Shown one piece after another: positions 1 to 56,854 of a stretch of 56,854 nt of DNA. This DNA comes from Candidatus Heimdallarchaeota archaeon (lineage in GTDB: Archaea > Asgardarchaeota > Heimdallarchaeia > JABLTI01). Within the stretch, counting starts at the first letter, position 1. Every line of letters starts with the position of its first letter. The position numbers and the translations under genes were made by a program. Below the pieces are notes generated by a model that saw nothing but the letters and a program-made list of their open reading frames with translations, ran no database searches and was not told where the DNA came from. The stretch lies in assembly GCA_019058165.1 (NCBI GenBank), contig JAHLVZ010000008.1, positions 1 to 56,854 of the forward strand. Direction: 5' to 3'.

Positions 1-1600
1 CACCTGGCATTCCACCGGGTTTGGCTTTAGCTGCGATTACATCATCTATTCGCAAGATTAATTCAGATGCTTCAGAAGCAGATCTGATTGCTTGAGATTT
101 GACTCTGAGTGGTTCTAGAATTCCAGCCTTTACCATATCAGCAACTTTTGCTTTGAAAAGATCCAAACCAAATGTATAGTTGGATCCACCAGTATGCTTA
201 GCTCTAATCTCAGTTACTATGTCTATTGCATCAAGACCAGCGTTTTCTGCTAAAGTTTTTGGAATGATTTCAAGTGCATTTGCAAATCGTTCAATTGCTA
301 ATTGTTCACGTCCACCAATGCTTTCAGCAAGACTTCGGAGAGCCATAGCGATTTCCACTTCAGAGGCTCCACCACCAGCAATGACTTTTCCATCCTCAAT
401 AACGTTTCTAACTACGCTAAGTGAATCTGTAAGAGCTCTTTCTGCTTCATCAGTGATGTATTTACTGCCACCACGAATTAGGATAGTTACAGATCGAGGA
501 TTCTTTGCTTCTGAAACGAGAATATTATCATCGTCACCGATTTTAATTTGCTCAACTTTACCAGCAGAACCAAGATCGCTTTTCTTCAAATCATGAAGAG
601 TTGATACAATTTTGCCGCCTGTTGCTCGAGCCATTTTCTCCATATCGCTTTTCTTTACTCGTCGGATTGCTAAAACACCTTTCTTAGCTAAGAAGTGTTG
701 AGCTAGGTCATCAATACCTTTTTGACAAACGAGAACATTAGCACCAGATTTTACAATTGTGTCAACCATTTCTTCGATCATTTGTTCTTCACGATCTAGA
801 AATGCTTGCATCTGACTTGTTTCTTCAATTTTAATTTCAGCACTGAACTCTGTTTTTTGGATTTCAATGTTATCATCAATAAGAGCAATTTTTGCACTAG
901 AGATTGATTTAGGCATACCTGGATGAACTACCTCTTTATCAAGTAAAACTCCTTTAATTAACTCAGTATCTTTTAATGCTTTTCCAGCTTTTTGAACGAC
1001 TTTAATCCAATCAAGATCTGCAATCTTCTTTCCATTACGATCTTCAGTAATTTGTAAAACTGCATCCACACTGATTTTAGCTATTAAATCTTTCTCTGAA
1101 GCAACAACCTTACTGTTTAAGGCAGTAGTAGCAACTTTAGCTAATGACTTCTTATCGTCTATGTCTATGTCAATAGAAATCTTATCTAAAATTTCTCTTG
1201 CTTTCTCGGTTGCTTTCTTATAACCAGAAACAATAATGGATGGATGAATACCTAATTCAATTAAAGCATCAGCATTCTTGAGGAGTTCTCCAGCAAGAAC
1301 GACAGCAGAGGTTGTACCATCTCCGACTTGATCATCCTGTGTTTTAGCAACTTGAGTCATCAATTTTGCTGCGGGATGTTCGACATCTATTTCATCTAAT
1401 ATTGTGGCACCATCGTTAGTTATAACGACATCCCCTAGGGAATCCACGAGCATCTTGTCTGATCCTTTTGGACCGAGAGTTGAGCGTACTGCTTCTGCAA
1501 TAGCCATAGCTGCTCGCATGTTATTCTTTTGGGCTTCTTTTCCCCTGGTTCTTGAAGTGCCTTCTTTTAGTAATATAACAGGAATGTTTTGTTGAGACAT
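1..1600 (-). CDS. Thermosome (group II chaperonin, Hsp60/TCP-1 family) subunit, 3' end beyond the window
   Basis: Reverse-strand reading from ATG at 1600 gives [107 protein letters not shown]..., classic chaperonin motifs. Absent from the ORF track because no stop lies inside the window. Confidence 0.97.
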
Positions 1601-1657
1601 TTTGTGTTCTCACCAAGAATAGTTTTTATTTTCTACTTTTCTGCTGATTTGTACTGA

Positions 1658-1665
1658 TATTTAAA
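1658..1665 (-). promoter_or_regulatory. Possible TATA box (TTTAAATA) for the thermosome gene
   Basis: TTTAAATA on the minus strand, about 58 nt upstream of the ATG at 1600. Confidence 0.4.
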
Positions 1666-1807
1666 GCTTACGAGTGCTTTTAGAACAAATGACTTTTTGA
1701 GTTGGGTTTAGTCACCAGTCTCCCATGGGGAGTTTTTTGCAAAATCCCTAAAAAGCAGAAAAATCATAAGAAATACAGAATGATAGTCTTGCTAGGAGAG
1801 TTTATAC

Positions 1808-2545
1808 TTGACTGAAGAAGAACCCATCTTGTTTTTTAGAGAATTAAAAGAACCTGGTATTGTCGATATTTTTGCTACTCTTAAGGATGCTCTGGATTTA
1901 GTTGCTAAAAATAAGAAGCCATATTTGCGCTTAGTTTTAGTTGACCCCTATAATAGGGAATTATATGTCCAGATTTGGAGTGATAACGAGATTTATGCCC
2001 CAGTCAATATGTTCTTACGAAAAAATCTCTTGCACCTTAACGGTCCTATTCATTTGATTGATCTAAGCTATGATGGCGAGTATGTGGGTTCCTCTATGAA
2101 AACTAAGATTGATACGATCCCTACCCAACACCCTGTTTATTCAAAATATATTGCTCTTAACAATTACCGTTTGCTTAAAACCATTCCAGAAGATCCAAAA
2201 ATTCTCGGTGAGATTCACAAACTCATGAATACAAAACCTCTCATAGAAGCTATTCTTTCTCGTCTCAAAGATGAAGGTTTAGCAATTACTGAGGAGCTTT
2301 TCTGGGAAATCACCAAGATTATTTGTGATAAAACATACACTGGAACAGTTCACCTTATAGCTGGTAAACCACAGTTAGCAATTACTCCTCAATATTCTAG
2401 CTATGTTTTGAAGCAGTTGGAAATCCTGATGATTGCATTTGCAAAGGATATTACTAATGATCGTGTTGCTCCAATCATCTTGCTGAGAAGATTGCAAAAA
2501 GACCTTGTAAGTCTGTATGATTTCACAGAGTTCCAGAATAAATAG
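1808..2545 (+). CDS. Hypothetical protein, 245 aa
   Basis: ORF with TTG start preceded by a purine-rich GGAGAG; no family recognised. Confidence 0.75.
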   Translation: MTEEEPILFFRELKEPGIVDIFATLKDALDLVAKNKKPYLRLVLVDPYNRELYVQIWSDNEIYAPVNMFLRKNLLHLNGPIHLIDLSYDGEYVGSSMKTKIDTIPTQHPVYSKYIALNNYRLLKTIPEDPKILGEIHKLMNTKPLIEAILSRLKDEGLAITEELFWEITKIICDKTYTGTVHLIAGKPQLAITPQYSSYVLKQLEILMIAFAKDITNDRVAPIILLRRLQKDLVSLYDFTEFQNK

Positions 2546-2552
2546 TTTTGAA

Positions 2553-3380
2553 TCACATTTCTTGGTACTCACTTTCAGGAATAACTATGTATTTGTATTC
2601 AGTTTGTCTGAACGTTTTATCAAATTTCAAAGCTAAACGCTTCTCTTCTTTCTTTGCGATTTTTCTAACTTCATAAAACGCAATTATTGCATAAATTAGT
2701 GAGAAAATAATTGTTATTCCATATCCCCATAAAATTAAAGTTATTGGAGCAATTAGCACATAAAATACTATGAATAGGTAGAATTCAGGTGTTTTTGAAA
2801 CAGTAATATGAAATGGGTTTAGTAAATCTGCAGCATCTGGCAAACCAAAAATAACAAGCGAAAATAAAACATATAGCCAAATCCAATAGAAAACTGTATT
2901 ATTTATCATTGTATCAAGCCATTGGAATAGAATCATACCAGGAATTATCCAAATTGTGATTACAAGAATATTCATAATTGGAGCCCAGAAAAAAATGATC
3001 CCTTGACGCAGGTTCTTTAATCTTCCAGTAAGTTTTATTCCTACTCGGCTCCAACCATAACCAAAACTAACTACGGTTTCAGTTGGAAGATTTAATCTCT
3101 TAGCAGCAATAACATGCCAAACATTATGCATAAGTGAACCAGGAATTAGAATGAATTCAAGAATTCTTAAAATCCCTTTAACAAATGGAAAAATCTCAGC
3201 TAAAAATATTATTATTAAGTTCATAACAAGCCAAATGACAAAACAAAATAGAAATATCGAACTGATAGACATGCCAGTTAATTTTAGTATATTTTTTAAC
3301 CAATCTAAGTAATTTTCAAATACTAATGCATTTATACTGCTAATTTTATTAACTCCTATGTCAATCATTCTTCTCATCAA
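2553..3380 (-). CDS. Multi-pass membrane protein, possibly M50-peptidase-like with degenerate HxxxH motif
   Basis: Several hydrophobic helices; PGSLMHNVWHVIAAKRL resembles the PG..HExxH...A helix of M50-like proteins but with HNVWH. Confidence 0.7.
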   Translation of the reverse strand: MMRRMIDIGVNKISSINALVFENYLDWLKNILKLTGMSISSIFLFCFVIWLVMNLIIIFLAEIFPFVKGILRILEFILIPGSLMHNVWHVIAAKRLNLPTETVVSFGYGWSRVGIKLTGRLKNLRQGIIFFWAPIMNILVITIWIIPGMILFQWLDTMINNTVFYWIWLYVLFSLVIFGLPDAADLLNPFHITVSKTPEFYLFIVFYVLIAPITLILWGYGITIIFSLIYAIIAFYEVRKIAKKEEKRLALKFDKTFRQTEYKYIVIPESEYQEM

Positions 3381-3526
3381 ATTTCTTTTGTATGTAATTT
3401 CATTTTTAATGAGCGAATTAACTCAATCTTTTCTTCAGAATTTTTCTTTTAAAAGAGCTAAATTATGTTAATTATAGTTTTAAATAAAAAAACAGCAAGT
3501 GTTTAGTAAACCGGAAAGTTTAGAGT

Positions 3527-4015
3527 ATGTCTGTTAACAAAGAAAATAATAATCAAAGAAATAAAATCCTCTCTGAAAGGAAGATAGCAGATATACTCAC
3601 AGTTTATCTCGAGAGATTAGGTTATATCGTTGTGAAAGAATTAGTCCTAAATAATTCATTGTTTGATATTAAAGCTTTAACAAACAGGGATATTTCAAAA
3701 GTGAGGATCGATGTAGCAGCATACAAAGATGGAAAAATTATTTTTATTGAAGTAGAAAATGGTCTCTGGGTGACTCACCCATTACTTTACAGAGATTTTG
3801 CTCACAGAGTTTTTTTGGCTTGTCCCTTTGATGATGATAATCCGACAGATTCTGAGCAAATTTCTATGGCAAAAGTATATGGTATTGGAATTATCAGAAT
3901 AACAAATTTCGGATCAATCATACCCGTTCTTAGCCCAATTGATTATGATATTCCCCCAATAATAGCGAACCCAATTATTAGTTTAATCAAAAGTAAGATA
4001 GTAGAAGAAACGTGA
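3527..4015 (+). CDS. PD-(D/E)XK-like fold protein (putative)
   Basis: 162-aa ORF; RIDVAAYKDGKIIFIEVENG resembles a restriction-endonuclease-like core strand pair (D-x(n)-ExE). Confidence 0.6.
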   Translation: MSVNKENNNQRNKILSERKIADILTVYLERLGYIVVKELVLNNSLFDIKALTNRDISKVRIDVAAYKDGKIIFIEVENGLWVTHPLLYRDFAHRVFLACPFDDDNPTDSEQISMAKVYGIGIIRITNFGSIIPVLSPIDYDIPPIIANPIISLIKSKIVEET

Positions 4016-4020
4016 ATTAC

Positions 4021-7000
4021 CTATTGATCCTTCACGTATTGTTTTAAATCCAATACTAAACCACTAGGCATTAGTTTTGGATTTGTTAATAGTTTCTCTA
4101 ATTTCTTTAGTAGATTTTCAGAAATAACTCCTCCTTTTTCTAAATCCCCATAAAGCTGTTTGAGAATTGTAACGATTTCAGAAATGGTGTACCCATCATC
4201 TGTTTTACCACTAAACCGAGATGTTAAAACATGCCAGATGAAATCTTCATCTTCAAGAGATGGAACACCGAGTTTTTTAGCAATTTCAAGCAAGAGTTTT
4301 TTCTTTAGTTGATCGAGACTTTTTTTTTGTTTTTTTTGATTTTTAGTTTTCGTTTCCTTGTCCTCAGGTTTAAAGGGATCATAGGTTTCATTTGTTTGTT
4401 CTTCTTTTTCAGTTTCAAGTAGATCTTCATCGAAAATATTGCCCTTCTTGGGCGAGAACAATGAACCTTTTGAATCCAAATGCTGTAATCCAGCAGATTT
4501 TAAGTCATCAGCTGCTGCTAAAAACAAACTATCATTTTCATCATCTTTGTGTGAAACCTCTACTTGTTCTTCCCAGGGATCAATTTGCTCTGCAACTTCT
4601 TGTTCTTTTTTCAAGTCAAAATTAAATTCGAATTCTTCTTCAATAGTTTCACTTTTAGTTTTATCAATTGATTTTTCTTTTTTATTCCGTTTTCTAGTTT
4701 TCCTTGATTGTTTTTTCTCAAGTTGAGAAGTTTCCTGTAGTAAACGATGTTTAATTGATTTCAAGGCATTTGCAACGAGTTGAGAAAATTCTTGATGAAT
4801 TCGTTTTGCTTTGCTAACATTTCCTACTTCTTTTAATGAGGTCAGGTAGGACCATTGATCGAGAAGCTTTGCAGCGATTTTACCATTTATGAAACGATCT
4901 TCTTCTGGGAGAGCACCAAGCAACCTTATTGCTACTTCTAGCATGAGATCCATAGCAACAATACTTTCTCCAGCATCAAACATTTTATCGATTTTCTCTA
5001 ATTTCGCAAACATGTCATTTTGAAAATTCTTTTCAACAGCTAAAGATTTTATAGATATTAGTGGAATTTCCTTCTTTAGATTTAGATAACTCTTGTAGTA
5101 TTCTTCTCCTCTTTCAGTTAGTTTTAGTAAGTTAATAGCTTCCTCGGAATCATCGGGCGAGTTCACAATGATTTTTATGAAGGATTCATCTCTTGCGATT
5201 TCCTTTGCTCGTAAAACATCTGTCTCTGAACTATCAGGAAGCAGTTTTTCAATGCCTTCCTCTGGCAATATTTTCCGGGGTTTTTCTTTAAGAATTCTAA
5301 TTAAATCAAATATTGTTTTCCGTACTTCGGGTGAGATGCCTTCATTTCGAAGATAATCTTTGGATTGGATTATTCTTACATTACTTTCTTTTATTAGATC
5401 ATCCACTTCTAATTTCATTTTCGTTTTTGGTTCAAAATCAACCTTAATGTAGTTCGGACTGGAAAATTCAGGCACTAGAGTAAGATATTCTCTCACAGAG
5501 AGTTTGTTGATATTTTGTATGTCTTTTTTGGGAATGTTATATTCATTTGTTAGAAGGTGTTTGTCTGCCATTACTTGTAGTCTATTGATAAATTTGGCTT
5601 GAGTGTTTTTGAAGAGTTCTTGAATTTTGGAAGGTGATCGAGCACCTATTACTATATGGAAATCTTCTGATAATCCGAGTATTAAATCTGAGAGATTATT
5701 ATCTTGCCAATTTCTTGTGTTTTGTCCTATAATTTCATCCAAGTTTTCAAGAACTATTATTTTTGGTTCATCGTTTATTATTGCTCTTAGTTTTAGTAAT
5801 GTGAATAAATAAGCAATCTTTGTTAATTGATCATCATTTTTAGCAAATTGAATTATAGAACCCTTTGTATCCAACAAAGATTCAAAGGATAAGGAACGGC
5901 CAATACGAGTAAAGAGTGAAATTTCCTCATAAGTTCCCAAAGGATACAAGACATTCGCAATCGTTACTGATTCATTTCGACTCATTTTTGTTACTTCAGA
6001 AGTTAATTCTTGATTTGCAAAATCCTTGAATTGAAAAACTGATCTGGTTTGATTACTTGGATCCCTATATGCTCCTAGTAGGTATGTTTCAATCGTTTTT
6101 GAGAGATCAGTTCTTATTCCCGAAACAGTTGCTATTATTTTCGCAAACCAATAAGCATAAACTTGTTCTCTGATCTTCTCGCCCTCTGTGCTTATAATAT
6201 TCAGCATATAATTTGTCCCTAATAGGTACCCCCGAACCCTTGGATTCGCCATTGCTAATTGTCCGTAGTTCTCCTTTGGATCAAAAACAAGGTATTTAGC
6301 ATTTGCATTTCTGAGAATATTTAGAATTAGGCTTCTTCTTGCTTCTGGTTCGCCAATAACAATTACAGGGAATCGTTCATTGTTTAGTGGTAGAAAGCTG
6401 TTTTTAGTCGATAATACATGAGTTATTGCTTGAGGATCTGTTTTAGAACTGAATAATGGTTGTTGTTCACTGATTTCCTTTCTCATGTTTTTAACTACAG
6501 GTACTAGCATAGAGTATTCTTGTTGTTTTGTTGTTGAGCCTAAGCTTTTTTCTTCTAAAAGCTTCTTAAGAATGGGTTCTGGCACTTCTCTAATCTGATG
6601 GAAGTCAACCAAGATTTCTTCTCCTTTCAGATAGAGAGGTTTACCAATTGATCGTAATGTTTGATGAATATCATCTTGAATGAAATCATCGAAATGAAGT
6701 AATGACTCCTGGATAATCAATGGGTTTTCATCTTCTGAAAAGCTCTGTGGATAATAGAATTTATCACAATAATGTGCTATGAGAAGAATCAAAGGAGGAA
6801 AGTACTTTCTTCTTCTTGGGAGTTTTTTCCCAGGATACTTTTCTTTAAGTTTTTCTTCATGCTTTTTCTCAGCAGGATTTTTAACAAAATATCTAATGAC
6901 AGAAAGGCTACCTCTTTTCTGATTTGCGATAACTTTCAAAGGAGTTCTTTGTTCTCTCTTAGAACGTTTTCTTAAATCGATTACTTGGGTAGAGTAAATT

Positions 7001-7170
7001 CCTTGCTTTTCATCAACAATCATTATTGCATAAACATGCGCAATGTAAAAACCTTGATCCGGATAATGTTGAATTAGAATGGATTCATGCATTTTTGATT
7101 TCTTATTTTTATAGGTCTCAAAATCCATTGCACTATTTACACTACTATTTGTTGATGATGGGTCTATCAC
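4021..7170 (-). CDS. HerA/VirB4-like ATPase-related protein with degenerate nucleotide-binding motifs, 1049 aa
   Basis: Long ORF; FPVIVIGEPEARRSLILNILRNANAKYLVFDPKENYGQL sits where a Walker A region would be, with a downstream IIVLENLDEIIG strand; Lys/Glu-rich C-terminal half. Confidence 0.7.
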   Translation of the reverse strand: MIDPSSTNSSVNSAMDFETYKNKKSKMHESILIQHYPDQGFYIAHVYAIMIVDEKQGIYSTQVIDLRKRSKREQRTPLKVIANQKRGSLSVIRYFVKNPAEKKHEEKLKEKYPGKKLPRRRKYFPPLILLIAHYCDKFYYPQSFSEDENPLIIQESLLHFDDFIQDDIHQTLRSIGKPLYLKGEEILVDFHQIREVPEPILKKLLEEKSLGSTTKQQEYSMLVPVVKNMRKEISEQQPLFSSKTDPQAITHVLSTKNSFLPLNNERFPVIVIGEPEARRSLILNILRNANAKYLVFDPKENYGQLAMANPRVRGYLLGTNYMLNIISTEGEKIREQVYAYWFAKIIATVSGIRTDLSKTIETYLLGAYRDPSNQTRSVFQFKDFANQELTSEVTKMSRNESVTIANVLYPLGTYEEISLFTRIGRSLSFESLLDTKGSIIQFAKNDDQLTKIAYLFTLLKLRAIINDEPKIIVLENLDEIIGQNTRNWQDNNLSDLILGLSEDFHIVIGARSPSKIQELFKNTQAKFINRLQVMADKHLLTNEYNIPKKDIQNINKLSVREYLTLVPEFSSPNYIKVDFEPKTKMKLEVDDLIKESNVRIIQSKDYLRNEGISPEVRKTIFDLIRILKEKPRKILPEEGIEKLLPDSSETDVLRAKEIARDESFIKIIVNSPDDSEEAINLLKLTERGEEYYKSYLNLKKEIPLISIKSLAVEKNFQNDMFAKLEKIDKMFDAGESIVAMDLMLEVAIRLLGALPEEDRFINGKIAAKLLDQWSYLTSLKEVGNVSKAKRIHQEFSQLVANALKSIKHRLLQETSQLEKKQSRKTRKRNKKEKSIDKTKSETIEEEFEFNFDLKKEQEVAEQIDPWEEQVEVSHKDDENDSLFLAAADDLKSAGLQHLDSKGSLFSPKKGNIFDEDLLETEKEEQTNETYDPFKPEDKETKTKNQKKQKKSLDQLKKKLLLEIAKKLGVPSLEDEDFIWHVLTSRFSGKTDDGYTISEIVTILKQLYGDLEKGGVISENLLKKLEKLLTNPKLMPSGLVLDLKQYVKDQ

Positions 7171-7317
7171 GTAGTCCTACCTCAATGAGTTCTCAGTAAA
7201 AATTGTTTAAAAGTAGCTAAATGTGAAAAATTGTTCTCTCGAGTTGAAATTTAGCTGTTTTAATACATTAATACGGAGTATTCTATTGTAAGGAAAGACT
7301 TTCTTGAGAGGAAATAA

Positions 7318-9693
7318 GTGACATCAGCAGAAGAGATTATACAACATCCTTATTTGCGAAAAGGTATTGAACCTAGACTTTTCCAACAAACTATTCTTAA
7401 CACCTGCATTACCAAGAACACCCTTGTTGTTTTACCCACTGGAACTGGAAAAACAATTATTTCAATACTTCATATTGCCTATCTTCTTCAGAAGCAATAT
7501 TTCATTGGTAAAGGAGAATTTATTCTAATATTGGCCCCTACAAAACCCCTCATTAATCAACACGTTAAATCCTTCAGAACATTTCTCAATATACCTGCTG
7601 AAAAAATCGTAGAACTTTCTGGTGCGATATCTCCTCAAAATAGAAAATTGATGATTAAAAATGCTACAGTTATTATTGCTACCCCACAAACTGTGAGAAA
7701 TGACATAATTCATGGGCATCTTGATCCTGCGAAATGCAAGCTGGTCTATTTCGATGAAGCTCATCGTGCAAGAGGAGAGTATGATTACGTCCACATTGCA
7801 GATATTATTCATGATAAGAATCCAGATACTCGGATAATTGCCCTCACTGCATCACCAGGGACAAATAAAGAAGATATCCTTGAAATCTGCCGAAATTTAT
7901 TCATTGAAGCTATAGAAAGTCGACCCAAAAATGACCCCGAGGTGAGAAAGTACATCCACAATGTTGACATGGAACGAATCGAAATTCCTCTTCCCTTAGA
8001 ATTTGAAAAGATTCTTTTTACAATAAATATACTTGGTGAAAGAGAAGTCAGTTTCTTACGTTCGAAAGGATTAACGGAGAAGAAATTTCAATTTTTATAT
8101 AAAGGGGAATTGCTTGGAATAAAGAAGGAACTTTCCAAGAATTTTCGAGCCAATTATCTTGAAATGATGGCTTGTAATCGTCTTGTTTATATTCAAATTC
8201 TCCGAGAGACCCTTGAAAGTCAAGGTATTCCAAGTGCTTATTCTCTTATCAATAATTGGCGGGAAAAAAACAGTAAAAGCATCAAAGGGTTATTCAAAGT
8301 TTCAGAATTCTGTGAGATGGTTGAGAAAATTGAACTTTTAAAGGAACAAGGAGTTATTCATCCTAAACTTCTCTATTTACTCGAGATACTTGATACAGTT
8401 GATTTAATTAATTCACGAGTGCTCATATTTTGCAATTTGAGAGCTACATGTTATGCAATAAGTAAAGCACTAGATGAGCGAGGGATAAAAGCTAAACCTT
8501 TTGTGGGGCAGGGTCGAGGACAAAAGGGTGGTTTAAGTCAGAAGAAGCAAATAGCTTTACTTAGTGCTTTTAGACGAGATGAATTTCCAGTTTTAGTTTC
8601 AACTAGTGTTTTAGAAGAAGGTTTAGATGTTGAAGAATGCAATCTAGTTATTTTTTACGAGGGAACCGCCAGTGCTATTCGCAAAATCCAAAGATCAGGT
8701 AGAACTGGAAGAAAGAAGAAAGGGAAAGTCGTAATTCTAACCACACACCACACAGCTGATACTGCCGCTCACTTTATTTCAAATTCTCGAGAGAGAAACA
8801 TGAACAAATTACTACAAGACATTGGTTGGTTGAAGGAAGAATTAGGAAAGGAACCAGCTGCTGATTCAAGAGCTTTTGCTCCAATAAAAGAGGAAAAAAA
8901 TGAGGAAGTTGAAACTCTAACTGAAGATAGCGAGCGAGAGCAAGTGCACCCAACAGAAATGCCTGAGAAATTGACTTCTTTCAAACTTGCTCTTGATGAT
9001 GTGGAGAGATGGGAAGAACAAGAAAACGAAAAAGAAGAAAGTAAAAACAACTCTAAAGACAGTGTTAGGATTATTGTAGATAGCAGAGAAAAGAATAGTA
9101 AGATTTTATTTTATTTGAAGAAGGAAGGTATAGAATTAGAGTTTAAGCAAGTAGATTGTGGAGATTATATCTTAAGTGATCGCGTTGCGCTAGAATACAA
9201 AAAAGGTGAGGACCTTCTCTCATCAATAATAGATGGCAGGTTATTCGAGCAGCTCGGTTCATTAACTAATGCCTATCAGATTCCAATTTTACTTATCGAA
9301 GGGTTTCCTTCAGGAGGAATTCATCCTGAAGCAATAGCCGGAGCTCTCTCTTCATTTGTGATTGATTTTGGTGTATCGATAATTCAGACACAAAATTCTG
9401 AAGAGTCTGCAGCTATCATTAAGAGAATTGCTATGAGAGAACAAAAAACCAAGAAAAGAAAACCACTTATTAGGAAATCCATGAAAATGGGAAGTCCCAA
9501 TGAAAAGGCCATACAGGTCATTAGTTCCTATCCAGGCATTAATAGAACATTAGCAACTCGTTTACTGGAAAATCTGGGATCCATACGCAAAATCGCTAAT
9601 GCTTCAGAAGATGAATTGAAAAAAATAGAGGGATTAGGAGTAAAGAAAAGCCAAAAACTCGTGGATATTTCAAATAAAGAATATGAGCAATAA
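7318..9693 (+). CDS. hef: Hef-type helicase-nuclease (SF2 helicase + ERCC4/XPF nuclease + HhH)
   Basis: VVLPTGTGKT, YFDEAHRARGEYDY, ALTASPGT, QRSGRTGRKKKG helicase motifs; RIIVDSREKNS...GDYILSDRVALEYKKGEDLLSSIIDGRLFEQ nuclease; C-terminal HhH (IEGLGVKKSQKL). Confidence 0.95.
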   Translation: MTSAEEIIQHPYLRKGIEPRLFQQTILNTCITKNTLVVLPTGTGKTIISILHIAYLLQKQYFIGKGEFILILAPTKPLINQHVKSFRTFLNIPAEKIVELSGAISPQNRKLMIKNATVIIATPQTVRNDIIHGHLDPAKCKLVYFDEAHRARGEYDYVHIADIIHDKNPDTRIIALTASPGTNKEDILEICRNLFIEAIESRPKNDPEVRKYIHNVDMERIEIPLPLEFEKILFTINILGEREVSFLRSKGLTEKKFQFLYKGELLGIKKELSKNFRANYLEMMACNRLVYIQILRETLESQGIPSAYSLINNWREKNSKSIKGLFKVSEFCEMVEKIELLKEQGVIHPKLLYLLEILDTVDLINSRVLIFCNLRATCYAISKALDERGIKAKPFVGQGRGQKGGLSQKKQIALLSAFRRDEFPVLVSTSVLEEGLDVEECNLVIFYEGTASAIRKIQRSGRTGRKKKGKVVILTTHHTADTAAHFISNSRERNMNKLLQDIGWLKEELGKEPAADSRAFAPIKEEKNEEVETLTEDSEREQVHPTEMPEKLTSFKLALDDVERWEEQENEKEESKNNSKDSVRIIVDSREKNSKILFYLKKEGIELEFKQVDCGDYILSDRVALEYKKGEDLLSSIIDGRLFEQLGSLTNAYQIPILLIEGFPSGGIHPEAIAGALSSFVIDFGVSIIQTQNSEESAAIIKRIAMREQKTKKRKPLIRKSMKMGSPNEKAIQVISSYPGINRTLATRLLENLGSIRKIANASEDELKKIEGLGVKKSQKLVDISNKEYEQ

Positions 9694-9699
9694 CTAGTT

Positions 9700-10386
9700 T
9701 TACTCGAGAACTTGAAATAATTGATCGAATTCTTCGATGCCTAATGCTGTGATAGTAAAGGGTTCCAAAACTTCCAATTCTTCTCCATTTAAATCTTCAA
9801 AGGTAATTTCTGTACTTTCATTACTTTTTCGAGTAAGTCTTGTAGTTATGTCGCTATAACTCCTTGTTGATGCAGAAGCTACCGGTCGAAAATCATTTGT
9901 GGAATTCATTGTTGATGCTACCTGATTTGTATACATAACAGCAATTTTTCTGTTAATAGTAAGTGATTGTAGAGACGAGAGAGCTTTTCTTAGCATTGTC
10001 AAACTTATTGGGTTAGCATGTGGTCGATAAGCTGATGTGAGTGAATCAATAATAAGCACATCCATTTCTAATTCTATGGTAGGCAAATCATGAATAAGTG
10101 TTTGAATTAAATCATCAAAAGTAAAGATATCAGACGTTGATATTGTTTCTAATAATTCTCGAGTATATCCACCTTCTGCTTCAATCATCGATTGCATTCT
10201 GATTTCGATGGGACGTTCTGTTGAGATAATGCTTACCAATAAGTCATGCTTAGCTAGTTCAAAAGCAATAGTTGCTGAAAGAGTAGATTTTCCACTTTTT
10301 GGTGGACCATACAGATGCAATACCTTACCTTTGCTAAGAAATTCTGTACTTGATTCTCTTACAGAAATTAAATGTCCATTATCCAT
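9700..10386 (-). CDS. RadB-like RecA-superfamily ATPase
   Basis: LYGPPKSGKST Walker A, DVLIIDSLTSAYRP Walker B, VMYTNQVASTMNSTNDFRPVASAS; 228 aa, no N-terminal HhH domain. Confidence 0.8.
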   Translation of the reverse strand: MDNGHLISVRESSTEFLSKGKVLHLYGPPKSGKSTLSATIAFELAKHDLLVSIISTERPIEIRMQSMIEAEGGYTRELLETISTSDIFTFDDLIQTLIHDLPTIELEMDVLIIDSLTSAYRPHANPISLTMLRKALSSLQSLTINRKIAVMYTNQVASTMNSTNDFRPVASASTRSYSDITTRLTRKSNESTEITFEDLNGEELEVLEPFTITALGIEEFDQLFQVLE

Positions 10387-11050
10387 CTAAATCCACTGTT
10401 CCACCAATTAATGAAGTACTTTTCTCAGAAGACATTTTATCAGACAATCCTGGAATGAAAAATGTGAGTAGTGTTGTAGTTAATATTCCCGTTAAAACTG
10501 CAATAATTACTCCTAAGGAATTTAGGAAAGGAACTAGCACCGAGGCAAGAATAGCACAGAGAACAGTTGCAATTACAAACCAAATTACAATTGATCTTAC
10601 AGAACAACCACTTAATTCCTTAATGTCTTGAAATGAAGGGACAGAATTAACAGCAATCAAAAAACCAAAGATGTAGAGAAAAGAAGACAATATAACTAGG
10701 TTACTTTCTAGCATTAATCCAACAGCACCTACTAGTGATCCCAATAATAAACCAATTCCCATTGGAACAAGTACTAATGAGGTGAACAAAATATCCCATC
10801 GATTTGTTTCTTCGTGGGTGAATTTCAATCTAAACGGATCACATTCATGAACTTCAATCTTAAAGATCTTTGACAAAACAAATTTCTTCAGGTAGAAATT
10901 AACTGTGTACCCAAGGAAGCCAATGACCCGAGCACCTTTCTCTCCGAAAATAAATGTCAGTACCCACTTAAAGAGTAATCCAAGCAACCAAAATAATAGT
11001 ATTAGTTCTATTGATTTATACAACACTTCTAGATTAAATATTACAGCCAT
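10379..11050 (-). CDS. Multi-pass membrane protein, 223 aa
   Basis: Hydrophobic ORF overlapping the start of the RadB-like gene by 8 nt. Confidence 0.75.
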   Translation of the reverse strand: MAVIFNLEVLYKSIELILLFWLLGLLFKWVLTFIFGEKGARVIGFLGYTVNFYLKKFVLSKIFKIEVHECDPFRLKFTHEETNRWDILFTSLVLVPMGIGLLLGSLVGAVGLMLESNLVILSSFLYIFGFLIAVNSVPSFQDIKELSGCSVRSIVIWFVIATVLCAILASVLVPFLNSLGVIIAVLTGILTTTLLTFFIPGLSDKMSSEKSTSLIGGTVDLDG

Positions 11051-11073
11051 ATTTCAACACCTTCAGTTTTTAA

Positions 11074-11868
11074 TTAAGCCCTAAGAGGCTGTCTTTCCTC
11101 CATTGATTCTTCTTGTTTTTCCAGAGTTGAGTTTTTAATATAATCAATCTCATCTTCAGAAATATCTGGAAAAACATCAAATCTCTCTTGTTCCAATCCA
11201 ATATTCAATATCAAGAGGATTCTTTCTTGACCTTTCACGAGATGTAAATTCAAATTTTCGAAATCTATATCGAATTTCTTTTTCATTAAGAGGATTGTTC
11301 TTTCAATTTCCTTAACGAGTTTCGTAGCTTGTTCTTGTAGATCACTTGATTTCTTTGCTTCAATCATTTTTCGAATAACAAAAAAGCACCCTTCACGACA
11401 ATCTTGTATTTGTATTCCTTCTTCTTGTAAGAAATCCCAAATTGAACTGAGATTGACAAAATTTGTGATCCACTCTACACTTAGGAGAGAAATTCCAATA
11501 AGGAGATTTTTCTTCGTGAATAATATTATAGATTGATTATTACTACTAATTAGTGAAGTTTTCTTTTTAGCTTTCCCGAAACCTAAGCCAGTTAACTTCC
11601 TGCCTAATCTTTTCTCAAAAATCGGTTGCAACAATAATGAAGCAAGAATATAAGTTCCAAGACTAACACCTATGGTTATTCCAAGGAGCTTTGTTATTGC
11701 TAATACAATAACAAATACAATAAATGTAATAACGGAGTTAAATATCGTTGGTTTTAGCAATGCAATTGCTTTTCCCAGTTTTGTTTTTAATTTAATATTT
11801 GATAATCTACTGCTAATTTCTGGTGAAGAATTTGGGTTTTCTATTACAGTTGTTTGTTCATTACTCAT
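11074..11868 (-). CDS. Membrane protein with cytosolic C-terminal domain, 264 aa
   Basis: N-terminal hydrophobic helices, then a charged soluble region; 2 nt from the upstream gene. Confidence 0.75.
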   Translation of the reverse strand: MSNEQTTVIENPNSSPEISSRLSNIKLKTKLGKAIALLKPTIFNSVITFIVFVIVLAITKLLGITIGVSLGTYILASLLLQPIFEKRLGRKLTGLGFGKAKKKTSLISSNNQSIILFTKKNLLIGISLLSVEWITNFVNLSSIWDFLQEEGIQIQDCREGCFFVIRKMIEAKKSSDLQEQATKLVKEIERTILLMKKKFDIDFENLNLHLVKGQERILLILNIGLEQERFDVFPDISEDEIDYIKNSTLEKQEESMEERQPLRA

Positions 11869-11870
11869 AT

Positions 11871-13058
11871 CTAATCATCCTCGAAATCAAACGTTTCTTC
11901 GATGTCATCATCGTCGTCTCCCGCTGTCATACCTTCTGGATCTAGAATGTTAATATCTTCATCATCAAGAATATTGATATCAACCTCTCCTGGGAGTTTT
12001 TTCCATTCACGATATTTCAAAACAGAATAGGGCATTATCCAAAGAAAAAGGATAATTACTCCCACAATAGGAATGGATGGCCATTGGAAGAAAGGAATTT
12101 CTAAATCACTAAAACCAAAACCATTTTGTGATTCAGCAAAATCAATGATACAACTGGTTATTGTTACGTTGAAATCTGAGCCCCACAAATTGTTACTATA
12201 AATTACGAATTCTATCGAATAAAAATTCGAACCAATTGTAGGAGTGAATTGAGTTTCAGCATCAAGGGTATTTTCAGATGTTTCGTTTTTTACGAATGGA
12301 TGGGTTGTATCACTAGAATCGAAAAAGGTAAGTGAAATACTTATTTCTCCTATTATTTGCAAAGTAATTTCAAGATCGCAGGTACTTTTTTCGAGTAAAG
12401 CATTATTTTCAATTGTTATTGGTATATAGCTTCGTAATTTTAAACCGCTTAAAGAAGACAGTCCGTTTTGTTTTTCCGGATAAACTTGCGCTGTATAATG
12501 ACCATAAGTATCTAACAGGAGAGCATTTCCAATTAACATTCGCGAAGTCTCTTTTATTGTTAAAGTACCGGAATCACTACTAGACAATTCATTTGTGCAG
12601 CTTACATTAATGATTAGATTATTACTGTAGATTCGACCATCGGATTGTAATGGAATAGCAATTTGTCTAATTTCTTCATCATCTATAGGAATTATTGAAC
12701 GACTTAGTGTTGACTCAAAAGGTTGGAGATTAAATTCTCCAGCAAAAGTATATCCTGGGCTTTCAGGCCGATCACCTTCTGAAGTAAACTCTATAATTAG
12801 GAATGCTGGACCAATGTTATTAAGATTAAATGTTTTATTCATTGATAATTCAAATATCCCTATACCATCCCAAACCAATGAATTCGTAAAAATTCCAATG
12901 TCATTAAAACTATACTCTTGTAAAGTACTATTCTTTAGCAAATTTCTTTGTTCTGCTTGGTTTGAAAATGCAGAGATGTTAATTACAAAGAATAAATTAA
13001 ATGTAACAATCAATAAGATTGCAATTCCAAATGATTTCCTAAGAAAGCGAAAAGCCAA
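11871..13058 (-). CDS. Secreted membrane-anchored protein, 395 aa
   Basis: N-terminal signal-like helix, extracellular Asn/Ser/Thr-rich region, C-terminal TM helix (IPIVGVIILFLWIMPY) and acidic tail. Confidence 0.8.
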   Translation of the reverse strand: MAFRFLRKSFGIAILLIVTFNLFFVINISAFSNQAEQRNLLKNSTLQEYSFNDIGIFTNSLVWDGIGIFELSMNKTFNLNNIGPAFLIIEFTSEGDRPESPGYTFAGEFNLQPFESTLSRSIIPIDDEEIRQIAIPLQSDGRIYSNNLIINVSCTNELSSSDSGTLTIKETSRMLIGNALLLDTYGHYTAQVYPEKQNGLSSLSGLKLRSYIPITIENNALLEKSTCDLEITLQIIGEISISLTFFDSSDTTHPFVKNETSENTLDAETQFTPTIGSNFYSIEFVIYSNNLWGSDFNVTITSCIIDFAESQNGFGFSDLEIPFFQWPSIPIVGVIILFLWIMPYSVLKYREWKKLPGEVDINILDDEDINILDPEGMTAGDDDDDIEETFDFEDD

Positions 13059-13091
13059 GTTTTTTTCTTCTTTCCTTTTATATGGAATCTT

Positions 13092-16000
13092 TTAACATCC
13101 ACCTTTCTGTTTAAATGTTTGATCAATTTCCTCTGCGATTTCTTTAAGACTAATTACTGTTGATATTAGCGATTCAGATTCCTCTTCTACAGCTAAAATC
13201 TTCATTTGTTCTTCTTTTGGCAATACTCTAATGTCAATTTCTGGAGATAGACTTGACAAATCATCTATAGTCTTCTTCATTTCACCATTTTCATCCGGAA
13301 GCAAACCATCATTTTTTACTTTCGCAATATACTCTTTGACTTCTTCTAGCTGAGGAGTGGATTCAATTTCAACGGGTTCTAAAGTTTCATTTAGGAAATC
13401 TTCTGCTAAATCATCTGCTACAGTAGCTATCGGAGGAATTACTGCATTCTTTCGTTTGTTTTGCGATTTGGATTTCTTAGGTTGATTAGTCGATTCATCT
13501 GGTAATTGTGGTTCATCATCGAATGTTTCCAATAATTCATCGCTAATATCCGGTAGTTCCAATTCAGATAAGGAATCATTAGTTTGAGCTCGGTTTTTGC
13601 GTTGCTGTGACAAATATAATGCTCCTGCAATTAAACCAATAATAACAAGCACTGATACTACAAGAGAGATGGTTAATACTGAAGAACCAGATACTCCACC
13701 TAACATAATTTCGTCTGTAAGAATTCTTCCCATTATGTCAGTTACTTTGATTGTTAAAACATGACTTTTTTTGTGACTGACGTATCCATAGAAACTGTAA
13801 ACACCATCAGTAATCATTGTTACTGTGAATTTTTGTCCATCAATCCAAACCTCAATGAGATCTATTGGATAATATGAATCAATTGTGATGTTCCCAGAGA
13901 TGAAATCCTCACTTTTCCCAGTATCAATTTGCCAAATATAATCTAATAGCTGAGGAGTTATTGGAATAACTAATAGTCTTTCTGAGATAGTTTTAATATA
14001 GACATTATCCGATTCTTCGACTAGTTTTATCCTAATTTCAAAATTCCCAATATCTAAAGAATCAATACTAATCAACCAAACACTTCTATGAGCATCTATT
14101 TGGTAACTTAAGGTCATTTGATGCTCAGTAGAATTAATTATGAAATATACTTCGCTTAGAGGATTTTCAGCATATATTAAGGCTTCAAAATTCAATTCTT
14201 GTCCAAGTTCTAATACAAAATTGCTGAAATGGTATTTCAAAACTTGTGTTTTTTTATCGAAAACGGTCAACGGATCAAGATCATATATGGCAATGTATCC
14301 TTGCATATCTTCAGCAACTAAACTAATATTGTATGCTCCTTGTCTTAGCATATAGATTGTTGTAGTATAAATTGATCCAATTTTAACCAAATCATATTGA
14401 GTTCCATTTGCAATAAACCAGACTGATTTTATTCCAGATGCATCATAGAAATTTGTTTCTATTACAAATGGTTCTCCTTCACAAATGTAATCATCATAAT
14501 AAAAACCAATTAATTCGGGGGGAATGTTTTGCTCTACTTGTATTGTTATTTCTTGAGATGAAATCAAGTAGACAGTGTCCTCTACTGAAAGGAATGTGAG
14601 ATTAAACTGCCCGAGTTTCGTTGGCTGCCAGGAAAAGTAACCGTAACCATTGATGACAGTAACTGTATCATTGTATATGTTGTTTATAAAAACATAAATC
14701 GTTACAGCTGCCCCGCTTACTGCATTCGTCACAGTAATTTCTATGATAACTTCTTGATGATCAGCAACAATTAGATCATCTGAGCTAAGTATAATATCTG
14801 GCAATATCTTTGGAGGAGCTTCGATTACATTCATTTCTAATCCAAGAAAACCACTGTTGTAGAAATCGTTCCCTTGGGATTCTACTTTAAGAGTATGAAC
14901 TCCTAAAGAGAAGGGAATAACAATCGAAATATCAACATACCCTAATTGATTTGTGGTAAATATTCCTAAAAGTACCCAACTATTTCCATACCAGATAAAC
15001 AGATAAATTTCTGCTTGTTGAATGGGAACACCATACATGTCATATAGTCTTATTCTAAAAGTTGCAGTTGAATTTACAATTACATCAAAATCGGATCCAA
15101 TTATTACTACTTGTGCTTTCTGAATCACAAATAATGTGAATTGTTCCGATGGTCCGAAGTCAACGGCTCCAGAATACATAACTCCGATTTCATAAGAACC
15201 TGGAACATGAATTATTGTTGTTCTGAAAGTAACGAGACCATATACATTGGTAATATTTTGTCCAAGTTCTATTATTGTACCATCATCTAATAAAATGATG
15301 AATTTAACAATTCTATTATCAAGAGGTAAACCTTGTAAGGATTCAAGCTTAGCTTGTATGTAAATTTCTTCTCCATAAGTAATTGTAATATCTGTTGCTA
15401 GTAACTCCAAATTTGATTCTTGTTCGTAGATCAATACATTCCCAGTAGTTGTTACATCAAACCAATCATCGTTCCTCTCAAAAGTTAGTACTGAGAGATA
15501 ACTTCCAATATCGAATCCTAAAACAGAAAAAGTATACTCTATAAGCCCATCTGCATTTGTTGTAAGTAATTCACTCCAACCGTAAAATGTTATCCTGACA
15601 GTGAGGTTAGCAATGGGTCTTCCTAATGAATCAAATACTTGAGCTCTAATTGTTAAGAAGCCATCTAGTATTGCAGCAGCATCTAATAGGATGAAATATG
15701 GCAATCCTTTTGATAGATAAAAGTTCGCGCTCTTTTGGACAGAATTGTATCTTTCGTCTGCAATAGTTATACAGTTTATTACATACATTCCAGTAGGCAA
15801 TACAGGGGCAATAAACACTCGAATAAAACCGTAACAATTACTTATTCCTTCATATATTATCCCATTAATTATGAACTGAACATGAACATAGCTCAATGGT
15901 CTTCCTTCTGAATTCTTAACCATAGCAATTAGTTCTGTGTAAGTGCCTTTTTCCCCTTGTTGATTTTCAAAATAAATAACTGGCGTACATTTGATGAGAT

Positions 16001-18212
16001 TTATTTTGAAGTGTAACTGATAGCCTTCATATCTGCTTGTTTGGGCAACTTCTGCTACACACTGGTATTGCTTACCAACTAAGGTTAAGTTATGATAATC
16101 ATTGAATAATGCATAACCAGAAGCATTAGTTGTTGTAAAACCAATATTTCCGTAATACGTGTCACCAAATTGTCTTCCTAGAATTTCGACTAGAATATCG
16201 GAAGCAGGTGTTCCATCTTCAAACTCAACATAAAAGACCAAATTAATAGTACTTGTATATTCTAAATCGATTTCTTCACCACTACCAATGAGTTCTCCCT
16301 CATAGAGAATAGAGATGACAAGGTTTCTTCTAGTAACATCTAAATTAACTGTTTTTTCCACAGAATTGAATTGAGGACTTTCCAAAGCTTCTGCTTTAAG
16401 GAGATAACTACCAATAGTTACTGGCATTTGATTCCAATTGAATTGAGCGTATCCAGTGGTATTTGAATTGGATTCTCCTATTTGTATCCATTGAGAATTA
16501 TCATAGTATGAAAATCTAACTGTGATTCCATTCCATCCTTCATCCAAAGAAGTGATTCTGGCAATAAGAGGCACATCATCATTCCAATTCACAGAATAAT
16601 CTAGTAATTCTATTTCCAGAATCCCTTTCTCAACTATAGAATCACCATAAGCTGAATTACCTATGTATCCATTTTCATAATCTGCTGGTGTAAAGTAATG
16701 GGTATCAACATGATATCCAGCTAACAAATCCTCTATTCCTTGGTCTAGAACTCCAAACCCAGTTCCATTTGTTGTAAAATAATGAGGAATTCTTTCATAA
16801 ATGCCATCAAATTTGTACCATAAATCAAAATCCATATTGGACACTGGATCATCATCATTATCTCTAACTTGAATTACTGCACTTAATTTTGTATATGTTG
16901 GTGCTCCAAGATTATTTCTATATTGACCAAGAAAATCAATATTGTACCAACTAATACTCTCTACTTGAATTTCTAGTGTTGTATCTGCCAGTGAAAACTC
17001 GTTTACTTTTGCTCGTAAGATATAACTATCTGGTTCCAGAACAAATTGATGCATTAATATTGCTTGCCCAAATAGGTTCGTTACAGCAGAACCAATAGTT
17101 GTCCAACTCAGAGCATCTAGGCTTGCAAGGAAAGTCACAGTTTTTCCTTCAGCAGGAGTTACTGCGTCTTCCTTGACAGTTGCTAGTAATATTGTTGGGT
17201 CATTATATTCAGTTACTACCGAATCAATAGAAACTAATAGTAATTCCATCGAAGGAATAATGGTTCGTAAAACTGAACCAAAACTTTCAGCATTGAATGC
17301 TGAACCCTTATACCATGCGATAAATGAATGACTGCCTTGATCTACTGTTGTCCAAATTGCAGATGCAAATCCACCAGAGTCAACAGAATTATCTTCTGAG
17401 ATTGTTTTAACATCGGTAATTAAATAAAAATTAGCATCAATCATTATCTCAGCATAATTCGTCCCCCACCATTCATAGATTTTCATATCATCAGGCACAT
17501 CAGAGGATTCTCTTAACTCAAAGAAAGTATCAGAAGTTGATATAGTTGGTTCCAATAAGAAATAGTAATCTGTGTTTGCAATTAGTGTTAAGGGTGTACT
17601 TCCTCCACAATATTCGAAAGGAATATGCAACAATTGATTTGATACATGAGCACTATTAGCAATGTATCCTGTAATAACTCCATTTCGTATGTCAGAGCCT
17701 GTTAAAGTATTTCTTATGTAAAAATTAATGTCTTCTCTGACTGTTGGAGTTACATCTGTGAGGAATCCATAGATTGTCGTCGTTTGGGGGAGATTAATTC
17801 TAAGAGCAAATTTGTTTGAGTAAACAGTGGTTGTGGATGTGTCATTGTCAACTGCCAGCAATTTTAAATCTTTGAAATCAACTTCGCCAGAAGAGACTCC
17901 ATGACCTGATGATGTAGTCAAACTAGTGAGTGTTATCTCTGTTCCTTCTATAATTGGTTCTCCTTCAGATAAGGATAGATTTGTGTAAGATGGAGTAATT
18001 AAATCTAGAGGTTGTATAACTGGATTAATTGGTTGGGTTCCTTTTGTTTGTGAGATAGTATTAATTACTTCAATGCTTTGTTCGAAATTACCATCTTGGA
18101 ATACTACTCGTATTTCTTCAGTACTTTCTTCTGTAGTACTGTTGAAGTTTATCAAATGTATGAACATTAAGGAAAAATATAATGTAATTACTACTAATGC
18201 TTTCTTTTTCAT
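13092..18212 (-). CDS. Giant surface protein with tandem Ig-like (Big/invasin-type) modules, C-terminal TM helix and cytosolic tail, 1706 aa
   Basis: Signal-like N-terminus; repeated modules such as GLPLDNRIVKFIILLDD...NVYGLVTFRTTIIHVPGSYEIGVMYSG and GRPIANLTVRITFYG...NADGLIEYTFSVLGFDIGSYL; TM (SVLTISLVVSVLVIIGLIAGALYL); acidic/Lys tail ending KQKGGC. Confidence 0.85.
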   Translation of the reverse strand: MKKKALVVITLYFSLMFIHLINFNSTTEESTEEIRVVFQDGNFEQSIEVINTISQTKGTQPINPVIQPLDLITPSYTNLSLSEGEPIIEGTEITLTSLTTSSGHGVSSGEVDFKDLKLLAVDNDTSTTTVYSNKFALRINLPQTTTIYGFLTDVTPTVREDINFYIRNTLTGSDIRNGVITGYIANSAHVSNQLLHIPFEYCGGSTPLTLIANTDYYFLLEPTISTSDTFFELRESSDVPDDMKIYEWWGTNYAEIMIDANFYLITDVKTISEDNSVDSGGFASAIWTTVDQGSHSFIAWYKGSAFNAESFGSVLRTIIPSMELLLVSIDSVVTEYNDPTILLATVKEDAVTPAEGKTVTFLASLDALSWTTIGSAVTNLFGQAILMHQFVLEPDSYILRAKVNEFSLADTTLEIQVESISWYNIDFLGQYRNNLGAPTYTKLSAVIQVRDNDDDPVSNMDFDLWYKFDGIYERIPHYFTTNGTGFGVLDQGIEDLLAGYHVDTHYFTPADYENGYIGNSAYGDSIVEKGILEIELLDYSVNWNDDVPLIARITSLDEGWNGITVRFSYYDNSQWIQIGESNSNTTGYAQFNWNQMPVTIGSYLLKAEALESPQFNSVEKTVNLDVTRRNLVISILYEGELIGSGEEIDLEYTSTINLVFYVEFEDGTPASDILVEILGRQFGDTYYGNIGFTTTNASGYALFNDYHNLTLVGKQYQCVAEVAQTSRYEGYQLHFKINLIKCTPVIYFENQQGEKGTYTELIAMVKNSEGRPLSYVHVQFIINGIIYEGISNCYGFIRVFIAPVLPTGMYVINCITIADERYNSVQKSANFYLSKGLPYFILLDAAAILDGFLTIRAQVFDSLGRPIANLTVRITFYGWSELLTTNADGLIEYTFSVLGFDIGSYLSVLTFERNDDWFDVTTTGNVLIYEQESNLELLATDITITYGEEIYIQAKLESLQGLPLDNRIVKFIILLDDGTIIELGQNITNVYGLVTFRTTIIHVPGSYEIGVMYSGAVDFGPSEQFTLFVIQKAQVVIIGSDFDVIVNSTATFRIRLYDMYGVPIQQAEIYLFIWYGNSWVLLGIFTTNQLGYVDISIVIPFSLGVHTLKVESQGNDFYNSGFLGLEMNVIEAPPKILPDIILSSDDLIVADHQEVIIEITVTNAVSGAAVTIYVFINNIYNDTVTVINGYGYFSWQPTKLGQFNLTFLSVEDTVYLISSQEITIQVEQNIPPELIGFYYDDYICEGEPFVIETNFYDASGIKSVWFIANGTQYDLVKIGSIYTTTIYMLRQGAYNISLVAEDMQGYIAIYDLDPLTVFDKKTQVLKYHFSNFVLELGQELNFEALIYAENPLSEVYFIINSTEHQMTLSYQIDAHRSVWLISIDSLDIGNFEIRIKLVEESDNVYIKTISERLLVIPITPQLLDYIWQIDTGKSEDFISGNITIDSYYPIDLIEVWIDGQKFTVTMITDGVYSFYGYVSHKKSHVLTIKVTDIMGRILTDEIMLGGVSGSSVLTISLVVSVLVIIGLIAGALYLSQQRKNRAQTNDSLSELELPDISDELLETFDDEPQLPDESTNQPKKSKSQNKRKNAVIPPIATVADDLAEDFLNETLEPVEIESTPQLEEVKEYIAKVKNDGLLPDENGEMKKTIDDLSSLSPEIDIRVLPKEEQMKILAVEEESESLISTVISLKEIAEEIDQTFKQKGGC

Positions 18213-18310
18213 TGTACAACCTCAAATAATCTATTTCGCTTTCAATTGATTCTCAAAGAATTTTGTTTTAAAAGCTCTAAATAGTTAAAAATCTCAACGA
18301 GGAAAAATGA

Positions 18311-20164
18311 TTAAGATAGGTTGTGTTCTTTAAAGAAAAAGTTCAAGCGATCAATCATTTTTGCAGAATTCTTACACTCTATTGCTCTTGGGAAGACATT
18401 CATATAGGGAATTCGATTGTCTAGAATAATCCATGCTCCTACATCATTTTCTGAGCGAATCATTCTCCCTAAACATTGTCTCATTGTTACAACGGCTTGT
18501 AAGTAATTCATATAATTTGCAGCTTGTTCTCCTCCCCAGAATTTACTATATTCTTTTATGATTTCCTTCAATGATCTCGATGGAGGAGGATACGGTAACC
18601 CAGCAATTATTACTGCAGAAATAAGGGATTTTTCATTTTGCACGATCTCAATTCCCTCAGAAATTTTCCCGCGAGCTGGAGCGATAATTGCCGCCTTTGT
18701 TTTACTGTTTTTCACTTCATTTATTAGTTTAGTAATTGGTTGGTTAGGACGCTCTTCATACTTTGTCTTCAGTAGATTCGCAAAAACAGAAGCTAATTCA
18801 TAGTTTGGTGTAAAGACTAGAGTGTGTCCTGGAATAACTTTCAATAATTGTGATATGGTATCGCAATAATATAGGAATCGTTCTCTTGATCGTTCAGAAT
18901 ATCTCGTTGTTAATTGAGAATCATTTGTAGTCAGAATTATCCTGTTTTTTCCGATTTTTTCGGATAATACAGAGATCTTCTTTGCATTTGGTACTCCGAG
19001 AAAACTCGCAAAATGTTTCAGTGGTCTGAATGTCCCAGATAATAGTATGAGATGTTTTGCTAGCTTCATAGGATTAAGAATTGTTCGTGGGTCTTTTAGA
19101 TATAAAGTATATTTCTTGTCAGATGTTAAATAGCATAAATCGTGATTACGTAGAAATTCACTTACTTTAATTGTATTACTTATTTCTTTGCTGCCTTGAT
19201 TGAATCGTTTTAGTAAATATTGTCTTCCACAATTATTGAGATCTTGAATGTCTTTATCTTCTAAATCCAAAGAATGTAATCCTTCTTGACCTCGCAGGTT
19301 TTGCAGGAGATTTAACACTTTATGTGAACCAATCTCATTGATAGCACGATACAGAGTTTTGTAAGATAAGTTCCCAATGTTTCCTTTTGCGAGATTATGA
19401 GCTTCATCAATAATTATCGTTGTATTTGCCAAGTCAATATTCATGTTTTCAAACAAAATTTCTCTTAGCTTTGTATTCAAAAGAAATGGATAAGTGGTAA
19501 TGACCATATCTGCATCTTTAAGAGCTGTTTTTAGTGCTAAATAGGGACAACCTAGGTTCTCAAGTTTATTTTCTAACATCCAAAGAATTTCTGCAAGTCC
19601 AACGCCTTTTTTGATGTTTTCTGCAATACTGGATCTAACTCGTCTTGATAGCGCGTAAAAATTACCGGATTCATTTTGCATAAAATGAAATTTCTTGATG
19701 TGAGTACAATCAAATAAGCTACATCCAATTTGTGAAAATTGTTTTTTATTGAATTTCGTAACCAATGGACATATATTCGTTTTCCCAACCATTGGTACTA
19801 AAGAGTAAATATTCTGCCCAACTTTTCGATTATAATCATTAATTAATCCTAGTTCTCTAAACCAGGCATCCATTTGTCCTAGCATTTTAGTGAAAATAAG
19901 AATCCGTTCATCCTTTTCTTTCCTACTCAGAATTGCTGATAGAACCGCTGCAGTTTTCCCACTCCCTGTTTCAGCATCAATTAGTAGTGTTTTATGAGAT
20001 GCTTTTTGGATTGCTGTAATAATTGAAAATTGTTCTTTTCGATAATTTAGATAGGGAAAAATATCATTTAACTTAGACCAGAAATTAACAAAATCATCTT
20101 GACCCTGATTACTTTCCGAATTCAATGTAGCAGCAATTCCTTTTGATATTTTTTTAAACATCAA
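18311..20164 (-). CDS. XPD/Rad3-related SF2 helicase with putative Fe-S cluster
   Basis: DAETGSGKTAA, IIIDEAHNLAKGNIG, LSGTFRPL, QCLGRMIRSENDVG; four Cys between Walker A and DEAH (NICPL, IGCSL, DCTH, LGCPYL). Confidence 0.85.
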   Translation of the reverse strand: MMFKKISKGIAATLNSESNQGQDDFVNFWSKLNDIFPYLNYRKEQFSIITAIQKASHKTLLIDAETGSGKTAAVLSAILSRKEKDERILIFTKMLGQMDAWFRELGLINDYNRKVGQNIYSLVPMVGKTNICPLVTKFNKKQFSQIGCSLFDCTHIKKFHFMQNESGNFYALSRRVRSSIAENIKKGVGLAEILWMLENKLENLGCPYLALKTALKDADMVITTYPFLLNTKLREILFENMNIDLANTTIIIDEAHNLAKGNIGNLSYKTLYRAINEIGSHKVLNLLQNLRGQEGLHSLDLEDKDIQDLNNCGRQYLLKRFNQGSKEISNTIKVSEFLRNHDLCYLTSDKKYTLYLKDPRTILNPMKLAKHLILLSGTFRPLKHFASFLGVPNAKKISVLSEKIGKNRIILTTNDSQLTTRYSERSRERFLYYCDTISQLLKVIPGHTLVFTPNYELASVFANLLKTKYEERPNQPITKLINEVKNSKTKAAIIAPARGKISEGIEIVQNEKSLISAVIIAGLPYPPPSRSLKEIIKEYSKFWGGEQAANYMNYLQAVVTMRQCLGRMIRSENDVGAWIILDNRIPYMNVFPRAIECKNSAKMIDRLNFFFKEHNLS

Positions 20165-20415
20165 TAGGTAATGCTAATTTTTCTTTTAAAATAGCTAATT
20201 AGTCATTTAGGTTATAGCTTAACCGAACTGCATCTGTTCTTGCTTCATCGTGTTTTTTTGATTTTAGAATAAATAATATACAAAATCGAAAAGGAAATGT
20301 TAAAACGTAAAAAAATCTATAGAGAGTTTTACTTATAACCTCTTTGAAAGAAATCCTATGATTCAATATTATTCCCTATTAAACATTAGATGAACAAGTA
20401 TTTTAACTTATTTTA

Positions 20416-21978
20416 TTAAAAGAAATCCTCAAGGGAAACTTGTTTCTTATCTTTCTCTTCGGGTTTTTCTTTAGCTTCTTTTTTAGTTTCTTTTGCTGCT
20501 TTTTTATCCGCTGTTTTTTTCGCTTTTCTCTCAGCAGCTTTACGTTTTTTCGCTTCCTCTTTCAATCGTTTTTCTTCTGCTAATTGTTCTTCTTTTTTCT
20601 TTTCAAATTCCAATAAAATCTCTGACCAATCATCACCCATATCGTCAAAACTTGAGAATTGTAATTTATCCATAGATGTTTGATGTTTAATTTTCTCCTC
20701 ATCAAAAGCTTTCATTATTTTCTTTATTTTTCGAATGTTTTCCGGATTCTCTACAAGAGATTTTAGTTGATTTTCGTCTAGTTCCAACCAATAAGCCATT
20801 TGAGCAGCATCGCCAATTTTTCCGTTAAGAACTTGTTTTACTAAATACATTGAATCAGTTCTTGCAGATCCTTTTGAGACATGTGTTTTTTCAGCCATGC
20901 TAGAAGCAATTGAATCTCTTAAAGCTCGTGAAAATCTTGTTTGAGCATACATTCCTATCTTTGATGGGAAAGTATATTGTTTGATTTGTCTATGAGGTTT
21001 ATCTACTTCTACAGCAACGCCACCGGAAACCAAATCGAAGAAGTATGAAAGTAATTTCCAATTTTGCCTTCGCCTGATTCTCCCTAGAAAACGATCTGCT
21101 GATGCTAAAGTTTCATAGGTACTAGCAAGTTGCTCATCACTAGTATGCAAATAGGCATTTTCAAAAATCCAGAGAAGCAGCTCATCATATTTCATTTTCA
21201 CCCCATCAATCGCTCGTTTTCCCTCATTGAAATTCTGTGAATTGAATAAATCTACTAAGGCTTTTTGGATATCTTTTGTTTGATCCCTATAAGTATGAAG
21301 TAATTCTATGTCTGTTGTTTTTCCAGCTTTGATTTGTAAAGCTGTTCCCTCGAGATCATTAATTGCACTTCGTAAATCTCCTTGTGCATTTTCTGCTAAG
21401 AAGTTTAGATTTTCTGCTCCGAGTTCAAATTTTTGTTCCCTACTTATTTTCTTTAAGACTTTCAAGATCGATTCTTTGTGAACAGGATAATAGGCTATTA
21501 CTTTGGATACTTTTCTTAATGCTTTTAATTTTTGATTGTAAGCATCATTCGCAGTGCAAATTATTGGCACGGCAGCTTCAGCAATCACATCAATAAGTGA
21601 TTTTACTCCACCTCTATCTTCCCTTCCAGTTATACCATCAACTTCATCAATTAACAGAATTCTCTTGCCTTTAGCTCCCCCTGTTAATGTTCCTTCTCTT
21701 GCAGAGCTTCCAGCAATTCTTAGGATTGCATCTTTGTTTCGAGTATCACTTGCATTCATCTCTACAAGTTCATAACCGCGTTCCTTTGCCAAAGCAATTA
21801 CACTACTCGTTTTCCCTGTACCCGCTGGTCCATGTAGTAAAGCTACTTTTCGTTGAGCTTTTTGTGACCATGAATCAAACCAATCTCTTAATGCATCTAC
21901 CGCATTTTCATTACCTACAATTTGTCCTAGATTTGTTGGACGATATAATTCAGTCCATGGTAGATTTTTTTCAGACAA
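20416..21978 (-). CDS. rfcL: Replication factor C large subunit
   Basis: LPWTELYRPTNLGQIVGNENAVDALRDW...LLHGPAGTGKTSSVIALAKERGYELVEMNASDTRNK...LIDEVDGI; Lys/Glu-rich tail with C-terminal QVSLEDFF PIP box. Confidence 0.96.
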   Translation of the reverse strand: MSEKNLPWTELYRPTNLGQIVGNENAVDALRDWFDSWSQKAQRKVALLHGPAGTGKTSSVIALAKERGYELVEMNASDTRNKDAILRIAGSSAREGTLTGGAKGKRILLIDEVDGITGREDRGGVKSLIDVIAEAAVPIICTANDAYNQKLKALRKVSKVIAYYPVHKESILKVLKKISREQKFELGAENLNFLAENAQGDLRSAINDLEGTALQIKAGKTTDIELLHTYRDQTKDIQKALVDLFNSQNFNEGKRAIDGVKMKYDELLLWIFENAYLHTSDEQLASTYETLASADRFLGRIRRRQNWKLLSYFFDLVSGGVAVEVDKPHRQIKQYTFPSKIGMYAQTRFSRALRDSIASSMAEKTHVSKGSARTDSMYLVKQVLNGKIGDAAQMAYWLELDENQLKSLVENPENIRKIKKIMKAFDEEKIKHQTSMDKLQFSSFDDMGDDWSEILLEFEKKKEEQLAEEKRLKEEAKKRKAAERKAKKTADKKAAKETKKEAKEKPEEKDKKQVSLEDFF

Positions 21979-22112
21979 GCTGGTAATTCCTCGTTTGTAA
22001 AGTTACTCTCAAATAATCTCTCATTAATTCTCTTGCATTCTAAGAATAAAAGCTTCACTATTACCTTTGAGATTAAAAAGAAGGAAGGATTGAATCAGCA
22101 AATAGGCTTTTC

Positions 22113-22883
22113 TCATAGCCTTTGAGCTGTTTCAATTTGTAAACCATCTTCTTCCAGATTTACTGGATAGAGTCTGGTGTCATAAATAGCTTTTCGCATT
22201 TTTCTTACTCTGAAAGTTCTTTGAAGTTGATCTGATCTTTCACGTAAATAGAAATCTATAACTCCATCAGCAATATGACTGAACAAAATCTCAGTTTTAA
22301 CATCATGCATGCCTTTAACCATTAATAAGATATGAACTCCACCTACTTTTCGAATTACATTGGATGCAAAGTTTTGAACGAGTTCTCTTACTTGTTCTTC
22401 ATCATAATCAAGTAGTAGATGTGAAATAGAGTTAATAATTGTAAAGGGTTGGGCGGATTTCGCTACGACATTTACAAATTTTGTTCTTAAAAGATTCAAT
22501 AGTCCTTTATCCCAAGCAATTACTGGGGAACTTTCATCACTAGCATATTTTGCCCCATATGCATCAATATAAGTCCAAGAACCAAGTGATTTGTAAGTAT
22601 CGATATTCCAGCCAAAAGTCATCATTTCTAATTCAACCTCTGATGGTGGTTTATCTACTGAAACATAAAATATTTTTTTACCTGCCTTTGCCTGACTCTG
22701 AAGCATTTGTAAAGCAAATATCTCATGTCCTGAACCTGGTTCACCTAATAACAAAATAAGAGAACCATCAGGTATACCTTTACCCCCTATAGCTGTATCA
22801 AATCCTGCAATTCCACTTTTTAAATAAACTCCTTTTACAACTTCGCTTCCGGGTGCTTTAGATGGTATTCTTTGAAAATCCAT
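22113..22883 (-). CDS. KaiC-like RecA-superfamily ATPase
   Basis: KSGIAGFDTAIGGKGIPDGSLILLLGEPGSGHEIFALQML; internal Met (MDFQRIPS) chosen over the ORF-track start. Walker A reads GEPGSGHE (Lys replaced by His). Confidence 0.8.
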   Translation of the reverse strand: MDFQRIPSKAPGSEVVKGVYLKSGIAGFDTAIGGKGIPDGSLILLLGEPGSGHEIFALQMLQSQAKAGKKIFYVSVDKPPSEVELEMMTFGWNIDTYKSLGSWTYIDAYGAKYASDESSPVIAWDKGLLNLLRTKFVNVVAKSAQPFTIINSISHLLLDYDEEQVRELVQNFASNVIRKVGGVHILLMVKGMHDVKTEILFSHIADGVIDFYLRERSDQLQRTFRVRKMRKAIYDTRLYPVNLEEDGLQIETAQRL

Positions 22884-22959
22884 TTTTTTTATTCTCCAAT
22901 TTAGCAATCTTTCTGGTATATTAACGTAAACCTATTTGAAAACTTTTGTTATATGGCAA

Positions 22960-23868
22960 TTAGTAATCATCTACTTCTTTTGCTCGATCCATCATATGCT
23001 TGACCATATAAAACGGTCCATAGGAGACATAAAAAATCGTTAAAGTAAACATAAATGCAGCAGGATAAATTACATAGGCAAATGGTGTTGCAACACAAGC
23101 TACAATTGTGACTGCGGTTAATCCTAGAAGAAATATCTCTAGGAAATTCTTTGGTAGTTTTGTTGTAGGATACTTAATTTGAACTATCATCATTGTCCCT
23201 GTTAATATCATTAGTAACAAACCAATGATTGGTGTTACAATGGAATCCGATCCAATTTGGTCTTCAATATATAATTTAATTAGTATATAGCAAGCAGCAG
23301 CGCATCCCGCGCCTGGTGAAGGGATCCCTTTAAACCATTTCTTACTTGGAGTTTTCGTGAATCTTACCAACCTGAACAAAGTACAAAATCCAAAGTATAC
23401 ACCGACTAGAACTGAAAACACTCCTAGTATTTGGTGTGCAGGACTAATTGTATTTCTTAAGGGAAGACTTAATGCGATCATTACCGCTGGTGCTAAACCA
23501 AATGAGACAGTATCTGCAGCAGAGTCTACGAACGTACCAAAAAATCCAGGTTTCTTTTGAGCTAATCTTGCGGGTATTCCATCAGTGAAATCAAAAATTA
23601 TTGCCAAAAGTACAAGCCTACCTGCCCATAGAACGAACTTATAATTATCAAGCTCAATACCCAAGTAAAAATTTCTCGCATTTATTGAAACCAAAACAAT
23701 AGCAGCAACTCCACTTGCAAAATTTAGAAACGTTATTGTATTTGCAATAATCGCCAGTATAATGCGTAGAAAACGAGGAAGTTGTGGTGGTTCCCATTTT
23801 GATTCCTTGGTTTCTTTTGCTGCTTGTGAAATTGTATCTTGATTCATGTTGTTTGGTTTTTCAGACAT
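22960..23868 (-). CDS. CDP-alcohol phosphatidyltransferase (phosphatidylserine/archaetidylserine synthase-like)
   Basis: DFTDGIPARLAQKKPGFFGTFVDSAADTVSFGLAPA signature; multi-pass membrane protein. Confidence 0.9.
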   Translation of the reverse strand: MSEKPNNMNQDTISQAAKETKESKWEPPQLPRFLRIILAIIANTITFLNFASGVAAIVLVSINARNFYLGIELDNYKFVLWAGRLVLLAIIFDFTDGIPARLAQKKPGFFGTFVDSAADTVSFGLAPAVMIALSLPLRNTISPAHQILGVFSVLVGVYFGFCTLFRLVRFTKTPSKKWFKGIPSPGAGCAAACYILIKLYIEDQIGSDSIVTPIIGLLLMILTGTMMIVQIKYPTTKLPKNFLEIFLLGLTAVTIVACVATPFAYVIYPAAFMFTLTIFYVSYGPFYMVKHMMDRAKEVDDY

Positions 23869-23967
23869 AAAGCTTCTCTCAATTCAATTATAACTTCATT
23901 TGACTTGATAAATTGAAGTTTAAAGAATATTTCCATTTCTAAAAATAATTTTCCATTGAAAATTTAC

Positions 23968-24423
23968 TTATTCATTATTTAGCTCATCAATTATTTTGAG
24001 AGCTTCATCCACATGCTTCTTTGGGTTGAATTGTGATACAAATATGTGTCGGATTATTCCTTTCCTGTCAATGATATATGTGACTCTACCAGGTATAATT
24101 CCAAAAGTTGACTTCACCCCATAACTAGTTCTTACACTATTATCTACATCACTGAGTAGTATAAATGGGAGTTTATATTTGGAGGAGAAGTTTGTATGTG
24201 ATTCTATTGAATCACCACTGATTCCAATTACCTCTGCTTCTGCTTTCTTGAACAATTCATATCTATCTCTAAAGGTGCATGCTTCGGTTGTGCAACCAGC
24301 TGTTTCATCCTTTGGATAAAAATAGACCACAAGTATTTTTTTGCCAATGTAATCCTTGAGATGAATTGTTTTTCCGTTTATATCCGGTAAAGAAAATATT
24401 GGAGCTTTATCCCCAACACCCAT
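23968..24423 (-). CDS. Peroxiredoxin (Bcp/PrxQ type)
   Basis: GDKAPIFSLPDINGKTIHLKDYIGKKILVVYFYPKDETAGCTTEACTFRDRY with Cx4C. Confidence 0.93.
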   Translation of the reverse strand: MGVGDKAPIFSLPDINGKTIHLKDYIGKKILVVYFYPKDETAGCTTEACTFRDRYELFKKAEAEVIGISGDSIESHTNFSSKYKLPFILLSDVDNSVRTSYGVKSTFGIIPGRVTYIIDRKGIIRHIFVSQFNPKKHVDEALKIIDELNNE

Positions 24424-24475
24424 TTTACTCCTAGATTTTCTAGCACTAATTTATAACAACTCCTAGTCAATAGAA

Positions 24476-25969
24476 TTAATCAACAAAAGAGATTTCAAAT
24501 TCACAGAATTTATCCCCTAAACCATGGCATTTGGTTTCGGTGACAATGCAATCTTTACTCGTTAAAATCTGGATTCGTCCAGCTATATATCCAGCCATGA
24601 AATCACAGAAGGTGGTTTCTGAGTCTTTTGCTCCAGAGGACATTGCGCATTCATATATGCGTATTTTAAGCTGATCATCTTCTTCGATTATCTTAACATC
24701 AGATCGTTCTTTTGCAGCTTGAATCATACCGAAATGAAAGAATTTGTTCAAAACATGTAATGATTGGTCTAAAGTTAGTGGCCAAGAATAATTTTCATCT
24801 TCTAAGTAACGTTGTAATATATCTCTTCCTGGACCAAAAATCCCTAGTTGTCTCCCTGCTGCGTAAAGAAGAGCACCAGAGAAGGGGTCAGCCATTCTTA
24901 GGTTTACGATAGCTTGTTGCAGTTTTGTGAAATGAACTTCATTCCCTATATTTCCCCTCTCGAAGACATCCTTAGGACTAATGAATGATTCATGTAATCT
25001 TGTTGAGATGTCATGGAGAATTCCTTGGAAATGCTGACTACGATCTTCTACTATATACTCATCTTGGTATTCTTCTTGAGTTCTTGTAATCTTGTCATCA
25101 GAAACCATTATTTCAAATTCACAATAGGTGTGACCCGTACCAATACATTTGCTTTCATGAACAACCGCATGTTTACCTGTCAATGCTTCTGTTATACCAG
25201 CCATTTCCCCTGCGCTAAAATGACACAAAGGTTCACCAACAAAAGGAGCACCACAAGCACTTGCTAATCCATTAATTCTCAGAACTGCCATATCTTCATT
25301 CAATTTTACGACTTTTGCGGATTCAGCAAGTTTCATTGGAATATTGATTGTTTCATTATCTGAGAAATATTTGACTAAACCTGTCATTACTTCTTCAAAT
25401 CGTTCTTTCGCACGAAACTCAGTTCCAATACTTGGATTTAATGTAATCATCAAATAGGTACCGACACCATATAAACCGACGTCACGCCCAGCTTGATATA
25501 ACAAGTGTGGTACTAATTTATCTAACGCCACGAGTGATACCATCATTTGTTGCATTACTCCGACGTGTAGGTAGTCCCCGATATTTGGACGTATGAATTC
25601 CTCATTCATTATCGAATCAAAACTATTTTTACTTATGGTCAACAGAGTTTCTTTTCTCGCATCAAAAGATTCTTCTCTTTCCATGATTGAACCAGTCACT
25701 CTTTGCCATAACAAGTCTTGAATATCACTTTCAGTAACTAATCCTTGGAGAACAATTTCGTCATCGATCATTACTGTGGGTAAACTTCTAACATTATATT
25801 TCTCAGCTACTTTGGGATATTCAATGACATCTATTGTGCTAATATGACACAAGTCAGAATAATATGTACCTACGTGTTTGTGTACAATTCTCTCAACGTC
25901 AGGGCACGCATAACATTCAGGAGAAGTGAATACAAGCATCCGTATTGGAACATTAATATTATCTGCCAT
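24476..25969 (-). CDS. Thioredoxin/glutaredoxin-like domain fused to two V4R domains
   Basis: N-terminal MLVFTSPECYACPDVERIVHKHV...VRSLPTVMIDDEIVLQG; two copies of a module ending ESKCIGTGHTYCEFEI and ETKCHGLGDKFCEFEI. Confidence 0.85.
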   Translation of the reverse strand: MADNINVPIRMLVFTSPECYACPDVERIVHKHVGTYYSDLCHISTIDVIEYPKVAEKYNVRSLPTVMIDDEIVLQGLVTESDIQDLLWQRVTGSIMEREESFDARKETLLTISKNSFDSIMNEEFIRPNIGDYLHVGVMQQMMVSLVALDKLVPHLLYQAGRDVGLYGVGTYLMITLNPSIGTEFRAKERFEEVMTGLVKYFSDNETINIPMKLAESAKVVKLNEDMAVLRINGLASACGAPFVGEPLCHFSAGEMAGITEALTGKHAVVHESKCIGTGHTYCEFEIMVSDDKITRTQEEYQDEYIVEDRSQHFQGILHDISTRLHESFISPKDVFERGNIGNEVHFTKLQQAIVNLRMADPFSGALLYAAGRQLGIFGPGRDILQRYLEDENYSWPLTLDQSLHVLNKFFHFGMIQAAKERSDVKIIEEDDQLKIRIYECAMSSGAKDSETTFCDFMAGYIAGRIQILTSKDCIVTETKCHGLGDKFCEFEISFVD

Positions 25970-26212
25970 GGTCCGGCTTCCTATTCTTATTAATCAATTC
26001 TCAGTACTTTAAATTAAGTATTAGGGTCTTTCTTTAAGCTTTTTGTTTGACGAAAAGCTCGGAGAAATCATAACTCAAATGTCTTATTAAACTTAATTTT
26101 TCTTTCGAAAAAACCGTTTTTGAAAACTAAGTACAAAATATCTCTAATTTGTCTAAAATAAATTAGATTGTGGAACTTGATCCTTAGAGGTGAGAAAAAA
26201 ATCTCTAGGGTT

Positions 26213-26521
26213 CTAAGCTCCTTCTGCTGTAACTTGTTCGAGTAAAGCTATTGCATCCATTAATTCACGTTGAAGATTAATTCCTAACAAACCTGCTAGG
26301 GCGAGAGAACTCATTACTGTTTCAAGCAACTCTTCTTTTATGTCTTCTTTCTGTTCAGCCAACATTGAATCTGATATCATTTGTCCCGCAAACATGTTTA
26401 GCATTCTTTCACCAAGCATTCGCATAGGACTTTCGACACCAGGAGTCGATAATTGTCTTATTGATAATCTTGAATTTATGAGATCCAAAAGTTTGTCTTG
26501 GGTTTCTTGTATGGTTATCAT
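26213..26521 (-). CDS. Hypothetical small helical protein, 102 aa
   Basis: ORF with ATG start and plausible composition. Confidence 0.65.
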   Translation of the reverse strand: MITIQETQDKLLDLINSRLSIRQLSTPGVESPMRMLGERMLNMFAGQMISDSMLAEQKEDIKEELLETVMSSLALAGLLGINLQRELMDAIALLEQVTAEGA

Positions 26522-26691
26522 TTTGTTTTTTCCACCAGATTTACTTTGTTGGTTATGTATATAATGAAGTTCTTATTTAAAAGTATATACTATCAGTGTA
26601 TTATTTAGATGTTACCTTATTTGTATAGATGAACCGTAAAACTTTTAGACAAGTAGTTGTATATTATATTTGGCAATATAAAGCGTAGTTG

Positions 26692-26743
26692 TCCCCATAG
26701 ATGACATACCGTTAATTTCGAGTTCCACTGGAAATTAAGGGGA
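26692..26743. promoter_or_regulatory. Predicted stem-loop element in a divergent intergenic region
   Basis: TTAATTTC (26712-26719) / GAAATTAA (26731-26738) perfect 8-bp stem with 11-nt loop, flanked by TCCCC (26692-26696) / GGGGA (26739-26743). Confidence 0.4.
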
Positions 26744-26787
26744 GGGGGGCATGTGCGAATATTGCTTATGGTAGCAGGTGAAAATGC

Positions 26788-27144
26788 ATGACAACCATAG
26801 TCGAAATGCCCTTGCGGTTCGATAGCGCAATAAAGAAAATTATAGATAGTCGGGATGAATTTAGTAAGAAAATAAAGAAAAGCCAGATTATTACCTATTC
26901 CATAGAGTTTTTCCATAGTTGTTTTCTTGATGATCCAAGACATATGAAAGGAATTCATGTTCGATTATACAACCTACAGCAAGATCAACATCCTGAAATT
27001 AATAATTACATGATTTCATGGGAGGACGTTCCCAGAAATGATGAAGAAGATTGGATTGCTTTTCAGTCAAGGATTAATGATCAACTAGAAGATTTTCTTA
27101 GCGAACTCAATGAACACGCTAATGTTGTTAAAGGGTCTCTTTGA
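26788..27144 (+). CDS. Hypothetical protein, 118 aa
   Basis: ATG start preceded by AGGTGA; plausible soluble composition; preferred over the overlapping antisense ORF. Confidence 0.65.
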   Translation: MTTIVEMPLRFDSAIKKIIDSRDEFSKKIKKSQIITYSIEFFHSCFLDDPRHMKGIHVRLYNLQQDQHPEINNYMISWEDVPRNDEEDWIAFQSRINDQLEDFLSELNEHANVVKGSL

Positions 27145-27318
27145 GCATAGCTTTTTTCCAAAGAATAGCTCTATCCAAGAATCGTTCAATGGGTAATTAC
27201 AAATCTCATATTGTTTTAGGCATACAATGAATTATTCTAAAAAAGAAGATTACAGCAAGTGAGATAACTTGAAGTATTGTTTGAAACACTACTATTGATT
27301 TGTATATGATGTTTGAAA

Positions 27319-27639
27319 TTATTCAATTACTTTCAAAAGCAATATTTTCTTTTCAAATCCCCCTCGTTCTCTCTTTTTAGTTAGTCGCTTCTTTTCAAAT
27401 TCTGAAAAAGCTATTCACTCAAGATTCAATATTGAAGAGATTATTTCCATAAGATCTATTAATTCTTCAAGCTGTTTAGATTCACAGTATTCCTTTGATT
27501 CCTCAACTAATTTTTTCCCTAAATATTCCAAATACTCTTCATCATTTCTAATTTTTTCAGTGATTGGTTTTTTTCCTTGTTCTTCAATTATTGTAGGGAT
27601 ATTGTCTCTTACTAATTTATTATAATGCTTTTCAGACAA
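27319..27639 (-). pseudogene. MazG-like/phosphoribosyl-ATP pyrophosphohydrolase-like protein interrupted by in-frame TGA (27415-27417)
   Basis: MSEKHYNKLVRDNIPTIIEEQGKKPITEKIRNDEEYLEYLGKKLVEESKEYCESKQLEELIDLMEIISSILNLE-*-IAFSEFEKKRLTKKRERGGFEKKILLLKVIE-TAA, read continuously in one frame. Confidence 0.75.
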
Positions 27640-27773
27640 ATTAAATCACGAGTTTAAATATAATACAGTGAATTAAAACTTAGTTGCATGTTAATAAGCA
27701 AAATAATTCGAGTGAAGTATTGGAAAAATTAATAGTTAATACTTGAAAGTTTACTTGTGGAGGATAAAAACGA

Positions 27774-28829
27774 ATGGGTGTTACAAAACTCGGTGACTTA
27801 TTTGCGGAACGTCAAGAAGTTAGCTTTGAGTTTTTCAAAGACAGAGCAATTGCTTTTGATGGCAATAATATTCTTTATCAATTCTTAACTCGAATCAGAC
27901 AATCTGATGGTAGTCTTTTAACCGATGAACATGGCAATGTGACGAGTCATCTCTCCGGATTATTATATCGAATCATTAGATCCATAGACAGTGGAATAAA
28001 AGTTGTGTTTATCTTTGATGGCAAACCTCCTGAAGAAAAACAAAAGGAAATTCTAAGAAGAAAGACTGTAAAAAAGGAAGCTGAGGTTGCATATGAAGAG
28101 GCTTTAGAAAGAGGCGACATGGAATTAGCCCAAAGATATGCGCAAAGAACAGCTCGTTTAACTTCACCTATGATAGAGGATGCAAAGAGATTATTGAGTT
28201 TAATGGGTGTTCCTGTTATACAGGCCCTCTCAGAGGGTGAAGGTCAAGCAGCAATTATGGCGAAAAACGGTGATGTTTGGGCTAGTTGCTCACAAGATTA
28301 TGACAGCTTACTTTTCGGAACACCAAGACTAGTAAGGAATCTCACAATCTCAGGAAAAAGAAAATTGCCACGGAAAAATGTGTATGTTGAAGTGAAACCT
28401 GAGCTAATTGAACTAGAACCAGCATTAGAAGTAATTGAATTAACACAAGAAGAACTTATTGATACAGCAATATTACTCGGAACAGACTTCAATCCTAATG
28501 GTATTGGAGTATCAGGAATTGGTCCAAAAACTGCTTTGAAGTTAGTGAAAGAACATAAGACACTCGAGAGAATTCTCGAACTCCCAAAAATGTCTGAAGC
28601 AAAAATTGATTTTGATATAAAAACAATAAGAGATCTCTTTTTGAAACCTGCAATAATAACAGATTTTACTTTACAATGGTCTTCTCCAGATATTGGAAAA
28701 ATTGTGGATTTCCTAGCAGGAGAAAGAGGGTTTTCTGAGACGAGAGTAAGAAACGCTCTTGAGAGAACAATAAAGAAAGCTGAAGAAAAGAAAAAGCAAC
28801 CCACACTTGATTCATTTTTTAGTGGATAA
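27774..28829 (+). CDS. fen: Flap endonuclease 1
   Basis: MGVTKLGDLF...AFDGNNILYQFLTRIRQ...VVFIFDGKPPE...ALSEGEGQAAIMAKNGDVWASCSQDYDSLLFG; C-terminal QPTLDSFF PIP box. Confidence 0.97.
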   Translation: MGVTKLGDLFAERQEVSFEFFKDRAIAFDGNNILYQFLTRIRQSDGSLLTDEHGNVTSHLSGLLYRIIRSIDSGIKVVFIFDGKPPEEKQKEILRRKTVKKEAEVAYEEALERGDMELAQRYAQRTARLTSPMIEDAKRLLSLMGVPVIQALSEGEGQAAIMAKNGDVWASCSQDYDSLLFGTPRLVRNLTISGKRKLPRKNVYVEVKPELIELEPALEVIELTQEELIDTAILLGTDFNPNGIGVSGIGPKTALKLVKEHKTLERILELPKMSEAKIDFDIKTIRDLFLKPAIITDFTLQWSSPDIGKIVDFLAGERGFSETRVRNALERTIKKAEEKKKQPTLDSFFSG

Positions 28830-28852
28830 CAGAAAGAAAAAGAGAAGAAGAT

Positions 28853-28871
28853 GAGTGAATATATTTCACTC
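28853..28871. terminator. Putative bidirectional terminator hairpin between convergent genes
   Basis: GAGTGAA-TATAT-TTCACTC, perfect 7-bp stem, 24 nt after the FEN1 stop and 3 nt after the PmbA-like stop. Confidence 0.55.
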
Positions 28872-28874
28872 AAA

Positions 28875-30332
28875 TTAAAACATTGGATGTTTTCCAGTTA
28901 GTAGTGTTATAATTTTCAACATTGTTAGTCCCAAACGAGTTTTCAAATCAAATTTCTTTGCAGTTGTGGGAACACTTGAAAACCGGATATATGGGCAATT
29001 TCCTAGTAGCATTGATTTGGGTTCTTTGGAAATCATATCTATCTTCTTGATTAATTCAGGTAACATACCAGAGATAGAAATACCCTGAACGGGATATTTG
29101 ACCTCACCATTCTTAATGTACCAACCAAATCCTGTTACAGAAAAACGACCTGAACTTCGATCAGACATATGTAAACCCATTAGTGAGCGAATCATGAAGC
29201 CTTCTTGTGTTTCAGCAATCATTTCTTCTTTAGTTGAATCTCCACCAAGAATTTCCATTGTAGTATTACCTATTGATGGGGCAGTTTTTACGGGATCACC
29301 AAATCCTAGCATACCTGTTCGTGTGCTTTTACCATTTGATTCCAAACCAAGTTTACCGCCATAGTAAGTATCTAGTAGAAATGTTTGAAGGATACCTTTA
29401 TCGACCAAAACCGTTTTTTCTCTTGGCATACCCTCTCCATCATAAGTTGAGCTGGAGAGTTTTTCTGGATTTATTCCATTATCAATTAATGTGAAATCTT
29501 CAACTGATATCAGATTTCCTACTTGATCAGAATAAGGTGTAGCACCAGATGCAACATTATCACCACTCAATTGATTGAGAAGAAGAAGAAATAAACCACC
29601 CATAATACCTGTTGAAGCTTCTGGTTCAAGTATTATTGGCACTTCTTTTTCAAAATTCATTGTCTTTGGTGCTGCTGCTCTTTGTATTTCATAAATTGCC
29701 TCTTTTGCTAAGTCATTTATATTAAATGATTCGACGGAATTACCACCTTGAATTTCAAAAGCATAGTTTGGTATTAATCCCTTTGTTGTTATAGCTGCAG
29801 CCATACCTCCATAGCCAGCACTTTTGCTGGAGATATCTATACCGTTGGAATTGACTAATCGATCTTCAGATAATGCAAGAAATAATTGGCTTTGTAAGAA
29901 TTTCAAATGCTTAACATCAGTTATGGTTTCCTTTAGAATAGTTTGATCCTCAGCAATCATATCTGAAGTAATTTTCTCAAGTTCCTTATCATAAGGAATT
30001 TTGTTAATAGTTTTCTTAGAAGGTAATGGTAGAGATTTAAAGTCTGGATCTTTACCTTTAGATTTTGCATTTGATAAAGCTGCAGAAATAGTTGATTCCA
30101 ATCGTTCCTTTGTTAGAGTTTTTGTAAATCCAAAACCGAGATTTCCTTTACTAACTACTCTAAAGGATACCCCTGTTGAGATTCCAGCAGTTAATTTTGG
30201 CAAATTCTTTTCTACTGATAAGTTTATTTCACGAGAATTACTGCTAAATCCCTCTACTTGTTCAGCTCCTTTTTTCTCAGCGAATTTGAGTCCATACTCG
30301 AGTGCTTTTTCTATTGAATAATATTCAGCCAT
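28875..30332 (-). CDS. TldD/PmbA family protein (PmbA-like)
   Basis: MAEYYSIEKALEYGLKFAEKKGAEQVEGFSSNSREINLSVEKN...; internal ATG at 30332 chosen because the ORF-track extension overlaps the upstream gene and looks non-native. Confidence 0.9.
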   Translation of the reverse strand: MAEYYSIEKALEYGLKFAEKKGAEQVEGFSSNSREINLSVEKNLPKLTAGISTGVSFRVVSKGNLGFGFTKTLTKERLESTISAALSNAKSKGKDPDFKSLPLPSKKTINKIPYDKELEKITSDMIAEDQTILKETITDVKHLKFLQSQLFLALSEDRLVNSNGIDISSKSAGYGGMAAAITTKGLIPNYAFEIQGGNSVESFNINDLAKEAIYEIQRAAAPKTMNFEKEVPIILEPEASTGIMGGLFLLLLNQLSGDNVASGATPYSDQVGNLISVEDFTLIDNGINPEKLSSSTYDGEGMPREKTVLVDKGILQTFLLDTYYGGKLGLESNGKSTRTGMLGFGDPVKTAPSIGNTTMEILGGDSTKEEMIAETQEGFMIRSLMGLHMSDRSSGRFSVTGFGWYIKNGEVKYPVQGISISGMLPELIKKIDMISKEPKSMLLGNCPYIRFSSVPTTAKKFDLKTRLGLTMLKIITLLTGKHPMF

Positions 30333-30337
30333 CTTTT

Positions 30338-31753
30338 TTAACCTCCAATAGTCATCACTTTCACAGCACACCAACCTCCACCAGTTCCTGTTGGTGCACG
30401 TTGTCCATCCTTTCCGCAAAAACCAGTGTTTGCTGAAGGATCCGTCATTTTATTAGAAATACCAAGTAACTTTCCAAGTGTCTCGAGTGTATTACCCGTT
30501 AGTGTTGTAGCTCGGCGCATATCACTAATTTCTCCGTTTTTGACTTCATAAACTTCTGCAACACCAAAATTGAAGGTACCTCGGATAGGGTCTACTTGTC
30601 CTCCACCAGCTCGTTTCAATAAAGCTCCATTTTTCACAAGTTCTAAAATTTCATCTTCAGATAAATCTTGACCTTTTGAAGCTTCTAAGTAAGTATTTCG
30701 CATTCGCACTATTGGGAAACTTGAATAATATTCAGCTCGACAATTGCCTGTAGGTCTAAGATTGAAATGTGTTGCATTTGATCTATCTGTTAGATAGGTT
30801 TCCAAAATGCCATCTTTTATAATTTCAGTTCTTTCTACAGCAACACCTTCATCATCATATCTCATAAATCCAAAGGTTCTGGATTTGTATCCGGGAACAT
30901 ACTCAAGAGTTCCATCGTCTATAAGATTTACGAAACTAGGAGCAAGTCTCTTGTTTAATTTACCTCTAAGAACACCCGCTGTTCTTATAAAATCAGCTTC
31001 AGCACTATGTCCTGCTGCTTCATGAGCAAAAACAAAGTTTAACGAACCATCTAAAACCACAGGATATTTTCCTGGCTTAATTGGTTTCGCTTCTAAACCT
31101 CTTATTGTTCTCATTTTAGTTTCTTCAGCTCGTTTCACAACATCAACGTTATCAAAAAGCTCGTATCCACCCACATGTCCTGCACGTCCCATTCCTTGAT
31201 TTGTTTCGGTACCTTTTCGTGCAGTTGGCATCATATAGAAGTTAGTATATGGTCTTTCTTCGTAAATTAAAGTACCTTCGGATGTTGCTAATGTTTGTCT
31301 TCTTAAAACATCAGTATAAAATAATCTTGTTGATTTTATTTTATTTTCATCATCACGAAGCTGCTTATCTGTATCCAATACTAATTTCATTTTTTCTTCA
31401 AAAGAAACATCTTGTGCTGGTTTTTTCTGTTTTATAACAACTTTATCTTTAACGACATCAACCGAAGCAAGTTCAACCTTATCATCCGATAATTTCTTTG
31501 ATGTCTTTTGAGCACTTAATGCCATTAGAAATACGTCTTTGTAATGTTCTTTAGAACCATAAGCAAAACCCAGGACACCATCTTTTAGTAAACGTATTCC
31601 AATACCAGCTTCAGAACCTGCGGAGGATGTTTGCACTTTTCCATCAATAACTTCTATTGAAGTATAAAGTGAATCTTCATCCCTTATGTCCACATAAGTT
31701 GCATTTTCTTTTGAAGCCATTTCGAAAATTTTCTCATATAAGCTTTCATCCAA
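30338..31753 (-). CDS. TldD family metalloprotease
   Basis: FVFAHEAAGHSAEADF (HExxxH), FMRYDDEGVAVERTEIIKDGILETYLTDR, RAGGGQVDPIRGTFNFGVAEVYEVKNGE. Confidence 0.95.
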   Translation of the reverse strand: MDESLYEKIFEMASKENATYVDIRDEDSLYTSIEVIDGKVQTSSAGSEAGIGIRLLKDGVLGFAYGSKEHYKDVFLMALSAQKTSKKLSDDKVELASVDVVKDKVVIKQKKPAQDVSFEEKMKLVLDTDKQLRDDENKIKSTRLFYTDVLRRQTLATSEGTLIYEERPYTNFYMMPTARKGTETNQGMGRAGHVGGYELFDNVDVVKRAEETKMRTIRGLEAKPIKPGKYPVVLDGSLNFVFAHEAAGHSAEADFIRTAGVLRGKLNKRLAPSFVNLIDDGTLEYVPGYKSRTFGFMRYDDEGVAVERTEIIKDGILETYLTDRSNATHFNLRPTGNCRAEYYSSFPIVRMRNTYLEASKGQDLSEDEILELVKNGALLKRAGGGQVDPIRGTFNFGVAEVYEVKNGEISDMRRATTLTGNTLETLGKLLGISNKMTDPSANTGFCGKDGQRAPTGTGGGWCAVKVMTIGG

Positions 31754-31847
31754 ATTTCAAAACCGCCTAACATATACTGTTTTTACTTTTAAGAAATAAA
31801 GTGAAATCAGTTTAAAAATAAAACTCACAATTTGTAAATAGAAAATT

Positions 31848-32414
31848 CTAAGGTTCAGGAGGTTTTATCGAACAGATTTTGCTCATTTGTCCAGTTAATA
31901 CTCTGATTTCGTGTTTATCAGATAGGACACCAGTTATTTCTTCTTTAAATGATCCTTTTTTGTCTGTCTTTTTAGTATAAACTGGTTGATTTGTTTCTGG
32001 ATTCAAACCAAAGAACAATGAAATTTTTGGGGAGGCTTCAAGACGTAGTATTTCATTTTTTAATTTTGATACTTTTTTAATTGTAACAGCTGCTTTCTTT
32101 GTTTGATGAGATATAGAAATTTCTTGGCCTTTATCACTCTCTGTGAAAATGTTACCATTTAAAGACCCTATGAATTGTAATACCTTGTGTGTTTTGGAAT
32201 CAATAACTTCTAAGAGGTTGTTACCAGGATGACCGATTGTTTCGAAAGTCATTGCTCCAGATTTAGAGAATGTTTTATCTTGAGGGGGGAATGCAGTAAA
32301 TCTTATTTTTGCGCCCTTATATTTACTAAATCCATTTATTGATACTTTTAGACCAAGTTCTTTTCTTGTTAGATCATATTTTTGAGTCACGGTAAATGTT
32401 ATTGTATAAGCCAA
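31848..32414 (-). CDS. Hypothetical protein, 188 aa, probably beta-rich
   Basis: ORF with ATG start; no recognised family. Confidence 0.65.
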   Translation of the reverse strand: MAYTITFTVTQKYDLTRKELGLKVSINGFSKYKGAKIRFTAFPPQDKTFSKSGAMTFETIGHPGNNLLEVIDSKTHKVLQFIGSLNGNIFTESDKGQEISISHQTKKAAVTIKKVSKLKNEILRLEASPKISLFFGLNPETNQPVYTKKTDKKGSFKEEITGVLSDKHEIRVLTGQMSKICSIKPPEP

Positions 32415-32514
32415 TTGATTTCAACTCTTTTTTTATATAGACTAGTATGACATTATCCACACTATAATAAATAAATTGCCTTGAACTCTAGACCAATGGT
32501 AAACAGAAAATAGC

Positions 32515-32841
32515 TCAACCTTCTACAGGTAATCCTTCTGCAATTTGATAATAATGGATTGCCAAATCTTCTTGATCCATTAATGCATATAATGCACTGA
32601 TTCTAATCCAGATGATCTTATTTGTTGGATCTTTAGAAGCTGCTTCATGCCAACATTGTAATGAGCTCTCAAACTGAGCCTGATAAAACAGTGATTCAGC
32701 TAAACAGCTCCAATAATTTGGATCTATACTGTTTTCTTCAATAATTGCATTCGAAAAAATTTCTGTTGCAGTTGCGAAATCCCGATTCTGCAAAGCAATT
32801 CTTCCTAATTCAATCATGTTTCTTACTATTACACATGCCAT
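32515..32841 (-). CDS. TPR-like repeat protein
   Basis: ALQNRDFATATEIFSNAIIEE..YWSCLAESLFYQAQFESSLQCWHEAASKDPTN repeats. Confidence 0.75.
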   Translation of the reverse strand: MACVIVRNMIELGRIALQNRDFATATEIFSNAIIEENSIDPNYWSCLAESLFYQAQFESSLQCWHEAASKDPTNKIIWIRISALYALMDQEDLAIHYYQIAEGLPVEG

Positions 32842-33024
32842 TTTAGTGTGACCCTTTCTCTTTTCAGGAGATCCGACTCCTAATAGTAATTAGGCATTTA
32901 TCTTTAAAAAGGAGCAACTAGAGATGGAGATAACCGAAAGTATTCTAGAATCAAATGATAAAAAGAACTGAAGGTAGTAACTTGGAGCTTTAACCCAAGG
33001 ATACTACTATGATAGTTTTAACTT

Positions 33025-33588
33025 TCATCTTCGTCCATAGCCATATGAATAACCAGGCGAATAATAATACGATTCTTTCTTCTTTGAAACAAGTGCGATT
33101 ATTATTGTAAATAGTAAGATCAATGCACTAAGTGGTATCGGAATATATCTATCAGTTACTGGTCCTGTGGCTTTCATTCCAAGAAACCAGATTATTGGTT
33201 GCATTCCATCAGCAATAAATGCTAAGATAAAGAAGAGGCTAGAAAGTTTCAATTTGAAAAAGGCAACTATAATGCCTATAACTATCATACCCATGCCTAT
33301 ATACCATAAAATCATCATAAATGTACCCGTTGGTAAACCTAAAAATGGGGCAGACGTAAAAGCAGTATTCCATGAATCGGGATTAAAGAAACTTGTACCC
33401 GAAGTCAAGAATTTGAAGAAACCAAAACCGGATTCACCGCCAACTTTTGCATCATAAAATCTACCTTGAAATTCAATGGTAAACACTGCAGGATCAACAC
33501 TTGTATCACTTACAATTAGAAGGCTCACAGGGACTAATACGAGAGTAACGGCTGCGAAGATAATGACTAATGCTTTACCCAATTTCAT
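33025..33588 (-). CDS. Membrane protein, 187 aa, Tyr/Gly-rich C-terminus
   Basis: Signal-like N-terminus, several TM helices, C-terminal YYYSPGYSYGYGRR. Confidence 0.7.
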   Translation of the reverse strand: MKLGKALVIIFAAVTLVLVPVSLLIVSDTSVDPAVFTIEFQGRFYDAKVGGESGFGFFKFLTSGTSFFNPDSWNTAFTSAPFLGLPTGTFMMILWYIGMGMIVIGIIVAFFKLKLSSLFFILAFIADGMQPIIWFLGMKATGPVTDRYIPIPLSALILLFTIIIALVSKKKESYYYSPGYSYGYGRR

Positions 33589-33798
33589 TCACCATAATAT
33601 ATTATATAACCTAATGATAAATTAGGTATTCTTATATTAAATCCTTTGTTTTTGGACATAGATTGCATACCTTTGCGATTTTTTCTGCTTTAATTTCGTG
33701 AGGCCTCACTTTGAGCTTGTTTTAATGCTCGGGTATACAGGACATGTTTCTGAGTTCATTCATTTGCTGAGATCTGTGATTGGGTGCAGGTGATCTAT

Positions 33799-34059
33799 TC
33801 AAGGGAATGATTGATGAGTAGCAACAAGGGAATTTTGTCTTTTTTTGATTTCATCAACTATGCTTTTATCGGTTAATTTTTCTACTTCTACAACAACTAT
33901 GGTAAAATCGCAACTTGGACAGTTTAACACAGCAATTTCTTCGCTCTTTATATGATATAAATGGACTTTTGGTTTACGGGTGCAGTCACATTCTAAACAT
34001 CTTTCACCCCAGACATCATGAATCAATCGTTCTTGGTGTCCATGTATTTGTGACATCAT
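33799..34059 (-). CDS. Small zinc-ribbon-like protein
   Basis: RCLECDC...LNCPSCDF Cys pairs in 86 aa. Confidence 0.6.
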   Translation of the reverse strand: MMSQIHGHQERLIHDVWGERCLECDCTRKPKVHLYHIKSEEIAVLNCPSCDFTIVVVEVEKLTDKSIVDEIKKRQNSLVATHQSFP

Positions 34060-34169
34060 TTTTCATCACTCACTAGGTATTTCGACAAAATTCCTTTTAA
34101 AGGAATGAACTAGAGAAATGAACGCACAAAAAACAGATTATCTGTGGAAAAAATAAGAGAAGAAATTAT

Positions 34170-35471
34170 CTAAAAGGGTCTGAAATGCCTTTCCTTGATA
34201 ACTTCTTTGTTAGCTGAATAATTTGGACCGGGACTTTGCTTATTCTTGAGATCCTTTATCCATTCAATTAGTTTCCTATCTTCATCGGGATCTAAACCTT
34301 TCACCTCAAAGATAAGAATATTGAAATTTAAGCCAGCTTTTTGCCATAATTCATACATAGCAGTTGTTCTAGGTCCGATGTGCTCTGCAAGTTGTTCTCG
34401 AGGATTAATTGTAAATTTGTGTAATTGCTTCATAACATCTTCCGAAAAAGCGAATTTTGATAAGAAAAAGATATTATTTGAAAAATCACTATCCGACCAC
34501 AAAGCATCAACGTTTATACCCCCGACATCAGCAATCACTTTCTCCACTTTATCATAAACGATTTCCTTTGAATAAACATGTAGTTTATCAAGTTCTTTCC
34601 AATCGATATTTTCAGATGAAATCCACATTAATTCTTCGATTTTTCTTCCTAATCTCTGATGGGTAACAGAACGCCACCTAAGCTTTATTGGTAAATCTCC
34701 TTTTGTAGCTAAATATTGTATTACAATATGTCCAAGTGCTTCACGATCATCATATGATGCTTTGGGTTGCTCAATTTCGAATAAACTTGGTCTAAATGGA
34801 ACTGCCTCAGATAAAACTCTAGAGATTCTCTCGAAGTCACCTGGGGATTTCTTGTCATAGAGCCTTTTACCTTCAATCTCCTTGACTTCTCGTAGTTTCT
34901 TTACAGGACCAACTTCTCTAATCAACTCTCTATTTAGAATACTATCTAAAGCTGATAACCAATTCTTGCGTCCATCCAAATCATGTTCTGAACGTTTAAT
35001 CGTAAGAAATTCTGAATTAAAAGCTTCACTAAATATTTTCATTAGTTGATCAGCTGTTGGATAATAAGGAGCATTTGATGGCAAAGAGCAATCCAGAATA
35101 AGTATTTTACCTTCGGGTTTTACTTCCTCCAGGCTTTTCCCAAGATATGATTGGCGTTCTTCATTTGTTAAACTACCAATTATCTTTTCTGTGACGTTTT
35201 GAAAAATAATTCTATTTTCTTTCAAAAATTTTTCATTTTCTCTTGTAGCTTCTAGTGAAAACAAAGGAGCTAAATTTTCTTGGGACCAGAAAAGACTGCC
35301 AACCATTGCACCCCTTTTTCTGAAAGATTTATAGATTTTTGATAAAAAACTATCAATAATTTCTTTGAGTTCCTGGTATTCTTGAAAAGGAATGTTTTTT
35401 GCTTTCTCTCGCCAATCAGCTAATCCGACAATTGCTAGATACCATCGTCTTGGTACTTGAATTTTCATCAT
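34170..35471 (-). CDS. Hypothetical protein, 433 aa
   Basis: Long ORF with ATG start; no recognised family. Confidence 0.75.
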   Translation of the reverse strand: MMKIQVPRRWYLAIVGLADWREKAKNIPFQEYQELKEIIDSFLSKIYKSFRKRGAMVGSLFWSQENLAPLFSLEATRENEKFLKENRIIFQNVTEKIIGSLTNEERQSYLGKSLEEVKPEGKILILDCSLPSNAPYYPTADQLMKIFSEAFNSEFLTIKRSEHDLDGRKNWLSALDSILNRELIREVGPVKKLREVKEIEGKRLYDKKSPGDFERISRVLSEAVPFRPSLFEIEQPKASYDDREALGHIVIQYLATKGDLPIKLRWRSVTHQRLGRKIEELMWISSENIDWKELDKLHVYSKEIVYDKVEKVIADVGGINVDALWSDSDFSNNIFFLSKFAFSEDVMKQLHKFTINPREQLAEHIGPRTTAMYELWQKAGLNFNILIFEVKGLDPDEDRKLIEWIKDLKNKQSPGPNYSANKEVIKERHFRPF

Positions 35472-35566
35472 ACAAATTACACCACAAACAGATTGTTACT
35501 TTCTAATAACAAATAACATTTTCAGATATTAAGATTGTTTTACGGGAACACGAAACAACATAAGAA

Positions 35567-35899
35567 TTACGTGAAGGTTACTATCGTAATTCCTGTACCA
35601 CCTGCAATCAGCGATATTCCTATCAAAACTATCCCCTTTACTACTGTTTTTTTCCCACCCTTATCATCCCAACCAGTTGCCCATTTTATAGCTCCAACAA
35701 TTGCTAGGATAACACCAAGGGCAAAACAGATAGCAATGAGAAAAGCTACTGCATTTGAAAAAATTCTTGTGAAATTATCAGGAAGCTCTTTGATTTTATC
35801 TAAGAAATTATTCAAATCTAGTATCATTAATTGATAGCTAATACATTGCATAGCATCGCCTAAAATTGATATTCGAAAATCAACATAAAAAGACCACAA
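35567..35899 (-). CDS. Small two-TM membrane protein, TrbC/VirB2-like topology
   Basis: AVAFLIAICFALGVILAIVGAIKWATGWDDKGGKKTVVKGIVLIGISLIAGGTGITIV; start uncertain. Confidence 0.55.
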   Translation of the reverse strand: MWSFYVDFRISILGDAMQCISYQLMILDLNNFLDKIKELPDNFTRIFSNAVAFLIAICFALGVILAIVGAIKWATGWDDKGGKKTVVKGIVLIGISLIAGGTGITIVTFT

Positions 35900-35961
35900 A
35901 TATACATCATTTTCCCAACAAACGTTAACATTAAATGTAATAGAGAAAATGATTACTTAAC

Positions 35962-36915
35962 ATGAATGATGATGAACAACAAATCTCTGAAGAAGAGGGA
36001 GAAACCTCAATTGATTTAACAAAATTACCGCAGGTGAAGAATCTTTCAGCTAGCAAAATAGCAGATCAATTTTGGTGTGAAATGCAGCTCCATTTACGTT
36101 TACATCTTGGAATGGAACCCACAGAGGAAATGATTGTAGGATCACAAATCCATCGTTTATTAGAAGAAGAATTAGGGCCAATTGTTGAGGTAACTGTTAC
36201 AACCTTAAATGATGGCATTATTGCTTACATTTTACAGATTTATACTAAATTACAGACTCTACTGAAGATGGGAGTTACTCGAGAGCTTCCAGTAATCGGA
36301 AAAATTCAAGATATGTTTTGCCTAGGAATTATTGATCAATTAGCATTTGAAGTTTCACCCGAAGATCAAAAACAAATGGTAATTACCGATTACAAAACAA
36401 GAAAGTCCAAAAGAGCGCCAACATATGAACAAAAAAAAAGAAATCGCATTCAATTACAAGTGTATTGGCATTTACTAAACAACTTAACAAATGGAAAATT
36501 TACAATTGATATGTTTAAAGATTATTTTGAAATGCCAGATGTATTAATACCTTCAGAGGAGTTACTGGACCAGCTACCAGAAGAACATAAAAAATTGCTG
36601 ACTGATATAGAACCAACAGAGCTATTAACTAAAACCTTTGACATATTCCGAGAATTGCCAACGCTTTCTGAAGAGCTAAATGCGATCTATTTATATCAAG
36701 TAGATCAACAAACCGTTCATACAGATAGAACATTTTTCCATGAAGAAAGTTTTGAGGTGGATATGGATTGGGCTGTAGGGTATTGGAGAAGTAAAAGAAC
36801 TCCAGGTGAATGTCCACAACAATGGATGTGCAAGTTTTGTCAATTCACTGATGATTGCTCACACTATCAAAGAAAAAATATGAATAAAAAAGAGAACAAA
36901 AAGAAAAAAAACTAA
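35962..36915 (+). CDS. EXO5/Cas4/Dna2-like PD-(D/E)XK nuclease with putative Fe-S cluster
   Basis: LSASKIADQFWCEMQLHLRLHLG...GSQIHRLLEEELG...VIGKIQDMFCLGIIDQLAF...MVITDYKTRKS...RIQLQVYWHLL...CPQQWMCKFCQFTDDC. Confidence 0.88.
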   Translation: MNDDEQQISEEEGETSIDLTKLPQVKNLSASKIADQFWCEMQLHLRLHLGMEPTEEMIVGSQIHRLLEEELGPIVEVTVTTLNDGIIAYILQIYTKLQTLLKMGVTRELPVIGKIQDMFCLGIIDQLAFEVSPEDQKQMVITDYKTRKSKRAPTYEQKKRNRIQLQVYWHLLNNLTNGKFTIDMFKDYFEMPDVLIPSEELLDQLPEEHKKLLTDIEPTELLTKTFDIFRELPTLSEELNAIYLYQVDQQTVHTDRTFFHEESFEVDMDWAVGYWRSKRTPGECPQQWMCKFCQFTDDCSHYQRKNMNKKENKKKKN

Positions 36916-36925
36916 GACAAAAGAA

Positions 36926-37381
36926 TTATTTGTCCTGTAAGTATTTTTGTCGTTTCTTTAAAGTTTTCAGTAACTCAACTTTGATTGAGGATCGAATCAT
37001 ATCTGCATCTATTAAACCTACAACAATCAAAGAATCTTCTTTTTCGACTACTGCTAATCGATTGACATTGGTTTGCTCCATTAAATCATCAGCTTTAGCT
37101 AAAGTAGCTGATTTATGTATTGTAACCACGGGTTTAATCATAAAATCTTTAGCTTCTGTATCAGGTGAAAGCATCCCACCTTCTCTTAGAATTAAACGTA
37201 AGACATCACTTTCAGTGATTATCCCGATAACTTCACCAATACTGGTAACAAAAACACAGCCCTTATTTGATTGTAAGAGAACTTTGGCAACGATTGTTAC
37301 ACTATCATTTTCATCCACCATAGCAGGTGAAATCATTGCAGCTTCAACTAGAGATTTTGTTGTAAGAGACATATTCTTCAC
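36926..37381 (-). CDS. CBS-domain pair protein
   Basis: ENDSVTIVAKVLLQSNKGCVFVTSIGEVIGIITESDVLRLIL...SATLAKADDLMEQTNVNRLAVVEKEDSLIVVGLIDADMI. Confidence 0.92.
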   Translation of the reverse strand: MKNMSLTTKSLVEAAMISPAMVDENDSVTIVAKVLLQSNKGCVFVTSIGEVIGIITESDVLRLILREGGMLSPDTEAKDFMIKPVVTIHKSATLAKADDLMEQTNVNRLAVVEKEDSLIVVGLIDADMIRSSIKVELLKTLKKRQKYLQDK

Positions 37382-37551
37382 TTTTGAATTTTATTTTACT
37401 ATACGATTCATTGTTCTTAAAGATAATTAATGCTAATACCTTTTAATTGTTAAGATCTAATATGTAAATAATTTATTAATTGATACTTTATATTATTTCT
37501 AAGTATTCACCTAGTAAGGATTTAATCAATAATAAATTGTGTGGAAAAAGT

Positions 37552-38079
37552 ATGAATCTAAAAAAAGCAAGCATTAAGACTAATTTTCTTTTCCTGACAC
37601 TTCTCTTTGCAACAAGTCTTCTCTTAGTAACCAGCTCGAGTTTTGAAGACATTACACCAGAAGAAGCAAAAAGGAGAATCGATTTAGATCCAACGATTTT
37701 CATACTGGATGTACGCTCTTCTACAGAGTTTCTAGACGGTCATATAAACAGAGCAGTTAATATCAATTATAGATACATAAACAGTTATGCCTATTTATTA
37801 CCTGAAGAAAATGAAACGGGAATCATTGTGTATTGCGATAATGGTATTAGATCAGAAATAGGAGCCGAAAAAGTCGAGGATTTAGGGTACACAAATGTAT
37901 CAAATATGTTAGAAGGTTATTTTGAATGGTTAGAATTAGGGTATCCATATGTAATTGGAACTGAAACTTCCCTAATAACTCCAACAACGAATATTGGACT
38001 TGTGAGTATTATCTGTATCTCAGTTATTGTGTTAATTATTTGGAATGCTAAGTTATCAATAAAAAGCAAACGTGTTTAA
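37552..38079 (+). CDS. Membrane-anchored rhodanese-like protein
   Basis: Signal-like helix, ITPEEAKRRIDLDPTIFILDVRSSTEFLDGHINRAVNI...IVYCDNGIRSEIGAEKVEDLGYTNVSNMLEGYFEWLELGYP, C-terminal TM helix. Internal ATG chosen. Confidence 0.88.
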   Translation: MNLKKASIKTNFLFLTLLFATSLLLVTSSSFEDITPEEAKRRIDLDPTIFILDVRSSTEFLDGHINRAVNINYRYINSYAYLLPEENETGIIVYCDNGIRSEIGAEKVEDLGYTNVSNMLEGYFEWLELGYPYVIGTETSLITPTTNIGLVSIICISVIVLIIWNAKLSIKSKRV

Positions 38080-38238
38080 GAAATTAGCTGCTTACACGAA
38101 TTGCGATTCAAAGATTTAATCAATTTGCTATTTTTAAACAAAATTTCAAAGTAGTTATTTGAAACTATAATAGGAGTATACACATTTCGATGTATTAATT
38201 CCCAATTATTGTAAGTTGATCATTGTATCAACAAACAG

Positions 38239-38529
38239 GTGAATAAACAGATGTTAATTATGGGACACAAGGGATTACTGAAATTAAAAATAAGAATTCA
38301 TAGAATGAAAAATCACACTTTATTATCTGAATGGCAATCAATCCGATTAGTGAATAGTAATTGTCTGCCGAATGATATTGAAAGTTGCAGCTCATGCAAT
38401 CTTGCTAAATGTCTTTGTTATTTAACATATGAAGAAGTTATTACTACAGAATTGCTTAATCGTGGTTTATTTGATTTTGCCATAAATAATTGCTTGAGAT
38501 ACAAAGTGACTCACATCTATGAATGTTGA
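38239..38529 (+). CDS. Small Cys-rich protein, 96 aa
   Basis: NCLPNDIESCSSCNLAKCLCYLTYEEV...NNCLRYKVTHIYEC. Confidence 0.55.
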   Translation: MNKQMLIMGHKGLLKLKIRIHRMKNHTLLSEWQSIRLVNSNCLPNDIESCSSCNLAKCLCYLTYEEVITTELLNRGLFDFAINNCLRYKVTHIYEC

Positions 38530-38597
38530 ATTGTCAAAAAGTTTTACCTAAAAGGGAAGCTGGGAAATTAAAAATTGCCTGATGGAGAAAAGAAAAA

Positions 38598-40859
38598 ATG
38601 GTTGTTGACGATTTATCCAGAAAAAACACCATTCAAATCCTAAAACATATTCAGGCTGAAAAAGGTTTCAAAAAACTGACTGAGATTCAAAAGAAAGCTT
38701 ATCCGCAAATTTTCTCAAACAGGAACTTAGTTGTAGTGGCTCCAAGTGGAGCAGGTAAGACTTTAATCGCTGAATTAATCGCACTAAAAGATTTAATTGG
38801 CGATAATAATGTAATCACTCCAAAAATAACAAAAAATTATTCCATACAAAACGAGAACGAAATTGAAATTTGTAGTTCGAAAACAATTTTTTTAGTACCT
38901 TTGCGAGCTTTAGCTGAAGAAAAAGCAAGTAGTTTAGTAAGGGATTATCGACATTTTAATTTGAAAATTCATATGTCAATGTCTGAAATAGATTTTAATG
39001 AAGAGGAAATCAGTAAATGTAATATTTTAATTTCAACTTATGAAAGATTTCGTACAATAATTGGTAGAATGCCAAATCTAATTGCTCATGTAAAGAATGT
39101 TATAATTGATGAATTTCATTTACTAGGAAATCAAAATCGAGGTCCAGTTCTAGAAGCTATTTTGACTACTCTCCTTGGTAAAGTTCGTTTAGTACTTCTT
39201 TCTGCTACTATAGCAAATCCAGAGGATGTAGCAAAATGGCTTAATGCAATTCTGTTAATCAGTGAAGAAAGACAAATTCCGCTCGATTTTGATATATTAC
39301 CTTCATTGGATCCAGATAAAGAAGTTACTCGTATAATCTCAAATAATATTAAGAATAGTTCACAAGTACTAATTTTTAGTGGAACGAGGACTAAAGCAGA
39401 GGAATACGCGGATTACTACTCAGATTTTATTCACAAAAAGGGTAATCTTACAAGTAAAGGTGACACTCAAAAAATTGAAACATTCTTGCAAAGTCTTTCT
39501 TTACCAAAGGACACACTTGGAAATAGACAACTATATGAATTAGCGAAAAAGGGAACAGGATTCCATCACGCTGGGCTAGGAAGATTAGCGAGAAAAGCTG
39601 TTGAGGAACTTTTTCGTCAAAATCTCATAAAAGTCTTGTTTTGTACTGAAACATTGGGAGCTGGTGTTAACCTTCCTGCTCGAGAGGTTATAATTTTTGA
39701 TTCAAAAAGATGGAATAATGAATGGCTCAATAGAAATGTTTTCCATCAAATAGCTGGAAGAGCTGGGAGACCAGGTTATGATATATATGGTAAATGTACT
39801 GTTTTGGTCAGTGATTCTCGAGAAAGAAAAAAGATCCGTCAGAGATTTTGGCAAACTAATGAAGAATTTTCCAGAGTAGATTCTATACACTTTTCTGCTA
39901 AACCAAGATTTGATGAAATCAATAGTATGTTAATATGTAGAGATGAGCTAGAGAAATTAGTTTTATCACTTATTTACAATAATCAACCTACATTTCCAGA
40001 TTTACTAAATCTTCTGAATAAGACATTTTTTGATTTCAATAGGTGGAAAGAATCAAAGAAAAAGAACTTAACATTTGAGGAATGGCAACAAGAAAGTAAG
40101 GAATCATTCAAAATTCTACTCAAACAAAGTGAGAATTTCGATAAAGACAAATTATTATGTTTGGAAAGATTATTCCTTGAAAGTGAACTTGAAATCACTA
40201 AAACAATCGATGGTGATGAAAGTCAAGTTATATACATTAAGGATGATGAAACACAAATTACTATTTTACTGGAAAAAGATCACATATTTTGCTCATGTCC
40301 AAATCAAAGTTTCTTATGCAAGCATAGAATCTTTGTGTTTAAGCATCTACCCTTGAATACAGTGAGAGGAATTCTAGATTCTGAATTCTCTATTGTAGAT
40401 AAGCTCATTGTTAATGGTTATGTTATTGAGAATACTAAAGGGGAATTTCGAACTACAACAAAGGGAAGTATTTGTGCTGAAATGGGTGTAACAAGAAAGA
40501 AATTTGAACAACTAAAGAATTGGTTGATGTTTGATGTCGTATCAATGAAACCAAATCTAACTGAACTGCTATATTTCTGTATTAAAATAATCCCAGAAAT
40601 AGACGACAGTGATTATTTCATAGATAATTTTAGTTATAAACGTCCAATATATGAGCATGTCATTCTTGGCAGAGAGATTTTAGAAGTAGTTAGGAAACAC
40701 CAACTCTATGAAGGAGATCTATTACGTGTTGAAGTAAGTCTTAAATCACTCATTGCAGCATTGACTCCTCTTACAGAGTATTTAGGTCTGACTAAATTAT
40801 GTCAGCAATTCAAAGATTTAGATAAAGTCCTTTCAGATGCATTAAGACATTCTTTTTAA
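38598..40859 (+). CDS. Ski2-like (Hel308-related) SF2 helicase with SWIM zinc finger
   Basis: APSGAGKTLIAEL, VIIDEFHLL, LLSATIANPEDVAKWL, ETLGAGVNLPAREVI, HQIAGRAGRPGYD; CSCPNQSFLCKH matches SWIM CxCx(n)CxH. Confidence 0.92.
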   Translation: MVVDDLSRKNTIQILKHIQAEKGFKKLTEIQKKAYPQIFSNRNLVVVAPSGAGKTLIAELIALKDLIGDNNVITPKITKNYSIQNENEIEICSSKTIFLVPLRALAEEKASSLVRDYRHFNLKIHMSMSEIDFNEEEISKCNILISTYERFRTIIGRMPNLIAHVKNVIIDEFHLLGNQNRGPVLEAILTTLLGKVRLVLLSATIANPEDVAKWLNAILLISEERQIPLDFDILPSLDPDKEVTRIISNNIKNSSQVLIFSGTRTKAEEYADYYSDFIHKKGNLTSKGDTQKIETFLQSLSLPKDTLGNRQLYELAKKGTGFHHAGLGRLARKAVEELFRQNLIKVLFCTETLGAGVNLPAREVIIFDSKRWNNEWLNRNVFHQIAGRAGRPGYDIYGKCTVLVSDSRERKKIRQRFWQTNEEFSRVDSIHFSAKPRFDEINSMLICRDELEKLVLSLIYNNQPTFPDLLNLLNKTFFDFNRWKESKKKNLTFEEWQQESKESFKILLKQSENFDKDKLLCLERLFLESELEITKTIDGDESQVIYIKDDETQITILLEKDHIFCSCPNQSFLCKHRIFVFKHLPLNTVRGILDSEFSIVDKLIVNGYVIENTKGEFRTTTKGSICAEMGVTRKKFEQLKNWLMFDVVSMKPNLTELLYFCIKIIPEIDDSDYFIDNFSYKRPIYEHVILGREILEVVRKHQLYEGDLLRVEVSLKSLIAALTPLTEYLGLTKLCQQFKDLDKVLSDALRHSF

Positions 40860-40874
40860 AACGGAAACCGATTT

Positions 40875-42155
40875 TTATGGTCCAGCAGTTAATTTCTTAT
40901 CAAGTGATTTAAAATTAAGTAATTTAAGGCTTGATAATGATATGAATGGAATTGAGATTAAAAGAAAGATAGCTCCTACCAGGTAGGAATATTGGTAACC
41001 GTTTTGTAAGAATTGAGCAAGAACTCCTCCGATAATAACTCCTGGGATTTGTGCGAGTGTTTTCACTAAATATAATAATCCAATAAATTGCCCTCTTTTT
41101 CCTGTCGGGGCAAGACTATGCATAAGTGCTCCCCTTGAGATGATATCTGCAGTATTTGCAATGCTAAATGGTATTATAAACAAGATTCCAATCAATAGAG
41201 GATTACTGTTTCTAAAGATGGGTGTTAGAGCAAAAAGCCCAGTTGTTACCGCAAAGAGTGCTCGAGAGATAATTAGGAAATTGTGTTTGTTTGTTTTATC
41301 AATCACTAAACCGAAAGGTATTGAAAAGAGCAGAGAGATGATTGTCATTACTGTAAAGATAATCAAAACTTCACCGTTATGTAGTGATAAACCTAAACCA
41401 ATCAATTCACCACTTGAGGGATTATTTTCTTGTGTTAAAAATATAAGAAGAAATGGAATATAGCAACTTATACCAACATGAAGAAAGAAGTGACTAATAA
41501 GGAATTTAAAGAAATTCTTCTCAGATTTCAAATTGCTTAACGTAAAAGTTTGTTTTATTTCAGCTTGCCATTTCTTTGGTTTGGTATCAATTTTTGATTC
41601 CTGAAAGAATAAACCAACAATGAGAAAACCTAACGAACAAATTGCCCCGGCAGCAAAAAACACATTAGAAGAGGACTTTAAGAGCATTATCGCAAATCCT
41701 GCTACTGTACCAAGCGAAGTGCCAAATAGAGCTATAGCATTTGTTTTACCAAGTTTTTGATCAGATGTCACATCAGGAATTAAAGAATTATTGCAAACAA
41801 AAGCTGCAGTGTTCATAATACTCATTACAACGTTCAAGCCAACAATAATAGCTATGGATTTACCCAATGGTAGAAGGAATAAAAGAAGGGTTGAAGAAGT
41901 CCCCCCAATAAGGATGAAGATCTTTCTTCTCCCAAAATCTAGTCTTAAATTGTCACTAATCGAACCAGCAATTATACTAGCAATTGCTCCCGTAATTGCT
42001 ACTAAACTAACCATTAATGAGATTATCAATGGAGTATATTTTGTTAAATCAGCTATATAATCATTCAAAAATTGCCCTTGAATTGCAAAAAATATTGACC
42101 AAATAAAAGCACCCAAAGAAATGAGAGCAATATTTCTGTTAGTAGTAGTCGACAT
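40875..42155 (-). CDS. MFS transporter
   Basis: About 12 hydrophobic helices; IIAGSISDNLRLDFGRRKIFILIGG loop motif; internal ATG at 42155 chosen. Confidence 0.9.
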   Translation of the reverse strand: MSTTTNRNIALISLGAFIWSIFFAIQGQFLNDYIADLTKYTPLIISLMVSLVAITGAIASIIAGSISDNLRLDFGRRKIFILIGGTSSTLLLFLLPLGKSIAIIVGLNVVMSIMNTAAFVCNNSLIPDVTSDQKLGKTNAIALFGTSLGTVAGFAIMLLKSSSNVFFAAGAICSLGFLIVGLFFQESKIDTKPKKWQAEIKQTFTLSNLKSEKNFFKFLISHFFLHVGISCYIPFLLIFLTQENNPSSGELIGLGLSLHNGEVLIIFTVMTIISLLFSIPFGLVIDKTNKHNFLIISRALFAVTTGLFALTPIFRNSNPLLIGILFIIPFSIANTADIISRGALMHSLAPTGKRGQFIGLLYLVKTLAQIPGVIIGGVLAQFLQNGYQYSYLVGAIFLLISIPFISLSSLKLLNFKSLDKKLTAGP

Positions 42156-42244
42156 TGAAAACCTCTTATCTTTTCTACTAAATTGTGTATATTTTTGATC
42201 AAGAGAATGCTTTATTGAAACTGGTCCGTATTTTAGGTCCCGAT

Positions 42245-43567
42245 TCAAGCGGGAACTTTTGATTTTTTTCCGGAAGATTTCGATTTAGGTTTTTCTTCTT
42301 TGGTGATTTCTGTTTGAGCTTCTTCTATTGCAACGAGATCAACTTCTAAATCCATGATAGTACTTTCATCAATTTCCTTCTTCTCTTTCTCAGATGTTTT
42401 TACAGTTTTCTTTTTTGATTTTTTGGTTGTAGGTTTCTTCACTGGTTTTTCTTTCGTTTCTTTTTCTTCTTTGCGATTAGATATTTCGTTTATTCCTGCC
42501 AGCAATGGACTAGATACTGGCTCTTCAATCTCTTCCTCTTTTGATTCCTGAATAGACTTGCTTTCTTTTTCAGGGATAACTTCTTCGTCATATATTCCCA
42601 TACTAGTAATAAAGAAGTCAGCAGTTTCATTTGGTAACCAAGCACAATCATCTATTTTTGCTCGTCGCATATTTCTTTTTAACTTCTTCATGAAAATCCT
42701 GATATCAGAAGCATGAGCAACAACATGACCTCCGGCAGCAATTACTGGAACATATTGAACTGAAGGACCAATATTAGCCATAACTTGGTTTGTGAAGATT
42801 ATGGAGGTATTAAATGCAATTGCTATGCGTTTTAACAAACTAATTAATTTCCCGATTTTTTTCTGTCGGACAGGAAGTAAATTTAATTCATGAAATTCAG
42901 CACGAAATGGGGCCATTAATGAATCAATAACTATAAGTCCCGGATCCAAAGCCTGAACATATCCTGGTAAGCGGTCAATTGCTTGATTTAGATACCTTAG
43001 TTGTTCTGCTTGAACAACGAAGAAATTATTTAGAAGATTTTCAGGTTCTATATCGTACCGTTTGCCAATTTCTTGAATGTGTTCTGCTTGAAATGAATTT
43101 TCTGTGTCGATATAGATAACTGGTCTTCCCAAACCTCCTTGCTCTTCTGGGAGTTGAGCTGTTACAGCACAAGTTAAACAGGTTTGAGTTTTTCCAGTTC
43201 GATATTCTCCATTAATTTCTATAATCGCACTAGTAGGCATTCCTCCACCAAGCAAATCATCCAAATTTTTTGATCCCGTTGTAAAGTATTTTCTTTTCTT
43301 CAACAACCTTTCTGACTGATCAGCTGCTTTTTGGAACAACGGTCCTCTGAAATTGTCATCTGCAGCTCTAACTAAAGCTACCGCTGTCTTCTCGCTTATA
43401 TTTGGTATAGCAGTTATTTCCCCTTCTGTTAGAACACTCAAAACCCTCGCATCAAAAATGCCAAAATCTTTGAGTGCTTTCAAAGTGATTTTTGGTATAC
43501 CATATTTTTTTGTGTTTTTCTCAATAAATTTCTCAATAGCTGTATCTTGATTCTTTTTTACTGCCAT
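42245..43567 (-). CDS. radA: RadA/Rad51-family recombinase with long charged C-terminal tail
   Basis: HhH N-terminus (LTEGEITAIPNISEKTAVALVRAA), FTTGSKNLDDLLGGGMPTSAIIEINGEYRTGKTQ, VIYIDTENSF, LIVIDSLMAPFRAEF, TNQVMANIG; K/E-rich C-terminus. Confidence 0.9.
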   Translation of the reverse strand: MAVKKNQDTAIEKFIEKNTKKYGIPKITLKALKDFGIFDARVLSVLTEGEITAIPNISEKTAVALVRAADDNFRGPLFQKAADQSERLLKKRKYFTTGSKNLDDLLGGGMPTSAIIEINGEYRTGKTQTCLTCAVTAQLPEEQGGLGRPVIYIDTENSFQAEHIQEIGKRYDIEPENLLNNFFVVQAEQLRYLNQAIDRLPGYVQALDPGLIVIDSLMAPFRAEFHELNLLPVRQKKIGKLISLLKRIAIAFNTSIIFTNQVMANIGPSVQYVPVIAAGGHVVAHASDIRIFMKKLKRNMRRAKIDDCAWLPNETADFFITSMGIYDEEVIPEKESKSIQESKEEEIEEPVSSPLLAGINEISNRKEEKETKEKPVKKPTTKKSKKKTVKTSEKEKKEIDESTIMDLEVDLVAIEEAQTEITKEEKPKSKSSGKKSKVPA

Positions 43568-43735
43568 AAAGTCACACTCTTTTATGCTCTCAAATAAACC
43601 CAAAGGTTATTTTCTATATAAATATACAAAAAGAATAGAGTCATCGACTTAAAGACACATATTTATTTTGGTTAAAGAGAAAGTTTATTTGATAGTGTAA
43701 AACGACTGTAAACCATTAGAATAAACTATTCCTGG

Positions 43736-44554
43736 GTGAAGGATTTGGAAGAAGAACAACACACAATAGAAACACCGGTAGAAGAAACAATAAAAGAAAC
43801 ATTAGAAAAAACAATTGCAGAAAATATGGAAGAGCAAGATACAGAAATTATTACAGAATCTGTCGAAATCGTAAAGGATGAGACACCGTGGTTGTTTTTT
43901 GACTATTCGGGAACATTAGTAGATACTGTAAATGCTTTATCGCGAACATATACTAGATTTCTTGGCAAAGAATTTCCTCCAGAAAAAGTGAGGAGTTTGT
44001 ATAAAGATTATCCTAAATTAGGTAAAATAGCTTTGATGAGGAAGTACAAATTCAAACCCTTGAAACATATATTTGGTGGTAAGAATAAAATCGATGAAAT
44101 ACGCAAGGAAGAGTTTTGGAATGGTGTTCGAGCTTTTCCAGGAATACCAGAAGTCTTATCACGATTACAGAAAATCGTTAAAGCAAAATTAGCTATTGTT
44201 ACTCATGAAACAGAATTAGAAGATGAAGAAGAAAGGGAGAAGATTTTTCAGAAATTTGACATTCCAATAGTATTCGATGCAATAATTACAGACTACTCAA
44301 ATAAAAAAGAAAAATTTGATCAATTTGTCGAGGAACGAGGAATAATTTATGGAATATGTATTGGCGATACACAATTTGACCTTGACTTGGCCAAAACACA
44401 TAACTTCAGTACTATAGGAGTTACCTGGGGATTTTCATCTCGAGATGAATTTTTAGGGGATTTTGTTATTGATGACCCTCGAGAATTACTTCAAATAGTT
44501 ATGAGTCTTTTACATCAAATTGAACAGAAAAAATTACACGGAGATCCCATTTAG
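43736..44554 (+). CDS. HAD-superfamily hydrolase-like protein
   Basis: WLFFDYSGTLVDTVNALSR...KLAIVTHETE...GICIGDTQFDLDLAKTHNFSTIGVTWGF; GTG start. Confidence 0.85.
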   Translation: MKDLEEEQHTIETPVEETIKETLEKTIAENMEEQDTEIITESVEIVKDETPWLFFDYSGTLVDTVNALSRTYTRFLGKEFPPEKVRSLYKDYPKLGKIALMRKYKFKPLKHIFGGKNKIDEIRKEEFWNGVRAFPGIPEVLSRLQKIVKAKLAIVTHETELEDEEEREKIFQKFDIPIVFDAIITDYSNKKEKFDQFVEERGIIYGICIGDTQFDLDLAKTHNFSTIGVTWGFSSRDEFLGDFVIDDPRELLQIVMSLLHQIEQKKLHGDPI

Positions 44555-44569
44555 AAAAGAATACCACAG

Positions 44570-45040
44570 ATGATTTATATGGATATCAAGAAAATTAGAA
44601 CTGAATTAAAATCCAGAAATAAAGAGTCTCGAGAAGCAGCGGTAGATCAATTGGCTCTTGCTCAAGATCCAGAAACAATCCCAGACTTGATAAGAATTTT
44701 AGAGAAAGATCGCGAAGGAAGTGTTAGACGAAGAGCTGCTCTTGCACTTGCTAGAATTGGTAGTGAAAAATGTGTAGATGCGCTTTATGAGGTGGCAAAA
44801 AAGGATTCTGATGATGAAACTAGAAGGAATGCGGCTATTGCTTTGGGTAATCTTGGTGATGAAAGAGCAATATTACCACTTTATGAATTCTCTATATCGC
44901 CTAGAAAAAACACTTTTTCGGATAATTTGGATCGAGCTAGGGTGCACAAAGTTCTAATTGAACTCTCTGAAAAGAAAGCTCAAAGATCAATAGAGGAATT
45001 AGTGGAATGGCGAAAAGAAAGAATAAAAAGAAATGATTAG
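44570..45040 (+). CDS. HEAT-repeat (PBS-lyase-like) protein
   Basis: RNKESREAAVDQLALAQDPETIPDLIRILEKDREGSVRRRAALALARIGSEKCVDALYEVAKKDSDDETRRNAAIALGNLGDERAILPL. Confidence 0.92.
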   Translation: MIYMDIKKIRTELKSRNKESREAAVDQLALAQDPETIPDLIRILEKDREGSVRRRAALALARIGSEKCVDALYEVAKKDSDDETRRNAAIALGNLGDERAILPLYEFSISPRKNTFSDNLDRARVHKVLIELSEKKAQRSIEELVEWRKERIKRND

Positions 45041-45045
45041 AAAAA

Positions 45046-45864
45046 TTACTTTGTAGACTTGACTCCGAAAACTTCAAAATCATTTAATACTCGCAGAATT
45101 TCTTCAAATTTTTCTTCTGGAATAATATTGATTATATTCTTAATTTTTCTTTTTGTTATAATTAGACAAATTACAATAATAAGAATCGGAACTAAGAATA
45201 CGAAAATAAAATACCACCAATTTATAACCAAAGTTAAAATTTCTGTTTTCAAGATAAATGCATATACCCCTAATCCTGTTATGATTACTAGCTCAATAAT
45301 TACAGCAGCATTTAGAGCATATTGCCATGCTTTATGACTTCTTAATAGCTTTCGAAAAACAATTGGATCAAAATCATTTGTTGTTTCTGCTGAAATTTCA
45401 TGTTTAACACCAAACACTTTTCTTGTATATATTAACAAATATTTGATATCAACTAATGTCATATTTTCTATTCCACCCTGTTTTCGTGCCCGATTTATGA
45501 ACCATTTTTTGATTCTATCCCAAGTGGAGATTACAGAATGTAAAAACAGGAAATAAATTAAAACAATAAAATCAGCAATTAGAAACATATAACCAAAATC
45601 GTTTTCTCGCAATCCAAACATAACAATAGCCCAAATTAAGAAGTACAAAAGTGGAAGAAATTCCAAAGAAAGAATTCTACTATTCCAACCAGTTACAAAA
45701 CCAAGAAAATATAGGATGCGATGAGAGACGAACTTTTCGAGGTCGCTCTCGCCGCTCAAGATGATCGATTTTAATGATTCCTTCACTACTTTCGTAGAGA
45801 CGGGTATTTTGGCCGATTGTGATTGTTCACTGTTCAGAGCTATTATGCCTCCCCGACTTGACAA
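45046..45864 (-). CDS. Membrane protein, 272 aa
   Basis: Multiple TM helices; 22-nt overlap with the upstream HTH gene suggests co-transcription; TTG start. Confidence 0.75.
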   Translation of the reverse strand: MSSRGGIIALNSEQSQSAKIPVSTKVVKESLKSIILSGESDLEKFVSHRILYFLGFVTGWNSRILSLEFLPLLYFLIWAIVMFGLRENDFGYMFLIADFIVLIYFLFLHSVISTWDRIKKWFINRARKQGGIENMTLVDIKYLLIYTRKVFGVKHEISAETTNDFDPIVFRKLLRSHKAWQYALNAAVIIELVIITGLGVYAFILKTEILTLVINWWYFIFVFLVPILIIVICLIITKRKIKNIINIIPEEKFEEILRVLNDFEVFGVKSTK

Positions 45865-46373
45865 TATTCAATAATGAAGTCGAGGACTTTTTGTTTTTCT
45901 TTCTCATCTAGTTCTCTAATCATGTCCAGTATTTCCCGGAATGATAATGACATTAAATTCCCAAATACTCCTCTACTCTCAATTTCACTCTTCAATTCTT
46001 TTGGTAAAGCCTCTTCCTTCACTTTACTTATTTCTTCTTTTCCAATAATATTAACTTTTAGAGTATAAAATTTGGATGGACCAAATGGTGCGGGAATATG
46101 GTCGACAATTTTATATTTGATCAGAATTTTCATGATTTTTGAGATAAATTGTGGTGTTTTGTGAGTTAGTTTGGCAAGTTGAGCTCCTGTTCTTGGATTA
46201 TCAATCAGTAATTCAACCATCTCTTTTTGTACCAAAGTTAATATTTTAATAGATTGTAAACCCACCACTGCAACAGTATCCTCATCTATCTTTAATAGAT
46301 TAATAGAGGATTTTTTTCGTGCTTCTGTGATGTTCTTTAGAAAATTATTTATCTCATTTTCAAAGGATTGCAA
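45843..46373 (-). CDS. Winged-helix/MarR-like transcriptional regulator
   Basis: LTLVQKEMVELLIDNPRTGAQLAKLTHKTPQFISKIMKILIKYKIVDHIPAPFGPSKFYTL. Confidence 0.8.
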   Translation of the reverse strand: MQSFENEINNFLKNITEARKKSSINLLKIDEDTVAVVGLQSIKILTLVQKEMVELLIDNPRTGAQLAKLTHKTPQFISKIMKILIKYKIVDHIPAPFGPSKFYTLKVNIIGKEEISKVKEEALPKELKSEIESRGVFGNLMSLSFREILDMIRELDEKEKQKVLDFIIEYCQVGEA

Positions 46374-46497
46374 TTAACGCTACTCCTAATGTACGTAAGT
46401 AGATACTACTAAACTTACGGGGTTGATATTATTTATAAGTTTTGGGTCGATTGTTAAAACCTTAAATTTATAAAAAAATACTCCAATGAGCTATAAA

Positions 46498-48825
46498 TTA
46501 TTGATATCTTGGTCTTTTAACGTAAACAACAGCAATAGTCATGATTATTCCTATAAGGAATCCTACAATTACAACTTGATTAATGGGATTACTAAATATT
46601 GGTTCAAGAATTGCAGGAAGAACATTCAAAACTAAAGCTGAGATCTGCTGAGGTGTTTCGATAGCAAAAGCATTTGTAACTGGTGAAATATCTTCTCGAT
46701 AATTATAAGGAATACAGCTAGTAAAGAAGCCAGTTTTATCATTCAAATCTATTGAATCTTCATAGAGATTTTCGCTAAAGAATGTTTTAACTATTGCATC
46801 TTGGCCTTCGCAAATAGCAGAGAGTTGGTATTGGTTATCTTCAAGAAAATCAGCTTGAAATATTAACATGGATTGAATCAAGGGATCAAGTAAGTCTTTA
46901 TCTTTAGTAAATTGGAAAAGATCATTTAACAGAATTAGATAATCCCATTGATAAATCTTTGAACGTCCTAAACAAGTATAAACATCATAATGATACAACC
47001 AATCAGGGATTTCATCAGGTAACATAAAACTATGAGTCATATCAACTGTGACAGAAACATCACATATTACATAAAAGTGACTTCCACCTGTATCTTTCAA
47101 ATTATTACCTATAAGTGAATTCTTTGCAATCCCATAAGTGGAGGGATCTATATTTTCAAACAATAAATTAGCTAATGAATCCAAAGCACCATCAACACGA
47201 TCCTTTAAGAGATTCATTTCATTACTTTGAGTATAAATAGTAAGATCCCTTTTCACTTGTAAAAGAAACTCCATAATAAACATTGAACCTTTGAATCTTC
47301 TCAAGCCTTCTGGCAAGATTTCTGGTAAAACAAGATCAGCATTATTAATTAAAGGATCAGCAATAAGTGCTTCGTCTAACGCGGTTCCAAAATATGGACT
47401 GAATACAAATCCATTATCCTCTCTTTGGCTATTTAAGATTTCATTGACAAGACTGAAGGCATTTCGCTCTTCAATTTGAAGCGTTGAATCTCTCACAAAT
47501 GAATGAGAGAGTACTTTATATACATCCATAAGACCAGGGATATCTCCTGCACCTTGAAAAGTTCTCATATTAGTAATTTTTAGAGGAGCTGTTTCCGTTT
47601 GATATTGAATTAAATCATTTTCCGAATCTTGCTTATCGATAAAATACTTCTGCCACATATAGGTATAACCAGAATATCTCTGGTCCAATGGAGTCCAAGA
47701 AACGCCGGCATATGGATCAAAAACATAAACAACCGAATCAAAGATCATACCAATATGCGAAGCATAATTATTAGTAATTTTCTGTGTTATTTCGGACAAG
47801 CTTGGATCAGTAACTTGAAATAAGTTGTAACTGCTTGGATTCCAAGCAAAGGAGTTTGGTGAAGAGAATTTCTTGATGTACATTAAGTATTCTGAAGCTA
47901 TTTGAGGAGAAGTATAAAGGTAATTTTGGAAGTCAAGATAATCATCTGTGAAAATATCTGTAATAACAAAACTCTCATTATTGGACATTTGGTTGAAAGA
48001 ATACCAACCTATCCATTTGTCGTAATTAGCATCAATAAGCGAATCACCTATTCCTGCGACAGCGAATTTTGGCTCATGAAGAGCATATCTATTAATGGCA
48101 CTCCACCAATTATTCACAGCTTCTGATATAAGAGAAATTGATGCGGATTCAAAATAGGTGAAATAGGGCATAAATTCAACTGCTTTTAATATCTTAGAGC
48201 CCAGAACCATTGTATCACATAATAAGGAAATACGGTCATTGACAAAATCGTTATCCAATGTTCTTACAAATTTATTCCAAAATGCACTGAAACCATTTTC
48301 AGCAGGAGTCATTGAATTAAGAATATGAATTATTTGATCATTAGTTGCTACATTGTAATATAACCAATTCACAATTTTTTCAGTCATAAAAATCCATTGT
48401 CTATTGAACAGATATTCTTCTTGTTGACTTCCTACAAATTCTAGCGCAATGTTTACATTATTTTTGAGAATTAAATACTGTATTTCAATGTCATGAGATA
48501 GACCCTCTAACCAAATTTGAAAATCCAATTCCTGTAAACCCTCGTCTCCATTTGTTATGTCGCCAAGATCTCCATAACGAGAGAGATTGAATGGGTTTTG
48601 GTAATTCCAGAGAAAGATTCCTTCTTTTTCATTAAAGAGTGATGCAATACTTGATGTTGCACTTTTTATTTGATCAATTATTTCCTCATTTGAGGAATCA
48701 TCAAAAGAATATGAGAATGAATAACTTTGAGGGAGAGAGGCACCTAATAATTGAGCTACAAAAATAACTGCTATAAGAAAGAAATTACCCATCATTCTTT
48801 TTCTTGAAATGATAAGCTTCGCCAT
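46498..48825 (-). CDS. Large secreted membrane-anchored protein, 775 aa
   Basis: N-terminal signal-like helix, long extracellular Trp/Tyr/Asn-rich region, C-terminal TM (VVIVGFLIGIIMTIAVVYV) followed by KRPRYQ. Confidence 0.8.
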   Translation of the reverse strand: MAKLIISRKRMMGNFFLIAVIFVAQLLGASLPQSYSFSYSFDDSSNEEIIDQIKSATSSIASLFNEKEGIFLWNYQNPFNLSRYGDLGDITNGDEGLQELDFQIWLEGLSHDIEIQYLILKNNVNIALEFVGSQQEEYLFNRQWIFMTEKIVNWLYYNVATNDQIIHILNSMTPAENGFSAFWNKFVRTLDNDFVNDRISLLCDTMVLGSKILKAVEFMPYFTYFESASISLISEAVNNWWSAINRYALHEPKFAVAGIGDSLIDANYDKWIGWYSFNQMSNNESFVITDIFTDDYLDFQNYLYTSPQIASEYLMYIKKFSSPNSFAWNPSSYNLFQVTDPSLSEITQKITNNYASHIGMIFDSVVYVFDPYAGVSWTPLDQRYSGYTYMWQKYFIDKQDSENDLIQYQTETAPLKITNMRTFQGAGDIPGLMDVYKVLSHSFVRDSTLQIEERNAFSLVNEILNSQREDNGFVFSPYFGTALDEALIADPLINNADLVLPEILPEGLRRFKGSMFIMEFLLQVKRDLTIYTQSNEMNLLKDRVDGALDSLANLLFENIDPSTYGIAKNSLIGNNLKDTGGSHFYVICDVSVTVDMTHSFMLPDEIPDWLYHYDVYTCLGRSKIYQWDYLILLNDLFQFTKDKDLLDPLIQSMLIFQADFLEDNQYQLSAICEGQDAIVKTFFSENLYEDSIDLNDKTGFFTSCIPYNYREDISPVTNAFAIETPQQISALVLNVLPAILEPIFSNPINQVVIVGFLIGIIMTIAVVYVKRPRYQ

Positions 48826-49020
48826 AGTCAGGTACCTCTTCTAGACTAGTCCATATAACTAGCAATATTCTCAGATCAGATATTTTTACGTTAACGTATT
48901 GTGTAAATATATAAAAACTACTTAATAACTTATTTGTCTACTATTTTAAACATTAAAAAAAGATTAAATCATAAAACATTCACAAATTATATAGAAAAAG
49001 TAATTCAAATTAAAAATAGC

Positions 49021-49056
49021 AAAAAAAGAGTATCCAGAAAAATAACCCCTGGATAC
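49021..49056 (-). terminator. Putative intrinsic terminator downstream of the coiled-coil/wHTH gene
   Basis: Minus strand GTATCCAG-GGGTTATTTTT-CTGGATAC then TCTTTTTTT: perfect 8-bp stem plus T-tract, 24 nt after the stop at 49080. Confidence 0.65.
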
Positions 49057-49079
49057 ATCCACTATAAGAATTACTAAAT

Positions 49080-49670
49080 CTATTTCTTCTTTGAAACTAA
49101 AGGATTGCTATCTCGACCTTCACCATGGATTTCAACGAGACCAGCACGTTCAAGTTCTTCAAGCCATTTCTTTGCTTGGGCAGGAGAAACTCCAGCTTTC
49201 ATTGAAACTTGATTTAAACGCATTTCACCAAATTCTGTTAGATCTTTAAGGATTACAAATCGAGGTTCATTCTCTGCAATCTTTTGGAAGGCGCGCATTT
49301 CTTCTTCTAATTTCTTGTATTCTTTCTGTAAATCTTCAATTTTCTTCTTAGCGATACTTAAATCTTCAACAGAACCTTCAAGTCTAGTAATTTCAAGCTC
49401 TCTCTGAGATAAACGATGTTCAAGGTCTTTTATTGCTTCTTTGTTCTTTGAATCTGTAGATCTAAGTTCAGTAAGTTCTTCTTCAAATTTACCGATTTTC
49501 TCATCGCGATTTGCAACATCGGTTTCTAATTTCATGATTTTATCATTTAATGAATCCATTTCTACTAGATTTTTCTTAGCGGATTCTAATTCCTTTTTTA
49601 AATCAACGATATTTGTTTCAGGTTCTTCTATTTCTACATCAGGTGTTTTTGGTGGTTCATCTTCGGACAT
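49080..49670 (-). CDS. Coiled-coil protein with C-terminal winged-helix domain
   Basis: Long heptad-rich region (MDSLNDKIMKLETDVANRDEKIGKFEEEL...), then LTEFGEMRLNQVSMKAGVSPAQAKKWLEELERAGLVEIHGEGRDSNPLVSKKK. Confidence 0.85.
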   Translation of the reverse strand: MSEDEPPKTPDVEIEEPETNIVDLKKELESAKKNLVEMDSLNDKIMKLETDVANRDEKIGKFEEELTELRSTDSKNKEAIKDLEHRLSQRELEITRLEGSVEDLSIAKKKIEDLQKEYKKLEEEMRAFQKIAENEPRFVILKDLTEFGEMRLNQVSMKAGVSPAQAKKWLEELERAGLVEIHGEGRDSNPLVSKKK

Positions 49671-49864
49671 AAGTCTGAGACCTCCATGTCATTCAACAAT
49701 TGCTGAATCTAATTCAAAACAATTGAGAATTGGATTTTCAATTATCTGTTATTACTACTTTAGATTTGATTTAAAATTATTTGGATATCGTCACAAGCGA
49801 AGTAATTCACAAAAAATTATCTTTCAGTGTAAAATTGAAAAGAGAACAGAATAAATTCTTCTTA

Positions 49865-50290
49865 CTAACCCGAGAAAGAACTAATTACATTATCCACTAC
49901 ATAATCTATCATATCAAGGTTCGCGGAGTCATGTGTTAGAATATTTCCTAATCCAATTGTAAGAGTATCACCCAATTCTTCCAATAAATCATAGATTGCT
50001 GATTTCTCTGTATATTTACTTCTTGCTATCAAATACCAGTTATTGTCAGGGTTAGTGTACATCACGATTATCGAGGCTTGATTTTTACTTTGGATAATGA
50101 AAACATTATCATTATAAATAGAAGAAAACATTTGATTTAAGGCCACCATCAAACCAGCAAAAAGTACATCAGCTTCCCATTTCTCTTGTTGCCCTCTGTT
50201 TGGAGACCATAATAACTCACCAGAATCTAACACTAATACTGTAGTATCAAAAATAGTATTTGTTAAATCATTATGATCATTATCACTCAA
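49865..50290 (-). CDS. Small alpha/beta protein, possibly roadblock/longin-like
   Basis: TTVLVLDSGELLWSPN...FAGLMVALNQMFSSIYNDNVFIIQSKNQASIIVMYTNPDNNWYLIARSK, a beta-helix-beta pattern like roadblock/longin folds. Confidence 0.55.
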   Translation of the reverse strand: MSDNDHNDLTNTIFDTTVLVLDSGELLWSPNRGQQEKWEADVLFAGLMVALNQMFSSIYNDNVFIIQSKNQASIIVMYTNPDNNWYLIARSKYTEKSAIYDLLEELGDTLTIGLGNILTHDSANLDMIDYVVDNVISSFSG

Positions 50291-50418
50291 ATGCTAAACC
50301 TTCTAACACTTCCAATAAAACCTAGAATATATATTCTTTGGTTCAAAAGAGATATTGGTTGTGTAAAAAAAATCAGCAAAATAAAAGAAAAAAGGAAAGA
50401 GAAATGCTTCTCTTTGAT

Positions 50419-50865
50419 TTAACCTGGAACGAAGATAACTATTGGATCTCCTATTGCGTCGGAAATAAAGTATATGCCATAAGCTATTGCAAGGATTAGG
50501 AATAAGGAAATCAATGTAATCCAAATTGACCATTGCCAGTATTTGTCTCCTGTAGCAGCATGTGGTAATACAGCAGGAACTGTGAGTAGGTATCTAATAA
50601 CTAATATGAACCCAACTGTCAGGAAAACATAGAACATTGAGGATAGTACAAATAAGCTTGTAAGTTCTGCCAATACTTGTGCTACTGCTTCAACTGCAAC
50701 GACGAGTAAAAGGGACACTAAGAATAACCGTAAGAAATAGCTACCATCCAGTTTTTTCCTTCCACAAATTATTCTCACACTAAGATATAACACTAATGTG
50801 AGGAGCAGAAGGGTGATAACCATTATTAGCCACCATCGCCAATCACTAAAAGATTCAAATGCCAA
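50419..50865 (-). CDS. Membrane protein, 148 aa
   Basis: About four TM helices. Confidence 0.7.
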   Translation of the reverse strand: MAFESFSDWRWWLIMVITLLLLTLVLYLSVRIICGRKKLDGSYFLRLFLVSLLLVVAVEAVAQVLAELTSLFVLSSMFYVFLTVGFILVIRYLLTVPAVLPHAATGDKYWQWSIWITLISLFLILAIAYGIYFISDAIGDPIVIFVPG

Positions 50866-51019
50866 AGTTTTTCACCGATTGGAAGAGGGATTTATGCTTT
50901 TTGTATTTTGTGTTTGAGGGTAAGGATAAATCGATAACAGCTCATTTGTAAGTTTTTAAGAAAAACCAGCAAGTGTAGAAAAGAGCAAGATTGCTCTAAA
51001 GATTAGAAAGTGAATTATT

Positions 51020-52360
51020 TTGCTGGAATTCAAAACAAAGGATATTGACAAAAAGAAGCCTAATTCACTTTTCTCAAGAAAATTGCTAAGATTATATCTG
51101 ACAACAAGTGTTTTCAGTTTTGGATATAACTTTGTAACTACTGCTGAATACGTTAATTTTAGACAAATTATGGGACAAGCTGGATTAGCTAGTTCCACTA
51201 AAATATCCGTTCTACTTATGTGTTCTCTCTTTGCATTGTGCTTAGGAACAATTATTGGAGGTACAATTAGTGATTCACTTAGAACTAGATTCGGGCAAAG
51301 AGCACCTTTAATACTAATCGGAGGATTAGTTTGTTCTTTATTATTCTTGTTAATTCCATTGGTGACACAATTAGGAAATAACTGGAACATAAAATATGCA
51401 TTTTTACTTCTAATTTTTATTCTAGCACATATTTTTATTGGAATTGCTTTTGCACCATGGCTAGCGCTAGTTTCCGATCTTTTCAAAAAAGAAGAAAGAA
51501 TAGGTGCCGGAGTCTCAATTAATATCCTCAGTGCTGCTGGTGCAGCTATTGCAGTTATTATTTTTTCAAGATTAATTGAATCAGGGTTATCGTGGGTTAT
51601 TTGGATAATAACAGGATTAATTTTTGGCAGCTCAGTTCTAATTACAGTTTTACTTATGCCAAAGAATAATCCTGATTATGAACCAATTGGAAAAACTAAA
51701 GATGTTTTGAAAATACCAGCAGTAATTTGGAAATATGGGGGAAAACCCTGGAGCCTATTATTATTAACTAGTACTTTCTGGGCTTTTAGCTCACATCTTG
51801 TTGAGACGGGGATAGTTGATTCATTAATTGAGCGTTTCAGCATTTCTGATACGAAAGCATCTCTAACTAGTAATATTTTGATGGGAGTCTACATTGTTTT
51901 ATTATTAGTTCCAGTTATTATATTGATAAATAGAATCGGAAAAATTCGAGCCAGTATTCTAGCGAGTATTTTTTATGGAATCTTCTGCATGCTTCTTTCA
52001 ACTATGACTCAATTCCAATCCATTTATTACATTGTATTAATTGGTGGGTTGGGAAATATTATGTTAAGTACTCTGCAAATTGCTTTACCAGCAGATATAG
52101 CGCCAAGGGGACGTGAAGCTAGTTTCATGGGAATTTTCTTTGTTTTTGGATCAATTGTTAAGCCTTTTGCTACTTTAATACAAGGAGTAGTTCTTGAAGG
52201 AAATGAAAACAATATTTCATTAAGTCAATTTGGCGGATATCCTTGGGTATTTCTAATTGCTGGCATATGCAGTTTTTGTTCAATATTTCTACTATTACTT
52301 ATTCTGAACATAAGAAAATCTGACATAAAGGGAAATATTACAGTTACTACAAGCATATGA
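51020..52360 (+). CDS. MFS transporter
   Basis: About 12 TM helices; IIGGTISDSLRTRFGQRAPLILIGGLVC; TTG start. Confidence 0.9.
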   Translation: MLEFKTKDIDKKKPNSLFSRKLLRLYLTTSVFSFGYNFVTTAEYVNFRQIMGQAGLASSTKISVLLMCSLFALCLGTIIGGTISDSLRTRFGQRAPLILIGGLVCSLLFLLIPLVTQLGNNWNIKYAFLLLIFILAHIFIGIAFAPWLALVSDLFKKEERIGAGVSINILSAAGAAIAVIIFSRLIESGLSWVIWIITGLIFGSSVLITVLLMPKNNPDYEPIGKTKDVLKIPAVIWKYGGKPWSLLLLTSTFWAFSSHLVETGIVDSLIERFSISDTKASLTSNILMGVYIVLLLVPVIILINRIGKIRASILASIFYGIFCMLLSTMTQFQSIYYIVLIGGLGNIMLSTLQIALPADIAPRGREASFMGIFFVFGSIVKPFATLIQGVVLEGNENNISLSQFGGYPWVFLIAGICSFCSIFLLLLILNIRKSDIKGNITVTTSI

Positions 52361-52410
52361 TATGAAATTAAAAATAAAGAAGAGTATGAGGTAAATGTCC
52401 TCATGTGCTT

Positions 52411-53514
52411 TTATTTGGTTGTTACATGGTGACACTCAACAAAGTGAGAGGGAGAGATTTGTATTCTTGGTGGCTCTTCCTGTGTGCAAATAGATGTAGC
52501 AATTGGACATCTTGGATGGAAATTACATCCAGGAGGTGGTGCTACTGGTGAAGGTGGATCCCCTTCAAGGAAGATTCTTTCTGGTTTAACTGTAGGATCA
52601 GGAATTGGAATAGCTGAAATAAGTGCACGGGTGTACGGATGTCGCATGTCTTCAAAGACTTCCTCTACAGAACCAACCTCTACAAGTCTACCAAGATACA
52701 TCACACAGACAATATCAGAAATCATACGAATAACTGACAAGTCATGAGCAATGAAAATATAAGCTAAATTAAATTCACGTTGTAAATCTCTAAGTAACAT
52801 TAAAACTGCTGCTCTTACAGACACATCGAGAGCTGACACTGGTTCGTCTAGAATAACAAATCGTGGGTTTAAGGCTAATGCTCGTGCAATGCCTACACGT
52901 TGTTTCTGACCACCAGAGAATTCGTGTGGGAACCTAAAAGCGTGGTGAATCATTAAACCTACTTTTTCCATTAATTCAATTGTCCGGATTTTTAATTCAT
53001 CGCCAGAGGCAACATCATGAATTAATAATGGTTCGGAAATAATGTCAAAAGCAGTCATTCTAGGATTCAAAGAAGCAGAGGGATCCTGAAAAACAATTTG
53101 CATTTGTCTTCTCATTTCTCGTAATTCTTTTTTGTCCAAAGAAATTAGGTCAATCATTTCTTCATTTTCATTTCTGAAGAAAACATGTCCTGATGTTGGT
53201 TCTAATAGTAGAAGAATTGCTCTAGCTGCTGTTGATTTTCCACAACCAGATTCACCTACAATACCAACAGTTTCACCTTTTCTTACATTAAATGAAATGC
53301 CATCTACTGCTTTTAAGAAAATAGGAGTACGATTAAAAACAATTCCTCCACCAGCTACAAGAAAGTGTTTCTTCAAATTTCTTATCGCTACTAGCAGATC
53401 GGGATCATCAGGTATTTCATATATTTCGTCTTCCAAATCTACTTTTGGAGCTCGATAAATACCCATTCTTTGCTTTACACGGTCCCAGAATGAAAATTCA
53501 CTCATTTTGATCAC
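52411..53514 (-). CDS. ABC transporter ATP-binding protein, oligopeptide/dipeptide type (OppF/DppF-like)
   Basis: GIVGESGCGKSTAARAILLL, VFQDPSASLNPRMT, FSGGQKQRVGIARALALNPRFVILDEPVSALDVSVRA; C-terminal PGCNFHPRCPIATSIC...PRIQISPSHFVECHH. Confidence 0.95.
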   Translation of the reverse strand: MIKMSEFSFWDRVKQRMGIYRAPKVDLEDEIYEIPDDPDLLVAIRNLKKHFLVAGGGIVFNRTPIFLKAVDGISFNVRKGETVGIVGESGCGKSTAARAILLLLEPTSGHVFFRNENEEMIDLISLDKKELREMRRQMQIVFQDPSASLNPRMTAFDIISEPLLIHDVASGDELKIRTIELMEKVGLMIHHAFRFPHEFSGGQKQRVGIARALALNPRFVILDEPVSALDVSVRAAVLMLLRDLQREFNLAYIFIAHDLSVIRMISDIVCVMYLGRLVEVGSVEEVFEDMRHPYTRALISAIPIPDPTVKPERIFLEGDPPSPVAPPPGCNFHPRCPIATSICTQEEPPRIQISPSHFVECHHVTTK

Positions 53515-53844
53515 TCTTTACTTTTGCTACTGAACTAAAGCTACATTAGCTAACTTCTATATATAGTTTAACATTATGAAGCAATATATGTTCTCATAGT
53601 CGATTTTTATTGTTAAACAACACTCATTCACAAAAATAGTTTATAACATTTCTGTTCATTGTGTTTTTTCCTTTTTATGTAAAGAAAAGATTATATTTGG
53701 GATTTTTGAAAATAAAAAGTATTAAAATACCATCTATCCTTAGTATCCTTAGAAAAATTTTTGCTTTCAGTAAACGTATAGTCGTTTATTAAGGTTTAAA
53801 TTGTTGTTTGGATTAAGTTACTAGTAGAGGAGAAATCGAATACT

Positions 53845-54591
53845 TTGTCGCGAAATAAAATAAATGACTTGGCATTAGCCAGAGAAACACAATTAATGTT
53901 TACTTACACAGAAGGATTCAGTCCAATAGGAAGTGAACTTAATCGGTGGAAAGGTGAAATTCTCGTCAAAATACCTCAAGGAGAACGAGCAATACCAGTA
54001 GAAGTATTGGTTCCCTTAAAGTATCCTGAATATCCACCAAAGGTTATTGTCATAGAGAAGAATATTCAGCATCCAAATATTGAAAAGAATGGAAATGTGT
54101 TGCTGAAGATTACTCACGAGTGGAAACCTGATGTACATGTTTATCAAGTAATTCATGCGTTACAAAATCTATTCAAAAAAGTTCCACCACAATTTACTGA
54201 TACTGCTGGTGCAAAAATCATCAGTAGAAAAGCAACAGTACAAACAATCGATTCTGCAAAAAGTGCAAATCAACAAAAAGTGGACACTGTAAATCAAACA
54301 ATCACATCTTTGCAAGACAAAATAAGAGATAAAGATGATGAATTACGAAAACTGCGAGCGGAATTAGTAAAAGGATCAAATGAAAAAATTGCGAAAATAG
54401 ACGACATTGTGCTACCAAAAGATAAAGCTAAAAGTGAGAAATTAATGGTACAAGCAAAAAGCATAGCAATAGCAGATCTTCTTTCCACTCTCGATGAGAA
54501 ATTCAAAGATGGAGAAATCAGTCCAGTTGATTTTTCAAAACTTTACAGAAAATACACAAAAGAATTGTATTTAATTCATAAGGAATTATAA
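53845..54591 (+). CDS. ESCRT-I Vps23/TSG101-like protein: UEV domain + coiled coil + steadiness box
   Basis: LMFTYTEGFSPIGSELNRWKGEILVKIPQGERAIPVEVLVPLKYPEYPPKVIVIEKNIQHPNIEKNGNVLLKITHEWKPDVHVYQVIHALQNLF (E2/UEV fold, no catalytic Cys); C-terminal SIAIADLLSTLDEKFKDGEISPVDFSKLYRKYTKELYLIHKEL. Confidence 0.9.
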   Translation: MSRNKINDLALARETQLMFTYTEGFSPIGSELNRWKGEILVKIPQGERAIPVEVLVPLKYPEYPPKVIVIEKNIQHPNIEKNGNVLLKITHEWKPDVHVYQVIHALQNLFKKVPPQFTDTAGAKIISRKATVQTIDSAKSANQQKVDTVNQTITSLQDKIRDKDDELRKLRAELVKGSNEKIAKIDDIVLPKDKAKSEKLMVQAKSIAIADLLSTLDEKFKDGEISPVDFSKLYRKYTKELYLIHKEL

Positions 54592-54615
54592 ACGAAATAA
54601 AAAGAGGAAATAAAA

Positions 54616-55254
54616 ATGTCATATTCGTCTAAAAACAAATCACAAGTTGAATTGGAAGCAGAATTATTCTCATGCATTGCAACCATTGATAATTTAAGTC
54701 AAAGCTTTGCAGATGGAATTTTGGATCCAGGAATGTATCGTCGACAACTAAGAGCACTAATTAGAGATGCATTTAAGGCTCGCTTTCAGCTACAAAAGAA
54801 AGGTTTTGATTTGGAAGGTTTTCTTGCTCGAGAAAATATTGTAAAGAAATATCCGTATGGAGCAGAAAAACTCCGATTTGCTGAAGGAGTAGCACCAATT
54901 CCAATTGATGAGTCTGTGGAAACCGTAGCTATGCCGTTTGCTTCAATGAAAAATCTACCAGCAAAAAGCGCTGATTTTGTTGCAGGTGCTATAGAACTAA
55001 TTGATTTGTTAAGACTTGGTTCCGTCGCCAGGGTTGAGCTAATAGTTCCAAATCTTGATGAAATGGAAGCAATTCTAATTGATTTTCCAGGATACGGTAA
55101 AGATTCTGATGTTGTCGAAGAAATAAACAATTGGAAAGAAATGCTTGCAGCAAAACCACCCGACGAAGTCCTAGAAGAGGGCTTAATAAAACGATTGGAA
55201 TTTGAAGCTGTAAGATGGTTAAATGGATTCAGAAGATCATTAAGAAATTCCTAA
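54616..55254 (+). CDS. ESCRT-I Vps28-like protein (N- and C-terminal domains)
   Basis: ELEAELFSCIATIDNLSQSFADGILDPGMYRRQLRALIRDAFKARFQL (Vps28-N-like) and ADFVAGAIELIDLLRLGSVARVELIVPNLDEMEAILIDF...EEGLIKRLEFEAVRWLNGFRRSL (Vps28-C-like). Confidence 0.85.
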   Translation: MSYSSKNKSQVELEAELFSCIATIDNLSQSFADGILDPGMYRRQLRALIRDAFKARFQLQKKGFDLEGFLARENIVKKYPYGAEKLRFAEGVAPIPIDESVETVAMPFASMKNLPAKSADFVAGAIELIDLLRLGSVARVELIVPNLDEMEAILIDFPGYGKDSDVVEEINNWKEMLAAKPPDEVLEEGLIKRLEFEAVRWLNGFRRSLRNS

Positions 55255-55323
55255 ACCAGTTTGATTTCATTCTTTTACTACAAAGTATTTGAAAAATCTA
55301 ACAGCTATCAAGAGGTAAAGCAC

Positions 55324-55626
55324 ATGCGTGGAAATCCTGTAGCATACAGAAACTTATTCCGACATTTACGTGAAATACTAAATTATCTCGAGATAGCATT
55401 AGATGCAGATTTCGTATTAGAAGAATTAAATTCCGCAATATTTGAATGTGAGAAAACATTCGGTAAAAGACATCAATGTACCATTCAACTTCGAAATCAA
55501 ATGAAAGATTTGTATAAAAAATACATAGATAGAAAAGCTTTACCACTTAAAGAAAAAGATGAGAAAAAACTGAAAAATAAAATCAACGAGTTATTGAAGA
55601 AGTATTATCGAAAACCACCGACATAG
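55324..55626 (+). CDS. Small helical basic protein in ESCRT operon, function unknown
   Basis: MRGNPVAYRNLFRHLREILNYLEIALDADFVLEELNSAIFECEKTFGKRHQCTIQLRNQMKDLYKKYI...; ATG at 55324 preceded by AGAGGT, preferred over TTG at 55261. Confidence 0.8.
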   Translation: MRGNPVAYRNLFRHLREILNYLEIALDADFVLEELNSAIFECEKTFGKRHQCTIQLRNQMKDLYKKYIDRKALPLKEKDEKKLKNKINELLKKYYRKPPT

Positions 55627-55695
55627 ATGGTTAGATAATTCGAAACGTTATAATTATCATTCGTCCCTAAAAATCCTAGTGAGGTAAGAAGAATC

Positions 55696-56421
55696 ATGGG
55701 TTTAAGAGATATAGAAAAGAAAATCAGAATAAAATCGGCATACAAAACAAAAGAAGCTGAATTAATGATTAATGATCTTGAACGTATGCTGGAAAATATA
55801 CGTGAGCTTCATAGTCAATTAAAGAAATTCGAAAAGAAATGGAAGAAAGATATAGAGAAAAATAAAGACTCCTATATGAAATTAGTGGAACTTAGACAAG
55901 AACTAGGATTACCAAATGAATTAGGAATATATGAATGGAAAGAAAGTGCAACATTTTGGGATAAAGTAGGTGGTGGAGATTTCTTCGAACGACTTGGCGT
56001 TGAGATTTTAGAAAAAGCCAAAGAAATTCAAGAATATACAGGAGGCTTAATGACACTTGGCGAAGTTGTTTTACTTGTCAATAAAGGTCGTCCTGGCAAA
56101 ATTATTTCATCAAAAGATGTTGTAGAAGCAATTGAAAAACTTTCCAATGCTAAACTCATACCTAAACCAAAAGAATTGAAGAGTGGAGTAGTCCTTGTGG
56201 AGTTCATTCCAGCAAATCTATCTGATGATCAAGAAGAAGTTCTTGCTCTCTCTACCAGAAAAGGATGGATTTCTATAGAAGAATTATTGTTAAAAACCAG
56301 ATGGACACAAGAGAGATGTGAGCGTATACTTGAATCTATGAGAGATGCAGGTATTGCTCGAGTAGATGCAAGTTATGCAGAAGGTAAGAAATATTACTTC
56401 CCAGGTTTAGGCGGAAGATAA
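55696..56421 (+). CDS. ESCRT-II EAP30-domain protein (Vps22/Vps36-like)
   Basis: ATFWDKVGGGDFFERLGVEILEKAKEIQEYTGGLMTLGEVVLLVNKGR..ISSKDVVEAIEKLSNAKLIPKPKELKSGVVLVEFIP...GWISIEELLLKTRWTQERCERILESMRDAGIARVD: helical hairpin plus two winged helices. Confidence 0.88.
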   Translation: MGLRDIEKKIRIKSAYKTKEAELMINDLERMLENIRELHSQLKKFEKKWKKDIEKNKDSYMKLVELRQELGLPNELGIYEWKESATFWDKVGGGDFFERLGVEILEKAKEIQEYTGGLMTLGEVVLLVNKGRPGKIISSKDVVEAIEKLSNAKLIPKPKELKSGVVLVEFIPANLSDDQEEVLALSTRKGWISIEELLLKTRWTQERCERILESMRDAGIARVDASYAEGKKYYFPGLGGR

Positions 56422-56478
56422 GAGTTATACTTGAAAAATGAAAATATTATCAGCTTGATTGCTGATAATCCTTTATTT

Positions 56479-56854
56479 TTATTCATTATTTTTGTCATAA
56501 GTAAATTCGATAGTCTTAGGTTTTTTCTTCTTCTTTTTCTCTGATTTTTTCGTGGTCTCTTCTTCAAATGAAATTTCTTTCGATTCTTCCACTTTGTCTA
56601 TATCTTGCTCTTTCCTAAATTGGATTCCCTCCATAACATAGGCGTACACTAAGAATCCAGATATGGCAACAAGAATTAACACACCAACACCAATTTTCCA
56701 AGGCATCAAATAATTAGGGAGTCGCCCCATTGCACGCATTTCTTCTATCCACGTGTAGTAAGAAACTTTGGAGTCTCCTGAGTGCGTGCACAATCCAGCA
56801 GTACTATGAGGTTCCAATAAAGGAGAATAAACCAAGCTAAGATAACCAGAAGGA
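56479..56854 (-). CDS. Single-TM protein with K/E-rich tail, 5' end possibly beyond the window
   Basis: Open frame continues to the window edge; TM (WKIGVGVLILVAISGFLVYAYV), then charged tail. ORF-track start at 56835 is only a TTG. Confidence 0.65.
   Translation of the reverse strand, partial: PSGYLSLVYSPLLEPHSTAGLCTHSGDSKVSYYTWIEEMRAMGRLPNYLMPWKIGVGVLILVAISGFLVYAYVMEGIQFRKEQDIDKVEESKEISFEEETTKKSEKKKKKKPKTIEFTYDKNNE

Follow-up and report, generated by a model that had tools for sequence, protein, structure and literature searches.

A four-gene ESCRT-I and Vps22 operon in a Heimdallarchaeia genome and a small vps28-linked protein family remotely related to the Vps28 C-terminal domain

Introduction

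The ESCRT genes of Asgard archaea are central to the origin of eukaryotic endosomal sorting. According to the part of Makarova et al. (2024; PMC10936438) that concerns their gene neighborhoods, the typical Asgard arrangement places vps25 with vps4 and ESCRT-III genes, and vps22 with vps23 and vps28; the same part reports that some Asgard genomes encode the Vps28 C-terminal domain (Vps28-C) separately, besides a full vps28. Ubiquitin-ESCRT clusters of Asgard archaea were also described by Hatano et al. (2022; PMC9192718). In Heimdallarchaeota AB125, the locus numbers of Vps25 (14040), Vps22 (14050) and a UEV-Vps28 fusion (14070) nearly follow one another (PMC9192718); the main text of that paper does not refer to locus 14060, which falls between the numbers of Vps22 and the fusion.

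Here we describe an operon which shows exactly the split that Makarova et al. set out in the part cited (PMC10936438), being a clean genus-wide case of an ESCRT-I plus Vps22 module apart from Vps25-Vps4. With the clusters of Hatano et al. (PMC9192718) it shares UEV-Vps23, Vps28, Vps22 and the presence of ubiquitin in the same genome; it differs from AB125 in having one gene for Vps23 and another for Vps28, and in the location of Vps25 and Vps4 on another contig. Both the operon and its separation from Vps4/ESCRT-III are thus already known (PMC9192718 and the cited part of PMC10936438). Eukaryotic ESCRT-I (Vps23/Vps28/Vps37/Mvb12) and ESCRT-II (Vps22/Vps36/Vps25) have the Vps23, Vps28 and Vps22 domain families in common with this locus, but, unlike them, the operon has no Vps37, Mvb12 or Vps36. 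To our knowledge, no eukaryotic ESCRT-I contains an extra Vps28-C-like protein. What is added here is the extent of the family of the third gene (ORF3), the clade that it forms, its strict linkage to vps28 and an observation on AB125 locus 14060.

Results and discussion

Gene content and organization of the operon

The window, that is the whole stretch of 56,854 nucleotides analyzed, is contig C49 of a 3.36-Mb metagenome-assembled genome (253 contigs, 86% complete, 6% contamination), which we take to be part of Gerdarchaeales in Heimdallarchaeia. The operon encodes the front, cargo-recognising half of the ESCRT membrane-remodelling machinery, and its features are as follows.

53845 to 54591, plus strand: ORF1, Vps23/Tsg101-like protein with an N-terminal UEV domain, a coiled coil and a C-terminal steadiness box; TTG start, GAGG upstream
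54616 to 55254, plus strand: ORF2, full-length Vps28 with a steadiness-box half and a four-helix C-terminal domain; VPS28 E-value 3.2e-7
55324 to 55626, plus strand: ORF3, 100-aa protein, predicted to have four helices, a stand-alone Vps28-C-like domain; ATG start, GAGG upstream
55696 to 56421, plus strand: ORF4, Vps22-like EAP30 protein (ESCRT-II); EAP30 E-value 2e-24, residues 1-224
56447 to 56468, no strand assigned: perfect 8-bp stem closing a 6-nt loop, with a T-rich run after it, read from the sequence TTATCAGC-TTGATT-GCTGATAA

A previous sequence-only reading had proposed four closely spaced genes on one strand at 53845-56421, and this is what we find, with gaps of 24, 69 and 69 bp when ORF3 is read from its conserved ATG. 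Its proposal of GAGG-type ribosome-binding motifs also stands as to the motif, although not as to the number, since GAGG precedes all four genes rather than three once ORF3 begins at ATG 55324; on the plus strand of the window, only 2.7% of ATG, GTG and TTG triplets have GAGG shortly upstream. ORF3 is carried by all nine genomes of the genus (9/9), and the gene order is identical in the relatives read. The stem-loop sits between convergent genes and, judged from its sequence, is likely the 3' end of the operon transcript. The neighbor beyond it, noted earlier as an opposite-strand gene at 56479, does extend over 56479-56853 on the minus strand; it encodes the C-terminus of a conserved ~450-aa protein, truncated by the contig end, which has a membrane segment and no Pfam family (also found at L043 8783-10132).

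ORF1 is conserved across the genus and matches the Pfam families UQ_con (7.6e-14) and UEV (9.9e-9, above cut-off). Its most conserved part is the segment at residues 188-243 which matches Vps23_core with an E-value of 1e-4, its 22.7 bits being below the Pfam cut-off of 26.8. No cysteine occurs in the first 120 aa and the E2 active-site position is occupied by Leu, thus this UEV should not act as an active E2 enzyme; a UEV lacking the catalytic cysteine together with a steadiness box at the C-terminus is the arrangement of Vps23/Tsg101. ORF2 matches VPS28 (PF03997) along residues 15-208, covering positions 2-187 of 188, so that the N-terminal half and the C-terminal four-helix domain lie within a single protein, which differs from the steadiness box and Vps28-C on separate genes described in the cited part of Makarova et al. 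(PMC10936438). When the PDB was searched by sequence with the Vps28 alignment, matches were obtained to the C-terminal half (2j9w) and to the N-terminal half (2caz, 2f66). Moreover, an AlphaFold2 model built from the nine-genome alignment (pLDDT 77.5) retrieved 2j9w, 2j9v and 2g3k in Foldseek, all of them Vps28 C-terminal domains, with probability 1.00 and E-values of only 0.02-0.2. ORF4 covers positions 1-218 of 219 of PF04157, and by this match is predicted to have both the helical part and the tandem winged helices of EAP30 proteins, a family present in 200 of 227 Asgard genomes. The earlier assignment of the locus to ESCRT-I/ESCRT-II therefore holds, given the cysteine-free UEV, the Vps28 model matching solved Vps28 C-termini and the EAP30 protein.

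The rest of the pathway in the same genome

CHMP, Vps4 and ubiquitin genes had been reported as missing near the operon, which is correct; they are found elsewhere in the same genome. The separation from the ESCRT-III/Vps4 machinery that had been suggested on this basis holds as far as the 253-contig draft shows: Vps4 (MIT, AAA and Vps4_C) adjoins Vps25 on contig C240, two Snf7 proteins are encoded by single genes on C246 and C10, and ubiquitin ending in Gly-Gly is encoded on C2 and C200. As predicted from these genes, the ESCRT machinery of this genome is complete in kind.

After one of the Snf7 genes, on the same strand, there is a gene for a Gtr1/RagA-type GTPase (L003 4686-6332). The ubiquitin loci (L125 4495-4728 and L126 2465-2698) encode an identical protein, with 90% DNA identity over 340 bp and differing flanks; the two contigs represent either two loci or a strain mixture.

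Relationship of ORF3 to the Vps28 C-terminal domain

The sequence-only reading had left ORF3 as a small helical protein; profile comparison with hhalign and profile cross-hits assign it as a remote Vps28-C paralogue. ORF3 and Vps28-C profiles align with a probability of 94% over 88 collinear columns and a score of 44-46 (45.6), a rerun giving 93.9%, while 100 column shuffles reach at most 19.3 and the reversed profile 15.9. The same ORF3 profile compared with Vps28-N, EAP30, UEV and the steadiness box gave values of about 11% or less in all cases. In the search of 227 Asgard genomes, the ORF3 profile weakly matched three vps28 genes (G016, G049 and G046), in their C-terminal regions, and a multidomain protein of G083, in which the matching region corresponds to Pfam VPS28 positions 93-183; further weak matches beyond these four have no explanation. 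In two genomes of family f23, a protein of 466-472 aa with no Pfam family (L127 330-1730, L128 5-1423) has C-terminal 90 residues that match the profile weakly, with E-values of 2e-6 and 2e-5.

In a tree of 18 ORF3 rows and 24 rows of Vps28-C, a single branch with support of 100/99 divides the two sets, the ORF3 of G014 being a long branch of unsure exact placement, and profiles built leaving one family out score the held-out ORF3s at 50-93 bits, compared with at most 27 bits for Vps28-C. Both results indicate that ORF3 is one family and not a series of repeated recent duplicates. By these sequence comparisons, ORF3 is a remote paralogue of Vps28-C, forming one clade apart from it, and is probably the separately encoded Vps28-C reported in the cited part of Makarova et al. 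(PMC10936438).

The identity between ORF3 and Vps28-C is only ~15%; none of the ORF3 members reaches the Pfam VPS28 model, and no sequence match of ORF3 to a solved Vps28 was obtained in the PDB. No convincing family was found for ORF3 in either Pfam or NCBIfam. Its AlphaFold2 model has four helices with a pLDDT of 61, and Foldseek of this poor model returned no Vps28. The underlying alignment is shallow, comprising the window and the genus genomes only; with these nine genomes, an acceptable model that retrieved the correct PDB entries was obtained for Vps28, thus the procedure is adequate when a protein is better conserved.

Other assignments of ORF3 were rejected. The TTG codon at 55261 as a start is not conserved and is not preceded by a ribosome-binding motif; the relatives all align from the methionine at 55324, with MRGNPV common to them. 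Matches to type VI VasL or other Pfam families have E-values of 0.02-0.15 and are scattered across members. A second half of a split Vps28 was discarded as both halves are already in ORF2, and a steadiness-box or Vps37-like protein as the profile score is near background.

Distribution of ORF3 and its linkage to vps28

Using a nine-row profile, relatives of ORF3 were detected in 36 of the 227 Asgard genomes; a broader profile yielded 43 strong members among the 227, belonging to seven families and several classes. Families f1-f3 lie inside the class of the window genome and f9, f10, f11 and f29 outside it; the f11 members were first spotted by their position, in the gap after vps28, before any profile included f11. 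In pairs with estimable synonymous sites, dN/dS of ORF3 is about 0.04-0.11. ORF3 is absent from many of the Asgard lineages among the 227 genomes searched, thus it is not a universal part of ESCRT-I.

In all 42 testable genomes vps28 precedes ORF3 by 50-113 bp on the same strand, the 43rd being at a contig edge, and in 37 genomes ORF3 is directly followed by EAP30. A stretch of 1.5 kb separates ORF3 from vps22 in four genomes (G002, G006, G007 and G036), and in G014 vps22 is 4.8 kb away on the other strand with ORF3 still at vps28. As ORF3 remains with vps28 in all five genomes in which vps22 is displaced, we consider it tied to ESCRT-I more than to Vps22. By synteny with f3 genomes, AB125 locus 14060 is probably an ORF3 orthologue.

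Possible role of ORF3 and proposed mechanism

The observed gene content, homology, conservation of the operon, vps28-ORF3 linkage and single ORF3 clade lead us to a reading that we regard as probable, in which the four genes would be transcribed as one unit serving cargo recognition and relay in a ubiquitin-ESCRT pathway, with ORF3, a diverged copy of Vps28-C, as an accessory ESCRT-I subunit. Ubiquitin binding by Asgard UEV domains was demonstrated for Heimdall and Odin relatives, and in Asgard relatives Vps23 binds Vps28 and ESCRT-I contacts Vps22, linking Vps28 to Vps22 (PMC9192718). By analogy with that work, Vps23 would bind ubiquitin via its catalytically dead UEV domain and pair with Vps28 through their steadiness boxes; the C-terminal four-helix domain of Vps28 would touch ESCRT-II through Vps22, and ESCRT-II, made of Vps22 and the Vps25 encoded beside Vps4, would recruit ESCRT-III. 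ORF3, presumably a free and diverged Vps28-C copy of single ancient origin, would be produced in step with Vps28 and most likely be an accessory ESCRT-I subunit offering an additional bundle on which ESCRT-II or ESCRT-III could dock; as to its binding partner, we infer that it would be shared with Vps28-C, a prediction for which this family provides a small, expressible candidate subunit. The published study of Asgard ESCRT interactions makes no reference to ORF3 in its main text (PMC9192718).

More specifically, and only tentatively, ORF3 could be an undescribed, anciently duplicated ESCRT-I subunit that bridges to ESCRT-II/ESCRT-III by means of a second Vps28-C bundle, in which case it would resemble the factor that Hatano et al. 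(PMC9192718) proposed between the two complexes in Odinarchaeota. The same inferred domain, devoid of the steadiness-box half for tethering to ESCRT-I, would also suit a decoy or regulator competing with Vps28-C for ESCRT-II and limiting coupling; nothing speaks directly against such a role, yet the tight vps28 linkage suits a subunit equally, and we hold it to be unlikely. The relationship to Vps28-C itself might be questioned, as the very low identity, the Foldseek search that found no Vps28 and the lack of a direct sequence match to solved Vps28 are what would be expected of an unrelated small helical protein with convergent helix patterning and some other vps28-linked role. However, the collinear 88-column match far exceeds both the shuffled and the reversed controls, and Vps28-C domains were matched when 227 genomes were searched without selection, which makes convergence quite improbable. 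We give still less weight to ORF3 being the Asgard counterpart of Vps37 or Mvb12, a third or fourth subunit which would result in a eukaryote-like ESCRT-I heterotetramer: a small, helical protein tied to vps23-vps28 that keeps to vps28 where vps22 is displaced would fit, and a recognised Vps37 is missing from Asgard genomes (PMC9192718), but the profile matches Vps28-C at 94% against 11% for the steadiness box, none of 18 ORF3 members has a Pfam match to Vps37 or Mvb12, and 100 aa leaves little room for both a stalk and a headpiece; a replacement of these subunits in function alone is conceivable.

Other genes found between vps28 and vps22

The stretch between ORF3 and vps22 in G002, G006 and G007 contains an opposite-strand gene of ~445 aa, NusB/RsmB-like by eye (L047 6516-7841), which interrupts the operon in these three members of the genus, and that of G036 (L109 1400-2635) contains two opposite-strand ORFs resembling transposon genes. 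In family f6, ORF3 is replaced between vps28 and vps22 by an opposite-strand gene (L085 1477-2823, L086 1604-3055, L087 1405-2748) with nothing firm in Pfam; its product has N-terminal zinc-ribbon-like motifs and may be the Znr_PH_CC_SB protein named in the cited part of PMC10936438.
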